From Jiella pelagia (lineage in GTDB: Bacteria; Pseudomonadota; Alphaproteobacteria; Rhizobiales; Rhizobiaceae): a DNA stretch of 64,000 bases. The DNA lies in the NCBI RefSeq assembly GCF_026898155.1, contig NZ_CP114029.1:1557501-1621500 (forward strand), in the 5' to 3' direction. Under the pieces are notes generated by a model. It was not told the origin of the DNA, searched no databases, and worked only from the letters and a program-made list of their open reading frames with translations. The number at the start of each line of letters is the position of its first letter. The stretch's first letter is position 1. Position numbers and translations under genes: made by a program. This document shows positions 1 through 64,000 of this stretch, one piece after another.

Positions 1-2
1 CC

Positions 3-1187
3 GCTTACCATGCCCATCGCCTGCGCTTCAGGCAGCGACTATCGAACGCCGTCATCGGCCCGTCGCTCGTTTGCTACAACGTCTTTCTCGTCGTCGACTA
101 CCTGCTGCTGCCGGAGACCTTCTGGCTCAGCGTCGCGATCCATCTGTTCGTCGTCTCGCCGATCATCTTGCTGTCTTCCGTCTGCATGCAGAGCGATTGC
201 GATCACCGCACGCAGGACCTCTGTACGGCGCTGGGGCCAGTGGCGATGATCTGCCAGGTGATGGTGATCTACGCGCTCAACGACAACGAGGCTGCTCAGC
301 ACTATCAGTATCTGGCGATCTTTATCCTGATCTACATGAACCTGTCGTTCCGACTGGAATACGATCATGCGATCATCGCCAGCGCCTTCGTCCTTGCGGT
401 CTATAACGGCACCCTGCTCGCCAGCGGGACGCCTCTGCCGGTGCTTATAATCGGCATGATGGCCTCCGGCGCCGCCTGTTATCTCTCTTTGTCCGGGAAC
501 CGCCAGATGCAGCGCGATGCGCGTCACGGTTTCCTACGGCACATGCAGGACAAGCTGCGCATCGAAGAAGCACGCACGGAGGCCGAGCGGGACGCCCTGA
601 CGGGGCTCTTCAATCGGCGCCGGCTCGAAGCAGTGTTTGCCCGTCTGGCAACGCAAACACCGAAGCGTCCTGCCGCCGTACTGATGATCGACGTCGATCA
701 CTTCAAGCAGTTCAACGACCAGAACGGCCATCTTGCCGGCGATCTGTGCCTGCGCAGGATCGCCGAGCTGCTGCCCTCCCTGATCCGCAAAGAGGATGAT
801 CTCGTCGTGCGCTTCGGCGGAGAGGAGTTTCTCGTTCTTCTGCCGGCCACCACAGCGGAGGACGCCTCACGAATCGCCGAGCGCATCCGGGCGGAGGTCG
901 AGGCCCTCGGCATCCTCCATGCGGACGGCGGGATGCGCGTCACTGTCAGCATCGGCGTGACGGTGGACGAGATTACCGCCGGTTCTCCCAGCGGCCTCAT
1001 CGCCGGCGCCGATACCGCGCTGTATGCAGCCAAGCAGGCCGGCCGCAACCGCGTCTGGCCGACACCACTGACGGCGCCGAAAGACCTACCCGAAAGCCTT
1101 GAAGGCGACGAGCGTGAAGGTATCGGCCACTCCCTCCAGGACCTGCAGCCGTTCGGTGACGAAGTGGCCGATGTCGCTCTCGTCTGA
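3..1187 (+). CDS. Membrane-bound diguanylate cyclase (GGDEF), 5' end outside window
   Basis: The reading frame is open from base 3, so the gene starts upstream of the window. The visible N-terminal half has about six hydrophobic segments, then a short linker and a C-terminal GGDEF domain with RFGGEEF and the metal-binding DVDHFKQFND segment. By family knowledge it makes cyclic di-GMP from two GTP at the inner membrane. The product-inhibition I-site looks degenerate: in register with the usual RxxD there is KEDD. About 35 residues beyond the normal domain end (after GRNRVW) are read antisense to the convergent AsnC-like gene, so this tail is probably not functional. The cyclase assignment is secure; the sensory input is unknown. 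Confidence 0.85.
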   Translation, partial: AYHAHRLRFRQRLSNAVIGPSLVCYNVFLVVDYLLLPETFWLSVAIHLFVVSPIILLSSVCMQSDCDHRTQDLCTALGPVAMICQVMVIYALNDNEAAQHYQYLAIFILIYMNLSFRLEYDHAIIASAFVLAVYNGTLLASGTPLPVLIIGMMASGAACYLSLSGNRQMQRDARHGFLRHMQDKLRIEEARTEAERDALTGLFNRRRLEAVFARLATQTPKRPAAVLMIDVDHFKQFNDQNGHLAGDLCLRRIAELLPSLIRKEDDLVVRFGGEEFLVLLPATTAEDASRIAERIRAEVEALGILHADGGMRVTVSIGVTVDEITAGSPSGLIAGADTALYAAKQAGRNRVWPTPLTAPKDLPESLEGDEREGIGHSLQDLQPFGDEVADVALV

Positions 1188-1328
1188 CAGATAGAACTTG
1201 GCGATGAGATCGTAGTGGCCGGAGGTGGAGAACACCTCGGAAATCTCCTCGATTTCCAGAGCCAGGGCGTCCGCCACCTTGTAGGCCATGCCCGGCCGGC
1301 ATTTGAATTGCACGAAGATCGTCTGCAT
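1086..1328 (-). CDS. Lrp/AsnC-type ligand-binding (RAM) domain protein
   Basis: An 80-residue protein that starts MQTIFVQFKCRPG and contains only the alpha/beta RAM (AsnC_trans_reg) fold, without the helix-turn-helix of full Lrp regulators. Stand-alone RAM proteins oligomerise and bind small effectors such as amino acids; what this one binds is unknown. The start is supported by an AGGGG motif upstream of the ATG. It converges with the diguanylate cyclase gene and overlaps its 3' end by about 100 bases. Confidence 0.8.
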   Translation of the reverse strand: MQTIFVQFKCRPGMAYKVADALALEIEEISEVFSTSGHYDLIAKFYLSDESDIGHFVTERLQVLEGVADTFTLVAFKAFG

Positions 1329-1447
1329 CGTCTGCCCCTGCCGTCGCCGGCATGATTTGCCGCTGTCGGATTCGCCGCAATCGTCACGAGTTATCGATCG
1401 ACCGTCAAGGCTGCGCTGGCGGCAACCGACGGCGATGGCGGCATTTG

Positions 1448-2080
1448 TCAGGTCAACGCCGCGACGCGGCGCTTCAGTTCGGGCAGGAGTTCGGCCGCGA
1501 ACCAGGGATGGCGTCTCAGCCAGGCATTGTTGCGCCAGGAGGGATGCGGCAGCGGCAGGACCGGCGCAAACCGCCCGCCGCCGCTGAGAACGGCCCGCCA
1601 ATCCTGGACCGTCTCGGTGAGCGAACGTTTCTGGCCGGCCGCGACATGGAAGCGCTGAGCGTAAAGGCCGACGGCCAGCACCAGTTCGACCTGCGGCATC
1701 GCCGCCATCACCCTCGAATGCCACGTCGCGCGGCATTCCCGTCGTGGCGGCAGGTCGCCGCCCTTTGCGTCATAGCCCGGAAAGCAGAAGCCCATCGGCA
1801 CGATGGCGATCCGGGAGGGATCATAGAAAACCTCCGGGCCGATCCCCATCCAGTCCCGGAGGCGCACACCGGAGGGGTCGTTGAAGGGCTTCGTCGACTT
1901 GTCGGCGAGATTGCCCGGTGCCTGACCCGCAACGACGATCCGCGCCGTGGCGGACAGCGCCAGCACCGGATTGGGCTCGATCGGCAGCGGCCGGCCGATC
2001 GGCTGGTCGCGGCAGATCCGGCAGGCCCGGATCGTCCGGTAGAGCGCCTGTGGATCCTCCGCACCGCCGATCTTGCTCAT
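1448..2080 (-). CDS. Uracil-DNA glycosylase family protein
   Basis: About 210 residues with the UDG-superfamily signature: a GQAPGN loop near residue 50 (motif A) and HPSWRNNAW near the C terminus (motif B). Proteins of this superfamily remove uracil or other damaged bases from DNA as the first step of base excision repair. Only some of the cysteines expected for an iron-sulfur family 4 enzyme are present (ACRICRD near the N terminus), so the exact UDG family and substrate are uncertain. The start is taken at the ATG; a GTG three codons upstream is also possible. It lies 17 bases beyond the end of the glutathione transferase gene on the same strand. Confidence 0.8.
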   Translation of the reverse strand: MSKIGGAEDPQALYRTIRACRICRDQPIGRPLPIEPNPVLALSATARIVVAGQAPGNLADKSTKPFNDPSGVRLRDWMGIGPEVFYDPSRIAIVPMGFCFPGYDAKGGDLPPRRECRATWHSRVMAAMPQVELVLAVGLYAQRFHVAAGQKRSLTETVQDWRAVLSGGGRFAPVLPLPHPSWRNNAWLRRHPWFAAELLPELKRRVAALT

Positions 2081-2097
2081 GGCATGCACCGAAAAGT

Positions 2098-2710
2098 TCA
2101 GGCCTTGGCGCTCGGCCGTGCGGCGACCTCGTCGTACCAGCGCGTCACGTTGGAAAGTCCGTCGGGGATCGCGATCTTCGCCGGCTTCATGAAGTCCATC
2201 GCGACGAGCCCGGTGATGTCGGCGACGGAGAAGGTGTCGCCCGCAGCGAAGCGGTTGTCTGCGAGATGGGCGTCGAAGATCTCAAGGAACGTCGCGGCCT
2301 TGTCGCGATTCGCCTCGCCCCAGGCGGGAACCTGCGGCACCTCCCACTCCGCCATGGCAGGATGCGTATGGCGGAATGCCGAAGCGACTGCGGCATAGAG
2401 CCCGAGTTCCAGCCGGCGGTTCCACATCTCGATGGTGGCGATCTCGATGGGCGTCACGCCGAACAGCGGCGGCTCGGGATGAAGCGCCTCGAAGTAGCGG
2501 CAGATCGCGATCGATTCGGTGATGACCGTGCCGTCGGCAAGTTCCAAAACCGGCAGACGCTTGAGAGGATTGCGGCTGGCGATCGCATCCGAGCGGTGTT
2601 CGAGCTTGGTCATGTCGACAGGCACGAGGCTCGACGTCGATATGCTTCTCCGCCACGAAAATCCTGGTCCGCCGCGGATTGGGTGCGCGGCCGCCGTCAT
2701 AAAGGCGCAT
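2098..2710 (-). CDS. Glutathione S-transferase, apparent single-base frameshift
   Basis: The N-terminal thioredoxin-like domain begins MRLYDGGRAPNPRR behind a GGGAGG ribosome site. The rest of the protein, from LVPVDMTKLEHRSD through the all-alpha domain to the C terminus, lies in another frame. Removing one base at GAGGCTC (2626-2632) joins the parts into a normal protein of about 203 residues. ITESIAICRYFE matches the gamma-glutamyl-binding SIAI motif of bacterial GSTs. Cytosolic GSTs conjugate glutathione to electrophiles or reduce peroxides; the substrate here is unknown. The break matches six others in the window, so the gene is probably intact in the cell. Confidence 0.8.
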
Positions 2711-2812
2711 CGAGGTTCCTCCCTCTTGTTCAGTGGCACAGACGGTTTCAGCGCCGGGTCGGTTCCCAGCATGCTGAAGATACCGGATACGGGGGATCAC
2801 GAATTTCCGGTT

Positions 2813-2833
2813 CCTTAAGGCATTTTTTTAAGG
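2813..2833. promoter_or_regulatory. AT-rich inverted repeat upstream of histidine kinase
   Basis: CCTTAA and TTAAGG arms separated by nine bases, in an otherwise GC-rich 180-base divergent intergenic region. It may be an operator or part of a promoter for the kinase gene. No regulator can be assigned. Confidence 0.3.
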
Positions 2834-2893
2834 TTGAGGAAACAGAATGCCGACCGGACCGAAACTCGAGCCAAGGCCCGCCGCCGTCAATTC

Positions 2894-4408
2894 ATGTCCT
2901 TTGCCGCACCGCCCACCGTCGATCATGGCCATGCCCGCCGACCGGCCACCCGCAACGGCGATCTCGCAAAGACGCTGCGGGCCGCTCGCGAAAGGCTGTC
3001 GATGCGCGGCGAAGTGGGGCCGCGCTTCACCCGCGAACTCTTGATCCAGCATGCGGCGGCGCTGAAGGCCGCCGCCTTCATCCTGCCGCTGCCGGTCATG
3101 GCGACGGGGTTCGGCCTTTCGGTGTTTCTCGGGCCACTGCCGGCGGCGCTTTGGACGCTCGTCGCCCTCGGCTGCTATCTCGCCCTCGTCGCGACGGCGC
3201 GCCGCTTCGGTGCCGAACCTGTCTCCGACGAGGCGCTGGCGCGCTGGCGCGGGCTGTTCCTCACCGGCCATGCGATGACAGGCCTTTGCTGGGCCTATCT
3301 CGCCGCACTCGATCCCGGCGGCTTCGAGGGCCGCGAGTTTGAGATCTTTCAGTTCACGGTGCTCTTCGTCGTCGTCGCCTCGACGGCGATGATCTCGTTC
3401 ACGCTGAAATCCGTCGTCCCGGTAACGTTTGGCCTGGCTGCAGCCTTCCTCTGCCTCGGGATTGCCGACGAGCCCGATCCCGCCCACATCGCAATGACCG
3501 GCATCCTGGTCGCCGCCATCGCGTTCTTTTCCCTGGTCAGCGAGATTCTCAGGCGCTCGGCGCTGCGCGGCTTCGTCCATCAGGCCGAAAAGGACGAACT
3601 GATCGCCGAACTCGAGACCGCCAAGGTGATTTCGGACGAGGCGCGGCGGCGGGCGGAAGAGGCCAATCTTGCCAAGTCGCGCTTCCTTGCGACGATGAGC
3701 CACGAACTGAGAACCCCGCTCAACGCCATTCTCGGCTTCTCCGAGGTGATGAGCGGAGAAATGCTCGGGCCGCTCGGCTCGGACACCTATCGCTCCTATG
3801 TCCAAGACATCCACTCCTCCGGCCGGCACCTGCTCGGCCTGATCAACGAGATCCTCGATCTGTCGCGGATCGAGGCCGGACAGTTCAGCCTCAATGAGGA
3901 GGCGGTCGAGCTGGTCGCAATCGCCAAGGAGTGTCTCGGCGTCGTGCGGATCAAGGCGGAGGCGAAGGGTCTGCGGATTCAAGGGGCGTTCGAACGGGAT
4001 CTGCCGGCTCTCTGGGCGGACGAGCGGGCGGTCCGCCAGGTCATCCTCAATCTCCTGTCGAATGCCGTGAAATTCACCCCGCGCGGCGGTGAGATCGTCG
4101 TCTCCGTCGGCTGGACGGCGGGGGCCGGGCAGTATGTTGCGGTGAAGGACAACGGCCCGGGCATCCCTGAAGCGGAAATTCCCGTCGTCCTGTCCGCCTT
4201 CGGCCAGGGTTCGCTGGCGATGAAGAGCGCCGAACAGGGGACGGGGCTCGGCCTGCCGATCGTCCAGGCTCTCGTCCGGCTCCACAATGGCGACTTCAAG
4301 CTGTTCTCGAAGCTGCGCGAGGGAACCGAGAGCATCGCGATCTTCCCGCAGTCGCGCGTGCTGGAGGTCATGCCGGCCCTCGACGACCCGAACTGGGCCG
4401 GAGATTGA
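2894..4408 (+). CDS. Membrane sensor histidine kinase
   Basis: About 504 residues. The N-terminal half has around six hydrophobic segments without a large periplasmic loop, then a short helical linker, then a canonical kinase core: H-box FLATMSHELRTPLNAILGF, N-box NLLSNAVKFTP, G1 DNGPGIP and G2 GTGLGLPIV. It should autophosphorylate on the H-box histidine and pass phosphate to a response regulator, but none is encoded nearby. The architecture resembles the PleC/PdhS-like kinases common in Hyphomicrobiales; this is a resemblance only. The ATG at 2894 is preferred over an in-frame TTG at 2834, although no strong ribosome site precedes it. Confidence 0.85.
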   Translation: MSFAAPPTVDHGHARRPATRNGDLAKTLRAARERLSMRGEVGPRFTRELLIQHAAALKAAAFILPLPVMATGFGLSVFLGPLPAALWTLVALGCYLALVATARRFGAEPVSDEALARWRGLFLTGHAMTGLCWAYLAALDPGGFEGREFEIFQFTVLFVVVASTAMISFTLKSVVPVTFGLAAAFLCLGIADEPDPAHIAMTGILVAAIAFFSLVSEILRRSALRGFVHQAEKDELIAELETAKVISDEARRRAEEANLAKSRFLATMSHELRTPLNAILGFSEVMSGEMLGPLGSDTYRSYVQDIHSSGRHLLGLINEILDLSRIEAGQFSLNEEAVELVAIAKECLGVVRIKAEAKGLRIQGAFERDLPALWADERAVRQVILNLLSNAVKFTPRGGEIVVSVGWTAGAGQYVAVKDNGPGIPEAEIPVVLSAFGQGSLAMKSAEQGTGLGLPIVQALVRLHNGDFKLFSKLREGTESIAIFPQSRVLEVMPALDDPNWAGD

Positions 4409-4470
4409 GGGCCACACCCCTTCAAACCCCTCTCGGTTGCGCCGCCAAGCGGACGTCGCCATATGGGGCA

Positions 4471-4752
4471 ATGCCGATAAACTCCTTACCACCGAGCCGA
4501 AACTTGATCGCGATCGAAAGCCCCTGCATCCAGACCTGCAGCATCGACGCAGCGTCGGGGCTTTGCCTCGGCTGCGGCCGGACGCTCGAGGAGATCGCCG
4601 GCTGGGCCGCGTTTTCGGCAGAGACGCGGCGGTCCATCATGGCACGGCTCGAGGGGTCAGGCCCGGCCCGGCCTTCGAGAGACAGGGATGCGCGGTCGCA
4701 ACACCAGGACGGAGGGCGGACAGGATCCGCCGCGAGCAACGATGCGTCGTGA
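4471..4752 (+). CDS. DUF1289 cysteine-motif protein
   Basis: A 93-residue protein whose core has four conserved cysteines (SPCIQTC, then LCLGCGRT) followed by a tryptophan-containing helix, the pattern of the DUF1289 family. The cysteines suggest metal binding, but the function is not established. The C-terminal third is low-complexity and charged. Its stop lies inside the start of the next gene (ATG at 4742, stop at 4750-4752), so the two are probably translationally coupled. Confidence 0.75.
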   Translation: MPINSLPPSRNLIAIESPCIQTCSIDAASGLCLGCGRTLEEIAGWAAFSAETRRSIMARLEGSGPARPSRDRDARSQHQDGGRTGSAASNDAS

Positions 4753-5452
4753 CACCATCCTGTATTTCGTTCTCGGCGCCCTTGGCCTGACGCTTCTCCT
4801 CCTCGTCACCAATGACGGCGGCACCATCGCCGGCCTGAGCGACGAGGCCTTCGGCCAGTTCGCCTATCTCGCGATCCTCGGCGCCGGCATTGGCGCGGCC
4901 CTTGTCATGTCGATGCGTTTCCGCTTCGGGCAGATGCTCCGCAACATCCTGATCTGGACCGCCGTGTTCGCCGTGGTGATCGGCATCTATGCCTTCCAGC
5001 CGGAATTCCTGGCTCTCAAGAACCGGGTCTCGGCCGTCTTGATGCCGGGCAGTGTCGTCCCGATCGGCGAGGAAGACGGCCATCGCCGCTTCATGGCGAC
5101 GCGCGCTGCCGACGGCCACTTCTATCTCGACGGCGAGATCGACGGCGAAAAGACGACCTTCATCGTCGATACCGGCGCCTCGGTGGTGGCGATGGACCAG
5201 GCGATGGCGCAGTCGATCGGCGTCGATCCCTCGCGGCTCAGCTTCACCAATGCGGTGATGACCGCCAACGGCATCGCCAAGGCGGCGCCGATCCGGCTCG
5301 ATTCGATCACCATCGGCGGGATCACCCGCAACAACGTCGCGGCAGCGGTCACCGAAGGCACGGGCCTCGATACCGTCCTCCTCGGCATGAGCTTCCTCGG
5401 CACGCTGACGTCCTACGATTTCCGCGGCGACCGGCTGGTGCTGACGGACTGA
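4742..5452 (+). CDS. Membrane-anchored retropepsin-like aspartic protease (TIGR02281 type)
   Basis: 236 residues with three N-terminal hydrophobic segments followed by a single retroviral-type aspartic protease domain. The catalytic motif FIVDTGASVV sits near residue 140 and a hydrophobic GMSFLG flap-end motif near the C terminus. Such single-domain proteases work as dimers and are widespread in alphaproteobacteria; substrates are mostly unknown. The ATG at 4742 places the first membrane helix (TILYFVLGALGLTLLLL) immediately after the start and overlaps the upstream DUF1289 gene by 11 bases. A longer in-frame start at 4688 is less likely. Confidence 0.8.
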   Translation: MRRDTILYFVLGALGLTLLLLVTNDGGTIAGLSDEAFGQFAYLAILGAGIGAALVMSMRFRFGQMLRNILIWTAVFAVVIGIYAFQPEFLALKNRVSAVLMPGSVVPIGEEDGHRRFMATRAADGHFYLDGEIDGEKTTFIVDTGASVVAMDQAMAQSIGVDPSRLSFTNAVMTANGIAKAAPIRLDSITIGGITRNNVAAAVTEGTGLDTVLLGMSFLGTLTSYDFRGDRLVLTD

Positions 5453-5549
5453 CGAGAGACATCGAAAGGCCGCGGATCGTGCATTCGGCGGCCGGGCGCT
5501 GGCGGCCGGACGCTTCGGCGTCGGTGCCCGTCGAGACGATCGCTTCGGC

Positions 5550-6374
5550 TCAGATCAGGCTCCAGGCGAAGCGCGCCGCAACGATCAGGAGGAAGCTGCC
5601 GAAGCCGAGTTCCAGCTGCCGCCGCGACAGCCGGTGCGCGAGCGCCGCCCCGAGCGGCACGGCGAGGATCGAGGCGGGGGCGACGAGGATGACCGCGAAG
5701 GCGTTGACGTAGCCGAAACTGAAGGGCGGCAGCGCCATCTCGCCCCATCCGCCGGCGACATAGGTGAGAAGCCCGGGCACGGCGATCAATGCGCCGACGC
5801 CGGCGCTCGTCGCCACCGCCTGGTGGATCGGCCGGCCGTAGAGCGTCATGAAGGTGTTGTTGAGGACGCCGCCGCCGATCCCCATCAATGCCGACAAAAG
5901 CCCGATGACGAAGCCGGCGACCGAGCGGCCGGCAAGGCCCGGCAGGTCGTCGCCGAGCCGAAAGGACAGACGGCCGATCAGCATCTTCAGCCCGAGAAGG
6001 AAGGCGAGGACGGCGAAGATCGCCCGCAGCTCCGCCGAACTCGCCACCGAGGCGAGCAGCGCGCCCGCGACCGCGCCGAGCGGCACCGCCACCAGCCATT
6101 GCTTGAGCAGCGTCATGTCGACGGCGCCGCGCTTCAGATGCGACGTCAGCGACCGGATCGAGGTCGGCACGATGATGGCGATGGACGAGCCGACGGCGAG
6201 ATGCATCGTGACGGCATGGCTGATGCCGAGCGTCTCGAAGGTCTGGTAGAGCACCGGGACGAAGATCGCCCCGCCGCCGATGCCGAACAAGCCGGCAAGA
6301 AAGCCGGCCGCGGCTGCGGCGGCAAGCAGGGTCAGGACGAGGGGAACGAGGCTGGCGCCGTCGGGAAGGGTCAT
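5550..6374 (-). CDS. TauE/SafE (TSUP) family membrane transporter
   Basis: 274 residues, eight or nine hydrophobic segments, with the duplicated glycine-rich signatures of the family (GLFGIGGGAIFVP in the first half, LSALMGIGGGVLNNTF in the second). TSUP proteins export sulfite, sulfoacetate or related anions, or take up other organic anions; the substrate is not predictable here. The start is the ATG before TLPDGASL. It lies about 90 bases downstream of the histidine kinase gene on the same strand and may be cotranscribed with it. Confidence 0.85.
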   Translation of the reverse strand: MTLPDGASLVPLVLTLLAAAAAAGFLAGLFGIGGGAIFVPVLYQTFETLGISHAVTMHLAVGSSIAIIVPTSIRSLTSHLKRGAVDMTLLKQWLVAVPLGAVAGALLASVASSAELRAIFAVLAFLLGLKMLIGRLSFRLGDDLPGLAGRSVAGFVIGLLSALMGIGGGVLNNTFMTLYGRPIHQAVATSAGVGALIAVPGLLTYVAGGWGEMALPPFSFGYVNAFAVILVAPASILAVPLGAALAHRLSRRQLELGFGSFLLIVAARFAWSLI

Positions 6375-6465
6375 CGCCACGGTGTAGCCGATGCCGGCTG
6401 GCCGATGCACCCAATTTTGTAAGGCCACCTTCGCGACGCGCCGATCCGTCGCCGGCGATCGGCTA

Positions 6466-7950
6466 TCACGCCTGTGCCACGGCAGGTTCGCGCCGGCCGG
6501 CCTTGCCGACGAGCCTGATCTCGAAGCATGTGCCGGGCCGATCGCGCACCGCGAGCTTGATGTCGCCGCCATGGGCCTCGACGATCTCGGCGGCGATCGG
6601 CAGGCCGAGGCCGGTCCCGCCCGAGCGGGCGGAACCGCGGAAGGCGCGGAAGAGATTTTCGCGCGCGACCTCGGGAAGGCCCGGGCCGGTATCCTCGACG
6701 AACATGTGCAATTCGCCCCATCCCCCCGGTCCGGCCTGATGGATGTCCGCGCCGATGCGGATCTGCCGCACCACCACCGAGGGGTCCTCGGACAGGCTGG
6801 AGAGGGCTTCGACCGAATTGCGGCAGAGATTGAGAAGGACCCGATGGAACTGGTCGGGGTCGACCAGCGCGAGCAGATCGGTCGGCACTGCGTTGACCAG
6901 CCTGATCCCCGACTTCTGGTCGAGGGTGAGGCTCTCATAGACGTCCTCGACGAGCAGCCGCAGCCGCACCTCCCGGCGCACCGGAGCGCTCTCGACCGCG
7001 CGGCCATAGGCCAGAACCGACTGGGTGTAGTGCAGCGCCCGGTCGAGGCTGCGCAGGAGCAGCGGGGCGAAGCGCTGCACCGTCGGATCCTCGACCGCCG
7101 CAAGGCGATCGGAGATCATCTGGCTGGAGGCGAGGATGTTGCGCAGGTCGTGATTGATCTTCGAGACGGCGAGGCCGAGATCGGCGAGATGGCGCTGCTC
7201 GCGCAGGGTCTCGTTCAGCCGCCGCTGCATCTCGGCGAGCTCGCGCTGGGCGACGCCGATCTCGTCGGTACGCAGATTCGGCTTGATGATGCGCTCGCGA
7301 TCGGTCGGATTGGCGCCAAAACTGACCATCGACTGGGTCATGTTGAGGATCGGCCGCACCAGATAGCGGCTGATCGCGGTGTAGACCAACAGGGCGGCGA
7401 AGAGCGCGATCGACAACGACAACAGGAAGACGTTCCTGGAATAGACCAGCATCGCCCGGTGCAAGGGGCGCTCGGACATCACCACCTCGGCCCGCACCGA
7501 GCCGTCGCCGACCGCTCCCTGAACCCGCATCGTGCGATCGGCGCCGAAGATGAGTGTGTCGAAGGCGCCGAGGATCAGGGCGATCGTCGTCTGGTCGGAC
7601 AGATTGATCTGCACGCCCGGAATGCCGACTGTCTCAGCCCGCGCCAGGAGCCGCGAGGCGTCCTGGTCGTTGATCGCAATCAGCTGGGCGTCGAGCGCGT
7701 TCAGAAGCGCCGATTCCTGGTTGGGGCCGAGCACCGAGCCTGGCCCGGCGTCGACCTCCTCGGAGGCGAGGCCGGCCACGGCGACGGTCTCGATCTTGGC
7801 GGTCAGCCAGTCGTAGCGGAACTTCGAGACCGAGGGGACGAAGATCAGCACCTCGGCGAGCATGACGGCGAGCGCAGTGATGACGAGGATGCGCGTCGAC
7901 AGGCGTCGCCGCACCTTCGGCACAGGCTGGTCGCTGGAAGCGCCCGCCAC
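6466..7950 (-). CDS. Sensor histidine kinase with periplasmic domain and HAMP
   Basis: About 494 residues: an N-terminal transmembrane helix (RILVITALAVMLAEVLIFV), a periplasmic sensor of roughly 150 residues, a second helix (VFLLSLSIALFAALLVYTAI), a HAMP region, a helix with the H-box variant KINHDLRNILASSQ, and an HATPase domain (N-box NLCRNSVEAL, G1 EDTGPGLP, G2 GTGLGLPIA). The H-box lacks the usual HELRTP context but keeps the histidine. The start is taken as GTG at 7950 because AGGAAGATCG precedes it; an upstream ATG at 8055 would add 35 low-complexity residues. No response regulator is adjacent. Confidence 0.85.
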   Translation of the reverse strand: MAGASSDQPVPKVRRRLSTRILVITALAVMLAEVLIFVPSVSKFRYDWLTAKIETVAVAGLASEEVDAGPGSVLGPNQESALLNALDAQLIAINDQDASRLLARAETVGIPGVQINLSDQTTIALILGAFDTLIFGADRTMRVQGAVGDGSVRAEVVMSERPLHRAMLVYSRNVFLLSLSIALFAALLVYTAISRYLVRPILNMTQSMVSFGANPTDRERIIKPNLRTDEIGVAQRELAEMQRRLNETLREQRHLADLGLAVSKINHDLRNILASSQMISDRLAAVEDPTVQRFAPLLLRSLDRALHYTQSVLAYGRAVESAPVRREVRLRLLVEDVYESLTLDQKSGIRLVNAVPTDLLALVDPDQFHRVLLNLCRNSVEALSSLSEDPSVVVRQIRIGADIHQAGPGGWGELHMFVEDTGPGLPEVARENLFRAFRGSARSGGTGLGLPIAAEIVEAHGGDIKLAVRDRPGTCFEIRLVGKAGRREPAVAQA

Positions 7951-8107
7951 CGATCTTCCTGGATCGTCCAAGAATGTCCCCGCTCTCGCCCGGCCGCCCT
8001 CCCGCGGCATTCGACCTCGACCCCGGATCCCGTCCGATCCGGACCCTATTCCCACCGCTCTTCGGCCCCCCAGCCGAGATCAAAGCGGCGAAACCATCAT
8101 CGGCCTT

Positions 8108-9532
8108 TCAACCGAACCGGGCGAGCAAGCGCACGGCCCGACGCACGAAGGCCTTTTCGGTATAGGGGCGATAGTAGACCGTTGCGGCGCGCTTTCCAAT
8201 TTCCGACAGTGTCGGATAGGGCGAAATGAAGTCGCGAAGATCGGAGACGGCCATCTTCTTCCCGACCGCGAGCGACAGCATGTTGGTCATCTCGCCGGCG
8301 GCGAGCCCGACGACGCCGGCGCCGATGATGCGCCCGCCCTTGCCCAGAACGAGCTTCACCAGCCCCTCGGTATGGCGTTCCGCCTGGGCCCGGTCGTTTT
8401 CCGCGTAGGGCCAGCGGAGCACGTCGGTCAGCGCGCCGGAGGCTTTGGCCTCGGCTTCCGTGGCGCCGACCTGCCCCAGTTCGGGGTCGGTGAAGGTCAC
8501 ATGCGGCAAATGGTCACGCCGCTCTTTGACCGGCAGGCGGAAGAGGATCGGGCGAAGGACGAGGCCCGCCTGATAGTTGGCGACATGGGTGAATTGCGGG
8601 CCGCCGGCAATGTCGCCGACGGCGTAGACGCGGCGGTTGGTTGTCCGCAGATCCGCGCGGACCTTGATGCCCTTGGCGTCGTAGTCGATGCCGGCGGCCT
8701 TCAGGCCAAGACCCTCGACATTTGGCGCCCGTCCGACAGCGACGAGAAGATGGCTCGCCGCGATCTCCTCGCGGCCCTCGCCCGTCTCGATGGTGATGGA
8801 GGGGCCGGCATCGCCCTTCCTCACGGCGACGACCTTGGCGCCCTTGCGCAGGCTCACCCCCTCCTCCCGCAGCCGGTCGAGAACGACGGCGGCGAGTTCC
8901 GGATCGTCGCGGCCGAGGAACGATCCGGCCTCCAGCACCGTCACCTTCGAGCCGAGCCGACGATGGGCCTGGGCAAGTTCGAGGCCGATCGGACCGCCGC
9001 CGATGATCACGAGATGATCGGGCCTCTCGCGGAGGTCGAAGATCGTCTCGTTGGTGAAGAACGGCGTTTCCTTCAGCCCGTCGATCGGCGGCACGAAGGG
9101 CGATGAGCCGGCGGCGACGACATAGCGGCGCGCCTGGACGATCTGTCCGGAAGCCGAAACGGTCTTTTCGTCGACGAACTCGGCGTGGGATTTCAGCACG
9201 GTGACGCCGAGGCTCTCGAAGCGCTCGACGGAATCGTTCGGCGCAATGGCGTCGACAACGCCGCGGACGTGATCCTTGACGGCGGAAAAATCGACCTGCG
9301 GCTCGCCGGCCGAAATGCCGAAGCGCTTCGCCTCGCGGATCGCGGCGACGTGTTTTCCCGCAGCGATCAGCGCCTTGGAGGGCACGCAGCCATAGTTCAG
9401 GCAGTCGCCGCCCATCGCGCCGCGCTCGATGAGCACGACCTTCACGCCGAAGGCCGCCGCCGCCGCGGCCGTCGTCAGGCCGCCGGAACCGGCGCCGATG
9501 ACGCACAGATCCGGTTTCAATACGGATGCCAT
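8108..9532 (-). CDS. FAD-dependent pyridine nucleotide-disulfide oxidoreductase (mercuric-reductase-like)
   Basis: 474 residues of the class I flavoprotein disulfide reductase family: FAD dinucleotide motif VIGAGSGGL at the N terminus, redox-active cysteine pair in GGDCLNYGCVPSK, NAD(P)H motif IIGGGPIGLELA, second FAD motif RVYAVGDIAGG and a C-terminal dimerisation domain. It lacks an N-terminal metal-binding domain and the vicinal C-terminal cysteines of true MerA, so mercury reduction is unlikely despite common database naming. No other mer gene is present. It is downstream of a TVP38 membrane protein gene on the same strand, a pairing also seen in other proteobacteria, but the joint role is unknown. 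Confidence 0.85.
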   Translation of the reverse strand: MASVLKPDLCVIGAGSGGLTTAAAAAAFGVKVVLIERGAMGGDCLNYGCVPSKALIAAGKHVAAIREAKRFGISAGEPQVDFSAVKDHVRGVVDAIAPNDSVERFESLGVTVLKSHAEFVDEKTVSASGQIVQARRYVVAAGSSPFVPPIDGLKETPFFTNETIFDLRERPDHLVIIGGGPIGLELAQAHRRLGSKVTVLEAGSFLGRDDPELAAVVLDRLREEGVSLRKGAKVVAVRKGDAGPSITIETGEGREEIAASHLLVAVGRAPNVEGLGLKAAGIDYDAKGIKVRADLRTTNRRVYAVGDIAGGPQFTHVANYQAGLVLRPILFRLPVKERRDHLPHVTFTDPELGQVGATEAEAKASGALTDVLRWPYAENDRAQAERHTEGLVKLVLGKGGRIIGAGVVGLAAGEMTNMLSLAVGKKMAVSDLRDFISPYPTLSEIGKRAATVYYRPYTEKAFVRRAVRLLARFG

Positions 9533-9572
9533 TCGCCGCTCCCCTCTCTTCAACGCTTCATGTGATCGTGCC

Positions 9573-10403
9573 TCAGACCGCACGTTTGCGCAGCACCGTC
9601 TTCTTCAGAACCACGCCGAGAATGGCGAGCGCGGCGAGGCCGACAAGGGCGATGGTCATTTCCGTTGTTACGAGGTCAGTGATCGACACGTCGTTCTCGC
9701 CGGCATTGACCAGCGCCTGATCGAGGCCGGAGCCGAGAAATGCATAGACCATCGAGCCGGGGATGATGCCGAGAAAGGTGGTGACGACATAGGTTCCGAG
9801 CGTCACGTCGAAGAAGGCGGGGGCGATATTGACGACGAAGAAGGGCAGCACCGGCGTCAGCCTGAGGATCAGGAGATAGGCGAAGGCGTCGTCGCGAAAG
9901 CCTTCGGCAAAACGTGCGATGGCACCGCCGGACTTCTTGCGCAGGACGTCGCCGAAGGCTGTGCGGGCGGCAAGGAAGAGGATGGTCGCCCCCAGGGTGG
10001 CGCCGATGACCGTCAGCGCCCCGCCGACGAGCCAGCCGAACAGGAAGCCCGAGGCGACCGTCACCAGCGATGCGGCCGGAAAGGACACGGCGACGAGCGC
10101 GGCATAGAGGAAAATGAAACCGGCGCCGGCGAGAAGGAGATTGGCCGAGACCCATTCCATCAGGACGTCCCGGCTGTCGAGAAAGGCCTGCAGCGAAAGA
10201 TAGTGGTGAAGGCCCAGCCAGTAGGCGACGGCCAGCGCCACGACGAGGACGAGAAGCGGCAGGAAGCGCGAGAGGCCAGCGGAGGACTTTGCCGAGCCGT
10301 CTTTCTCCGACGTGGCTGCCGATTTGGGATCGTCACCGTCTGCCACATCGGCAGCCGGCGTTTCAGCACTCGGGTCGTTCGGCTTCGGCCTCGCGATCGG
10401 CAT
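9573..10403 (-). CDS. TVP38/TMEM64 (SNARE-associated, DedA-like) membrane protein
   Basis: 276 residues with a charged, disordered N terminus of about 45 residues and then five or six hydrophobic segments. The family motif region (SGFLFGWLVGGALTVIGATLGATILFLAAR, then LRLTPVLPFFVVNIAPAF) is clear. DedA/TVP38 proteins act in membrane homeostasis, and some relatives flip lipids; the substrate here is unknown. It ends 40 bases before the flavoprotein start, suggesting a two-gene operon. Confidence 0.85.
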   Translation of the reverse strand: MPIARPKPNDPSAETPAADVADGDDPKSAATSEKDGSAKSSAGLSRFLPLLVLVVALAVAYWLGLHHYLSLQAFLDSRDVLMEWVSANLLLAGAGFIFLYAALVAVSFPAASLVTVASGFLFGWLVGGALTVIGATLGATILFLAARTAFGDVLRKKSGGAIARFAEGFRDDAFAYLLILRLTPVLPFFVVNIAPAFFDVTLGTYVVTTFLGIIPGSMVYAFLGSGLDQALVNAGENDVSITDLVTTEMTIALVGLAALAILGVVLKKTVLRKRAV

Positions 10404-10617
10404 GGCGGCTCATGTCTCCGGCTGTCGGACGTGGATACGGCCCGAGCGATTGAACGGCGCCGTCCGGACCAGCAACGGACAGGGGTGGGCGGCATCGACA
10501 TGTCCCACTTCGCCCGCCGATGTGGCGACGTTACCGACTGACGACCACACTTCGGCAACACGGTTGCGTCAACGCCGCCGCAGAGCCGATCCGCCGACCC
10601 GTCTCACGCATCATGCA

Positions 10618-11727
10618 TCACGCCGCCCGGCGCATCTGCGAGCGGATCGCCCGGCCCTTCTCGTCGAACAGACGCATCGCCTCGGGCCTCGCTGTGAGGC
10701 CGATCGTCGTGCCGCGCTGGATGGCGATCTCGCCCGGCAGCTTGGCGACGAAGGGCTCGTCGGCCCGGCCGATGTCGATATAGACCAGCGTCACCTCGCC
10801 AAGCGACTCGGTCAGCACCACCTTGCCGCGGAACGGCGCGCCATGCTCCTCGGTGACGGAGAGATCCTCCGGCCGGATCCCGAGATGGGCCGGTCTTCCC
10901 TGCATCGAGCCGGAGGTCGCGATTGGGAGATCGACCTTCGAGCCGCCCTCCGGCACGACGCGGGTCATCGCGCCGGCGCTCTCGATCTTTGCCGGCAGGA
11001 TGTTCATTGAGGGCGAGCCGAGGAACTTGGCGACGAAGAGATTGTCCGGAGAATTATAAAGATCCATGGGCGAGCCGACCTGCTCGACATTGCCCTTGTT
11101 GAGGACGACGATCCGATCGGCCAGCGTCATCGCCTCCACCTGGTCGTGGGTGACGTAGACCATCGTCGTACCCTCCATCCGCTCGTGCAGCCGGGCGATC
11201 TCGATGCGGGTCTGGACGCGCAACGCCGCGTCGAGATTGGACAAGGGCTCGTCGAACAGAAACACCTGCGGGTCGCGGGTGATCGCCCGGCCGATGGCGA
11301 CACGCTGTCGCTGCCCGCCGGACAGCGCCTTGGGCAGCCGGTCGAGATAGGGCTCGATCTGCAGGATGCGCGCCGCCTCCCTGACCTTCTTGTCGATTTC
11401 GGACTTCGGCGCGCCCTTCTCCAGGGACAGGCCGAAGGCCATGTTCTGATAGACCGTCATGTGCGGATAGAGCGCGTAACTCTGAAACACCATGGCGATG
11501 CCGCGCTGCTTGGGCGTCAGCGCGTTCACCACCTTGTCGCCGATTTCCAGCGTGCCGCCGCTGATGTCCTCCAGCCCCGCAATAACGCGCAGCAGCGTCG
11601 ACTTCCCGCAGCCGGACGGGCCGACGAAGACGACGAACTCGCCGGCGCGGATGTCGAGGTCGATGCCGTGCAGCACCTCGACCGAGCCATAGGCCTTGCG
11701 GACCCCGGTGAGCTTGAGATTGGCCAT
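10618..11727 (-). CDS. Sugar ABC transporter ATPase (MsmK/UgpC/AglK type)
   Basis: 369 residues with the full set of ABC ATPase motifs: Walker A GPSGCGKST, signature LSGGQRQRV, Walker B VFLFDEPLSNLD, and the H-loop THDQVEA. The C-terminal third is the TOBE/MalK-type regulatory domain (HLGIRPEDL). It energises the sugar importer encoded just upstream; MalK-type ATPases often serve several sugar permeases. GGGAGG precedes the ATG. It is the last gene of the alpha-glucoside operon, 29 bases after the glucosidase. Confidence 0.9.
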   Translation of the reverse strand: MANLKLTGVRKAYGSVEVLHGIDLDIRAGEFVVFVGPSGCGKSTLLRVIAGLEDISGGTLEIGDKVVNALTPKQRGIAMVFQSYALYPHMTVYQNMAFGLSLEKGAPKSEIDKKVREAARILQIEPYLDRLPKALSGGQRQRVAIGRAITRDPQVFLFDEPLSNLDAALRVQTRIEIARLHERMEGTTMVYVTHDQVEAMTLADRIVVLNKGNVEQVGSPMDLYNSPDNLFVAKFLGSPSMNILPAKIESAGAMTRVVPEGGSKVDLPIATSGSMQGRPAHLGIRPEDLSVTEEHGAPFRGKVVLTESLGEVTLVYIDIGRADEPFVAKLPGEIAIQRGTTIGLTARPEAMRLFDEKGRAIRSQMRRAA

Positions 11728-11756
11728 CAGATCCTCCCAAATCCGTGGGCGCTCGC

Positions 11757-13436
11757 TCAGAGCGCGCCGATGAAACCGTCGTGGTCGCCGAGATGAATGA
11801 GCGTCCCCTCGCGGCGGCCGGCAAAGCCGTGGCCGCCCAGCGGGTGCGGGTCCAGACCCTCAGGCAGCGGAAAGACGCCAGCATCCTCGGACAGATTGAA
11901 GACGCAAAGGAGCGACTTGCCCTCGCCCTGCCGCAGGAAGGCAAGGATGCCCGCCGGCGCGTCGAGGAAGCGGATCGCGCCTTCGGCCAGCACCGGATGG
12001 GCGGCACGAAAGCCGATCAGGCCGCGATAGAAGTGCAGCAGCGAGCCTTGATCGGCCTCCATCGCGTCGACGGCGCGCGCCGCATGTTCCGGCGGCACCG
12101 GCAGCCAGGGACGCACCGGCGAAAAGCCGGCATGGGCGCTCGCCGCCTCCCAGGCCATCGGCGTGCGGCAGCCGTCGCGGCCCTTCACCTCCGGCCAGAA
12201 ATTGATGCCGTAGGGATCGACCAGATCCTCATAGGCGACGTCCGCCTCGGTCAACCCCAACTCCTCGCCCTGATAGAGACAGACCGAGCCGCGCAAGGTC
12301 AGAAGAATACCGGCCGCCAGCCGCAGGGCGCACTCGGCGTCGCGGCCGCCGGCGGTCCATCTTGTGGCGTGGCGCTCGACATCGTGGTTCGAGAAGGCCC
12401 AGCAGGCCCACCCTTCCGGCCCCGCCGCCTCGAACCGCTCGACGATCGCGCGAATGGCCTGCGGCTCCGGCATATTGCCGGAGAGGAAGTCGAAGGCGTA
12501 GCACATCTGCAGCCTGTCCGGCCCGGTGGTGTATTCGGCCATCAACTCGACGCCGCGGATGCGCTCGCCGACCTCGCCGACGGCCATCGCGCCGTATTCG
12601 TCGAGGAGCGCGCGCAATTCAGCGAAGAAGACCAGCACCTCCGGCCGGTTCTTGTCGTGGACGTGATCCTGGAAATTGTAGGGTTGGTTGCGCGAGGCCA
12701 TCACCTCGGACTGAAGCCCCGCATCGAGCGGCGGATTGTCCCGCAGCCCGGCGTCGTGGAAATAAAAGTTCGCCGTATCGAGCCGAAAGCCGTCGACGCA
12801 GCGATCGAGCCAGAAACGGACGTCGTCGAGCAGCGCCCGCCGGACCGCCTCGTTGTGGAAATTGAGGTCCGGCTGCGAGGCGAGGAAGTTGTGGAGGTAG
12901 TATTGCCGTCGCCGGGAATCCCACTCCCAGGACGTGCCGCCGAAGACCGAGAGCCAGTTGTTCGGCGGCGTGCCGTCTGGCTTGGGGTCCGCCCAGACAT
13001 ACCAGTCGGCCCTGGCGTTGTCGCGGCTCGAGCGGCTCGTCACGAACCAGGGGTGGAGGTTCGAGGTGTGGGACAGGACCTGATCGATGATCACCTTCAG
13101 ACCAAGCCGGTGCGCCTCGGCGACGAGGGCGTCGAAGTCGGCGAGCGTCCCAAAGATCGGATCGACGTCGCGATAGTTCGCGATGTCGTAGCCAAAGTCC
13201 TTCATCGGCGAGGTCATGAAGGGCGAGATCCAGATCGCATCGACGCCGAGCGATGCGACGTGGGAAAGACGGCGGGTGATGCCGGCGAGATCGCCGATGC
13301 CGTCGCCGTTCGAGTCCTGAAACGACCGCGGATAGATCTGGTAGAGGACGCAGCCGCGCCACCAGTCCCTGTCCTGCCTCATGGCGGAAGCACTGTGGGC
13401 GGCAACTTCGGCCCTGTCGTCCAAGCCACTCTCCAT
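11757..13436 (-). CDS. GH13 alpha-glucosidase
   Basis: 559-residue glycoside hydrolase family 13 enzyme without a signal peptide, so cytoplasmic. The family regions are visible: DQVLSHTS (region I), DGFRLDTANFYFHD with the nucleophile aspartate (region II), VGEVGE with the acid/base glutamate (region III) and FSNHDVER (region IV). QIYPRSFQDSNGDGIGDL at the N terminus is typical of the oligo-1,6-glucosidase/alpha-glucosidase (AglA-like) subgroup. It probably hydrolyses imported maltose, sucrose, trehalulose or other alpha-glucosides. Its ATG overlaps the GNAT gene stop (TGATG), supporting the start and translational coupling. Confidence 0.9.
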   Translation of the reverse strand: MESGLDDRAEVAAHSASAMRQDRDWWRGCVLYQIYPRSFQDSNGDGIGDLAGITRRLSHVASLGVDAIWISPFMTSPMKDFGYDIANYRDVDPIFGTLADFDALVAEAHRLGLKVIIDQVLSHTSNLHPWFVTSRSSRDNARADWYVWADPKPDGTPPNNWLSVFGGTSWEWDSRRRQYYLHNFLASQPDLNFHNEAVRRALLDDVRFWLDRCVDGFRLDTANFYFHDAGLRDNPPLDAGLQSEVMASRNQPYNFQDHVHDKNRPEVLVFFAELRALLDEYGAMAVGEVGERIRGVELMAEYTTGPDRLQMCYAFDFLSGNMPEPQAIRAIVERFEAAGPEGWACWAFSNHDVERHATRWTAGGRDAECALRLAAGILLTLRGSVCLYQGEELGLTEADVAYEDLVDPYGINFWPEVKGRDGCRTPMAWEAASAHAGFSPVRPWLPVPPEHAARAVDAMEADQGSLLHFYRGLIGFRAAHPVLAEGAIRFLDAPAGILAFLRQGEGKSLLCVFNLSEDAGVFPLPEGLDPHPLGGHGFAGRREGTLIHLGDHDGFIGAL

Positions 13437-13950
13437 CAGGTGGCGGCCTCGAAGGCCGGGTGGTAGGTGATCTCGCCTTGCGGAGCGGGCGGTACGAAAA
13501 CCAGTCTCTGCACAAACCGCGCCGGCAGGCCGCGATAGGTCAGGCTGGGATCGCTGGCAAAGCCGAAGCGGCCATAGAAAGCTGGATCGCCAAGGAGCAC
13601 ACAGCCATTGACGCCCATCGCCTTCAACCGGTCCAAGCCGTCTGCGACGAGTGCCTTGCCGACGCCCTGCCGTTGCGATCGCGGCCAGACCGACACCGGT
13701 CCAAGGCCGTACCAGCCCCCTCGCCACTTTCGACCGAGACCTCTGAAAAGGCGACATGGCCGAGGATGCCTCCTTCGTCGTCAACCGCGACGAGCGACAG
13801 CACCAGGGCGTGGGCCATTCTCAAGCCGTCAATGATCGCGCCCTCCCTGTGGTCGCTATGGCTCGCCTGGCGGAAGGCTGCTTCGGTCAGCGCGCGGATC
13901 GCCTCGACATCGGCGGGCATTTCCGGGCGGATCGTCTGCAGCACCGCCAT
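13436..13950 (-). CDS. GNAT family N-acetyltransferase, frameshift in a G run
   Basis: The N-terminal half (MAVLQTIRPEMPADVEAIRALTEAAFRQ) and the C-terminal half (VSVWPRSQRQGVGKALV, the acetyl-CoA-binding motif A, then GFASDPSLTYRGLP) lie in different frames. They join if the run of five cytosines at about 13716-13722 (G run on the coding strand) had six. The repaired protein would be about 171 residues, similar to the YhbS-like group. It sits inside the sugar operon, two bases after the second permease and overlapping the glucosidase start. The acceptor is unknown. A homopolymer error or a true pseudogene cannot be distinguished here. Confidence 0.75.
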
Positions 13951-13952
13951 TC

Positions 13953-14780
<828 letters not shown>

Positions 14781-14781
14781 C

Positions 14782-15783
14782 TCAGTTCCCCCTGCCGCCG
14801 AGATCAAGCCGGGCGATCTTGATATAGAACAAGGTGATGAAGGCGATCACCAGGAAGAGCAGCGTCGAGGCCGCCGACCCATAGGCGAACTTGTCGAACT
14901 GGAAGAGGTTTTCCTGGGCGAAAACCGACATCGATTTCGTCTGGGTGTTGTTCGGCGTCAGGACGTAAATCAGGTCGAAAACCCGCAGGGCATCCAGCGC
15001 CCGGAAGATCACCGCGACGAGGATCGCCGGGCGGATCAAGGGCAGCGTCACCTTCCAGAACACCTTGACCGGATGGATGCCGTCGATCTTGGCCGCCTCG
15101 TAGACGTCGCCCGGCACCATCTGTAGCCCGGCGAGGATGAGCAGCGCCATGAACGGCGTCGTCTTCCACACGTCGACGATGATCACCGCCCACATCGCCG
15201 TATCGGGGCTCGCCGTCCAGGCAACGGGAGAAGAGATGATGCCGAGCGTCATCAGCATGTCGTTGAGGATGCCGAACTGGTCGTTCATCATCCAGGCCCA
15301 CATCTTGGCCGAGACGATGGTCGGGATCGCCCAGGGGATGAGGACGGCAGCACGGACGAAGGCGCGGCCCTTGAACTCGGCATTGAGGACAAGGGCGAAG
15401 ACGAGGCCGAGCACCGTCTCGATGGCGACCGAAATGACCGAATAATAGACGGTGTTGTAGACCGCGTTCCACCACTGGGGATCGAAGAGCAGGCCGAAAT
15501 ACTCGCCCTCCCCGTCGCCGTAGTCGACATATTCCCAGTAGTTGCGCAGGCCGACGAATTCGGCGCCTTCAAGGTCGGAAAGGCTGGCATTGGTCAGCGA
15601 GAACCAGATGGTCTTCACAAGCGGCCAGCCAGCGACGAGGGCAAGTACCAGAAGCATCGGCGCGAGGAACAGCCAGGCCGACCTCAGGCGCTGGCGGGAT
15701 AGATCGGAGCGCGGCCGCGGGCCCTCTCGCTCGACATCGAGCGCCTTGTCGGTCGGCGGCACGCCCGCCTGAACGTTTGCCAT
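14782..15783 (-). CDS. Sugar ABC transporter permease, MalF/ThuF type
   Basis: 333 residues with a hydrophilic N terminus of about 35 residues, six transmembrane helices and the EAA loop YEAAKIDGIHPVKVFWKVTLPL. FDLIYVLTPNNTQTKSMS is typical of the MalF/ThuF half of disaccharide importers. It is separated from the binding-protein gene by 168 bases that contain a strong hairpin, and is followed directly by the second permease. Confidence 0.88.
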   Translation of the reverse strand: MANVQAGVPPTDKALDVEREGPRPRSDLSRQRLRSAWLFLAPMLLVLALVAGWPLVKTIWFSLTNASLSDLEGAEFVGLRNYWEYVDYGDGEGEYFGLLFDPQWWNAVYNTVYYSVISVAIETVLGLVFALVLNAEFKGRAFVRAAVLIPWAIPTIVSAKMWAWMMNDQFGILNDMLMTLGIISSPVAWTASPDTAMWAVIIVDVWKTTPFMALLILAGLQMVPGDVYEAAKIDGIHPVKVFWKVTLPLIRPAILVAVIFRALDALRVFDLIYVLTPNNTQTKSMSVFAQENLFQFDKFAYGSAASTLLFLVIAFITLFYIKIARLDLGGRGN

Positions 15784-15909
15784 GCTCTCCTCCCCGTCGG
15801 ATGCCGCGATCGCGCGAAGCCTGCCGGATTGTCCGGTTTCCAGCCCGTCGCGATCGTTTCATGAGCCGTCGGCGGGACGCCCTGCGGTCGCCGACGCCGA
15901 GTGGCGAGG

Positions 15910-15937
15910 TGCGGGAGGCTCTCGCGAGACTCCCGCA
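15910..15937 (-). terminator. Hairpin between binding-protein and permease genes
   Basis: Perfect 8-base arms TGCGGGAG and CTCCCGCA around a loop that is itself self-complementary (TCTCGCGAGA). It lies 15 bases beyond the stop of the binding-protein gene and has no U-rich tail, so it is more likely an RNA-stabilising or attenuating structure than a full terminator. Such hairpins commonly make the binding protein more abundant than the permeases in ABC operons. Confidence 0.6.
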
Positions 15938-15951
15938 GCCTCAGGCGGGGA

Positions 15952-17217
15952 TCACTCCCAGGCGCTGCGCTTCAGGCGGCGCAGCCGCTTTTCCAACTGG
16001 TCGAGATTGTCGGCCGCCGAGCCGCGCCCCGACATCGTCTCGTTGACGGCGGTCCAGAACTCCTTGGAGACCTCGTTGTACTGCTTCTGGGTCGGCGCCG
16101 ACGGCCGCGGCACGGCGTTCTCGACCACGTCACCCCATCTGGTGACGATCGGCTGCGCCTCGGCGATCTCCGGGTCGTCGTAGAGCGAGGGAACGGTCGG
16201 CAGGCGGGCGGTGTTCATCGCCCGCTCCTTCTGGGCCTTTTCGGAGCCGAGGAACTTCACGAGCGCAATGGCCGCGTCCTGATGCTGGGAATATTTCGAC
16301 ACGGCAAGATTCCAGCCGCCGAGGCAGGCAGCCGACTTGCCGCCCTCGCCCGCCGGAAGCGGCACCACGTCGAACTTGCCCTTGACCGCACTGTCATCGC
16401 CCGCCGACAAGGCGTAGGCATAGGGCCAGTTGCGCATGAAGACGGCATTGCCGGTCTGCCAGACGCCGCGCGACTCCTCCTCTTTGTATGAGAGGACACC
16501 TTCCGGCGCGATCGTGCCGATCCAGCCCTTGGCCATCTCGATGGCCTCGGCGGCTTTCTCGTTGTTGATGGTGATCTCGCCATCCGGCGAGACGATCTGG
16601 CCGCCGCCGTTCGAGGCTACCCATTCGAGTGCGTCGCAGGTCAGGCCCTCATAGGGCGCGCCCTGGAAGACGAAGCCGTTCATCTGGGAATTGCCGGCCT
16701 CGCGCTCCTTGTCCTGGATCTCCTTGGCCGTCTCGGTCAGCTCAGCCCAGGTCTTCGGCGGCTCCTTGCCGTATTTTTCCAGAAGGTCGGTGCGGTAATA
16801 CAGCGCCGGCGCGTCGGTATACATCGGGAACGCGACGAGCTTGCCGTCGACCGTCTGGGACTGGATGACCGAGGGGTTGTGCTTGGGGATCTCGTCCTTC
16901 ATCGCCTCGGAAAGATCGACGAAGCTGGCGGCCAGCTGCGGCGCCCAGATCACGTCGGTGCGGTAGACGTCGACATCCTCGTTGCCGGCGGACAGCCACA
17001 GCCGATACTGACCGAACTGATCCGTCGTCGACGCCGGCATTTCGACGATCTTGACGGTGTGGCCGCTCTCCTTCTCGAACGCGTCGAGCTGCATGCGCAG
17101 TTCGGAGATGTCCTTGCCGATGGAGCCGGCGACGAGCGCCAGTTCATCGGCCTTGGCGGCTCCACCGGACATGAGCGCGGTTGCGGCCACGGCGACGGCC
17201 ATGTTGCGGAACTTCAT
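15952..17217 (-). CDS. Sugar-binding protein of alpha-glucoside/trehalose-type ABC transporter
   Basis: 421 residues of the type 1 extracellular solute-binding family (MalE-like). A signal peptide is visible (MKFRNMAVAVAATALMSGGAAKA, cut near residue 23), so it is periplasmic. Its segments resemble trehalose/maltose-binding proteins such as rhizobial ThuE, but ligand specificity cannot be fixed by eye. GGGAGG precedes the ATG. First gene of the operon: binding protein, two permeases, GNAT, alpha-glucosidase, ATPase. The glucosidase argues for alpha-linked di- or oligosaccharides. Confidence 0.85.
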   Translation of the reverse strand: MKFRNMAVAVAATALMSGGAAKADELALVAGSIGKDISELRMQLDAFEKESGHTVKIVEMPASTTDQFGQYRLWLSAGNEDVDVYRTDVIWAPQLAASFVDLSEAMKDEIPKHNPSVIQSQTVDGKLVAFPMYTDAPALYYRTDLLEKYGKEPPKTWAELTETAKEIQDKEREAGNSQMNGFVFQGAPYEGLTCDALEWVASNGGGQIVSPDGEITINNEKAAEAIEMAKGWIGTIAPEGVLSYKEEESRGVWQTGNAVFMRNWPYAYALSAGDDSAVKGKFDVVPLPAGEGGKSAACLGGWNLAVSKYSQHQDAAIALVKFLGSEKAQKERAMNTARLPTVPSLYDDPEIAEAQPIVTRWGDVVENAVPRPSAPTQKQYNEVSKEFWTAVNETMSGRGSAADNLDQLEKRLRRLKRSAWE

Positions 17218-17561
17218 CCGACTTCCTCCCATCGTTGTCGTCGATGCGACACATGCCGGCGCGTCTTTGCGACGTCTGTGGACAATCGGCTCCACCACTC
17301 CCATGGCCGGCGCCGCGTCGCATCCCGTTCTTCATGAATGCTAGCCGAAGAAGAAGGAAAGGCAAGTTGCGCGGAGGAAGTTAGTTTGCCGGCGGCGAGA
17401 CACGACCAGCGGCCTCGGCGCGCCCCACGCAGTCAGGATGCGCGGCCTGCGCCGGCCGACTGCGCATCGCCGGAGCCCCTTGGTCGCGCGAAGCAGGCGG
17501 CTAGACACATGCAGAAACGGACAGGCGGCCGGGTGCGGCGGCCGATGCCGCCGGCCCGTCC
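17218..17561. other. Intergenic region upstream of the sugar operon
   Basis: No convincing gene. It should hold the promoter of the minus-strand sugar operon; a possible sigma-70 element on the minus strand is TTGCCT, a 16-base gap, then TAGCAT (about 17338-17365). No adjacent LacI-type regulator is present. The part next to urtE holds the hairpin at 17536-17553. Confidence 0.4.
17536..17553 (-). terminator. Hairpin downstream of urtE
   Basis: Seven-base perfect arms (CGGCGGC / GCCGCCG) with a four-base loop, nine bases after the urtE stop. The following sequence is not strongly U-rich, so termination efficiency is uncertain, but position and stability fit the end of the urt operon. Confidence 0.45.
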
Positions 17562-18257
17562 TCAGACCGTGAGATGCTTGCGCACCTCGAGGTCGTCGAG
17601 GCCTTCCGCCGGCCCGTCGAAGACGATCTCGCCGCGGTCCATGACATAGACCTTGTCGGCGAGTTCGCGGCAGAAATCGAGATATTGCTCGACGAGAAGG
17701 ATGGCGATGCCGGAATTGTCCTTCAGGAAGCGGATCGCCCGGCCGATGTCCTTGATGATCGAGGGCTGGATGCCCTCGGTGGGTTCGTCCAGCACCAGGA
17801 GCCGCGGCCGGGTGACGAGTGCCCGGCCGATCGCCAGCTGCTGTTGCTGGCCGCCGGAGAGATCGCCGCCGCGGCGCGTCAGCATGCCCTTCAAAACGGG
17901 AAAAAGCTCGAAAACGTGATCGGGGATGGAGCGCTCCGAGGCCTTCAGCGGCGCATAGCCGGTCTGGAGGTTCTCCTTCACCGTCAACAGCGGGAAGATC
18001 TCCCGGCCCTGCGGCACGAAGCCGATGCCGCGCCGGGCGCGGTTATACGGCGCCTCGCGGCCCATCACCTCGCCCTCGAAGGCGATCTCGCCGCGGCGGA
18101 TCGGCTGCTGGCCGACGACGGCACGCAGGAGCGACGTCTTGCCGACGCCGTTGCGCCCGAGGACGCAGGTGATCTCGCCGCTCTTGGCCGAGAGAGAGAC
18201 GTTCCGCAGCGCCTGAGCGGCGCCGTAGTAGAGATCGACGTTGGAGACGGTCAGCAT
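17562..18257 (-). CDS. urtE: Urea ABC transporter ATPase UrtE
   Basis: 231 residues, LivF-type ABC ATPase: Walker A GRNGVGKTS, signature LSGGQQQQLAIGRAL, Walker B LLVLDEPTEGIQPS. EGIQPSIIKDIGRAI is characteristic of UrtE. It pairs with UrtD to power high-affinity urea uptake through UrtB/UrtC. It is the last gene of the cluster, separated from urtD by about 350 bases of repeat-rich DNA, so its expression may partly uncouple from the rest. Confidence 0.93.
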   Translation of the reverse strand: MLTVSNVDLYYGAAQALRNVSLSAKSGEITCVLGRNGVGKTSLLRAVVGQQPIRRGEIAFEGEVMGREAPYNRARRGIGFVPQGREIFPLLTVKENLQTGYAPLKASERSIPDHVFELFPVLKGMLTRRGGDLSGGQQQQLAIGRALVTRPRLLVLDEPTEGIQPSIIKDIGRAIRFLKDNSGIAILLVEQYLDFCRELADKVYVMDRGEIVFDGPAEGLDDLEVRKHLTV

Positions 18258-18323
18258 GGGGCGGATTCCTTCGCTGGGCCGTCGGTTCTCTCGCTCGGGA
18301 GGCGTGAAGCCTTGATATTCGTC

Positions 18324-18387
18324 ATCCCGGGCTCGACCCGGGATCCAATCCTAGCCGTCGCTCGGGCATGGACAAACTCAGTCCATG
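18324..18387. repeat. Palindromic intergenic repeat pair (CCCGGG type and CATGGAC type)
   Basis: Two short perfect inverted repeats: ATCCCGGG/CCCGGGAT (18324-18344) and CATGGAC/GTCCATG (18367-18387). This composite is typical of dispersed intergenic repeats in alphaproteobacterial genomes. It lies next to the longer repeat at 18401-18557 in the urtD-urtE gap. Confidence 0.6.
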
Positions 18388-18400
18388 GCGCGTCCACGAG

Positions 18401-18557
18401 GACGGGTGGAGGCGAAACTTGAAGCTTCGTCATTCTCGGGCCCCGTCCCGAGAATCCAGGGGCACCCGCCGTAACACCGGCCGCTTCCGCCTTCTGCGGG
18501 TGAAGCCAATCGCGCCCGACGATCTCTGGATTCTCGGGACGGGGCCCGAGAATGACG
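18401..18557 (+). repeat. Dispersed intergenic palindromic repeat, copy 1
   Basis: The core has perfect 30-base inverted arms (18428-18457 and 18528-18557), each itself containing a hairpin (CTCGGG...CCCGAG), around about 70 unique bases. A second, inverted copy with the same arms and similar centre lies at 50767-50942. The similarity extends outside the arms to the GACGGGTGG...GGCGAAACT flank (18401-18419). This is a RIME/REP-like non-coding repeat; transcribed, it could fold into a long stem between urtD and urtE. Confidence 0.85.
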
Positions 18558-18609
18558 CCGCGGAGGTGAGTTCGCCCCGTCGCCGCGAACGCAGGAAACG
18601 CTGCCATGG

Positions 18610-19641
18610 TCATCGCCCCAGATACACCTCGATCACCTTCGGATCGGCCGACACCTTGTCGAGCGTTCCCTCCGACAGCACCGAGCCCTCGTGCAGGCAG
18701 GTGACCTTGACCCCGAGGGCGCGGACGAAATGCATGTCGTGCTCGACGACGACGACCGAGCGGGTCGCGGCGATTTCGCGCAGGAGCCGGGCGGTCTCCT
18801 CGGTCTCGGCGTCGGTCATGCCGGCGACGGGCTCGTCGACGAGGAGGAGTTCGGGATCCTGGGCGAGCAGCATGCCGATTTCGAGCCATTGTTTCTGGCC
18901 GTGCGAGAGATTGGCGGCGAAGATCTGGCGCTTGTCGGTCAGCCGCGTCGTCTCGAGGATCGCCTCGACGCGCTGGCGTTCGGCCTCGTCCTTGCGATGG
19001 ACGAGCGCTTCCAGGACGGAGCGCGGCCCCGACAGGGACAGGCGGATGTTGTCCTCCACCGTGTGGCTCTCGAAGACGGTCGGCTTCTGGAACTTGCGGC
19101 CGATGCCCATGGAAGCGATGGCCGCCTCGTCGTGACGGGTCAGGTCGACGTCGCCCGAGAAATAGACCTCGCCCTTGTCCGGCCGGGTCTTGCCGGTGAT
19201 GATGTCCATCATCGTCGTCTTGCCGGCTCCGTTCGGGCCGATGATCGCCCGCATCTCGCCCTTCTCGATCACCAGCGAGAGGTTGTTGATCGCCTTGAAG
19301 CCGTCGAAGCTCTTGGTGACGCCGTTGAGATAAAGCAGCGTGTCGCGCCGGGCCCGACCCTGTGCCTCGATCGCCAGCCGCCGCTCGCGCATCTGGGCGG
19401 CGTAGGGATGCGGCGAGACGACGGGCTCGCCATGGCCGTTCTCCAGCGTCCGGTCGACCGGAGCCTGTGAAGCGGACAAGGCCTCGCGCGGCATCGCCGG
19501 CTGCGCCGCGACGGCAGCGATGCCTGCACCGCCGATACCCTGCAGCACAGTCGGGGTTGCCGGTTCGCCACCGCTTCCCTGCGGCGTCGTCAGCGCGTGC
19601 ACGTCGTCGGCCACCTTGCCTGCCACTTTTGTCTCGACCAT
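18610..19641 (-). CDS. urtD: Urea ABC transporter ATPase UrtD with N-terminal extension
   Basis: 343 residues; the LivG-type ABC domain starts only near residue 101 (TLLYLNGVTKSFDGFKAINN), with Walker A GPNGAGKTT, signature LSHGQKQWLEIGMLL and Walker B LLLVDEPVAGMT. LSHGQKQWLEIGM is diagnostic for UrtD. Typical UrtD proteins are about 250 residues, so the first 100 residues, low-complexity and rich in Ala, Pro and Gly, are an extension or a mis-chosen start; Met84 (MRERRLAIEAQ) is a plausible shorter start. Confidence 0.92.
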   Translation of the reverse strand: MVETKVAGKVADDVHALTTPQGSGGEPATPTVLQGIGGAGIAAVAAQPAMPREALSASQAPVDRTLENGHGEPVVSPHPYAAQMRERRLAIEAQGRARRDTLLYLNGVTKSFDGFKAINNLSLVIEKGEMRAIIGPNGAGKTTMMDIITGKTRPDKGEVYFSGDVDLTRHDEAAIASMGIGRKFQKPTVFESHTVEDNIRLSLSGPRSVLEALVHRKDEAERQRVEAILETTRLTDKRQIFAANLSHGQKQWLEIGMLLAQDPELLLVDEPVAGMTDAETEETARLLREIAATRSVVVVEHDMHFVRALGVKVTCLHEGSVLSEGTLDKVSADPKVIEVYLGR

Positions 19642-19647
19642 TCTCGT

Positions 19648-20805
19648 CTACTCCGCCGGATCTGGGACGACGTCCGTCCCAGCCGTCTCGCCCTTTTCGG
19701 CTTCCTTCGCCCGGCGGGTCGCCCTCAAGGCGTCCCAGCCGTGGTCGATGGTGCCGACGATGCCGCGCGGCAGGAGCAGCGTGACGAAGACGAACAGGCC
19801 GCCCAAGAGGAACAGCCAGAATTCCGGCGCCAGCGCCGTGAAGACGGTCTTGCCGTAATTGACCAGCAGCGCCCCGATAACCGGGCCGATCAGCGTGCCC
19901 CGGCCGCCGACCGCCGCCCAGACGACGATCTCGATGGAATTGACCGGCGAGAACTCGCCCGGATTGATGATGCCGACCTGCGGCACGTAGAGCGCCCCGG
20001 CGATCCCCGCCATGACGGCGGAGACGGTGAAGGCGAAGAGCTTTACGTATTCCGGGCGCCAGCCGATGAAGCGGGTGCGGCTTTCGGCGTCGCGCACCGC
20101 GATCATCAGCTTGCCGAGCTTGGAGCGGGTGATCCAGCCGACGAGCAGCACCCCGAGCGCCAGGGCAATGCAGCTCGCGGCAAAGAGGCCGGCTCTCGTC
20201 GCATCCGCCTGGATGGAAAAGCCGAGGATGTCCTTGAAGTCGGTGAGGCCGTTGTTGCCGCCGAAGCCCATGTCGTTCCTGAAGAAGGCGAGAAGCAGCG
20301 CATAGGTCATCGCCTGGGTGATGATCGACAGATAGACGCCGGTGACCCTCGACCGGAAGGCAAAGAAGCCGAAGACGAAGGCGAGCAGCCCCGGAACCAG
20401 CATCACCATGAGCGCGGCGAACCAGAACTGATCGAAGCCGGTCCAGTACCAGGGGAGTTCCTTCCAGTTGAGGAACACCATGAAGTCCGGCAGCTCGGGA
20501 TTGCCGTAGACGCCGCGGGCGCCGATCTGGCGCATCAGATACATGCCCATGGCATAGCCGCCGAGGGCGAAGAAGGCGCCGTGTCCGAGCGACAGGATGC
20601 CGCAATAGCCCCAGACGAGATCGAGCGCGAGAGCGAGCAGGGCGTAGCAGACATATTTGCCGAACAGCGGCACGAGATAGGACGGCACATGCAGCGGATG
20701 GTCCGCCGGCAGCGCGAGGTTCGACAGCGGTACGAGGATCGCGGCGGCCAGGATCGCGGCGATGAGGATCCAGACGCGGGGGCCGAGGAAGCGAGCGAGG
20801 ATCAT
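19648..20805 (-). CDS. urtC: Urea ABC transporter permease UrtC
   Basis: 385 residues, LivM-type permease with about ten hydrophobic segments. DLVWGYCGILSLGHGAFFALGGYAMGMYLMR and GGNNGLTDFKDILGF are UrtC signatures. With UrtB it forms the urea channel in the inner membrane. The ATG overlaps the urtB stop as ATGA, showing translational coupling. The C terminus is a charged tail. Confidence 0.93.
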   Translation of the reverse strand: MILARFLGPRVWILIAAILAAAILVPLSNLALPADHPLHVPSYLVPLFGKYVCYALLALALDLVWGYCGILSLGHGAFFALGGYAMGMYLMRQIGARGVYGNPELPDFMVFLNWKELPWYWTGFDQFWFAALMVMLVPGLLAFVFGFFAFRSRVTGVYLSIITQAMTYALLLAFFRNDMGFGGNNGLTDFKDILGFSIQADATRAGLFAASCIALALGVLLVGWITRSKLGKLMIAVRDAESRTRFIGWRPEYVKLFAFTVSAVMAGIAGALYVPQVGIINPGEFSPVNSIEIVVWAAVGGRGTLIGPVIGALLVNYGKTVFTALAPEFWLFLLGGLFVFVTLLLPRGIVGTIDHGWDALRATRRAKEAEKGETAGTDVVPDPAE

Positions 20806-22430
20806 GCGTCGACGAACCTCCCCTTCTGGGCGAAGAGGCCGCGGGGGCGCTTCTGGATGAACAGGATGATGAGGACGAGGACGACGATCTTGCCGAGGAC
20901 GGCCCCGGCATAAGGCTCGAGGAACTTGTTGACGATGCCGAGTGTCATCGCCCCGACCAGCGTGCCCCAGAGATTGCCAACCCCGCCGAAGACGACGACC
21001 ATGAATGAGTCGATGATGTAGCCTTGGCCGAGATTGGGCGAGACGTTGTCGATCTGGCTGAGCGCAACGCCGGCGATGCCGGCGATGCCCGAACCCAAGG
21101 CAAACGTCATGGCGTCGACCCATGGCGTGCGGATGCCCATCGCCGCCGCCATCCGGCGGTTCTGGGTGACGGCGCGCATCTGCAGGCCGAGCGGCGTCCT
21201 GTTGAGGACCGCGAGCAGCGCCAGGAAGACGACCAGCGCGAAGACGATGATCCACAGCCGGTTCCAGGTCACCGACATCAGCCCGACGTCGAAGGCCCCG
21301 GACATCCAGTCGGGATTGCCGACCTGCCGGTTCGAGGGCCCGAAGATGGTGCGCACCGCCTGCTGCAGGATCAGCGAGACGCCGAAGGTCGCCAGCAGCG
21401 TCTCCAGCGGTCGGCCGTAGAGGAAGCGGATCAGCCCGCGCTCCATCACGAGGCCGACGGTGCCCGATACCAGGAAGGCCAGCGGCAGGGCGATCGTCAG
21501 GGACCATTCGAACAGGCCGGGCGCGTTGTTGCGGATCAACTCCTGCACCATGAAGGTCGTGTAGGCGCCGAGCATCACCATCTCGCCATGGGCCATGTTG
21601 ATGACCCCCATGACGCCGAAGGTGATGGCCAGCCCGATCGCCGCCAGGAGCAGCACCGAGCCGAGCGACAGGCCGTACCAGATGTTCTGCGTCTGGTTCC
21701 AGAAGGCGATGTTGTTCTGGATGGCGACGATGGCCGCGTCGGCCGCCTGCTTGGCCACCGGATCGTCGGTGGCGCCGGCAAAGCGGATGAGCATCGTCAG
21801 GGATTCCCGGTCGGCCCGCGTCGCCAGGACCTTCGCCGCCGCCGCCTTGTCGGCAGCCGGGAGATCGGAGGCGAGAACCGCGCTGGCGCGCGCTTCCTGC
21901 ATGCGCGCCTTGACCGCAGAATCCTCCTCGGCCGCGATCGCCGCATCGAGCGGCCCGATCATCTCGGGATCGGCATCGGAGAAGAGAGTGCTTGCGGCGC
22001 GCATCCGCTGGGCGGGATTTTCGGCTCTCAGCGTCAGGGTGCCGAGGGCACCCGTCACGGCGTTGCGGATCGAGTTCTTGACCCGAACCTTCTGGAGATC
22101 GCCGCTCGGCACGGTGCCGGCGCTGTCCCCGGTCAGCGGATCGAAGATCTCGTAATCGCTTCCCTTGCGGGTGGCGATGAAGACCGCCTCGTCGCCCTCG
22201 CGCCAGTAGAGATCGCCCTCGCGCAGCGCCCGCAGCGCCCTTGCGACGCGCTCGTCACCGGTGGCGGCGAGTTCGGCAATGACAGCCTCGGTGGCGTCGA
22301 AGCTCTGCTTGCCGCCGAACTTCTGGACGATGGCGGCGGGATCGGCCTCGGCCTGCTGCGCCGCCGCCGGGCCAAGACCGAACAGCAGCACGGCAAGGCT
22401 CAGCAACAGCCAGGGAATCGATCGGTTCAT
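20802..22430 (-). CDS. urtB: Urea ABC transporter permease UrtB
   Basis: 542 residues: a signal-like N terminus (LLLSLAVLLFGLGPAAAQQ), an alpha-helical extracytoplasmic domain of about 200 residues typical of UrtB, and a LivH-type permease domain from about residue 250 (YGLSLGSVLLLAAIGLAITFGVMGVINMAHGE). GAYTTFMVQELIR and MRAVTQNRRMAAAMGIRT are family signatures. Second gene of the cluster, after a 255-base gap from urtA. Confidence 0.93.
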   Translation of the reverse strand: MNRSIPWLLLSLAVLLFGLGPAAAQQAEADPAAIVQKFGGKQSFDATEAVIAELAATGDERVARALRALREGDLYWREGDEAVFIATRKGSDYEIFDPLTGDSAGTVPSGDLQKVRVKNSIRNAVTGALGTLTLRAENPAQRMRAASTLFSDADPEMIGPLDAAIAAEEDSAVKARMQEARASAVLASDLPAADKAAAAKVLATRADRESLTMLIRFAGATDDPVAKQAADAAIVAIQNNIAFWNQTQNIWYGLSLGSVLLLAAIGLAITFGVMGVINMAHGEMVMLGAYTTFMVQELIRNNAPGLFEWSLTIALPLAFLVSGTVGLVMERGLIRFLYGRPLETLLATFGVSLILQQAVRTIFGPSNRQVGNPDWMSGAFDVGLMSVTWNRLWIIVFALVVFLALLAVLNRTPLGLQMRAVTQNRRMAAAMGIRTPWVDAMTFALGSGIAGIAGVALSQIDNVSPNLGQGYIIDSFMVVVFGGVGNLWGTLVGAMTLGIVNKFLEPYAGAVLGKIVVLVLIILFIQKRPRGLFAQKGRFVDA

Positions 22431-22577
22431 GTCGTCTCACACAATCATTCGCGGACGCGAACGGGAAGGCCGAGCGGAAATGGAAAGAGCGGAGCGGCCG
22501 CGTGAGGCCGCCCCGCCGGCGCTGCTCGGGAGGCAGGCATTCATGCTTTGCCAGGCGGATTTTCTTCCCCTGGGCTG

Positions 22578-22618
22578 GAGCGGGCCGCGGCGGGAGATGA
22601 CCGCGGTCCGCCCCGCTC
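22578..22618 (-). terminator. Hairpin in the urtA-urtB intergenic region
   Basis: A long imperfect stem (GAGCGGGCCGCGG pairing with CCGCGGTCCGCCCCGCTC with a small bulge) about 70-110 bases after urtA. It lacks a U tract. It probably stabilises the urtA message or attenuates readthrough, giving excess binding protein. Confidence 0.5.
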
Positions 22619-22685
22619 AGTGCCGGAGCACGATCCGTGCCGAGAGACCGGTGCCAGAGCCTCTCGGGATCGCGCTCGCGGCGCA

Positions 22686-23990
22686 TCAGTTGGACGCCGT
22701 TTCGCCGAGGCACTTCTTCGCCTCGGTGTCGTAGTTGCCGCATTTCAGCTCGACCCAGTCGGCCGTCAGCTTCTTGGATTCCGGCAGGAAGTCGGACCAG
22801 GCGTCGCCCGGGACGAGGTCTTCGGTCTCGGAGACGACGTCGAACTGGCCTTCGTCGTTGATCTCGCCGATCAGCACCGGCTTGGTGATGTGATGGTTCG
22901 GCAGCATCTTCGACATGCCGCCCGTGAGATTGGCCTGCTCGATGCCCGGCAGGGCGTCGATGACGGCGTCGGCATCGGTGGTACCGGCCTTCTCGACCGC
23001 CTTCACCCACATGTTGAAGCCGATGTAGTGGGCTTCCATCGGGTCGTTGGTGACGCGCTCGTCATTGCCGATGAAGGCGTGCCACTTGGCGATGAAGTCG
23101 GCGTTCTCCGGCGTGTCGACGGACTGGAAGTAGTTCCAGGCGGCGAGATGGCCGACCAGCGGCGCGGTGTCGATGCCGGCGAGTTCTTCCTCGCCGACCG
23201 AGAAGGCGACGACCGGGATATCGGTTGCGGCGACGCCCTGATTGGCGAGTTCCTTGTAGAACGGCACGTTGGCGTCGCCGTTGACGGTGGAGACGACCGC
23301 GGTCTTCTTGCCGGCCGAGCCGAACTCCTTGATGCGCGAGACTTCCGTCTGCCAGTCGGAGAAGCCGAAGGGCGTGTAGTTGACGATGATGTCTTCCGCC
23401 GCGACGCCCTTGTCCTTCAGATACTGCTCGAGGACCTTGTTGGTGGTGCGCGGATAGACGTAGTCGGTGCCTTCGAGCACCCAGCGCTCGACGCCCTCGT
23501 TCATCAGATAGTCGACGGCCGGGATGGCCTGCTGGTTCGGAGCGGCGCCGGTGTAGAAAACGTTGCGCTCGGATTCCTCGCCCTCGTACTGGACGGGATA
23601 GAAGAGGATCGAGTTCAGCTCCTTGAAGACCGGCAGCACCGACTTGCGCGACACCGATGTCCAGCAGCCGAAGACCGCGGCGACCTCGTTCTGGCTGATC
23701 AGCTCACGCGCCTTTTCGGCAAAGAGCGGCCAGTCGGACGCGGGGTCGACGACGACCGCTTCCAGAGGCCGGCCAAGCACGCCGCCCTTCTTGTTCTGCT
23801 CGTCGATGAGCATCAGCATGGCGTCCTTGAGGGTCGTCTCGGAGATCGCCATCGTGCCGGAGAGCGAATGGAGGATACCGACCTTGATCGGCTCGCCGCT
23901 CGGCGTCTGGGCGTAGCTTCCGGAGACGCCGAACGCGGCGATCGCCGCGGCAGCGGCCGTCTTCTGCATCCATCTCTTGGCTGATTTCAT
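22686..23990 (-). CDS. urtA: Urea ABC transporter substrate-binding protein UrtA
   Basis: 434 residues with a signal peptide (MKSAKRWMQKTAAAAAIAAF..., cut after SYAQ near residue 28) and a type I periplasmic binding fold. FGCWTSVSRKSVLPVFKELNSILFYPVQYEGEE is the UrtA/FmdD-class signature that separates urea and short-amide binding proteins from LivJ. GGAGG lies nine bases before the ATG. It is the first gene of the urt cluster and is preceded by a consensus sigma-54 promoter 54 bases upstream, implying nitrogen control. Confidence 0.93.
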   Translation of the reverse strand: MKSAKRWMQKTAAAAAIAAFGVSGSYAQTPSGEPIKVGILHSLSGTMAISETTLKDAMLMLIDEQNKKGGVLGRPLEAVVVDPASDWPLFAEKARELISQNEVAAVFGCWTSVSRKSVLPVFKELNSILFYPVQYEGEESERNVFYTGAAPNQQAIPAVDYLMNEGVERWVLEGTDYVYPRTTNKVLEQYLKDKGVAAEDIIVNYTPFGFSDWQTEVSRIKEFGSAGKKTAVVSTVNGDANVPFYKELANQGVAATDIPVVAFSVGEEELAGIDTAPLVGHLAAWNYFQSVDTPENADFIAKWHAFIGNDERVTNDPMEAHYIGFNMWVKAVEKAGTTDADAVIDALPGIEQANLTGGMSKMLPNHHITKPVLIGEINDEGQFDVVSETEDLVPGDAWSDFLPESKKLTADWVELKCGNYDTEAKKCLGETASN

Positions 23991-24043
23991 GTCGTGACCT
24001 CCAGTCGAGCAAGGGCCGTTCGCCGGCCTCGATGAAGGCAGTC

Positions 24044-24059
24044 AGCAAAGCCCGTGCCA
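24044..24059 (-). promoter_or_regulatory. Sigma-54 (RpoN) promoter of urtA
   Basis: On the minus strand the sequence reads TGGCACGGGCTTTGCT: the -24 element TGGCACG and the -12 element TTGCT with the correct four-base gap, matching the RpoN consensus at every defining position. The predicted transcription start is about 24033, leaving a 5' leader of some 40 bases with a GGAGG ribosome site before urtA. An NtrC enhancer would be expected upstream (24100-24250); I could not identify a clear one. Confidence 0.88.
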
Positions 24060-24279
24060 GAATTGACTTGGGGGAAGATCGACGCGGCAAATCCGCTGCG
24101 GCCGCGGCTTCTGCGCGGATAAGGTTGCAGCCCAGCCTGTCCCGGCCGCTACACGGCCGCCCGCATCATGGGCAGCATGAACAGAATTTATGCAACGAGG
24201 GCGGATCTGCTGCAAAGCGCATCGAGCCGGGCTCCAATGGCGCTGTCTCACCGCCCAGCCGTGCGTGCGTCCAGGCCGA

Positions 24280-24792
24280 TCAGTCCTGCGGCGTGATCAC
24301 CGTCAGGGTGATCCACTCGGCCGTGAGGGCCGGCTTCGCCGCTCCCTCGATCTCCACCGCCGCGTCCCATGTCGTCTGCAGGCTGACGGCCCGTTCGTTG
24401 AGGCCGATCATCCTGAACCGGCCGCGCACTCGCGTCCCCGCCTTCACCGGATTCAGAAAGCGGATCTTGTCGAAGCCGTAGTTCATGCCCATCCGCATGC
24501 CCCGAACGCCGGGGATCGCCTCATAGGCGAGGGTCGAGAGCAGCGAGAGCGTCAGGAAGCCGTGGGCGATGGTCCCGCCGAAGGGCGTTTCGGCCCGGGC
24601 GCGGTCGGGATCGACATGAATGAACTGATGGTCATGGGTGGCGACGGCAAACCGGTCGATCATAGTCTGGTCGACGGCAAGCCAGGGCGAAAGCAGCGGC
24701 TCGCCCTCCAACAGCGCCCGATAGTCCGCCAGCGGCACCATCCGCTCGGCGATGAGCGCTTCCGTTTCGGCCACCGAATTCAGCGCCATCAT
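24280..24792 (-). CDS. MaoC-like (R)-hydratase
   Basis: 170 residues, single hotdog domain with the hydratase 2 motif: DRFAVATHDHQFIHVDPDRA followed by FGGTIAHGFLTLSLLS, which holds the catalytic Asp/His pair. By family it hydrates trans-2-enoyl-CoA or a related enoyl thioester. Its start overlaps the SDR stop (ATGA), so the two enzymes are made together and probably act in the same acyl-CoA pathway, with divergent TetR control. Confidence 0.85.
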   Translation of the reverse strand: MMALNSVAETEALIAERMVPLADYRALLEGEPLLSPWLAVDQTMIDRFAVATHDHQFIHVDPDRARAETPFGGTIAHGFLTLSLLSTLAYEAIPGVRGMRMGMNYGFDKIRFLNPVKAGTRVRGRFRMIGLNERAVSLQTTWDAAVEIEGAAKPALTAEWITLTVITPQD

Positions 24793-25613
24793 TCTTCCCC
24801 GAACAGTTCCGGCCCCGTCATGACGCCGATGCCGCCGTCGACGGGCAGGATGGCGCCGGTGATATATGCGCCGCCCCGACCGCAAAGAAACAGGGTGGCG
24901 CCAGCGATATCGTCCGGCGAGCCGATCCGGCCGAGCGGGATGCCCCGGCCGATCCTATCGGCCTGCTCCTCCGTGCCGGTGGCAAACGCCGTCATCTTCG
25001 ACTGGAAGGGCCCGGGCGCAAAGGCGTTGACGGTGATGCGGCGGGCGGCGAGTTCCTTCGCCAGCGAGCGCGTCAGGTGATGCACTGCCGCCTTGGAAGC
25101 GGAGTAGGAATAGACGTTTTCCGAAAGCGGCTGGGCGCCCATGACGGAGCCGAGATTGACGATGCGGGCCGGATCCTCGTCGCTCGATGCGGCTTCAAGC
25201 AGCGGCAGCAGCGCCTGGGTCAGCGAGAACAGCCCGACGACGTTGACAGACATCACCTTGTTCCAGGCGGAATAGGGAAACTCGCCGAGCGGCGCGCCCC
25301 AGGAGACGCCGGCATTGTTGACCAGGATGTCCAGCCTGTCGGTGCGCTCGCCAATCGCTTTTGCCAGCGCCGCGACGCCCGCCTCGCTGGAGACGTCGCC
25401 GGACAGGGGCGTGACTTTCCCCGGCAAGCCTTCCGCATTGATCTCGGAGGCCGCCGCCTCACAGGCTTCGAGCTTGCGCGAGGCGATGTAGACGTTGGCG
25501 CCCGCCGCGGCGAGCGCTGAGGCGATCATCCGGCCGATGCCGGTCGCCCCGCCGGTGACGAGGGCGGTCTTGCCGCGAAGCGAGAACAGACGTTCGAGAA
25601 TGGCTTCGGCCAT
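24789..25613 (-). CDS. Short-chain dehydrogenase/reductase (SDR)
   Basis: 274 residues, classical SDR: cofactor motif TGGATGIG, NNAGVSWG, catalytic Ser in NLGSVMG and the YSASK motif, then the PG turn. It should oxidise or reduce a hydroxy/keto substrate with NAD(P)H. Coupling to a MaoC hydratase suggests 3-hydroxyacyl or similar CoA chemistry, but that is inference. It is divergent from the TetR gene, with 176 bases between the two starts. Confidence 0.88.
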   Translation of the reverse strand: MAEAILERLFSLRGKTALVTGGATGIGRMIASALAAAGANVYIASRKLEACEAAASEINAEGLPGKVTPLSGDVSSEAGVAALAKAIGERTDRLDILVNNAGVSWGAPLGEFPYSAWNKVMSVNVVGLFSLTQALLPLLEAASSDEDPARIVNLGSVMGAQPLSENVYSYSASKAAVHHLTRSLAKELAARRITVNAFAPGPFQSKMTAFATGTEEQADRIGRGIPLGRIGSPDDIAGATLFLCGRGGAYITGAILPVDGGIGVMTGPELFGEE

Positions 25614-25675
25614 GGGGGCAGCCTTTGTTTGGGGGCGTTGCTGGGGGATCTAGGGCTGGCACGACGGCAGCCCAC

Positions 25676-25706
25676 GGATCTCGTCAATCGGTCTTTTACG
25701 AGATCC
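25676..25706. promoter_or_regulatory. Inverted repeat in the SDR-TetR divergent promoter region
   Basis: Perfect nine-base arms GGATCTCGT and ACGAGATCC separated by 13 bases, placed between the divergent SDR-maoC operon and the tetR gene. Position and symmetry fit an operator bound by the TetR protein to control both directions. The 13-base spacing is longer than for many TetR operators, so it could instead be two half sites or an RNA hairpin. Confidence 0.5.
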
Positions 25707-25789
25707 CATGTTTGACACCACACGAACTTGCATGTCCCATCTCTCATGGTCGCCGTTTCGGCAGACAAGCGGTGTTCGAGGATCGTCCG

Positions 25790-26515
25790 ATGCAGGAGCA
25801 CGACAGGCAAGGCCAGGTCGGACCCCGCCGACGGCCGCCGCGGCGGGAGCGGGACTTCGCCGCAATTCGCGGCGGCGAGGACGCGGCGTTCCGCCGTCGG
25901 ATCATTTCTGCGGCCGCCGAGATCTTCGCCGAACGGGGCTTTGCCGCCGCCTCGATCGACGAGGTGGCGCGGCGCCTCGGCGCCACCAAGGGCCTCGTCT
26001 ATCATCGCTACCGCTCGAAGGGCGAGCTTCTGGCCGATGTCTGCGAAAGCGGGCTGAAGAGCCTGCGGGAAAGCCTCGAAGCGGTCATCGGCCACAACGA
26101 GCGGGCGGTCACCCGCCTGACCGGCGCCGCGAACCTGCATGCGAGCGAGGTCCTGACCAATCTCTTTCTCCACCGCACGCTGGCGGAGGCGACGTCCGGC
26201 ATGGCTGTCTCCACCTTGAACGGGAACGAGGCGGAAATGATCGCCGGCATCGCCGAACAACGCCGGCGGTACGACGCGATATTCGTCCAACTGATCGCCG
26301 AGACGGTCGAGCAGCACGACCTGCCGGCTGGCCGCGACACCGCCATGCTGGGCCGGCTCTTCGTCACGGCCCTCGACGCACCGATCCTGTGGCCGCGGCA
26401 GACCCTGGCCGAGGTATCCGGCAGGAGCGGCCTGATCGCCCGGCAACTGGCCTATTTCGCGCTCCGGGGCATCGGGGCGTCCGACGCGACGCTGAGGGAG
26501 GAGTTTTCCCGGTAA
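25790..26515 (+). CDS. TetR/AcrR family transcriptional regulator
   Basis: About 241 residues. A basic N terminus is followed by the TetR helix-turn-helix: RRIISAAAEIFAERGFAAASIDEVARRLGATKGLVYHRYRSKGELL. The C-terminal ligand domain is helical. The YHRYRSKGELL variant is common in regulators of fatty-acid or acyl-CoA metabolism (FadR/TetR group); the ligand is unknown. The start is the ATG just after GAGGATCGTCCG. It is divergent from the SDR-maoC operon, its likely target. Confidence 0.85.
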   Translation: MQEHDRQGQVGPRRRPPRRERDFAAIRGGEDAAFRRRIISAAAEIFAERGFAAASIDEVARRLGATKGLVYHRYRSKGELLADVCESGLKSLRESLEAVIGHNERAVTRLTGAANLHASEVLTNLFLHRTLAEATSGMAVSTLNGNEAEMIAGIAEQRRRYDAIFVQLIAETVEQHDLPAGRDTAMLGRLFVTALDAPILWPRQTLAEVSGRSGLIARQLAYFALRGIGASDATLREEFSR

Positions 26516-26656
26516 AAAGCTGCGAGGCGGTCCGCAGGGACGGCGACGGAGCCCGGCACTTCCCGGAGCGGCTGATGCCGGCCCAAGCGGCAGCCGGTGA
26601 AACGTATGAAACGACGCTTCGAACCCTGGAGCGATATCGGGATCCGTCGCAGCGGA

Positions 26657-27013
26657 TCAGGGTTCGTCGCGGAAGAAGACGAACAACGAGGCAGCGACCG
26701 AAAGGCCCATTGCGGCGATCGACAGGAGGCAGAGGAAAAGATCCTCGCTCGCCGTCACGGGGCCCGGTCCGCCCGACCGGAAGGGTGTATAGGCTTGGCC
26801 GTTCTGGAGGACGTCGGCGAGGCCATAGAGACTGGCGAGACCGAGAACCGTCGCCGGGACATCGACGAGGATTCTCGTCAGCGGGTAGTCGATCGACCGG
26901 AATTCTTCGATGATGCCGAGCGCCTCGATCCATGACTTGGACTGCGCCGCGCAAGGCCGTTCTCCCGCCGGCTCGGCGACGACTGCGACATCATCCATCG
27001 GTTCGTCGTCCAT
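26657..27013 (-). CDS. Hypothetical small membrane protein
   Basis: 118 residues starting MDDEPMDDVAVVAEP, with two predicted hydrophobic segments (around LVDVPATVLGLASLYGLADVL and LFLCLLSIAAMGLSVAASLFVFF) and a short charged tail. No family recognised. It is flanked by the TetR gene and the quinone-oxidoreductase-like gene. Codon usage looks like a real gene of this genome, but support is only moderate. Confidence 0.5.
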   Translation of the reverse strand: MDDEPMDDVAVVAEPAGERPCAAQSKSWIEALGIIEEFRSIDYPLTRILVDVPATVLGLASLYGLADVLQNGQAYTPFRSGGPGPVTASEDLFLCLLSIAAMGLSVAASLFVFFRDEP

Positions 27014-27387
27014 ACCGCAACATCTATACTGCGACGCGCCATAGTGTCGCACTCTAGAAGCAGCGCAGAAGCAAGAAAACCGAATGAAAGTTGCAGACAA
27101 TTTTCATGAATTCGGCACCGGGTCGCGAAAGCCGTCTTGCCGATCCTGCACCCCGCCCGATGATCCATTCCGTCGTTCGCAATCTACTGCCGGCGGCCGC
27201 CGTACGGCGGATCGTCGTCTTGGAGGCGATCGTTGCGAACCACTCCGACGGACTTCTGGCGCAGACTACCCCTTGGCTCGAATGCGCGCCGCCCGATATC
27301 GGCGGCAATGCCAGGCCGCGGCGGCGATCGCTCAAGATCGTCCGACTTCCCCGGCCAGACCCACCGCATAGCGAAAAGGGGGCGACG
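27014..27387. other. Divergent intergenic region
   Basis: Region of 374 bases between the hypothetical membrane gene (minus) and the quinone-oxidoreductase-like gene (plus). It is less GC-rich near 27040-27110. It contains a GC-rich partial palindrome around GGCGGCCGCCGTACGGCGG but no gene or RNA that I recognise. Confidence 0.35.
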
Positions 27388-28434
27388 ATGCCCGAAATTC
27401 CAACGACCATGCAGGCGCTGATCGTCAAGCACGACGGCTATTCCGGAACCTCCGAGGGACCGACGATCGAGCGGCTGTCGGATTGGTGCGAGCTTGCCGA
27501 GATCGACGTGCCGAAACCTTCGGGCAGCCAGGTGCTGATCAAGGTCGGCCTCGCCAACGTCAACCCGTCCGACCTCCACTACATCAAGGGCGAATATGGC
27601 CAGCCGCGCCGCAAGGGTGTTCCGGCCGGCTTCGAAGGCATGGGCGAGGTCGTCGCCGCGGGCGAGGACGAGACGGCCCGCAAGCTGATCGGCCAGCGCG
27701 TCGCGGTCTCGGCGAGCCGCGGCGGCAGCGGCGTCTGGGCCGAATACGCCATGACCGACGCCCGCGCCGTCGTGCCGCTCCATCCGAAGCTCCGCGACGA
27801 GGATGCGGCGGCGCTGATCGTCAACCCGATGACCGCCTGGGCCATGCTCGATCTGGTGAAGCAGGCCGGCGCCAAAGCCTTCGTCATGACCGCCGGCGCC
27901 AGCCAGCTCGGCAAGCTGATGGCGAGCCTGGCGAAGGAGATGGACCTTGCCGCCATCGCCACCGTTCGCCGCGAGGAGCATCGCTCTTTGCTGGAAGGGC
28001 TCGGCGTCGGCACGGTCCTCAACACCGAGCGGGAAGACTTCGAGGACATGCTGGTGATGGCGATGCGCCAGGTGCAGCCGACCGTCATGCTCGACGCCGT
28101 CGCCGACAGCCGCTCCGCCGATATCTTCGCGGCGATGCCGGCCGGCGCGCGCTGGGTGATCTACGGCAAGCTGTCGCCGCAGTCCCCGGCCCTGCCCAGC
28201 CTCGGCCAGATGGTCTTCATGAAGAAGAAGATCGAGGGCTTCTGGCTGAGCGAATGGATGACGACCGCCTCCCCCGAAGCCCGCCGCGAGGCCTTCGAAA
28301 AGGTTCAGGAGCGCTTTGTCTCCGGCGCATGGAAGACCGACGTCGCCGCAACGCTGCCGCTTCGCGAGGCCGAGGAGAAGATCGCCGACGCCCTCTCCGG
28401 CCTCAACCGCGGCAAGGTGCTGATCCGGCCGTGA
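27388..28434 (+). CDS. MDR-family zinc-free oxidoreductase (quinone oxidoreductase-like)
   Basis: 348 residues of the medium-chain dehydrogenase/reductase superfamily: a GroES-like N-terminal domain (VNPSDLHYIKGEYG) and a Rossmann-type domain (AFVMTAGASQLGKLMASLAKE). The zinc ligands of alcohol dehydrogenases (GHE and Cys motifs) are absent, as in quinone oxidoreductases and enoyl reductases, so NADPH-dependent reduction of a quinone or enone is likely. The start follows an AAAAGGGGG ribosome site. Monocistronic as far as can be seen. Confidence 0.82.
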   Translation: MPEIPTTMQALIVKHDGYSGTSEGPTIERLSDWCELAEIDVPKPSGSQVLIKVGLANVNPSDLHYIKGEYGQPRRKGVPAGFEGMGEVVAAGEDETARKLIGQRVAVSASRGGSGVWAEYAMTDARAVVPLHPKLRDEDAAALIVNPMTAWAMLDLVKQAGAKAFVMTAGASQLGKLMASLAKEMDLAAIATVRREEHRSLLEGLGVGTVLNTEREDFEDMLVMAMRQVQPTVMLDAVADSRSADIFAAMPAGARWVIYGKLSPQSPALPSLGQMVFMKKKIEGFWLSEWMTTASPEARREAFEKVQERFVSGAWKTDVAATLPLREAEEKIADALSGLNRGKVLIRP

Positions 28435-28479
28435 GGCACAAGCCGCGCCTGTGTCACGGCGCGGCCCGTCTGGACTTGT

Positions 28480-29472
28480 CTACCTCGCATTCTCGCGAAT
28501 GAAGCGGATGACCTCCTCGCGGATACCGCGATTGCCAAGCGGCAGCACCGTCGAAAAGGACGAGATCGTGCCGATGTGGCCGATGCCGGGATAGAGACTG
28601 GCCTTCACCGGAACGCCCGCCGCCTTCAGCTTCGCGGCGAGCGACCGGGTGTTCTTCGGGTCGACGGTGGTGTCGGCGTCTCCGGCGATCAGCAGCGCCG
28701 GCGGCTCGTCGCCGGAGACGAAGTTCACCGGCTGGCTCGCCTGGCGCACCGGCTCGGGGAAGATGCGCTTGTAGCGCTCCTCGGTCAGCGGCAGGAAATC
28801 GTAAGGTCCGGAGAGGCCGATGAAGCCTGAAAGGCGGCGGATCGACGAGCCGGCATCGGCAAGATAGCGCCGGTCGGTCGCCAGCAGCCCGGCGATCTCG
28901 GCGCCCGCCGAATGACCCATCAGGAACAGCGGATGGCGGCCCGTCGCGATCCCTTGCTGGCCCCTGGACGAAAGGCGCTCAACGACTGCCACGGCCTTCG
29001 CTGCGTCGTCGACGAAGCCGGGAAAGGTCGTCTGTGGATAGAGCCGGTAGTTCGGGATGGCGACGATGATGCCGGCGCTCGCCAGCGACTGGCCGACGAA
29101 GGGATAAATGTCCTTTGAGCCGGTGTCCCAACTGCCGCCATGGACGAAGACGACGACCGGCGTTTGCGCGGTCGTCTCGTTCGGCACGTAGAGATCGAGA
29201 ACGCGGCGTTCCCCGGGCGCGTAGGCAAGGTCGGATACCAGTCTGTATCCGCCGGACGGCGTAACGGCGTTGAGCGCGGCGGCGCAGCCGGCCATCGCCA
29301 GTCCACAGAGCCCGCAGAACAGCAGCAGCACGACGCGCTTCAGCGAACCGAAACCTCGGCCGATCGTCGCCACATCGGCGCGTTCGGCCGCGCGGCGGGC
29401 CTTGGGGGCAGCTTTGGCCGCGCCGCGTCCGTTGGGCGCGGGTCGCGTGGCCTTCCCGTCATGATGGGTCAT
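28480..29472 (-). CDS. Alpha/beta-hydrolase, probable lipoprotein esterase
   Basis: 330 residues. A charged N terminus of about 45 residues precedes a hydrophobic segment ending in a lipobox-like LAMAGC, so the enzyme is probably exported and lipid-anchored. The hydrolase fold shows the oxyanion HGGSW motif, the nucleophile elbow GHSAGAE, an aspartate in AGDADTTVDP and the histidine in GIGHIGT, as in the hormone-sensitive-lipase/BD-FAE esterase group. Its start overlaps the zapA stop (ATGA), an unusual partner for zapA; a functional link is not implied. Confidence 0.82.
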   Translation of the reverse strand: MTHHDGKATRPAPNGRGAAKAAPKARRAAERADVATIGRGFGSLKRVVLLLFCGLCGLAMAGCAAALNAVTPSGGYRLVSDLAYAPGERRVLDLYVPNETTAQTPVVVFVHGGSWDTGSKDIYPFVGQSLASAGIIVAIPNYRLYPQTTFPGFVDDAAKAVAVVERLSSRGQQGIATGRHPLFLMGHSAGAEIAGLLATDRRYLADAGSSIRRLSGFIGLSGPYDFLPLTEERYKRIFPEPVRQASQPVNFVSGDEPPALLIAGDADTTVDPKNTRSLAAKLKAAGVPVKASLYPGIGHIGTISSFSTVLPLGNRGIREEVIRFIRENAR

Positions 29473-29831
29473 TGAGCGCCCGCAAGTTTTGCCGAGATGC
29501 GCTCGATGCTGGCGGCGGTTTCTTCCAGGCTGCGGGCATATTCATCCCGCGCCGCCCCTTCGCTCGCCTCGCCGGCCGCGCGGGATGTCATGTCGGCGTC
29601 GGCCCGTGCTTCGAGGTCCTGAAGCCGGCGGCGTGCCTCGTGGAGCTGATCGGTCGCCATGATCGCCGCCATGACGGTGAGCCTCAGATCGCCGATCTGG
29701 CCGAAGGAACCGCGCAGTTCGGCGATCTTGCCGTCGACGTCGGCCGCAAGCGTCTCAAGGTGCTGCTCCTCCCCCTCGGCGCAGGCCATGCGATAGGTCT
29801 TTCCGTCGATGGTGACGACAATCTGCGGCAT
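29469..29831 (-). CDS. zapA: Cell division protein ZapA
   Basis: 120 residues: an N-terminal FtsZ-binding beta domain (MPQIVVTIDGKTYRMACAEGEEQHLETLAADVDGKI) followed by a coiled coil. ZapA cross-links FtsZ filaments at mid-cell. It follows the DUF4164 coiled-coil gene with a gap of about 150 bases, an arrangement usual in Hyphomicrobiales. The C-terminal 30 residues are Ala/Glu-rich. Confidence 0.9.
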   Translation of the reverse strand: MPQIVVTIDGKTYRMACAEGEEQHLETLAADVDGKIAELRGSFGQIGDLRLTVMAAIMATDQLHEARRRLQDLEARADADMTSRAAGEASEGAARDEYARSLEETAASIERISAKLAGAQ

Positions 29832-29984
29832 GTTCGTTCCCGTTCCAATTGCGTCGACTCTCGTTCGTCCTGCTTCGGCAGTTCTGCCAGGCGGCCGACG
29901 AGGTCAACTCACAGCGGCACGAAACGTCGCACATTGCCGAACGAAAATGTCAGTTCGCAATCACGAGCCGTCGCCGCGACCTGG

Positions 29985-30263
29985 CTATTTGTGCTGTTCG
30001 AGCACCTTGCGCACGCGCTCCATCGCGTCGACGAGGCGCTTCGAGACTTCGCGATTGGCCTGTTCCAGCCGCTCGCCCCGCGCCAGCGCGGCGTCGAGCT
30101 CGCGGGCCAGACGACCACGATCGGCCGTCTGGCGCTGCACCTCGGCGTCGACGCTGCGCAACTCGCCTTCGCGTTCGATGCGGGCATCGACGGCGCTCTC
30201 CAACCGTTCGAGCGCCGTGCGGAGTCGCAACCTGGCTGCGTCGAACGGATCGTCATGCGGCAT
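29985..30263 (-). CDS. DUF4164 coiled-coil protein
   Basis: About 92 residues, almost entirely a charged coiled coil (RLRTALERLESAVDARIEREGELRSVDAEVQRQ...). It matches the DUF4164 family that sits beside zapA in Hyphomicrobiales and may assist ZapA or FtsZ, though no function is proven. The ATG is preferred over an in-frame TTG five codons upstream because GGAGAG precedes it at the right distance. Confidence 0.8.
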   Translation of the reverse strand: MPHDDPFDAARLRLRTALERLESAVDARIEREGELRSVDAEVQRQTADRGRLARELDAALARGERLEQANREVSKRLVDAMERVRKVLEQHK

Positions 30264-30550
30264 CGATGGTCTCTCCAAAGATCACGAGCTGTCCAATGAT
30301 CGCGGACTGTCCGCCGCAGGCGGCGGAGCCTCCTTGAAGTTTCGGTGCGGTTTCGGCCAGAAGGAGCTGCACTGCTCTTAGCGGCTCGGGACGAGCAAGG
30401 AAAGCGGTGAGACGTCTTGTGACAAGCCCACTCGGCAACACGGGTTTCGTTGACAGGGACGAGGGCTTATGATGCAAGCCGCGCGTCTCGGCGGCCCCCT
30501 CACCCGGCGGCCGGATCCTGACCAGGAGCATGACGGGGAGCCCCTTCGCG

Positions 30551-32557
30551 ATGACGACGCCTATGCGCCAGATGATGGCGAACGCCATCCGGTTCCTGTC
30601 TGCCGACGCGGTGGAAGCGGCCGGTTCCGGCCATCCCGGCCTGCCGATGGGCGCGGCGGACATCGCCACCGTCCTGTTCACGCGCTTCCTCACCTTCGAC
30701 CCGACCAGGCCCGACTGGCCCGACCGCGACCGCTTCGTCTTTTCGGCCGGTCATGGCTCGATGCTGCTATACAGCCTGCTCTATCTGCTCGGCTACCGCG
30801 ACATCGGCATCGACGAGATCAAGCGCTTCCGCCAGATCGGATCGAAGACCGCCGGCCATCCGGAGTACGGCCATGCCGCCGGCATCGAGACGACCACCGG
30901 GCCGCTCGGCCAGGGAGCCGGCAATGCCGTCGGAATGGCGCTCGCCGAGCGCATCCTCAATGCGAAATTCGGCGACGACGTCGTCGACCACTATACCTAC
31001 GCCCTCGTCGGCGACGGCTGCCTGATGGAGGGGATCAGCCAGGAGGCGATCGCGCTCGCCGGCCATCTGAAGCTGTCCAAGCTGATCTTTCTGTGGGACG
31101 ACAACGGCATCACCATCGACGGCAAGGTTTCGCTCGCCGACTCCACCAATCAGCGCGAACGCTTCGAGGCCTGCGGCTGGCAGGCGCTGGCCTGCGACGG
31201 CCACGACCATGAGGCCATCGCCGCCGCCATAGAGACGGCGAAGGCGAGCGACCGGCCGACGCTGATCGCCGCCAAGACGACGATCGGCTTCGGCGCGCCG
31301 AACAAGAGCGGCACCGAAAAGGCGCATGGGTCGCCGCTCGGGGCCGAGGAACTCGCCGCCGCCCGCGAAGCGCTCGACTGGCCGCATCCGCCCTTCGATA
31401 TCCCCTCCGAGATCCTCGACCAGTGGCGGCTCGCCGGCCTCAGATCCAGCGTCCGGCGCAAGGCCTGGGAGGCGCGCTTCGCCGAGGTCGACGCCGAGAC
31501 GCGCGGCGAGTTCGAGCGGCGCATGCGTGGCGACCTGCCGAGCGGCTTCACCCAGGCGCTGCACCGTTTTAAGCGCCGGATGAACGAGGAACGGCCGAAG
31601 ATCGCGACCCGGAAGGCTTCGGAGATGGCGCTGGAGGAAATCAACGCCATCGTCTCCGAAACGATCGGCGGCTCGGCCGATCTGACCGGCTCCAACAATA
31701 CTCGCACCAGCCAGACCCTGCCGATCACCGCCGGCGACTACACTGGCCGCTATGTCCACTACGGCATCCGCGAGCATGGCATGGCGGCGGCGATGAACGG
31801 CATGGCGCTGCATGGCGGGATGATCCCATATTCCGGCACCTTCCTCGCCTTTTCCGACTATTGCCGCCCGGCACTTCGGCTCGCCGCCCTGATGGGCATC
31901 CGCGTCGTCCACGTGATGACACACGATTCGATCGGTCTCGGCGAGGACGGGCCGACGCACCAGCCGGTCGAGCAGCTCGCAGCCTTGCGCGCCATCCCCA
32001 ACATGCTGGTGTTCCGGCCAGCCGATGCCGTCGAGACCGCCGAATGCTGGCAGCTGGCGCTGCAGAACCGTGCCGCGCCGTCGATCCTCGCCCTGTCGCG
32101 TCAGGCACTGCCGACGCTTCGCCTCGACGAGCACGACGAGAACCGCAGCGCCCGCGGCGCCTACGAGATCGACCCCGCCTCGGGAGAGGCGCGGGTGACG
32201 ATCTATGCCACCGGTTCGGAGGTGGAGATCGCGATCGAGGCCCGCCGGCAGCTGGAACGCGCCGGCATTCCCACCCGCGTCGTTTCCGTCCCCTCATTTG
32301 AACTCTTCCGCCGCCAGACGGCCGAATACCGCCGGGCGCTGATCGGCGACACGAGCATCAAGATCGCGGTCGAGGCCGGGATCCGCCAGGGCTGGGACGA
32401 ACTCATCGGCCGCGAGGGTCATTTCGTCGGGATGAACGGCTTCGGCGCCTCGGGGCCGGCGTCGGAACTTTACCGGCATTTCGGCATCACCGCCGAAGCG
32501 GTCGTTGCTGCGGTGATGGAGCGGCTGGCCGGAGAAGACGCTGCGGCGAGGGCCTGA
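30551..32557 (+). CDS. tkt: Transketolase
   Basis: About 668 residues with the TPP-binding motif [38 protein letters not shown] and the transketolase C-terminal domain ([30 protein letters not shown]). It moves two-carbon units between sugar phosphates in the pentose phosphate pathway and needs thiamine diphosphate. The ATG at 30551 has GGGAG upstream; an in-frame ATG lies seven codons before. It is followed by gap in the usual Hyphomicrobiales order. Confidence 0.93.
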
Positions 32558-32703
32558 GACGCAACGCGCGCCATCGACGCGCTTGTCAAAACTCAGTCCC
32601 ACCTTGAGAAAAGCTGACGCCGCCGCAAACTTGATTCGTCCGTCCGGCAGGGCTACAGCCCGGCTTACACACCGGCTTCGGGCACCCTTCAGGGAGAACA
32701 AAC

Positions 32704-33720
32704 ATGGCAGTTCGCGTTGCAATCAACGGCTTCGGCCGCATCGGACGAAACGTCCTGCGCGCCATCGTGGAATCCGGCCGCACCGACATCGAGGTCGTCG
32801 CGATCAACGATCTCGGGCCGGTGGAGACCAACGCCCATCTGATCCGCTACGATAGCGTCCACGGCCGCTTCCCGGGCACCGTGACGGTCGAGGGCGACAC
32901 CATCGACGTCGGCCGCGGCAAGATCAAGGTGACGGCCGAGCGCGATCCGAAGTCCCTGCCCTGGGGCGAGATGGGCATCGACGTCGCGATGGAATGCACC
33001 GGCATCTTCACCGATCCGGCCAAGGCCTCGGCCCATCTGGAGGCCGGCGCCAGGAAGGTGCTGATCTCCGGCCCGCTGTCGGGCACGGCCGGCGCGGAGA
33101 AGACCATCGTCTTCGGCGTCAACCATCAGACCCTCACGACCGACGACAGGATCGCCTCCAACGCCTCCTGCACCACCAATTGCCTGGCCCCGGTCGCCAA
33201 GGTGCTCAACGATGCCATCGGCATCGAAAAGGGCTTCATGACGACGATCCACTCCTATACCGGCGACCAGCCGACCCTCGACACCATGCACAAGGACCTC
33301 TACCGGGGCCGCGCCGCCGCCCTGTCGATGATCCCGACCTCGACCGGCGCGGCAAAAGCCGTCGGCCTCGTCCTGCCGGAACTCAACGGCCGGCTCGACG
33401 GCGTCGCCATCCGCGTGCCGACCCCGAACGTCTCCGTAGTCGACTTCAAGTTCGTCCCCAAGCGCGACACCACCGTCAAGGAAATCCAGGAAGCCATCCG
33501 CGCCGCCGCCACCTCGGGGCCGCTGAAGGGCATTCTTGGCTTCACCGACGAAAAGAACGTCTCATCGGACTTCAACCACGACCCGCATTCCTCGATCTTC
33601 CACATGGACCAGACCAAGGTCATGGAAGGCTCGCTCGTGCGCGTGATGTCCTGGTACGACAACGAGTGGGGCTTCTCCAACCGGATGAACGACACCGCCG
33701 TCGCCATGCACAACGCCTAA
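32704..33720 (+). CDS. gap: Glyceraldehyde-3-phosphate dehydrogenase
   Basis: 338 residues, NAD motif [14 protein letters not shown] at the N terminus and the catalytic cysteine in [13 protein letters not shown]; the C-terminal [13 protein letters not shown] is standard. It interconverts glyceraldehyde-3-phosphate and 1,3-bisphosphoglycerate. AGGGAG precedes the ATG. A strong terminator follows at 33771-33797, and the expected pgk gene of this block is absent; an IS256 element comes next. Confidence 0.95.
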
Positions 33721-33770
33721 GCGCAAGGCCGCTCCGGCAGATCGCAATCTGTCTGAGAGTGAACAGGAAG

Positions 33771-33797
33771 AGGCCGTCCCCTGGGGCGGCCTTTTTT
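33771..33797 (+). terminator. Rho-independent terminator after gap
   Basis: Stem AGGCCG-T-CCCC with GGGG-CGGCCT followed by a run of six T. Placed 50 bases after the gap stop, it ends the tkt-gap transcript. Confidence 0.9.
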
Positions 33798-33966
33798 GTT
33801 CGGCAAGACGAATGAACTGGCGGAGGCTCCCGCCCTCGGCTCACAAGCAGCGAAACCCTCGACCGGCGTGAGCCAGACATGCCCCGGCGGCTCGCACATG
33901 GCATAATGCGGCCTTTCGGTGACAGCAGCCGCGAAGAAGGATCATGTCCCCGGGGATGGTGTATGA

Positions 33967-35251
33967 GCGCCGACCTTCGGAGAAGTCCGAGGCTGATCAG
34001 GCTGCCACGGCGGGCAGTCTGATGGTAGGATTGTCGGTGATGCGGGCCAGCGTTTCAAGGCTCATGTAGCGTCGCGCCACGGCCCACTCGTCGTTCGTCT
34101 CGAGCATCAGGGCGCCGACGAGGCGGACGATGGCCTCGTCGTTGGGAAAGATTCCGATGACGTCGGACCGCCGTTTCACCTCGCGGTTCACCCGTTCCAG
34201 TGGGTTCGTCGACGCGATCTGGGCCCAGTGCTCGCGTGGGAAGGACATATAGGCCAGCACGTCGTCGCGGGAGGCGTCCATCAAGGCTCCGAGCTTGGGC
34301 TGTTTCTCCCGGAGAGCGTCGGCAACGACTTCCCACTGGTTCTCGGCGTCGGCCTTGGTTTCCTGGGCGAAGATCGTCTTCAGCATCGCCGCCACCGCCA
34401 TGCGCTGCTTCGTCGGCGCATGGGCAAGCGCGTTCCTCATCCAGTGAATGCGGCAACGCTGGTGGGTGGCGTTGAACACCCGGCGGGCGGCGGCGCGCAG
34501 GCCCTTGTGGTCGTCAGCAATGACCAGCTTCACGCCGCGCAGGCCGCGGTCGGCCAGAGATCGCAGGAACTCGGTCCAAAACGTCTCGGCTTCGGACGGG
34601 CCGGTCGCGACGCCCAAGACCTCGCGCTTGCCGTCGTTGTTGACCGCCACGGCGATTATCACGGCACGGCTGACGATCCTGCCGCCCTCGCGCACCTTCA
34701 CATAGGTCGCGTCGAGCCAGAGATAGGGCCAGGCGCCTTCCAGCGGCCGCGAGAGGAAGACGTTCACCCGTTCGTCGATGTCGGCGCAGAGGCGACTGAC
34801 TTGGCTCTTCGACATCCCACCGGCGCCCATGGCCTTTACCAGATCGTCGACCGAGCGTGTCGAGATGCCTTGGACATAGGCTTCCTGGATCACGGCCACC
34901 AAAGCCTTCTCGGCTGTCCTGCGTGGTTCGAGAAAGCTCGGGAAGTAGCTCCCCTTGCGCAGCTTCGGGATCTCCAGCGCGATCCTTCCGGCGCGGGTAT
35001 CCCAGTCGCGATCCCGATAGCCGTTCCGCTGAACCTCGCGCAACGGCGAACGCGCTCCCTTCGCGGCGCCCGTGCGCGCTTCCACTTCCATCTCCATGAT
35101 GCGATCGGCAGCGAAGGCCAGCATGTCGCGGACGAAGTCGCTGTCGGCCTGCTTCTCAATCAGCTCGATCAGCGCCATTCTCTCGTCGGTCATCGTCGTC
35201 TCCGTTTCAGGTTCCAGGTGTTGCAACCCGAACCTTCTCGAAGATCGGCGA
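33967..35251 (-). mobile_element. IS256-family insertion sequence
   Basis: About 1.29 kb bounded by imperfect terminal inverted repeats of some 25 bases: CGCCGACCTTCGGAGAAG at the left and, read inward on the other strand, CGCCGATCTTCGAGAAG at the right. It carries one transposase gene. I found no convincing target-site duplication (an ATGA tetramer flanks both sides but a full 8-9 base repeat does not), so the insertion may be old or rearranged. Confidence 0.8.
33997..35193 (-). CDS. IS256-family transposase
   Basis: 398 residues, full length for the family. The DDE catalytic core is visible: first Asp in [14 protein letters not shown], second Asp in [10 protein letters not shown], the [10 protein letters not shown] helix and the Glu in [13 protein letters not shown]. 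It should catalyse copy-out/paste-in movement of the element. The ATG before TDERMALIE has a GGAG site. It appears intact, unlike the many frameshifted genes nearby. Confidence 0.93.
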
Positions 35252-35432
35252 TGACCGCCAGCGCTACCGTCGGCCGCGCGCTGCGCTACGCCGAAGGCTC
35301 CGCACGCGGCCTCCTACACCACCACCAAGGACACGGCCCGAAGAAGCCTCGCCGAGGGTGCGAACGGCACACTGACGCTTGCGTCAATTGCACCCGATAG
35401 GCTCTAACTTTCAGCATCATATGGGGGGAATG

Positions 35433-37283
35433 ATGATGCTGAGATCTCGTCTGGCGCAGAGCCTGCTCGCCACGTCCATGTTTGCGCTCGCGAGCCACGC
35501 GGCAGCGGCCCGAGATATCGGCGCCGTGATCTCGTTCGGCGACAGCCTCAGCGACAACGGCAATCTCTACGCGGCCACGGGGGGCACGACGCCCACCTCC
35601 CCGCCCTATTTCCAGGGGCATTATTCGAACGGCCAAGTCTTCACCGAATACCTCAACGGAGCAATGCAGACGGCCGGCGCGGCGACGCTGGGCGGCGTAC
35701 CGATCGACCCGGCCGCCAACCAGAACTATGCCTTCGGCGGCGCCCGGACGGACGCCCTGACGGCACTGCCTCCGGGCATTCCGGCTCAGATCGGCTTTTT
35801 CCAGGTCCAGGACGGCGTCTTCGCGGCAAACGACGTCGTGACGCTTCTCGGCGGCGCCAACAACATCTTCGACGCGGCCCGGCAACCGGCTGCGACGCCC
35901 GCAGATATCGCGGCCGCAGCCGCGCTCGCCGCAGGCGACATCGGGGCGGCCGCCGGAACCCTGTCGCAGATCGGCGCGCCGACGCTCGTCGTCCTCAACC
36001 TGCCCGATCTCGGCCTGACGCCGCAGTTCAACGGCGCGCCGACCACGCAATTCGTCGGGACGCTCGCCTCCGACACGTTCAATGCGGCGCTCAGCCAGGC
36101 GGTCTTCGCCTCCGCGGCGGCCAATCCGGGAACCGACACCCATCTCGTTGATGTCGAGCGGGTGTTCTCCGCGATCATCGCCGACCCGCAGCGCTTCGGC
36201 TTCACCAACGCCACCCAGGGATGCCTCTTCGTCCCGAGCTGCCTTTCCGCTTCGCAGGCCGAGCAGAACCAGTACCTCTTCTTCGACAACGTCCATCCGA
36301 CCACGGCCGGCCATCAGCTCCTTGCCTCGCTGGTGCTCGACTATCTGACCGCCGGAGAGCAGGCGGTGAATGTCGGCTCCATGTCGGAGACCGCGATCCT
36401 CGACCGCTATGAGGGCGTCTCGGCCGCCTTCGAGCGCGGGCGAAACGTGCTCGAAGGCGGAACGTCCGGCTTCTACGCCACGGTCGGCGGCAACTGGTAT
36501 GATCGCGGCGAGGGCCGCATGCACGGCTACGACTACGACGTCGGCACAATCCGCCTCGGCTACGATACGCTGATCGGCAACGGCACCCTCCTTGGCGGTT
36601 CGCTCAGCTATTCGAACGGCTCGCTCGACAATTCGCCGATCACCTACGACAGCCAGGCCTTTTCCGCCGACATCTATGCCGCGACCATGGTCCGCGGCTT
36701 CCTCGTCGGGGCCACCGCCGGCATCGCCCATGCCGACTTCAACGACATCGAGCGTGTCACCCTGTTGCCGGGCGTCGTCAATGGCGGCGCCGACACCAAT
36801 GCCGCGATCTACGACGTCGGCGCCGAGATCGCCTATCCGATGGCCTTCGGCGATCTCACCGCGACGCCGAGCCTGTCTCTGACCTATCTGCATTTCGACG
36901 TCGACGGCTTCACCGAGGCGGGCCTTGCCGCCCGCATCCAGTATGACGGCTACGACCGCGACGCCCTGTTCGGCGCCGCCAACCTCAACCTCGCTTATGC
37001 GACAGAGGCCTTCGGCCGGCAGGCCAGGCTGACCGGGCGGATCGGCTGGGAGGACGATCTGACCAGCGACGACTCCGGCATCGTCTCGCGCATTGCGGGC
37101 AGCCCGTCGGGAGATTCCTTCGCCGCCTTCGACGACCTGCCCGGCCGTGGCTTCATCCTGGGCGCCGGCGCCGAGGCCTCCTTCACCGACGACGTCGCGG
37201 GCTCTCTGTCCTATTCGGTCGGCTTTTCCGACACGATCGACGTCAGCCATGCGGCGAAGGCGGCGCTGACGGTGAAATTCTGA
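35433..37283 (+). CDS. SGNH/GDSL esterase autotransporter
   Basis: About 616 residues: signal peptide (RSRLAQSLLATSMFALASHAAAA), an SGNH hydrolase passenger with block I FGDSLSDNGN, the GGANN oxyanion block and the catalytic FDNVHPT block near residue 300, and a C-terminal 12-strand autotransporter barrel ending in the outer-membrane signature LTVKF. The layout matches EstA-type lipase/esterase autotransporters, which display the enzyme on the cell surface. Three ATG codons follow a GGGGGG site; 35433 is a compromise. It lies next to the IS256 right end. Confidence 0.88.
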   Translation: MMLRSRLAQSLLATSMFALASHAAAARDIGAVISFGDSLSDNGNLYAATGGTTPTSPPYFQGHYSNGQVFTEYLNGAMQTAGAATLGGVPIDPAANQNYAFGGARTDALTALPPGIPAQIGFFQVQDGVFAANDVVTLLGGANNIFDAARQPAATPADIAAAAALAAGDIGAAAGTLSQIGAPTLVVLNLPDLGLTPQFNGAPTTQFVGTLASDTFNAALSQAVFASAAANPGTDTHLVDVERVFSAIIADPQRFGFTNATQGCLFVPSCLSASQAEQNQYLFFDNVHPTTAGHQLLASLVLDYLTAGEQAVNVGSMSETAILDRYEGVSAAFERGRNVLEGGTSGFYATVGGNWYDRGEGRMHGYDYDVGTIRLGYDTLIGNGTLLGGSLSYSNGSLDNSPITYDSQAFSADIYAATMVRGFLVGATAGIAHADFNDIERVTLLPGVVNGGADTNAAIYDVGAEIAYPMAFGDLTATPSLSLTYLHFDVDGFTEAGLAARIQYDGYDRDALFGAANLNLAYATEAFGRQARLTGRIGWEDDLTSDDSGIVSRIAGSPSGDSFAAFDDLPGRGFILGAGAEASFTDDVAGSLSYSVGFSDTIDVSHAAKAALTVKF

Positions 37284-37426
37284 GGCGGCCTGCCTGAGAA
37301 TTCTGCCCTGGCATTTGAAAGTCTAGATCGAGGGCCGCACGACGCTGGCCCTTGGTCGGCAGCTGCAGGGACGGGCTTCTTCCGCAACCGGCAGGAAGAT
37401 CGCTCCGCGCCAGGCCGCGGATGCGG

Positions 37427-38674
37427 TCAGAACAGCTCCAGCTGCGGTCCCTGACGCTTTGCCTTCGGCAGGAAGCGCTCCTTCAGCTTCTCCCCGTCGG
37501 TCAGTGCGCCCGGCGACCAGTCGAGCGCCGTGACGAACGGCCGCACCTTGTCGATCGACTGGCAAAGCCGGGCGACGTCGTCGAGCCGCAGCGTGCGGTG
37601 CCTCCGGGTCGACAGGATGCGTTTCACCGCCCGGGTGCCGAGGCCGGGCACGCGCAGGAGCATCTCGCGGTCGGCGCGGTTGATGTCGACGGGAAAGCTT
37701 TCGCGGTTCCTCAGCGCCCAGGCGAGTTTCGGATCGACGGCGAGATCGAGCATGCCGCCCTCCCCGCCCGAGACGATCTCGGCACGCTGGAACCCGTAGA
37801 AGCGCATCAGCCAGTCGGCCTGGTAGAGCCGGTGCTCGCGCATCATCGGCGGTTTGGCCAACGGCAGGCGGCTGGAAGAGTCCGGGATCGGCGAGAAGGC
37901 CGAGTAATAGACCCGGCTGAGGCGATAGTTGCCGTAAAGGTTTTCCGAGCGGATCAGCACGTCATCGTCGGTGGAAGCGTCCGCACCGACGATCATCTGC
38001 GTCGATTGTCCGCCCGCCGAGAAACGCTGCGGCTTCGTCCGGTCCCGCTTCTCGCCCTTGTGCTCCTCGATCTTGGCCCGCAAGTGCCCCATCGAGCGGC
38101 GGATGTCGCGCGCGTCCTTTTCCGGCGCCAGGGCCGACAGCGTCACGTCGGTCGGCATCTCGATGTTGACCGACAGGCGATCGGCGAAGATGCCGGCCTC
38201 CTCGAGGAGCGCCGGCGAGGCGTCGGGGATCGTCTTCAGGTGGATGTAGCCGGAGAAGTTCTCCTGAAGGCGCAGCTTCCTTGCGACGCGGACCATCTCC
38301 TCCATCGTGTAGTCGGAATTCCTGATGATGCCCGACGAAAGAAACAGTCCCTCGATGTAGTTGCGGCGGTAGAAATTCATCGTCAGCGCGACGACCTCGT
38401 CGACGCTGAAGCGCGCCCGCTCGACGTTCGAGGACGAGCGGTTGATGCAGTAGACGCAATCGTAGATGCAGAAATTGGTCAGGAGGATCTTCAGGAGCGA
38501 GATGCACCGACCGTCGGGCGCATAGGCATGGCAGATGCCGGAGCCCTCGGTCGAGCCGATGCCCTTCGACTTGACGGAATTGCGTCCGGCAGCGCCGCTC
38601 GACGCGCAGGAGGCGTCGTATTTCGCGGCATCCGAGAGGATCGCGAGCTTTCGGCGGAGATCGAGTGTGGCCAT
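37427..38674 (-). CDS. Radical SAM protein, putative DNA modification/repair (TIGR03916 type)
   Basis: 415 residues. The iron-sulfur motif CIYDCVYC (C-x3-C-x2-C) lies near residue 70 within LLKILLTNFCIYDCVYCINR. Middle parts (GYIHLKTIPDASP, SGGQSTQMIVGA) fit the family, and the C terminus has a helix-hairpin-helix DNA-binding segment (RADREMLLRVPGLGTRAVKRIL). The family is usually encoded beside a UdgX-type uracil-DNA glycosylase; no such gene flanks it here. Function is unproven. The ATG is used; a GTG one codon upstream is possible. Confidence 0.85.
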   Translation of the reverse strand: MATLDLRRKLAILSDAAKYDASCASSGAAGRNSVKSKGIGSTEGSGICHAYAPDGRCISLLKILLTNFCIYDCVYCINRSSSNVERARFSVDEVVALTMNFYRRNYIEGLFLSSGIIRNSDYTMEEMVRVARKLRLQENFSGYIHLKTIPDASPALLEEAGIFADRLSVNIEMPTDVTLSALAPEKDARDIRRSMGHLRAKIEEHKGEKRDRTKPQRFSAGGQSTQMIVGADASTDDDVLIRSENLYGNYRLSRVYYSAFSPIPDSSSRLPLAKPPMMREHRLYQADWLMRFYGFQRAEIVSGGEGGMLDLAVDPKLAWALRNRESFPVDINRADREMLLRVPGLGTRAVKRILSTRRHRTLRLDDVARLCQSIDKVRPFVTALDWSPGALTDGEKLKERFLPKAKRQGPQLELF

Positions 38675-38783
38675 CACCTCCAGTTAGCGTTCGCGAAACG
38701 TTCCTTCCAGCGAATTCCTCGTGAACGGCCGCTGCGTTTTGTCGCGGGCCGGCCGCGACCCGCGCCGCCCTGTCAACGCCTCC

Positions 38784-39363
38784 TCACCGTGCCATCCCGT
38801 GATACGCCGCGTTCGGCCGCATGTCGGTCGCGGAAGCCACCCGGTTCGACATGGCGAAGAAACCCGCCGTCTGCGCAATGTCGAAGATCGCCCGGTTGGA
38901 GAAGCCGGCGTCGCGCAAGGCCTGCCGATCGCTCTCGAGGATCGTGTCAGGCCGCTCGGTAAGCTTGGTGACGAAATCCAGCATCGCGGTGCGTCTCGCA
39001 TCAAGGCCGGCGGCGCGCCAGTTCTGGGCGATCGTCTCTGACATAATCGGGTCGCCGGAGAGTTCGCGCAGGGCCGCCCCATGGGCGGCGAGGCAGTAGT
39101 GACAGTGATTGATCGCCGAGACGGCGACGGCGATGATCTCCCGGTCGAGCTTGGAGAGCCTCGCTGTCGGCCAGCATCACCTCGTTGTAGAAGCGCGAAA
39201 ACGCTTCGAGCTTGGCCTCGTCGAAGGCATAGGCGAGGAGAACGTTCGGCACGAGGCCGAGCTTTTCCTCGCACTTGTCGAAATAGGCCTTGGTGCGGTC
39301 CGACATCGGGTCGGCAAGGCCGAGATCGAGAGCCGTCACGGCTGCGTCGCGTCTGGTGGTCAT
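38784..39363 (-). CDS. Carboxymuconolactone decarboxylase/AhpD-like peroxidase-related protein, apparent frameshift
   Basis: Two frames carry one protein: MTTRRDAAVTALDLGL...FYNEVMLADSE, then LSKLDREIIAVAVSAINHCHYCLAAHG with the AhpD-type CxxC redox motif (HCHYC), then a helical C terminus to HGMAR. The join is repaired by deleting one base at GAGCCTC (39156-39162), giving about 192 residues. Proteins of this group reduce peroxides or act on cyclic lactones; substrate unknown. GGGAGA precedes the start. Probably intact in the cell. Confidence 0.8.
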
Positions 39364-39461
39364 ATGCAATCTCCCATGACGGGGCGGTCGAAGTCTCGCA
39401 TAGGCTTGCCCCTCCCCTATCATTGGGCGCACGAAGCGGGGCGCCAAGAGGAGGGTCGATC

Positions 39462-42400
39462 ATGCATGAGGACACAGGGCCGGAAAAGACGGCGATCATC
39501 GACGACGTGGCAAGAGCCATCGGCGAAGACGGCGCCGGGGCGAAACTCGCCCCGCTGTTGTTCGCCCGTCCGCCCGTCGAGGACCTCAAGGCTTTCGACA
39601 CCGCGGCGCTCGTCGCCGCCGCGCTCGCCGGCGCCAAGGCCCTCGCCGCCCATCGGCCGGGCGAGCCGCTGGTCTGGATCGACCGGCCGGAGGACTTCCG
39701 GCGCAATGGCGCGGCACAGGAACTCATTACCATCGTCTCGGACGACATGGCCTTCCTGTTCGATTCCCTGACCGCCGAGATCGCCGAGCGGGCGAACGAG
39801 ATCCACTACATTTCCCACCCGATCATCGACGTCACCCGCGGCGACGACGGGAGCCTGACCGACTTCTCTGCTTCACGGCCCGGCGAGGAGACAAGAGCGG
39901 GAACGCGCCGCACCAGCGTCATCCAGTTCGCCGTCGATCCCATGGCCGGCGGCGATCCGGGTTCGGGCCTCTCCGAGGCGCTGGAGAAGATCCTCGCCCA
40001 GGTTTTCGACGCCAACCGCGATTTCCAGGTGATGCGCCAGCGGGTCGACCGCGCCGTTGTGGATCTGACGAACCGCGCCGAGACGCTGCCGGAGGCCGAG
40101 CGGCCGGGCGCGATCGAGGTTGCGCGGCTGCTCGAATGGCTGCGCGACGACAACTTCATCTTCCTCGGCACCTGCGACTACGACTATTATGGCGAGCGTG
40201 ACGGCGAGGAACTCGAGCGACGGCAGAGCGAGGCGCTCGGTATCCTGTCGGATCCCGAGATCCGCATTCTCGGCCGCCACGGCCGGCCGATGGCGACGAC
40301 GCCGGAGATCCGCAAGTTCCTCAAGGACCCCGCCCCGCTGATCGTCACCAAGGCGAATGCGCGATCCGTCGTGCATCGGCGCGCCTACATGGATTACGTC
40401 GGCGTCAAGCAATATGACGGCGAGGGCCGTCTCACCGGCGAGCTGCGCATCGTCGGCCTGTTCACCTCGACCGCCTATACCCGCTCGATCCTGACGATCC
40501 CCTATGTCCGGCAGAAGGCCGAGACGGTGCTCGCCAATTCCCGCTTCCACAGGCAGTCCCATTCCGGCAAGGCCCTGCTCAACGCGCTGGAATCCTATCC
40601 CCGCGACGAGGTCTTCCAGATCGACACCGATCTCCTCGAACGCTTCGCCGCCATCGTCGTCGAGCCTCGGCGAACGGCCGCGGGTGCGCATCCTGCCGCG
40701 CATCGACGAGTTCGACCGCTTCGTCTCGATCATCGTCTACGTGCCGAGGGACCGCTACGATTCCCGCCTGAGGGAGCGCATCGGCCATCTCCTCGCGGAG
40801 GCCTATGACGGCCACGTCTCGTCCTATTATCCGGCCTTTCCCGAGGGTCTTCTCGCCCGCGTCCACATCATCATCGGACGATCCGGCGAACCCACCCCGG
40901 ATGTCGAGGTCGCAAGGCTCGAAACCCGCATCACCGAGATGGCGAAGAACTGGGAGGACGAGTTCGTCGCAGCGCTCGGCAAGGCCCGTGCGCCGAGCCA
41001 CCACCAGCGCTTCGCCAGCGGCCTGCCGGGCAGCTATCGCGACGGCGTCTCGCCGATCGAGGCGGTGCGGGATGTCGCGGTCATCGACAGGCTGTCCGAG
41101 GACGAGCCGCTGTTCGTCGATTTCTACCGGCGCGACGGCGACGCCGAGGACACGGTGCGGCTGAAGATCTACCATCTCGGCCAGGCGGTGGCGCTGTCGA
41201 CGCGGGTGCCGATTTTGGAAAACATGGGTTTCGGCGTCGTGTCCGAGCGCACATTCAGGCTCACCCGGCCGGACGGCGACGCCGTCCATCTCCACGACAT
41301 GGATCTCGTCCGGGCAAATGCCGGCCAGCCGATCCCGCTCGACGACGACGGCAAGGCGCTGGAAGACGTCTTTGGCGCGGTGTGGCGCGGCAAGATCGAG
41401 AATGACGGCTTCAACGCCCTCGTCCTCGAAGGCGGCCTCGATTTCCGCAAGGCGAACGTCATGCGGGCCTATTCGCGCTATCTGCGCCAGGGCTCGCTCG
41501 CCTATTCGCCGGACTACGTCGCCAGCGCTCTCGTCCGCCACGCCGCGATCACCGACAGGCTGTGGCGGCTGTTCGAGACGGCCTTCGATCCCAGACGCGG
41601 CGACGCGCCCGCCGACGATCCGGCGAGCGAAGCCGGCGAGATCGAGACGCGGCAACATCGGCGCGCGGTGGCGCGCGGCTGCGCCGACATCTACGACGAG
41701 ATCCTCAGCGCGCTGGACGACGTCGATTCCATCGACGACGACCGGATCGTCCGCCGCTTCCTCAACGCCATCCTCGCGACGCTGCGCACGAACTACTTCG
41801 CCGTCGACGGCATTTCGGCCGAGCCCGCTTCCGAACCCGGCGACGTCCGGCCGGCGCTGGCCTTCAAGTTCGATTCCGGCGCCGTCGAGGGCCTGCCGGC
41901 GCCGGTGCCGTTCCGGGAGATCTTCGTCTTCGACGCCCGCGTCGAGGGTGTCCATCTGCGCTTCGGCTCGGTCGCCCGCGGCGGCCTCAGATGGTCGGAC
42001 CGGGCGCAGGACTACCGCACGGAGGTGCTCGGCCTCGTCAAGGCACAGCAGGTGAAGAACGCCGTCATCGTGCCGGTCGGGGCAAAGGGCGGCTTCTATC
42101 CCAAGCGCCTGCCCGACGCCTCCCAGCGCGACCAGTGGTTCGCCGCCGGCCGCTCGGCCTATGTCGTGTTCATCGCCTCGCTCCTGTCGGTGACGGACAA
42201 CATCGTCGGCGACGGCGTCGTCGCCCCGGGCGAGATGCGCCGCTACGACGGCGACGATCCCTACTTCGTCGTCGCCGCCGACAAGGGCACCGCCACCTTC
42301 TCCGACACCGCCAATGCGATCGCCCAATCGGAGGACTTCTGGCTGGACGATGCGTTCGCCTCGGGTGGATCGGCGGGCTACGACCACAAGGCCATGGGCA

Positions 42401-44379
42401 TCACCGCGAGAGGCGCCTGGGAAGCGGTGAAGCGGCACTTCCGCGAGATCTCGCGCGAAAACGGCGCCGAGGGCGCCTGGGACATCCAGAGCGAGCCCTT
42501 CACCGTCACCGGCTGCGGCGACATGTCCGGCGACGTCTTCGGCAACGGCATGCTCCTGTCGCGCAACACGCGGCTGATCGCCGCCTTCGATCACCGCGAC
42601 ATCTTCATCGACCCGAACCCCGACGCGGAAGCCTCCTTCGAGGAGCGCAAGCGTCTCTTCGCGCTCGCCCGCTCCTCCTGGCGGGACTACGACGACGCCA
42701 AGATCTCCGCCGGCGGCGGCGTCTTCTCGCGGCGCGACAAGGTGATTCACCTGTCCGACGAGGCGGCCGCCGCCATCGGCTACGACCGCAGGAGCGGAAC
42801 GCCGACCGAAATCATCGGCGCGATCCTCAAGGCGCCGGTCGATCTTCTCTGGTTCGGCGGCATCGGCACCTATGTGCGCGCGAGCGGCGAAAGCAACGCC
42901 GATGTCGGCGACCGCTCGAATGACGCGTTGCGCGTCACCGCCGAGGACGTCCGGGCGAAAGTCATCGGCGAAGGCGCCAATCTCGGCGTCACCCAGAAGG
43001 GCCGGATCGAATTTGCCCGCAAGGGCGGCCGGATCAACTCCGACGCCATCGACAATTCCGCCGGCGTCAACACCTCCGACGTCGAGGTCAACATCAAGAT
43101 CGCCCTGAAGAGCGCGATGAGCGACGGCCGGCTGTCGCGCGCGGATCGCAACGCGCTCCTGGCGGCCATGACAGACGAAGTCGCCGATCTCGTGCTGGAG
43201 AACAATTACGACCAGTCGCTGGCGATCTCGCTCGAACAGCGCGCCGGCGTCTCCGCCCTGTCGCTCCAGTCCCGCTTCATGACGGTGCTGGAAACGGCGG
43301 GCCATCTCGACCGGACGGTCGAGACACTCCCGGGCGAAGGCGCCATCGCCGACCTGCGCAGCACCGGCCAGGGGCTGACGAGGCCGGAGATCGGCGTGCT
43401 GCTCGCCTATGCCAAGATCACCCTCTTCACCGAGATCGTCGAAAGCGACCTGCCGGACGATCCCTATCTGGAAGACCGGCTGCACGATTACTTCCCCGTG
43501 CCGATGCGCCGCGACTTCTCCCGCGACATCAAGGGCCACCGGCTCGCCCGCGAGATCATCGCGACGGTGCTCGCCAACGAGATCGTCAACCGCACCGGGC
43601 CAACCTTCGTCACCACGGTGAAGGAATCCACCGGCTCCTCCGCCGCCGCAGTGCTCCAGGCCTTCGTCGCCGCCAAGGACGGCTTCGACATCCGCGATCT
43701 CTACGAGCGCATCGACGCGCTCGACGGGACGCTGGCGGGATCGGTACAGAACGGGCTCTACCGGGAGGTCGGCAATTTCCTGCGCCGGCTGACGCTCTGG
43801 TACGCCCTCAACGAGCCGTTCGGCTCGGGGCTCACCAGCGTTGCCATCGAAAGCCGCAATTCGCTGGACCAGCTGAAAGGACGCCTGCGCGACATCGCGT
43901 CGGAGGCGGCGAGAGCGGAAGCAGAGCAGCGCGCGGCGGATTGGGCGCGCCAGGGTGCACCGCAGGCGCTCGCCGAGGACATCGCCCTCTTGCCGCTGCT
44001 GGCGCTCATTCCCGACATCGCCGCCGTCTCGCGCCAGACGGGGCGGCCGCTCGAAGAGACCGTCGAGTGCTATTTCGCCGTCACGAGACTGTTCGAGATC
44101 GGCCGGATCGAGGCGGCGCTGTTCCGCTTCGAATCGAGCGACTACTTCGAGACGCTGGCTTTGCAGCGGGCTGAAAGCCAGATCGCCCGGGCAAGGCGCC
44201 AGTTGACGGAGGCAACGCTGAAGAGCGGCGAAGCGCCGGACGACTGGGCGCGGCAACGTTCCGCCACCGTCGACCGGGTCCGGGCGCAACTGGTCTCGCT
44301 GGCCGGCAGCGGCGAAACCTCGGTCGCACGGCTCACCGTCGCGGCCGGACTGTTGTCCGACCTCGCCGCGCAGGTCTGA
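39462..44379 (+). CDS. gdhB: NAD-specific glutamate dehydrogenase, large type, apparent frameshift
   Basis: About 1638 residues after repair. The first 400 residues (MHEDTGPEKTAIIDDVARAIG...) end at AAIVVE; the rest continues LGERPRVRILPRIDEFDRFV in the next frame. One extra C at GAGCCTC (40662-40668) explains the break. The catalytic region includes KAQQVKNAVIVPVGAKGGFYPKRLP and GDMSGDVFGNGMLLSRNTRLIAAFDHRDIFIDP, diagnostic of the 180-kDa NAD-GDH family that oxidises glutamate to 2-oxoglutarate and ammonia. AGAGGAGGG precedes the ATG. Likely intact. Confidence 0.88.
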
Positions 44380-44390
44380 TCGACCCGCAT

Positions 44391-44420
44391 AAAAAGACGG
44401 CCGGCGCCAGCGGCGCCGGC
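44391..44420 (-). terminator. Terminator of the 44-residue protein gene
   Basis: Perfect nine-base stem GCCGGCGCC/GGCGCCGGC with a three-base loop. On the minus strand it is followed by CGTCTTTTT, a U-rich tail, so it terminates the minus-strand small gene. For the plus-strand gdhB it provides a hairpin without a U tract. Confidence 0.75.
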
Positions 44421-44427
44421 TGCGCCC

Positions 44428-44562
44428 TCACTTCTTCTTGCCGTCGTTCGACTGTGCCGTGGCGAACTTACCCGGCACAGTCGACGGCGCCGCGTCCTTG
44501 GCCTTCTTGTCGGCCTTCGGCTTGCGGGTTTCCTTGTTGCTGCGCATCTGACCCTTGGCCAT
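44428..44562 (-). CDS. Conserved 44-residue Lys-rich protein
   Basis: 44 residues (MAKGQMRSNKETRKPKADKK..., ending NDGKKK), highly basic and without predicted structure. AGAGGA lies eight bases before the ATG and a real terminator follows the stop, supporting a genuine gene. Short proteins with the MAKGQMRSNKE start occur across Hyphomicrobiales, but their function is unknown; a nucleic-acid or ribosome association is only a guess from the charge. Confidence 0.8.
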   Translation of the reverse strand: MAKGQMRSNKETRKPKADKKAKDAAPSTVPGKFATAQSNDGKKK

Positions 44563-44993
44563 TGCCGTGTTCCTCTATGGGGTTGCGATGACGAGCGTTA
44601 GCATGGGGCGAAACGGAAGACGCGAGAAATTCTCGTGAGCGACGGCGGCAGAGCCGTGCGAAAACAGTTGCTGCGATGTCCAGTCGATGAGTTGGTCGTG
44701 AGACAGCAGGGAAATTCCGTTCCAGCGTCGCGAACGACATCTGTGTACGCCCCCGAAGAAGCAAGAGGTAAATTTGGGTATTGGCGTAGTCGGGTGCTTC
44801 CATCTGTCCGGCCTCAGCTTTCCACCCATCCCAGACGATCATCCGAGGTGCGGAACATCTATCTCACTCCCGCTCGACCGTCGGGCGCCGGTCGGAAGCC
44901 AGACGCCAGCGCCCCAAACCATCACCGCTTGCCCCGGCCCCGAAATCGTTGCACCTAGCTTCCTCGCTGCGGCGCGGGACGGGGACCTTGCAC
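44563..44993. other. Divergent intergenic region with a 13-base palindrome
   Basis: Region of 431 bases between the small basic-protein gene (minus) and the MFS transporter (plus). It holds a palindrome CGAGAAATTCTCG at 44623-44635, about 60 bases upstream of the small gene and a candidate operator. No other gene is supported. Confidence 0.4.
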
Positions 44994-46409
44994 GTGACAT
45001 CGGATCATCTGACGCGCGACCCGCGCTCGGCCCTGCGGCGACCCGGCGTCTGGGGCTGGATGGCCTTCGATTTCGCTGCGCAGCCGTTCTTCACCGTCGT
45101 CATCACCTTCGTCTTTGGGCCCTATTTCGTCTCGCAGCTCGCGAGCGACCCGGCGACGGGGCAGGCCTGGTGGAGCCTTGCGGCGACGATCGCCGGCGTC
45201 ATCGTCGCGCTCGGCTCGCCGTTTCTGGGCGCCGTCGCCGACCGGGCGGGGCCGCGAAAGCCTTGGATCGCCTTCTTCGCCGCCTTCAAGATCGCCGCGC
45301 TCTGCCTCTTATGGTTCGCGGCGCCCGGCTCGCCGCTGGTCGTGGCGGTGCTGCTCGTCGTCGTCGCCAGCGTCGCGGCGGAGTTTTCCATCGTCTTCAA
45401 CGACGCGATGATGCCGCGGCTCCTCAATAACCGCGAGATCGGCCGGGTGTCGAATATCGCCTGGGGCATCGGCTATGCCGGCGGCATCGTCTTTCTCGTC
45501 GGCGCACTGGCCTTCCTGGCCGGTTCGCAGGAGACCGGCCGAACGCTGCTCGGCCTTGCGCCCCTCTTCGGGCTCGATCCGGCGGCCGGCGAAGGCTCCC
45601 GCGCGACGGCGCCGCTGGCGGCGCTGTGGTATCTCGTCTTCATCCTGCCGATGTTTTTCCTGACGCCGGACCGGCCGCGCGGCGAAAGGGTCGCCGCCTC
45701 CGTTCGCAAGGGCCTCGGCGACCTTCTCGCCACCTTCCGCGAGATCCGGCAGCGCAAGCCGCTGTTCCAGTTCCTCATCGCGCGGATGATCTATCAGGAC
45801 GGGGTGAACGCCCTCGTCGTCCTCGGCGGCGCCTTCGCCGCCGGCATGTTCGGCTGGACCCTGACCGAGAGCGGCCTGTTCGGCATCATCCTCAACGTCG
45901 TCGCCATCCCGAGCTGCTTTGCCGCCGGCATGCTCGACGCCCGGTTCGGCTCGAAAGCCGTGGTGACGATGGCGATCCTGTGCCTGTCGGCTGCGACGAT
46001 CGGCATCATCTCGACCAGCCCGGATTCCGCGCTCTTCGGCTTCCTCACCTTCGCACCGCCGGACGGGGGCGGCGGCGTCTTCGCCAGCGGCGCGGAGAAG
46101 AGCTACATCGTCTTCGGCCTGCTCATCGGCCTTGCCTTCGGCCCGATCCAGGCGTCGTCCCGGTCCTGGATGGCGAAATCCGTCACGCCCGACGAGGCCG
46201 GCCGCTATTTCGGCTTCTATGCCTTCATCGGCCGGGCAACGTCGTTTCTCGCGCCCGCCGCCGTCGCCGGGGCGACGGCGCTCGCGGCGCAGAACTTCGA
46301 TCCGATCGCCGCCTCGCGGATCGGCATGGCGAGCCTGATCGTGTTCTTCGTGGTGGGTTTTGTGCTCGTCTGGCGCACGCCCGGCCCGCCGGAGACAAAC
46401 CGCAGCTAG
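44994..46409 (+). CDS. MFS transporter, UMF1/Atg22-like
   Basis: About 471 residues and 12 hydrophobic segments. The N-terminal PGVWGWMAFDFAAQPFFTVVITFVFGPYF and the long central loop match the UMF1 (Atg22-like) branch of the major facilitator superfamily. The start is taken as GTG at 44994, giving a usual short cytoplasmic N terminus; an earlier TTG at 44949 is less likely. Substrate unknown; eukaryotic relatives export amino acids from vacuoles. Confidence 0.82.
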   Translation: MTSDHLTRDPRSALRRPGVWGWMAFDFAAQPFFTVVITFVFGPYFVSQLASDPATGQAWWSLAATIAGVIVALGSPFLGAVADRAGPRKPWIAFFAAFKIAALCLLWFAAPGSPLVVAVLLVVVASVAAEFSIVFNDAMMPRLLNNREIGRVSNIAWGIGYAGGIVFLVGALAFLAGSQETGRTLLGLAPLFGLDPAAGEGSRATAPLAALWYLVFILPMFFLTPDRPRGERVAASVRKGLGDLLATFREIRQRKPLFQFLIARMIYQDGVNALVVLGGAFAAGMFGWTLTESGLFGIILNVVAIPSCFAAGMLDARFGSKAVVTMAILCLSAATIGIISTSPDSALFGFLTFAPPDGGGGVFASGAEKSYIVFGLLIGLAFGPIQASSRSWMAKSVTPDEAGRYFGFYAFIGRATSFLAPAAVAGATALAAQNFDPIAASRIGMASLIVFFVVGFVLVWRTPGPPETNRS

Positions 46410-46481
46410 CAAATGCTCTCGAAAGGCAGGGTCAGCCCTGGCAAGCGCTCATCGGCGACAAGATGCAGCAGCTTGGCCCAG

Positions 46482-47360
46482 TTACTGCGAGGGCGAGGCT
46501 GCGGCGCTGATCCGGCCTGCGCCGCCCCTGCCCTTCAGCCGGCTCTCGAGTTGATGCTCGATCGCCCGCTTGGCTTCGTCGCGCAGGCCCTCGGTCGCCA
46601 TCAGGATCTCGTGGGATCGCATGAAGTCGAGAACGCCATAGGCAGATACGGCTGGGCGAAAGAGCAGATCGGGCGGCGAGATCCTGACCTTGAGGTCGAT
46701 GATCGACTGCATGGTCAGCTGCGACGCGCCGATCATCGCCTGCATCGGCGTCGGCATGCGGTTGACGTCGCCGTCCGGCCCGCCATTGACGTCGACCGCG
46801 ACGATGAAATCGGCTGTGCCCTTCAATCGGTCGAACGGCAGCGGATTATAGATGCCGCCATCGACGAGCAGCCGCCCGTCGCGCCGGACCGGGCGGAAGA
46901 TCGCCGGGATCGCCGCCGAGGCGGCGATGGCGCTGCGCAGATCACCGCTGTGGAGTTCCAGCTCCGTCCGGGCGTAGAAATCCGTCGCCATGACGCCGAG
47001 CGGGATCTTCAATTCCGCGAAGGTCAGTGGCACGTCCGGTGGCATGAAGGCCATGATCACGCGGCGGGCGTTGAGCTGGCCGATGCGAAAGCCGCCGTCG
47101 CTGAGGAATTCCTGCAGCGACACCGGCCTTGTCTGCCACAGCCTGCCGATAACGATGCGCGGTGAGGTGAAACAGTCGAGCATGTAGGCGCGGATGTCGC
47201 GGGCGGCCATGCCGCCGGCATATCCCGCCCCGATGATCGCGCCGATCGACGAGCCGGTGATGCGAACCGGCTTGATGCCGAGATCGTCCAGCGCTTCGAG
47301 AACGTGGATATGAGCGAGGCCCCGTGCGCCACCGCCGCCGAGGGCAAGGCCGAGCCGCAC
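46482..47360 (-). CDS. Patatin-like phospholipase (RssA-like)
   Basis: About 292 residues with the patatin core: GLALGGGGARGLAHI (oxyanion hole), nucleophile motif GSSIGA and the dyad aspartate in VDGGIYNPLP. The family has lipid acyl hydrolase activity; this group (NTE/RssA) is usually cytoplasmic or membrane-associated. The start is taken as GTG at 47360, just after the M16 gene stop with GGCGG upstream; upstream in-frame codons lie inside the M16 gene. Confidence 0.83.
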   Translation of the reverse strand: MRLGLALGGGGARGLAHIHVLEALDDLGIKPVRITGSSIGAIIGAGYAGGMAARDIRAYMLDCFTSPRIVIGRLWQTRPVSLQEFLSDGGFRIGQLNARRVIMAFMPPDVPLTFAELKIPLGVMATDFYARTELELHSGDLRSAIAASAAIPAIFRPVRRDGRLLVDGGIYNPLPFDRLKGTADFIVAVDVNGGPDGDVNRMPTPMQAMIGASQLTMQSIIDLKVRISPPDLLFRPAVSAYGVLDFMRSHEILMATEGLRDEAKRAIEHQLESRLKGRGGAGRISAAASPSQ

Positions 47361-47370
47361 GGGGACCGCC

Positions 47371-48702
47371 TCAGCTTGCCGCAGGGCCGACCGTGACGAC
47401 GGTCGGCGAAACGTCGAGGAGCTTCTTCGCGGCGGCCTTGACGTCATCGAGGGTGACGGCGTCGATCAGTGCCTGGCGCTCGTCAATATAGTCCTTGCCG
47501 AGGTCGTCGAGCTGGATGCCGACGAGGGTCTGGGCGACGGCCAGCGACGAGTCGAGATTGCGAACGGCATAGGAGCCCTTCACATAGGCCTTGGCCTTTT
47601 CCAGCTCCTCAGGCGTCGGCCCCTTCTCGGCCATGCTCTGCAACTCCAGACGGATGATGTCGACGGTCTGCGGCGCTGCATCCGCCCGTGTCGCCGTGCC
47701 GATCCCGAGGAGCGCCCCGTGATCGTAGCTGGCGAGATAGGAGTAGGCGCCATAGGCGAGACCCCGCTTCTCACGGATCTCTTCGTAGAGCCTGGACGTG
47801 AAGGAACCACCCCCGAGAATGTGATTCATCAGATAGGCTGCGAAGAAATCGTCATCGGAGCGCATCACACCTGGCATGGCGACGCGGATGTTGGTCTGCG
47901 GAACAGCGATATCGTAGTTCACGGTCTTGCCCAGAACCGGCTCGGCCATCGGCACGGGTGTGAGGTCCGCCGTCTCGTTGAGCGATCCGAACACCTGGTC
48001 GAGCCGCTTGCCCAGTTGCTCCGGGGTGATGTCACCGACGACGCCGACGACGAGATCGTCCTTGGCGAAGACGCGGTTGCGGAACGCTTCGAGATCCTCG
48101 GCGCTGATGTTGGCGAGGCTCTCGGGTGTGCCTTCGTCGGGGCGTGAATAGGGATGGCCCGCGAACACCGTCTCGCGGAAGACCTTGGAGGCGATCTCTT
48201 CCGGATTGTTGCGATCGGCAAGAATGCCGGTGACGATCTGGCCGCGGATGCGGTTGACCGGCTCCTCGTCGAAGCGCGGCTCGGTCAGCGCCAGATGCAG
48301 GAGATCGAAAGCTTCGTCCTCGAAATCGGTGATGGTGCGGAACGAGCCGGTGAAATTGTCGTAGCTGGTGTCGAAGCTCATCGACACGCCGAGATCGTCG
48401 AGTTTCGCCTGGAAGTCGGCGCTCTCGATGTCACCGGCGCCTTCGTCGAGGAGCCCGGTCAGAAGGTTGGAAAGACCTTCCTTGCCGTCCGGATCCTGGG
48501 TCGAGCCGCCGCCCTTGAAGGCGAAGTTGACGGCGATCAGCGGGTTGGAATGGTCCTCGACGAGGAGCGCCTTGATCCCGCCGGGGCTCGTCACCTCCTG
48601 GATGTCGACGGCGAGAGCCGGCGCGGAGGCGAAGGCGAGAAGACCGAAGGAGGTCGCAACGGCGAGGCCCTTCAAGCCGGAAGTGAGGGCTTTCATGGTC
48701 AT
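47371..48702 (-). CDS. M16 family peptidase-like protein, non-catalytic subunit
   Basis: 443 residues with a signal peptide (LKGLAVATSFGLLAFASAPALA) and the M16 fold, but the zinc motif HxxEH is absent: the corresponding region reads FKGGGSTQDPDGKEGLSNLL. It keeps the C-terminal R/Y substrate-binding region (GGGSFTSRLYEEIREKRGLAYG). Such proteins pair with a catalytic M16 partner to form a periplasmic heterodimeric clamp, and the catalytic gene lies directly upstream with 22 bases between. Confidence 0.88.
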   Translation of the reverse strand: MTMKALTSGLKGLAVATSFGLLAFASAPALAVDIQEVTSPGGIKALLVEDHSNPLIAVNFAFKGGGSTQDPDGKEGLSNLLTGLLDEGAGDIESADFQAKLDDLGVSMSFDTSYDNFTGSFRTITDFEDEAFDLLHLALTEPRFDEEPVNRIRGQIVTGILADRNNPEEIASKVFRETVFAGHPYSRPDEGTPESLANISAEDLEAFRNRVFAKDDLVVGVVGDITPEQLGKRLDQVFGSLNETADLTPVPMAEPVLGKTVNYDIAVPQTNIRVAMPGVMRSDDDFFAAYLMNHILGGGSFTSRLYEEIREKRGLAYGAYSYLASYDHGALLGIGTATRADAAPQTVDIIRLELQSMAEKGPTPEELEKAKAYVKGSYAVRNLDSSLAVAQTLVGIQLDDLGKDYIDERQALIDAVTLDDVKAAAKKLLDVSPTVVTVGPAAS

Positions 48703-48724
48703 GGTCGTCTTTCGTGCAAATCCG

Positions 48725-50264
48725 TTAGGAGCGTGAGTCGGAAGCCGCGGGGCCGGCTGCGGCGTCATCGCCGGCGGCAGGCTTCGCCCCGCCCTTAGCT
48801 GCGTCGGCGGCGACCGTCTGCTCCGGCTTCAGATAGCCGGTGACCGACCGCTCGGGGGTCAGATACTTCCGTGCGACTTCATTGACGTCGGCAACGGTGA
48901 CCGCCTCGATCCGGTCGGGCCAGGTCTCGACGTCCTTCAGCGTACGGCCGGTCGACAGCGCGGCGCCAACGCGGCGGGCCATCGCCGTCTGGCTGTCGCG
49001 CAGATAGATCATGTTCTTGCGAACCCGGTTTTTCGCCCGTTCGAGGCTCCGCCTCGGTGACGCCGGTCTTGCGGACCTCGGCAATCTCGGCATCGATCGC
49101 GGTCTCGATCTCGGCGAGCGACGCTTCGCCGCGCGGCATGCCGTAGACGCCGAACTGGCTCTCCTTGAGCGCCGTGCCGCCATAGTAGGCGCCGGTGCCG
49201 GCGGCGATGCCCTTGTCGACGACCAGCGAGCGATAGAGCCGGCTCGTCGTGCCGCCGCCGAGGATGTCGGCCAGGACATCGAGCGCCTCGGCCTCGCCGG
49301 GCTCGGCGATCGTCTCGCCCGGCGCCAGATAGACCCGCTGCATCGAGGGCTGCGTCACCTTCTCGTCGGTGAGCGTGACGGTGCGGGCGGCCAGCGGCTC
49401 GGGCTCCAGCGCGCGGTCCCGGTCGCCGGGATCGGCCCGCCGCTCGACCTTGCCGAAGGTCTCCTCGGCAAGAGCCTTAACCTCCGACGCAGTGACATCG
49501 CCGGCGACGAGCAGCGTCGCGTTGTTGGGAGTGTAGTACTTGTCGTAGAAGGCGATGGCGTCGTCGCGCGACAGCTGCTCCATCTCCGAGCGCCAGCCGA
49601 TGACCGGGATGCCGTAGGGGCTGTTCTGGAACAGCGTCGCCTGGACGGTCTCCTGCAGCTGGGCGCCGGGATCGTTGTCGACCCGCATCCGCCGCTCTTC
49701 GAGGATGACGTCGCGCTCGGGCGCCACGACCTCGTCCGTCAGGACGAGATTGGCCATGCGGTCGGCCTCGTATTTCATCACCATTGCCAGTTCCGAGGCC
49801 GGAACCTGCTGGTAGTAGCCGGTGTAGTCGTCGGTGGTGAAAGCATTTTCCTGGCCGCCGATATCGGCGACGGCGCGGGAGAACTCGCCCTCCGGATGGG
49901 CCTTGGTGCCCTTGAACATGAGATGTTCGAGGAAGTGGGCGATACCGCTCTCGCCGGGCGCCTCGTCGGCGGCGCCGACGTGGTAATAGACCATCTGCGT
50001 GACTACCGGGGCGCGGTGATCCGGCAGGACGACGACCTGCAGGCCGTTGTCGAGGGTGAATTCGGTGATCCGCTCCTCCACCGGCTCTTGATCGGCCGGC
50101 GTTCCGGCGATGGCGTCGGACTTCACCGTGGAAGGCGCATCGGCCTTCTCGGCGGTGGGGTTTTCGGTCTTCGTCGCCGTCTGGGCACCGGCCACGGAAA
50201 CCGGGCCGAAGGCGAGAATGCCGGCGAGGGTACTGGCCGAAACGGCCCGCATTACCTGCATCAT
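48725..50264 (-). CDS. M16 family zinc metallopeptidase, catalytic subunit, apparent frameshift
   Basis: About 512 residues after repair. Signal peptide (MQVMRAVSASTLAGILAFGPVSVAGA), zinc motif HFLEHLMFKGT and the downstream Glu region (ENAFTTDDYTGYY) are intact. The frame breaks after VRKTGVTEAE and resumes LERAKNRVRKNMIYLRDSQTAMARR; one extra base at GAGGCTC (49043-49049) accounts for it. It should act with the downstream non-catalytic subunit in the periplasm. The ATG pair at 50264/50261 is preferred over an upstream ATG. Confidence 0.85.
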
Positions 50265-50685
50265 GTGGTCGTCGATCCTCGTCGTCATGGTGACTGATTG
50301 CCAGCGACTATGCCGGAGGCAGCGCGCGCTGACCACTTACGCTTTTGTTAGATCAACGGAGCTAGCGCCCAATGGCGCCGTTTCCGTGTCCGCGGAGTGT
50401 GGCAAGAGGATAGGATCGGAGGGGTCGGGAGGTCGTGCCGGCGAAGACGATACCGGATGGGTGGGTCGCCGCAGGATCGTCTGCCGAGACGCGCTTTCAC
50501 GCGGCGCATGATCCTCGCGGGAGATGCGGCGGGACGGCGAACGAAGTCTGAAAGAGGACGCGCCGGTTGCCTGCGGTCTCGGCCAGGACGCTTTCGGCTG
50601 CCGGACGTGCCCTCGACCGCAAAGCGTCCAACGAGCAACCCGCGGCAGATCATCGGGACAAGCCTACAATAATCACACATCTCGA

Positions 50686-50709
50686 AAGCGCTTCTAAGAC
50701 AGCGTCTTA
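50686..50709. promoter_or_regulatory. Palindromic pair, candidate operator
   Basis: AAGCGCTT immediately followed by TAAGAC-AGC-GTCTTA. Both are perfect palindromes in a region with no coding potential, about 420 bases upstream of the M16 operon start. Could bind a dimeric regulator; none assigned. Confidence 0.4.
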
Positions 50710-50766
50710 CGATCGAGATTGGAGATGCCGGGGGCAGAGAAAAGGAAGGCGCCGGCCTCAACGCTT

Positions 50767-50942
50767 CGTCATTCTCAGGCCCCGCCCCGAGAATCCTGAG
50801 ATCGTCGGGCGCAATTGGCTTCAGCTGCAGAAGGCGGCTTCAGCGCAGAAGGTGGAAGCGGGCAATGTTGCGGCGGGCGCCCCTGGATTCTCGGGACGGA
50901 GCCCGAGAATGACGAAGCTGCGAAGTTTCGCCACCACCCGTC
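50767..50942 (-). repeat. Dispersed intergenic palindromic repeat, copy 2
   Basis: Inverted relative to copy 1 (18401-18557). Outer arms at 50767-50796 and 50885-50914 match with three differences; the centre is similar but about 20 bases longer, and the right flank (CGAAGTTTCGCCACCACCCGTC) also matches copy 1. Non-coding. Confidence 0.82.
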
Positions 50943-51108
50943 AACGTTGACATCGCTTGGCAGCGGCTTGCCAATGAAGGCGTTCTGAGATGTGTGAATT
51001 GGGTAGGGCCCTCAGAGTGAGGGGGTAGAGCGCCATCTCCCCGTCCCGCCATTCGCACATCGTCGCACAGGAAAGCGTCCCCGCTCTCCCGAAATCGTGT
51101 TGGTGTCG

Positions 51109-52098
51109 CTATTCGAACAGGCCGAAGATAGAGCCGCCCTTGGGGCCGCCGATGCGCTTGCCGTCGCGGTCGTAGCCTTCGCGGCGGTGCTGCTCCTGGG
51201 CATAGGCCTCGGCTGTCATCGGCTGGCCGGTGCGGTAGGAGAAGGTCGTCGATGTGGCGAACTCGCTCGGCGCCATGCGCGCGGCGATCTGCTCGGCTGC
51301 CGCCTGATCGGCCTGATGCTTCGCAGCGACGACGTGGGGCATCTCAACCGCCGGGCACGGACCCGCAGGCGAGAGGCCGGCGACGGTCTGGGCCGTCTGG
51401 TCGAAGATGTACTGGCGCTCGCAGACGCCGACATTCGGCGGCAGGTGGGTGGTCTCGAAATAGTCCGAGCCCTTCTTCAGCATCTGCCAGAAGCCGTAGT
51501 GGTCGGAATTCTTGTGCCGGGCCATGTTCTTCGGCGTCATGCGGAAGGGATAGGCCTGGATCTGGAAGGCGCGCTGGCCGCCATCGAAGGAATAGCGGGC
51601 GAGCGTGTAGATCTCCTGGACCTGCTCGTCGTCCATGGCGTAGCAGCCGGACGAGTTGCACGAGCCGTGGATCATCAGATGGGAACCGGTACGCCCATTG
51701 GCGCGATCATAGGCGTTGGGATAGCCCATGTTGATGGCGAGGTGGTAGCTCGACTTCGGATTGAGCTGGGCCGGCGTCACCGTATAGAAGCCCTCGGGCG
51801 CCTGGCGGTCGCCCTCCTTCTGCTTCGGGCCGAGCTTTCCGGACCAGGCGCAGATCTCGTAGGTCTTCAACAGCGCGTAGGTGCCGTCGGTCTTCTGCTT
51901 CCAGATCTCGAGTTCCGACTCCTCCTTGAAGAGGCGGACGAGGATGGGCGAGTTGACGCCCATGCTGCTTGCCTGGATCGCCCGCGCCAGATCCGGCGGC
52001 AGCGGCGCATTTTCGGGAGCCAGATCCTCGATCTTGCATGCGGACACGGTCATCAGCGCAGCCAAGGCCGCGGCCGTCGCGAAACGTCGGACGAACAT
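51109..52098 (-). CDS. L,D-transpeptidase (YkuD domain), lipoprotein-like
   Basis: 329 residues. The N terminus MFVRRFATAAALAALMTVSACK has a lipobox-like cysteine, so the protein is probably lipid-anchored in the periplasm. The catalytic block HGSCNSSGCYAMDD holds the active-site cysteine of YkuD enzymes, preceded by SGKLGPKQKEGDRQAPEGFYTV. By family it forms 3-3 cross-links in peptidoglycan or attaches lipoproteins to it. An upstream GTG start would remove the signal, so the ATG is used. Confidence 0.87.
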   Translation of the reverse strand: MFVRRFATAAALAALMTVSACKIEDLAPENAPLPPDLARAIQASSMGVNSPILVRLFKEESELEIWKQKTDGTYALLKTYEICAWSGKLGPKQKEGDRQAPEGFYTVTPAQLNPKSSYHLAINMGYPNAYDRANGRTGSHLMIHGSCNSSGCYAMDDEQVQEIYTLARYSFDGGQRAFQIQAYPFRMTPKNMARHKNSDHYGFWQMLKKGSDYFETTHLPPNVGVCERQYIFDQTAQTVAGLSPAGPCPAVEMPHVVAAKHQADQAAAEQIAARMAPSEFATSTTFSYRTGQPMTAEAYAQEQHRREGYDRDGKRIGGPKGGSIFGLFE

Positions 52099-52404
52099 CC
52101 CCTCAAGTCCCCAATCGCCTGCAGCGAGCACATCATGGCCCACTGCCCCTCTCGAACGACCGCCGACGGATCCGGCAGCCCCTCATCGCGGCCTCGCCCG
52201 CCTCTCCCAAGAGGCAGACAGAACGCATGCTTGGCGGCAGTCTTTCACGATTTTCTTAAGTGAGCGTAAACCGTGACGTCCCTGCGCCGGGGCGCGACCC
52301 CTACCGCGCCCCATCGCCGCACCCTTGCACGCGACGATGGCGACATTCTGACAAATGACGGTGGGGAATGGAAGTTGTGCCCTGTTGCCGGGCTGCAACT
52401 CTCG
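52099..52404. other. Intergenic region between accA and L,D-transpeptidase
   Basis: 306 bases holding the accA 3' end signal (hairpin at 52289-52312) and the promoter of the L,D-transpeptidase gene, which I could not locate precisely. No gene seen. Confidence 0.4.
52289..52312 (-). terminator. GC-rich hairpin downstream of accA
   Basis: Perfect eight-base arms GGGGCGCG/CGCGCCCC with an eight-base loop, 92 bases after the accA stop. No U tract, so a weak or processing structure. Confidence 0.4.
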
Positions 52405-53358
52405 TCAGAGATTGCGACCGATGGCCAGGAACTTCTCCCGCCGCTGGCGCTTCAGCTCTTCCCCCGAAAGGGGCGTAAGCTCGCCGAAAGACCGGCGAAT
52501 CTGCGCTGCCGCGGCATCGATCGCGGTTGGCGGGCCGCGATGGGCGCCGCCGAGCGGCTCCTCGACCATCGCGTCGATGATGCCGAAGCCCATCAGATCC
52601 TGCGCTGTCATCTTCATCGCCTGGGCGACGTCGCGGGCCCGCGCCGCATCGCGGTAGAGAATCGAGGCGCCCGCCTCCGGCGCGATGACGTTGTAGATGG
52701 AATGTTCCATCATCAGGACCCGGTTGGCCGCGGCGATCGCCATCGCCCCGCCCGAACCGCCTTCGCCGATGACCAGCGAGACAAGCGGTACCCTCAAATT
52801 GAGGCAGGCCTCGATCGAGCGGGCAATGGCCTCGGCCTGGCCGCGCTCCTCGGCGCCGATGCCGGGATAGGCGCCGGCGGTGTCGACCAGCGTCAGGACG
52901 GGGATGTCGAAGCGCTCGGCGAGTTCCATGATCCGGACGGCCTTGCGATAGCCCTCGGGCCGCGCCATGCCGAAATTGTGCTTCAACCGGCTCTGGGTGT
53001 CGGAGCCCTTTTCCTGCCCGATCACCGCGACGGGCGCCCCGTCGAACCGGCCGAAGCCGGCGATCACCGCATAGTCCTCGGCAAAGTACCGATCACCGGC
53101 GAGCGGCACGAAGTCGGTGATCAGCCGGGCGAGATAGTCGACGCAATGCGGCCGGTCCGGATGGCGGGCGACCTGGGTCTTCTGCCAGGGCGTCAGCTTC
53201 TTGTAGAGATCTTCGAGAGCCTCGCGGGAACGCTTCTCCAGCCGGTCGATCTCGTCGGTCACCTTGACCGCGTCCTCGCCCGTCTCGATCTTCCTCAGCT
53301 CGATGATCTGGCCTTCCAGATCGGCGACCGGTTTTTCAAAATCCAGATAGTTGTGCAT
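52405..53358 (-). CDS. accA: Acetyl-CoA carboxylase carboxyltransferase subunit alpha
   Basis: 317 residues, normal length. The start MHNYLDFEKPVADLEGQIIEL is the standard AccA N terminus, and the CoA/carboxyltransferase region includes DTAGAYPGIGAEERGQAEAIA and VIGEGGSGGAMAIAAANRVLMMEHS. It forms the alpha2beta2 carboxyltransferase with AccD and transfers CO2 from biotin to acetyl-CoA, the first step of fatty acid synthesis. Monocistronic here. Confidence 0.95.
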   Translation of the reverse strand: MHNYLDFEKPVADLEGQIIELRKIETGEDAVKVTDEIDRLEKRSREALEDLYKKLTPWQKTQVARHPDRPHCVDYLARLITDFVPLAGDRYFAEDYAVIAGFGRFDGAPVAVIGQEKGSDTQSRLKHNFGMARPEGYRKAVRIMELAERFDIPVLTLVDTAGAYPGIGAEERGQAEAIARSIEACLNLRVPLVSLVIGEGGSGGAMAIAAANRVLMMEHSIYNVIAPEAGASILYRDAARARDVAQAMKMTAQDLMGFGIIDAMVEEPLGGAHRGPPTAIDAAAAQIRRSFGELTPLSGEELKRQRREKFLAIGRNL

Positions 53359-53605
53359 GCATCCTGCGGCTGCGGCCGTCCTGAGGAATCGAAGGGGCGA
53401 GCGCCGGCAGGCAGGGCGACCGCAGGGCGGCATCGGCGACGCGCGGGCGCCGCCCCGCCTGCGGCGGAGAAATCTTCGCGGCGGAAACTGGCGACGGGGC
53501 GCTGGAATGTCAAGCAAGGAGGAAGCCGGAGCGCGATGCCGTGCCGGCCGACCCGCCGCCGAATGACACTACACGACAGGCCGGGCTTGACAGCCGCCCT
53601 CTTTC

Positions 53606-53622
53606 GTAACATTTGAAGTTAC
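53606..53622. promoter_or_regulatory. Near-perfect palindrome abutting the Rrf2 start codon
   Basis: GTAACATTTGAAGTTAC ends at the base before the ATG of the Rrf2 gene. A TTGACA lies at 53587-53592, so the dyad overlaps or directly follows a probable promoter. Rrf2 proteins (NsrR, IscR, RirA) bind such AT-rich dyads of about this length, so autoregulation is likely. There is no strong ribosome site, so the mRNA may be nearly leaderless. Confidence 0.6.
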
Positions 53623-54087
53623 ATGAAACGCGACAGCAAATTGTCCGGTGTCCTGCATGTCCTCCTGCACATGGCGGAAATCGACGCGCCGGTGACCTCC
53701 GAGACGCTCGCACGGATGATGCAGACCAATCCCGTTGTGGTCCGGCGGGTCATGGCCGGCCTGCGGGCGCAAGGCTACGTCCGGTCGGACAAGGGCCATG
53801 GTGGCGGATGGACGCTCGCCCGCGACCTCGAAAGCCTCACCCTGCTCGACATTCACCGGGCGATCGGCGCGCCGCCCCTCTTTGCGATCGGCCATCGCAA
53901 CGAGGCACCCGGCTGTGCCGTCGAAGCGGCGGTCAACGAGGCGCTCGATTCCCGTTTGCACCAGGCCGAGGCGCTGCTGCTGTCGTCGTTCGGCGAGATC
54001 ACGCTCGCAAGCTTGAGCAGGAACTTCCACCGCCGCCTGGCCGAGCGTCGCGCGGCCACGACTTCCGGAGATCACCATGGCCACTGA
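53623..54087 (+). CDS. Rrf2 family transcriptional regulator
   Basis: 154 residues with the Rrf2 winged-helix N terminus (KLSGVLHVLLHMAEIDAPVTSETLARMMQTNPVVVRRVMAGLRAQGYVRSDKGHGGGWTLAR). Only one cysteine (APGC) is present in the usual cluster region, so an iron-sulfur sensor like IscR or NsrR is doubtful; it looks closer to the cysteine-poor YwnA-like group. Its 3' end overlaps the methyltransferase start by 11 bases; the two form an operon. Confidence 0.87.
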   Translation: MKRDSKLSGVLHVLLHMAEIDAPVTSETLARMMQTNPVVVRRVMAGLRAQGYVRSDKGHGGGWTLARDLESLTLLDIHRAIGAPPLFAIGHRNEAPGCAVEAAVNEALDSRLHQAEALLLSSFGEITLASLSRNFHRRLAERRAATTSGDHHGH

Positions 54088-54784
54088 CAGCAAGTCGGGC
54101 GAGAAGATGTTCCTCGCCGGCTTCGAGGATCCCGTTGCGGTCGCCCGATATTCCGAGGGGCCACGCCGCTTCGTACCTGGTCTCGATGCGCTGCATCGCA
54201 TGACCGGGCTGCTGCTGGCCGAAAGCGCGCCTCGCGGCGCCACGGTGCTCGTGCTCGGCGCCGGTGGTGGCAGCGAACTGAAAGCCATGGCGGAAGCGCA
54301 ACCGGACTGGCGCTTCGTCGGCGTCGATCCCGCGGGCGAGATGCTGAAACTGGCGGAGCGCGTCCTCGGTCCGCTGATGGAGCGGGTCACGCTCGTGCAG
54401 GGCACGATCGACGACGCGCCGGAGGGACCCTTCGATGCCGCGACCTGCCTCTTGACGCTGCACTTCCTCGACGCAGCGGAGCGGACGCGCACCGTGGGTG
54501 AAATCCACCGCCGGCTCAGGCCGGGCGCCCCCTTCGTCGCCGCCCATGCGAGTTTTCCCCAGGAGGAACCCGACCGCGACGGCTGGCTCGACCGCTACGC
54601 CGCCTACCCCGCTGCCATGGGCGCCGACCGCGCGGACGTGACAAAGGCGCGTGCCGCGGTCGCTGCCAGCCTGCACTGCTTCGCGCCCGAACAGGACGAA
54701 GCGATCCTGCGGGCGGGAGGCTTTGCCGACGCCGCCCTGTTCTTTGCAGCCTTCACCTGGCGCGGCTGGATCGGGCACGCCTGA
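54077..54784 (+). CDS. SAM-dependent methyltransferase
   Basis: 235 residues of the class I methyltransferase fold: SAM-binding motif VLVLGAGGGSE, acidic motif GVDPAGEM, and TIDDAP near the adenine pocket. Substrate unknown. Overlap with the Rrf2 gene suggests it is controlled by that regulator, a pairing common for YwnA-like Rrf2 proteins. Confidence 0.83.
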   Translation: MATDSKSGEKMFLAGFEDPVAVARYSEGPRRFVPGLDALHRMTGLLLAESAPRGATVLVLGAGGGSELKAMAEAQPDWRFVGVDPAGEMLKLAERVLGPLMERVTLVQGTIDDAPEGPFDAATCLLTLHFLDAAERTRTVGEIHRRLRPGAPFVAAHASFPQEEPDRDGWLDRYAAYPAAMGADRADVTKARAAVAASLHCFAPEQDEAILRAGGFADAALFFAAFTWRGWIGHA

Positions 54785-54805
54785 TCAACCGGCAGGCCAC
54801 TCGGA

Positions 54806-55807
54806 CTAATCCCGGCTCGCCGGCGACAGCGGATGATGATCCGTGACGAGACGAACCAGCCGCTCTTCCAGGACGTGGGTGTAGATCTGCGTGGTCGAGA
54901 TGTCGGAATGGCCGAGCAGTTCCTGCACGGCCCTCAGATCCGCACCGTGCTTCAGGAGATGGCTGGCAAAGGCGTGGCGCAGGACATGCGGCGATATCTT
55001 CGCGGCGGGAATGCCGGCACGGGCGGCGAGCGATTTCAGGTCGCGGGCGAAGGCCTGGCGGGTCAGGTGGCCGGTCTCTGAGGCGGCAGGGAAGAGGAAG
55101 CGTTCGTCGCCTTCGAGCTTTCGCCCCGGCTCCTTCGCCACCGAGACGTAGCGGCGCATGGCATCGCCCGCCGCCTCCCCGATCGGAACCATGCGCTCCT
55201 TGCCGCCCTTGCCCTTGACGACGATCGCCTGGCCCGTCGCCCGCAGCACCGAGCGCGGCAGGGCGACCAGTTCGGACACCCGCAGGCCCGTCGCATAGAG
55301 AAGCTCGACCAGCGCACAGAGGCGCGCCGCCCGCAGCCGGGCGGACGGCGACAGCGCCGGGTTTTCGGCCTCCGCTTCGGCCAGATCGAGGAGCCGGTCG
55401 ACCTCCTCCTCGCCCATCACCTTGGGCAGCGGGCGCTTCTTCTTGGCGCCCTCGATCGGGCCTGTCGGATCGTCGCCGCGATGGCCTTCGGTGTAGAGGA
55501 AGCGATAGAACTGGCGCAGCGCCGACAGCCGCCGCGCCCGGCTCGATTCGGCGAGCCCCTCGGCCGCCAGCGCCGAGACATAGCTGCGGACGTCCTCCGT
55601 GCTGGCCGCCTTGAGCGACGTTCCGCGAGTGGAAAAGTGGCCGCTGGCGTCGTCGAGGTCGCGCCGATAGGCGTCGAGCGTGTTCTGCGCGGCCCCGCGC
55701 TCGACGGCCATCATCTCCAGAAAGGCTTCGGCGTCGTATCCGGCACCGCGCGGCCGCGTCGTCCCGGCGGCTTCACGGCCTGGCCGGCCCCCGGCAGGGG
55801 GCGTCAC
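54806..55807 (-). CDS. xerD: Tyrosine recombinase XerD
   Basis: 333 residues. N-terminal SAM-like DNA-binding domain ([23 protein letters not shown]) and catalytic domain with the five key residues: Arg in [10 protein letters not shown], Lys in [32 protein letters not shown] and the nucleophile Tyr in TQIYTHV. It resolves chromosome dimers at dif with XerC under FtsK control. The GTG start overlaps the stop of the small membrane gene (GTGA). Confidence 0.92.
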
Positions 55808-55992
55808 GGCCGCAGCTCCGACAGGCCGTCTGGCGAAGCCGGTTCCGCCTCGTCGACGATCTCCGGCAGTGTGACGGGCACCGTCACCTCCGTCCGGGTC
55901 GGTTCGACGAAGTAGACGAGAGCGGCCATGATGCCGTAGATGGTGCCGCAAACGAGGGCGATGATCGTCAAGAGGCGTACGAGTGTCGGCAT
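55804..55992 (-). CDS. Small conserved membrane protein upstream of xerD
   Basis: 62 residues: one transmembrane helix ([28 protein letters not shown]) and a short extracytoplasmic tail. Similar small proteins sit between xerD and aroK in many Hyphomicrobiales; function unknown. Translationally coupled to xerD and divergent from aroK. Confidence 0.8.
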
Positions 55993-56158
55993 CGGCGTCT
56001 GGCGAACTCAGTTTCGAGCCACAGCTCGCGTCCCTGGGCCCCGCTTCTAGTGGGAATGTGAAAAGACGCAAGACGATAAGGGTGCCGACGCCCAGTGCGG
56101 AAGTCCCCGCGCGTCGTCGGCGGGACGAAATGCGCCGAACGGAGAAACGGTCGGGCCG

Positions 56159-56740
56159 ATGGATGGCGAGAGTGCGGTGGACAAGGGATCGGCGATCCGG
56201 GAACGGCTCGGCGAACGGCCGATCGTCCTCGTCGGGCTGATGGGGGCCGGCAAGACCACGGTCGGCCGCCGGGTTGCGTCGCTTTTGTCGCTGCCCTTCG
56301 TCGACAGCGACGCCGAGATCGAGACGGTCTCGACCATGACCGTTCCCGAGTTGTTCGAGGCCTATGGCGAACCGGAGTTCCGGGCGCTGGAGGCCCGGGT
56401 CATCGCCAGGCTGGTGCAGGATGGCCGACGAGTGATCGCCACCGGCGGCGGCGCCTATATGAATGCCGACACGCGGGCGCTTCTCGCCGAGAAGGCGGTG
56501 ACCGTCTGGCTGAAAGCCGATCTCGATACGCTGATGGAACGGGTCGGCCGCCGCGCCGACCGGCCGCTGCTCAAAGCGGCCAATCCGCGAAAGGTGATGC
56601 AGGAACTCATGGACATGCGCTATCCGGTCTATGCCAAGGCCGATCTCACGGTCGTCTCGCGAGCGGTCAAGCGCGACGTGATCGCCGACGAGCTGATCGA
56701 GGCGCTCGGCAGCCACCTGTGTGGAGGGTCGACGCTTTGA
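56159..56740 (+). CDS. aroK: Shikimate kinase
   Basis: 193 residues: Walker [10 protein letters not shown], shikimate-binding [30 protein letters not shown] and the lid RADRPLL. It phosphorylates shikimate in aromatic amino acid synthesis. Its stop overlaps the aroB start region, giving the standard aroK-aroB operon. A 15-residue N-terminal extension precedes the core. Confidence 0.93.
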
Positions 56741-57916
56741 CACCTGCCGACGAGACGCCATCCACCCTGCCCCGCCCGGTCCCTCATGCGCCCGCCCGGG
56801 TCGCCGACGAGCGCCGCGTGAGGGTCTCGCTCGACTCCCGCTCCTACGACATCGTCATCGGCGCAGGGCTGATCGACCGGGCCGGTGACGAGATCGCCGG
56901 CCGCCTGCCGGGGATTCGCGCCGTCGTCGTCACCGACGAGACGGTGGCACGGCTCCATCTGACGCGGCTCGAGATTGCGCTTGCCGGCGCCGGCATCGAA
57001 TCGACCAGCGTGACGCTGCCGGCCGGGGAGACGACCAAGTCCTTCGCCCATCTGGAGCGGACGGTCGATGCGATCCTTCAAGCGCGGCTGGAGCGCGGCG
57101 ACGCCGTCATCGCGCTCGGCGGCGGCGTCATCGGCGATCTCGCCGGCTTTGCCAGCGCGATCGTCAAGCGCGGCACGAATTTCGTCCAGGTCCCGACGAC
57201 GCTGCTTGCCCAGGTGGATTCATCCGTCGGCGGCAAGACCGGCATCAATACTGCGCGCGGCAAGAACCTCGTCGGCGCCTTCCATCAGCCGGCCTTGGTC
57301 CTGTCGGACATCGCCCTCCTCGACACGCTTTCCCCGCGCGAATTTGCGGCAGGATATGCGGAGATGGTCAAGTACGGGCTCATCGACCGGCCGGACTTCT
57401 TCGACTTTCTCGAACGCCGCCGGGAGGCCGTCTTTGCCGGCGGCCCCGAACGCGCCGAGGCGATCGCGGTGTCCTGCGAGGCGAAGGCGGCGGTGGTCGC
57501 CGCCGACGAAGAGGAGCACGACAGCCGAGCGCTGCTCAATCTCGGCCACACCTTCGGCCATGCGCTGGAGCGGGCGGTCGGCTACGATCCCGCCCGCCTC
57601 GTCCATGGCGAGGGCGTTTCGATCGGCATGGCGCTGGCGCATCGTTTCTCTGTGAAACGCGGCCTTTCGACCGGGCAGGATGCCGGCCGCGTCGCCGCGC
57701 ATCTCCAGGCTGCGGGCCTTCCGACCGAGATTGCTGCGATCCCCGGTCCGCCGCTCGACCGGCAGACGCTGATGGAGGCGATCGCCCAGGACAAGAAGGT
57801 CTCGCGCGGCCGCCTCACCTTCATCCTCACCCGTGGTATCGGCCAGGCCTTCGTCGCCAGGGACGTCGAACGGGCCGAGGTCGAACGCTTCCTCGACGAG
57901 GAGCCTCGCCAAATGA
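56737..57916 (+). CDS. aroB: 3-dehydroquinate synthase, stop masked by apparent frameshift
   Basis: About 392 residues after repair. NAD-binding [45 protein letters not shown] and metal ligands in [11 protein letters not shown] are clear. TTG at 56737 with GGAGG upstream is the likely start. As sequenced the frame runs through FLDEEPRQM into the next gene with no stop. Removing one C at GAGCCTC (57901-57907) gives an ending FLDEELAK and TGA, overlapping the next ATG as ATGA. It converts DAHP to 3-dehydroquinate. Confidence 0.9.
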
Positions 57917-59500
57917 CGACATCGCTCTGGATCTATCTCGGCATCGTCATCTGCCTCATCTGCATCTCCGCCTTCTTTTCGGGCTCGGAAACGGCGCTGA
58001 CGGCCGTCTCGCGCGCCCGGATGATGAGCCACGAGAAGAACGGCGACCTCAGGGCGGGGATCGTCCAGCGGCTGATCGAGAAGAAGGACCGGCTGATCGG
58101 CGCGCTCCTGATCGGCAACAACCTCGTCAACATCCTCGCCTCGTCGCTTGCCACCAGCGCCTTTCTCGGCCTCTTCGGCGAGACTGGCGTCGTCTACGCG
58201 ACCATTGCGATGACCATCATCGTGGTCATCTTCGCCGAGGTGCTGCCGAAATCGGCGGCGATCGCCCGGCCGGACGGATTTGCCCTGGCGGTCTCGCGGC
58301 CGGTCGCCTTCATCGTCACCGCCTTCGGACCGGTCACCGCAACGGTCAACTTCGTCGTGCGGCGAATCCTGTCGCTGTTCGGCGTCGGCCTGGAATCGGG
58401 CGCCTCGCTTCTGACCGCCCATGAGGAGTTGCGCGGCGCCGTCGAGGTGCTCCACCGCGAGGGCTCGCTCGTCAATGCCGACCGCAACCGTCTCGGCGGT
58501 CTTCTCGACCTGCACGAGCCTCGAGGTCTCCGACGTCATGGTCCACCGCACCTCGATGCGGCAGATCAATGCCGACGACGCGCCGGCCGACGTGGTCCGC
58601 CAGGTGCTCGAAAGCCCCTATACCCGCATGCCCGTCTGGCGCAGCCACTACGACAACATCATCGGCGTCATTCACGCCAAGGACGTCCTGAGGGCGCTGC
58701 ACGAGGTCGAGAACGACCCCTCCAGGATCAACGTCCAGAAGATCTGCACCAAACCGTGGTTCGTGCCGGAGACGACGACGCTGCAGGACCAGCTCAACGC
58801 GTTTCTGCGCCGTAAGGCCCATTTTGCCATCGTCGTCGACGAGTATGGCGAGGTCGAAGGGATGATCACCCTCGAGGACATCCTGGAGGAGATCGTCGGC
58901 AACATCGCCGACGAGCACGACGTCGACATGCAGGGCGTCAAGCTGGAGGCCGACGGCTCGGTGGTGGTCGACGGCCAGGTGCCGATCCGCGATCTCAACC
59001 GGGCGCTCGACTGGAACCTGCCGGACGACGAGGCGGTGACGATCGCCGGCCTGGTCATCCACGAGACCCAGACGATCCCCGAGGAGCGCCAGGCCTTCAC
59101 CTTCTTCAACAAGCGCTTCACCGTCCTGAAGCGCGAGAAGAACCGGATCTCGAAGTTGCGCATCCGGCCGGCGACGGTTCTCGTGCCGCCGAAGAAGTCG
59201 GCCTTCCATGGCGGGCTCGCCGAGCCGGTCGTCGACGTTCAGGAGACCGATCCGGAAGTGCTCGACGCGGCGATGGAGGAGATGGAGGAGGTCGAGGCGA
59301 CCACGACGCCAGCGACCCGAGCCGATCGCGAAGGCTGGCACGACGACGGCCTCAACGACGAAGGCTGGATGGGCACCGATGGCGGCCACGAAGGCCGCAA
59401 CCGCCCGCGCTCCTGGCCGCAGAGCCACGAGGAGGACGATCCGGACTTCGGCGAGGACGACAGAAGCGGCTCTCGCAGCAGCGGCGAGGACCGGCGATAG
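57913..59500 (+). CDS. CorC/HlyC-type (CNNM, DUF21-CBS) transporter, apparent frameshift
   Basis: About 528 residues after repair: DUF21 membrane domain (LWIYLGIVICLICISAFFSGSETALTAVSRARM), a CBS pair (RMPVWRSHYDNIIGVIHAKDVL and FAIVVDEYGEVEGMITLEDILEEIVG) and a C-terminal CorC_HlyC domain. The break after LLDLHE resumes LEVSDVMVHRTSMRQI once one C at GAGCCTC (58516-58522) is removed. The family is linked to Mg2+/Co2+ efflux. An unusual acidic, low-complexity C-terminal tail of about 100 residues follows. Translationally coupled to aroB. Confidence 0.88.
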
Positions 59501-59574
59501 ATCCCTTCCCCGTTTCCCCCTTGCCTCGTTTCCCCCTTGCCTCTGCGGCCGGAACCGTTAACTACGGCCAAAGC

Positions 59575-59652
59575 TCACACGGGGTGCCGAAAAGGCTGAG
59601 AGGCGATCTGCCAACCCGTCGAACCTGATCCGGATCATGCCGGCGGAGGGAT
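59575..59652 (+). ncRNA. TPP (thi-box) riboswitch
   Basis: Contains the conserved thi-box blocks in order: ACGGGGTGCC, GGCTGAGAGG, the central pyrimidine-sensing GAACCTGATCCGG and ATGCCGGCGGAGGGA. It lies about 70 bases upstream of thiB on the same strand, with the ribosome site GAGAGGA downstream, so thiamine diphosphate binding should repress the thiBPQ transporter, probably at translation start because no U-rich terminator is seen. Confidence 0.95.
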
Positions 59653-59725
59653 TGCGGGCGCCAAGCGGTGGATTTCCGACACGCGGCGCATCTTTCTCCG
59701 ATCCGACGAGAGGAAAGCGCCGCCA

Positions 59726-60767
59726 ATGTTGAAGATTGTCAGACCGAATGGATGCTTCGCGACGTCCCTCGCCGCCGCACTCGTTGCCGTCACAACCATG
59801 GCCGGCGGGGCCTTCGCCCAGGATGACGAGCAGCCGACGCTGACCGTCTACACCTATGACAGCTTTTCGGCCGAATGGGGTCCGGGGCCGAAGCTGAAGG
59901 AGGCCTTCGAGGCAAGCTGCGACTGCACGCTCGATTTCGTCGGCCTTGAAGATGGTGTCGCCATCCTCAACCGGCTGAAGCTCGAAGGCGCATCGACCAA
60001 GGCCGACGTCGCGCTCGGCCTCACCTCCGATCTCATCCCCGAGGCCAAGGCGACCGGCATGTTCGCAGACAGCGGGGTAGACACATCGGAGCCTCGCCGT
60101 GCCCACCGGCTTTTCCGATCCGGTCTTCGTTCCCTACGACTATTCCTACCTTGCCTTCGTCTACGATTCCGAAACCGTGACGAACCCGCCGCAGAGCCTC
60201 GCCGATCTCGTCTCGGGCGATCCCGAGCAAAAGATCGCCATCGAGGATCCGCGCACCTCGACGCCGGGCCTCGGCTTCCTTTTGTGGATGAAGTCCGTCT
60301 ATGGCGAGGAGGCCGCCGCGAAGTGGGAAGAGCTTCGCCCGCGCATTCTCACCGTGACGCCCGGCTGGAGCGAGGCCTATGGCCTGTTCACCAAGGGCGA
60401 GGTGCCGATCGTCCTCTCTTACACGACCTCGCCTGCCTATCACGTGATCGAGGAGGGAACCGAGCGCTACAAGGCGGCCGGTTTCGAGGAAGGCCAATAT
60501 CTGCAGATCGAGGTCGCTGGCACGCTGAAGGACACGCCACACGCTGATCTTGCCCGCAAGTTCCTGTCGTTCCTCGTCGGCAAGGAGGCGCAATCGATCC
60601 TGCCGACGACCAACTGGACGCTGCCGGTGCGTGACGACGTCGAGCTGCCGGAGGCGTTTTCCAATCTCGTGAGCGTCGAAAAGCCGATCCTCGTCGATCC
60701 CGAGGCGGTGGCGAAGAACCGGCGCGCCTGGACCGACGAATGGCTCCAGGCGGTCGGGGCGCGGTGA
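59726..60767 (+). CDS. thiB: Thiamine ABC transporter substrate-binding protein, apparent frameshift
   Basis: About 346 residues after repair. Signal peptide ([18 protein letters not shown]), then [19 protein letters not shown] typical of ThiB. The break follows DSGVDTSE and resumes [27 protein letters not shown]; an extra base at GAGCCTC (60089-60095) explains it. It captures thiamine, TMP or TPP in the periplasm. First gene of thiBPQ behind the TPP riboswitch. Confidence 0.9.
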
Positions 60768-60858
60768 TTGCTGAGCCGTTGGTGGTGGCAGCAAGGCCTG
60801 TGACGGCGCGGCTGGGCGCTCGTAGAGCGCCGACCTGCCCTGAAAGCCACGTTCACCC

Positions 60859-62484
60859 ATGAACACCCGCACCGACCGCCGCATCCGCATCGGCGCGGGG
60901 ATCACCGCCGCGCTTCTCGCCCTCGGCTTCCTCCTCGGCGGAATCCTCGTCCTCCTCGTCGTCAGCCGGCAGGCACCGGACATCGTCGCGCTTCTCGGCG
61001 ACCCGTACGTCCGCTCGATCCTCGGCTTCACCCTCACGCAGGCCGGCCTGTCGACGCTGTTGTCGGTGGTCCTCGCGGTCCCGCTCGCCCTCGCCCTTCA
61101 CCGTGCCCGCTTCTTCGGCAAGCGGCCGATCCTGCGGCTGTTCCTTCTGCCCCAGGCGCTCCCCGTCCTCGTCGGCGCGCTCGCCGTCATCACCATCTGG
61201 GGCCGCAACGGCGTCGTCTCTGACGGGCTTGCGGCCATCGGGCTGCCGCGGCTCGACGTCTATGGCCTTTCGGGCATCCTCATCGCCCATGTTTTCTTCA
61301 ACATGCCGCTGGCAGCGAGGCTGTTCGTCGCCGCCCTCGACCGGGTGCCGGCGGAGAGCTGGAAGCTGTGCGGCCAACTTGCCCTGCCGCCCCTCACCGT
61401 CTTTCGCACGGTCGAGTGGCCGGCGCTCCGCGGTGCCCTTCCCGGCGCTTCGGCGCTGATCTTCATGCTGTGCGTGACAAGCTTCACCATCGTTCTCGTC
61501 CTCGGCGGCGGACCGGCTGCAACGACCCTCGAGGTCGCGGTTTATCAGGCCCTGCGCTACGATTTCGATCCGGGCCGGGCGATCGGCCTGTCGATCATCC
61601 AGATCGTCCTGACGGCCCTCGTTCTCGTCGCGACGCTTCTCCTCGGCCGCGATCCGGCCGGGGGTTTCGGCACCGGCGGCAGGGCCCGGCGTTTCGACGC
61701 GAGGAGCCGATCGAGAGACGCGGCCGACAGCCTCGTCGTCCTTTGCGGCACGCTTTTCGTCCTCAGCCCTTTCGCCGCGATCCTCGTCTCCGGCCTTGCC
61801 GCCGATCTGACACGCCTCGCCACGGAGGCGGCGGTGCAGCAGGCGGCACTGACGAGCCTCCTCGTCGCCGCCGCCGCAGCCTCGCTCTCGCTCCTCGTCT
61901 CGATGCTCGTTCTCATGGCGATCGAGGCGCTGCGTTTCGGCGCAAAGCCCGACACGGTCCGGCGCGGCGCCCGGATCGGGCTCGAAACCGCCACCAGCCT
62001 CGTCCTCGTCGTCTCGCCAGTCATCGTCGGCGCCGGCTGGTTCCTGGCGCTGCGGCAGGTGACCGACGTCCTCGCCGCGGCGCCCTATGTCGTCGTTGCC
62101 ACCAATGCGGTCATGGCGATGCCCTTCATCGTGCGGATCGTCGGGCCCGCGCTCAGCCAGGCGAATGCCGAGACCGGCAAGCTCGCCGAGAGCCTGGGGC
62201 TCACCGGGGCAGCCCGCTTCGTCTTCGTCGACTGGCCGGCGATGCGGGGACCGCTGGCGCTGGCCTTCGCCTTCTCTCTCGCGCTGTCCTTCGGCGATCT
62301 CGGCGCCATCGCGCTCTTCGGCTCCAGCGACTTCGTGACCCTCCCCTACCTGCTCCTCCAGCGCATGGGGAGCTACCGCACTGCCGACGCGGCGGGTCTG
62401 GCGCTGATCCTCGGCCTCGTCACCGTCATTTTGATGGGGCTCGTCGAGCGCGGCTTCTCAGGCCGGCGGGAGGCGGACGGTTGA
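60859..62484 (+). CDS. thiP: Thiamine ABC transporter permease
   Basis: 541 residues with two fused permease domains and about 12 hydrophobic segments, each half with its own EAA-like loop (first near WKLCGQLALPPLTVFRTVEWPAL, second near AESLGLTGAARFVFVDWPAM). AFSLALSFGDLGAIALFGS is typical of ThiP. It forms the inner-membrane channel with ThiQ. Confidence 0.9.
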   Translation: MNTRTDRRIRIGAGITAALLALGFLLGGILVLLVVSRQAPDIVALLGDPYVRSILGFTLTQAGLSTLLSVVLAVPLALALHRARFFGKRPILRLFLLPQALPVLVGALAVITIWGRNGVVSDGLAAIGLPRLDVYGLSGILIAHVFFNMPLAARLFVAALDRVPAESWKLCGQLALPPLTVFRTVEWPALRGALPGASALIFMLCVTSFTIVLVLGGGPAATTLEVAVYQALRYDFDPGRAIGLSIIQIVLTALVLVATLLLGRDPAGGFGTGGRARRFDARSRSRDAADSLVVLCGTLFVLSPFAAILVSGLAADLTRLATEAAVQQAALTSLLVAAAAASLSLLVSMLVLMAIEALRFGAKPDTVRRGARIGLETATSLVLVVSPVIVGAGWFLALRQVTDVLAAAPYVVVATNAVMAMPFIVRIVGPALSQANAETGKLAESLGLTGAARFVFVDWPAMRGPLALAFAFSLALSFGDLGAIALFGSSDFVTLPYLLLQRMGSYRTADAAGLALILGLVTVILMGLVERGFSGRREADG

Positions 62485-62486
62485 CG

Positions 62487-63260
62487 ATGGAAACAGACAT
62501 CGAGCAGCCCGGCGCCTCGACGGGCGGCGCGCCGTCGGCGCTGCGCCTCAAGGACATCCGCTTTGCCCATGGCGGGACGGAGTTCCGCTTCGATCTGACA
62601 GTCGATTCTGGCGAATGGCTGGCGCTGATCGGGCCGAGCGGGGCGGGCAAGTCGACGCTGCTCGATCTTGCGGCCGGCTTCCTGCACCCCGTCTCAGGGC
62701 GCGCCCTCATGGCCGGCGAGGACGTCACCCGTCTCGCTCCGGCCGAGCGCCCGCTCTCCATGCTGTTCCAGGAGAACAACCTGTTTGCGCAGCTCGACGC
62801 CTTCCGCAACGTCGCGCTCGGCATAGCGCCGCGCCTCAGGGTTTCGAAAGACCAGCGGCGGCAGATCGAGGCGGCGCTTTCCGCGGTGGGTCTCGAGGGC
62901 TACTCCAAACGCCGGCCGGCCGAAATGTCGGGCGGCGAGCGTCAGCGCGTGGCGCTCGCGCGGGCCTTCCTGCAGAGGCGGCCGCTGATCCTCCTCGACG
63001 AACCCTTCGCCGCCCTCGGACCGGCGCTGCGGCGCGACATGCTGGCGCTTCTTGCCGAACTGCGAAAGCGCGAAGGCGAGCCGCCGGCAGCCATCGTGAT
63101 GGTGACCCACCACCCGGAGGACGCCGCGCCTTACGCCGATCGTGTCGCCTATCTGGAAGCCGGCGAGATTGCCGCGATCGGTCCGACCGCGAGGATGCTC
63201 TCCGGCAAGATGGACGAGCGTGTCGCGCACTATCTCGGCCTTCGACAAAGACAGGCGTGA
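62487..63260 (+). CDS. thiQ: Thiamine ABC transporter ATPase
   Basis: 257 residues: Walker A GPSGAGKST, Q-loop FQENNLFAQL, signature MSGGERQRVALARAF, Walker B ILLDEPFAALG and H-loop VTHHPEDAAPYA. It powers thiamine uptake with ThiP. The ATG at 62487 is used; a TTG two codons upstream overlaps the thiP stop. Last gene of the riboswitch-controlled operon. Confidence 0.9.
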   Translation: METDIEQPGASTGGAPSALRLKDIRFAHGGTEFRFDLTVDSGEWLALIGPSGAGKSTLLDLAAGFLHPVSGRALMAGEDVTRLAPAERPLSMLFQENNLFAQLDAFRNVALGIAPRLRVSKDQRRQIEAALSAVGLEGYSKRRPAEMSGGERQRVALARAFLQRRPLILLDEPFAALGPALRRDMLALLAELRKREGEPPAAIVMVTHHPEDAAPYADRVAYLEAGEIAAIGPTARMLSGKMDERVAHYLGLRQRQA

Positions 63261-63464
63261 CGCATTTCCGGCGGAATTCCCGCTTAAGTGATGACGTGGG
63301 GGATCGGGGGGATTCCTTTCCGTGAATTGATCGGCGATGTTGCCTTTCCACTCTATCGGAAGGGCAGCCGATCCGATTAGTTGCGATCTTCGAGGCGGCG
63401 GAAGCAAATCGCGGTCGGGATGGACGAGGCGTCATTCGCGTCAATGACAGCACCATGGCATGAA

Positions 63465-64000
63465 ATGAAGATCGGGCCGAGGATGCGGGCGCTTCTGCGC
63501 ACGGCAATCATTGGTGCGCTCGCCATAGCCTCCGGCTGCACGACCATCGAGGCCGGGCTCGACGGGCTGTCGGCGGCGCGCGACGAGGACAGCCTGCAGG
63601 CGGGCTACACCTCGACGCGCCAGCCGATCACCTTCGAGACCGCCCAGCAGGGCGATCCGCAGTCGGCGATCGGCCGGAGCCAGCATCCGAAGATCCTCGC
63701 CGCCTATGGCGGCGCCTATTCCGATCCAAAACTCGAGCAGGCCCTCGCCGGCATCGTCGGCAAGTTGGCAGCGGCGAGCGACGATCCGAACCGTGCCTAC
63801 CGGATCACCATCCTGAACTCGCCGAACATCAACGCCTTCGCCCTGCCCGGCGGCTATGTCTACATCACCCGCGGGCTCCTGGCACTCGCCAACGATTCCT
63901 CGGAAGTCGCAGCGGTGATCGGCCACGAGATGGGGCACATCACCGCCAACCACGGCATCCAGCGCCAGCAGCGCGAGCAGGCCGCAGAACTCGCGAGCCG
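63465..64000 (+). CDS. M48 family zinc metalloprotease lipoprotein, 3' end outside window
   Basis: The frame runs off the window. Signal and lipobox: RALLRTAIIGALAIASGC, so the mature protein is a periplasmic lipoprotein. The zinc motif HEMGH (AAVIGHEMGHITANHG) and INAFALPGGYVYITRGLL identify the BepA/LoiP-like M48 group involved in outer-membrane quality control. In-frame ATG codons at 63420 and 63444 are possible, but 63465 places the lipobox best. Confidence 0.85.
   Translation, partial: MKIGPRMRALLRTAIIGALAIASGCTTIEAGLDGLSAARDEDSLQAGYTSTRQPITFETAQQGDPQSAIGRSQHPKILAAYGGAYSDPKLEQALAGIVGKLAAASDDPNRAYRITILNSPNINAFALPGGYVYITRGLLALANDSSEVAAVIGHEMGHITANHGIQRQQREQAAELAS

Follow-up and report, generated by a model that had tools for sequence, protein, structure and literature searches.

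The DNA before the urea transporter genes of Jiella pelagia raises the question of which signal switches on urea uptake in this alphaproteobacterium, and through which regulatory sites. We considered the 64,000-nucleotide stretch of DNA analysed here (the window, 64 kb in full), the remainder of the genome, and urt loci of related bacteria. The DNA before the urt genes has the appearance of a true promoter of the nitrogen-starvation (sigma-54/NtrC) type, and we regard it as very probable that the operon is controlled by a promoter of this nitrogen-limitation type.

The transporter genes lie together on the minus strand, and all five predicted subunits, UrtA to UrtE, scored above their NCBIfam cut-offs:

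22686..23990, minus strand: urtA, urea ABC transporter substrate-binding protein, 434 aa (TIGR03407, 549 bits, cut-off 493)
20802..22430, minus strand: urtB, permease (TIGR03409, 437 bits, cut-off 250)
19648..20697, minus strand: urtC, permease (TIGR03408, 442 bits, cut-off 296)
18610..19338, minus strand: urtD, ATPase (TIGR03411, 380 bits, cut-off 304)
17562..18257, minus strand: urtE, ATPase (TIGR03410, 339 bits, cut-off 286)

The coordinates given for urtC begin where the family match begins and end at the stop codon, and those for urtD begin near the start of the match and likewise end at the stop; the open frames extend back to 21507 and 19641, respectively. By UrtA, the nearest named relative among the matches listed is Aurantimonas sp. 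22II-16-19i, with 91% identity. A urease alpha gene is present on the same contig, approximately 2.3 Mb from urt.

Upstream of urtA, the following features were annotated:

24044..24059, minus strand: sigma-54 (-24/-12) promoter element TGGCACGGGCTTTGCT, from sequence match and position conserved in relatives
24033, minus strand: predicted transcription start, placed 12 bases downstream of the -12 C (24045)
23998..24002, minus strand: urtA ribosome-binding site GGAGG, from sequence

The element TGGCACGGGCTTTGCT reads 5' to 3' on the minus strand from 24059 to 24044, and its 3' end is 53 bases before the urtA start codon (ATG at 23990). The -24 GG (24058/24057) and the -12 GC (24046/24045) are separated by 10 bases, in a TGGCACG-N4-TTGCW context. 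An earlier note on this DNA had described TGGCACG-N4-TTGCT on the coding strand about 40 bases before the urtA ribosome site, matching the RpoN consensus at key positions. Both statements were confirmed: the gap between the element and GGAGG is 41 bases with the right GG/GC geometry, and the TGGCACGGGCTTTGCT site is the sole exact match to the consensus TGGCACGNNNNTTGCW in the window. With up to two mismatches, TGGCACGNNNNTTGCW matched six places in the window, compared with 7.4 expected. Scored with an approximate sigma-54 weight matrix, the urtA element reached 20.1 of a possible 21.0, compared with 11.3 for the runner-up place in the window. A weak sigma-54-like match, CGGCACGGATCGTGCT (22627-22642, minus strand, 11.3 bits), is also found between urtA and urtB, inside a gap of 255 bases, and may be a chance match.

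The urtA match could itself be a product of chance, with urtA transcribed from another promoter. Genome-wide counts are in keeping with this idea, as the consensus had three exact matches in the whole genome, and with at most one mismatch it had 25, compared with 61 for a backwards control pattern. The sigma-54 consensus is therefore not enriched across the genome, and a match by itself is no proof of function. Because the bare pattern was hardly above chance, we compared 110 urtA loci, comprising the best 80 of at least 596 contig matches and 30 of 43 matches from 61 family genomes (urtA was matched in 42 of the 61). This set includes the Jiella pelagia locus and some duplicates, and represents 106 different UrtA proteins.

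Sigma-54 sites were far more frequent before urtA than in control DNA. Within the 400 nt searched, 74 of the 110 upstream regions contained a site of at least 12 bits and 42 contained one of at least 18 bits. Among 2184 control windows of genomic DNA, each 260 nt long and searched on one strand, 0.8% reached the lower threshold and none the higher one. When a looser rule was added (at least 10 bits, 40-130 bases before the start), sites were found in 79 loci and absent from 31, and 69 of these 79 sites begin 50-80 bases before the start codon. Letter counts over the chosen sites are partly circular, but the clustering of their positions is not. Both the sequence of the element and its place before urtA are conserved in more than twenty named genera, mostly among Hyphomicrobiales. 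In this comparison of sequences, it is conservation, and not the consensus match, that exceeds chance for the urtA element. Given this conservation, and since a simple scan of 23900-24400 found no sigma-70-like promoter or terminator, we consider a chance match very improbable. Extending the search up to 1500 nt in the 36 loci below 12 bits yielded no site of at least 12 bits except in L038 and L110; these two loci, which have identical UrtA proteins and lack a near site, carry a 15.3-bit sigma-54-like match 925 bases upstream of urtA.

Other consensus matches in the Jiella pelagia genome occurred in several settings. The exact match at C1:4703361-4703376 (L003) is followed, 37 bases downstream, by a 330-aa open frame with a TTG start and ABC-ATPase-like first residues, and no frame of 100 aa begins within 260 bases of the exact match at C1:3707658-3707673 (L002). 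Matches with one mismatch were located upstream of a P-II gene (C1:5566453-5566468, gene match from 5566530) and upstream of amtB (C1:3400518-3400533, gene match from 3400770), which, as expected, fit a nitrogen regulon.

The earlier note had reported no clear NtrC box for the activator. We first tried TGCACC-N5-GGTGCA, the plain NtrC consensus of enteric bacteria, and rejected it as the box: the mean best match before urtA was 8.03 of 12 positions compared with 7.84 in shuffles, and 8 of 12 compared with 8.2 for Jiella pelagia. Since the enteric consensus was not enriched, we instead searched de novo for a palindrome in at most 260 bases of DNA preceding the sigma-54 element in 67 of the 74 regions (near-copies left out). 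This yielded the palindrome TGCYYAAAWTTTRRGCA, with a log-likelihood of 341. Six shuffles that preserved dinucleotides reached 56-68; each shuffle had 25 random starts, compared with 60 for the real regions. The matrix trained on these regions reached at least 12 bits in 67 of the 74 sigma-54 loci and in 0.1% of 2184 control windows (260 nt); the former count includes the training loci, so the held-out P-II test described below weighs more. Two boxes were placed in Jiella pelagia:

24178..24194, minus strand: NtrC-type palindromic box TGCATAAATTCTGTTCA, best match in the window with both urtA- and P-II-trained matrices
24158..24174, minus strand: tentative, weaker second palindromic box TGCCCATGATGCGGGCG (6.8 bits urtA-trained, 8.7 bits P-II-trained)

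With the urtA-trained matrix, TGCATAAATTCTGTTCA ranked first in the window at 16.8 bits (next 9.3), and leaving out its own genus from training gave an agreeing score of 15.9 bits. Its centre is at approximately -153 from the predicted start. The centre of TGCCCATGATGCGGGCG is 20 bases away, and this box tied for third in the window with the P-II-trained matrix. The absence of an NtrC-type box is thus not borne out, as 24178-24194 lies inside 24080-24279, the stretch that the earlier note proposed to search with an NtrC position matrix. We consider it probable that the DNA shortly before the sigma-54 element contains the activator site that was missed earlier.

The same palindrome was recovered independently of urtA. 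A matrix built from 53 P-II gene regions (Jiella pelagia excluded) converged on the palindrome of the urtA regions, with a log-likelihood of 277.7, compared with 26-34 in three mononucleotide shuffles (fewer starts). With this P-II-trained matrix, 66 of 74 urtA regions exceeded the 99% level set by 2228 control windows, and 24178-24194 ranked first in the window with 15.6 bits (next 10.5). In the reverse direction (400 nt searched), the P-II gene linked to amtB was found in 24 of 30 amtB loci; of these 24, 19 had a match of at least 12 bits to the urtA-trained matrix before that gene, and 23 had a sigma-54 site there. For the other P-II gene, presumably glnB, the corresponding numbers were 20 and 28 of the 30 best-scoring loci. 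P-II promoters in the family therefore resemble the urtA promoter in carrying a sigma-54 element and the same palindromic box, but they differ in spacing: beside amtB, boxes beginning 104 and 133 bases ahead of the sigma-54 element are frequent. The single P-II region checked in Jiella pelagia (L168) had a best palindrome score of 7.5, and that of a genus mate (L158) 5.8, so this positive control is weak within its own genus.

The sharing of the box with P-II genes bears on which activator would bind it. Several sigma-54 activators besides NtrC are encoded in the genome (matches at 5574764, 3702172, 4363772/4364076, 5171709/5171911, and 4952667/4952558, the last three frame-split), and two of them (L011, L012) also have GAFTGA in an open frame. 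Additionally, the palindrome departs from the enteric NtrC consensus inside its half-sites. These observations would suit a sigma-54 promoter that is activated by NtrX or another enhancer-binding protein instead of NtrC. On the other side, the same palindrome stands before amtB-linked P-II genes, and amtB and glnBK are described as core NtrC targets in the excerpted text of a comparative regulon study, which also gives urtABCDEF of Rhizobiales to NtrC (PMC5343134). We therefore consider a different activator unlikely and retain NtrC as the protein expected at the box.

Genes for both NtrC and RpoN are present in the genome. The ntrC product is full length and contains GAFTGA, and rpoN (L009, C1:3166182) includes its RpoN box, but the assembly splits rpoN between two frames. 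Three sigma-54 activator genes are likewise frame-split (C1:5171298-5172642, C1:4363367-4364831, and C1:4952378-4953486), one of which adjoins ntrC and is presumably ntrX. A match to rpoN was found in 56 of 61 family genomes, Jiella pelagia included, and in the other 55 it is in frame over at least 451 aa. Because activator genes are split as well and rpoN occupies one long frame in 55 relatives, indels from assembly or sequencing are likelier than a dead rpoN, and we regard sequencing indels as the likely cause of the frame break. Completeness of this genome was scored at only 85%.

The promoter type is already known for urt genes, and Jiella pelagia is a further case. In Bradyrhizobium sp. 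DOA9, the excerpted text lists a promoter, TGGCATGGTTCTTGC, at -77 before urtA-B-C and reports urtA-D as strongly down in rpoN mutants (PMC13207237). The listed site precedes the same gene in another genus; NtrC is named once in the main text of that paper, and the excerpted text gives no NtrC box for urtA. The comparative genomics of PMC5343134, in its excerpted part, extends NtrC regulation of urtABCDEF beyond Rhizobiales to other orders; its likeness to our case lies in the assignment of the same genes. In Burkholderia cenocepacia H111, an ntrC mutant had lower expression of urea transporter and urease genes and was unable to use urea, according to the excerpted text (PMC5491218). This species is a betaproteobacterium, and the locus numbers given there for urt and urease are adjacent, unlike the distant arrangement in Jiella pelagia. 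For alpha- and betaproteobacteria, PMC12316311 describes urease genes under the control of sigma-54, in an excerpt in which urt is not named.

The sequences themselves, their conservation, and the palindrome common to P-II gene regions are direct observations, and established knowledge suggests how they might work together. RNA polymerase with sigma-54 (RpoN) would bind the -24/-12 element and wait there as a closed complex. When nitrogen is limiting, NtrC in its phosphorylated form would bind the palindromic box at 24178-24194, and perhaps the one at 24158-24174 too. Bound NtrC would then loop to the polymerase, and its GAFTGA-bearing AAA+ domain would open the promoter. The urtABCDE products would be made, presumably from one transcript of the five genes, and would bring in urea for the urease, whose gene lies at a distant site in the genome. 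The proposal that urea uptake depends on NtrC and RpoN is thus supported by the conserved site, the box, the ntrC and rpoN genes, and dependence measured in other organisms; for Jiella pelagia itself, the dependence is a prediction.

Loci lacking a sigma-54 site suggest that urt genes may be controlled in a second way. In 20 of the 110 loci, no sigma-54 site was present and a conserved motif, TACGT-N6-ACGTA, occurred within 250 bases before urtA, taking the place of the sigma-54 site of other loci (L025, L030, L036, L044, L051, L053, L059, L065, L067, L071, L073, L078, L090, L107, L112, L118, L120, L122, L126, and L127, with L120 and L126 deviating from the pattern). The motif was first noticed in 14 Rhizobium-type loci; the pattern derived from these then found L025, L030, L051, L078, L090, and L107, and L126 was included by means of a relaxed version. 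No locus contained both the motif and a sigma-54 site, and 11 of 110 contained neither.

The motif was accompanied by a kinase gene. Upstream sequence of 3.6 kb or more was available for 72 loci; among these, a hybrid histidine kinase was matched in all 13 motif loci, compared with none of 53 sigma-54 loci and none of six others. The kinase has 1126 aa in L053 and 13-14 hydrophobic segments in three examples, and its gene precedes urtA in divergent orientation, approximately 1.9 kb away in L071 and 3.6 kb in L036. A LuxR-type response regulator follows the kinase in L053 and was matched in 12 loci. In size and arrangement (hydrophobic segments, hybrid kinase, LuxR-type partner), the kinase is similar to the SLC5/STAC family (CrbS, RpuS). 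We did not assign it to that family, as its N-terminal half had no Pfam match of note, and the motif letters in the excerpted text of PMC5715377 differ from TACGT-N6-ACGTA. The excerpted text of PMC9100948 contained no occurrence of urea, urt, or ACGTA, and no published report of a kinase-urt link was apparent from titles and abstract openings.

This arrangement, in which a hybrid kinase and a LuxR-type regulator are dedicated to urt as in Rhizobium and Sinorhizobium loci, could in principle apply to Jiella pelagia too, given that 20 of 110 related loci have it, as judged by the motif. We consider this extremely improbable. TACGT-N6-ACGTA is absent from the 400 bases before Jiella pelagia urtA, and the genome has one kinase match only (E at most 1e-40), confined to residues 655-908 with 37% identity. 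The sigma-54/NtrC promoter remains our reading for this operon.

Among relatives, the distribution of the motif suggests repeated changes of control. All seven motif-type genomes among the 30 family loci have rpoN, so what changed is the DNA before urtA; the sigma factor was not lost. The motif requires seven changes on the UrtA tree, at least six of them forced by well-supported branches, and a single clade for motif loci was rejected (p-AU 4.6e-10, quick tree). Swaps apparently also occurred within Devosia and within the Aureimonas group. An independent-pairs test of exclusivity gave a median p of 0.0625 and is weak, owing to the few (nine) supported pairs. We lean slightly toward the view that alphaproteobacterial urt genes are wired in two mutually exclusive ways that have replaced each other repeatedly, either sigma-54/NtrC or the hybrid kinase and LuxR-type regulator with TACGT-N6-ACGTA. 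The kinase route would perhaps sense urea or a related solute. Our reading is that urt control has been swapped repeatedly, some loci answering to global nitrogen status and others to a dedicated sensor, with the regulator acting at the motif being putative.

For this urt operon, the palindrome provides a candidate answer to the question of the enhancer, and it supplies a matrix with which NtrC-type boxes of the family can be scored. If the two-way wiring is true, it would be a natural experiment in which a global nitrogen regulator has been exchanged for a pathway-specific one, and it would become testable why some soil- and plant-associated bacteria remove urea uptake from nitrogen control.
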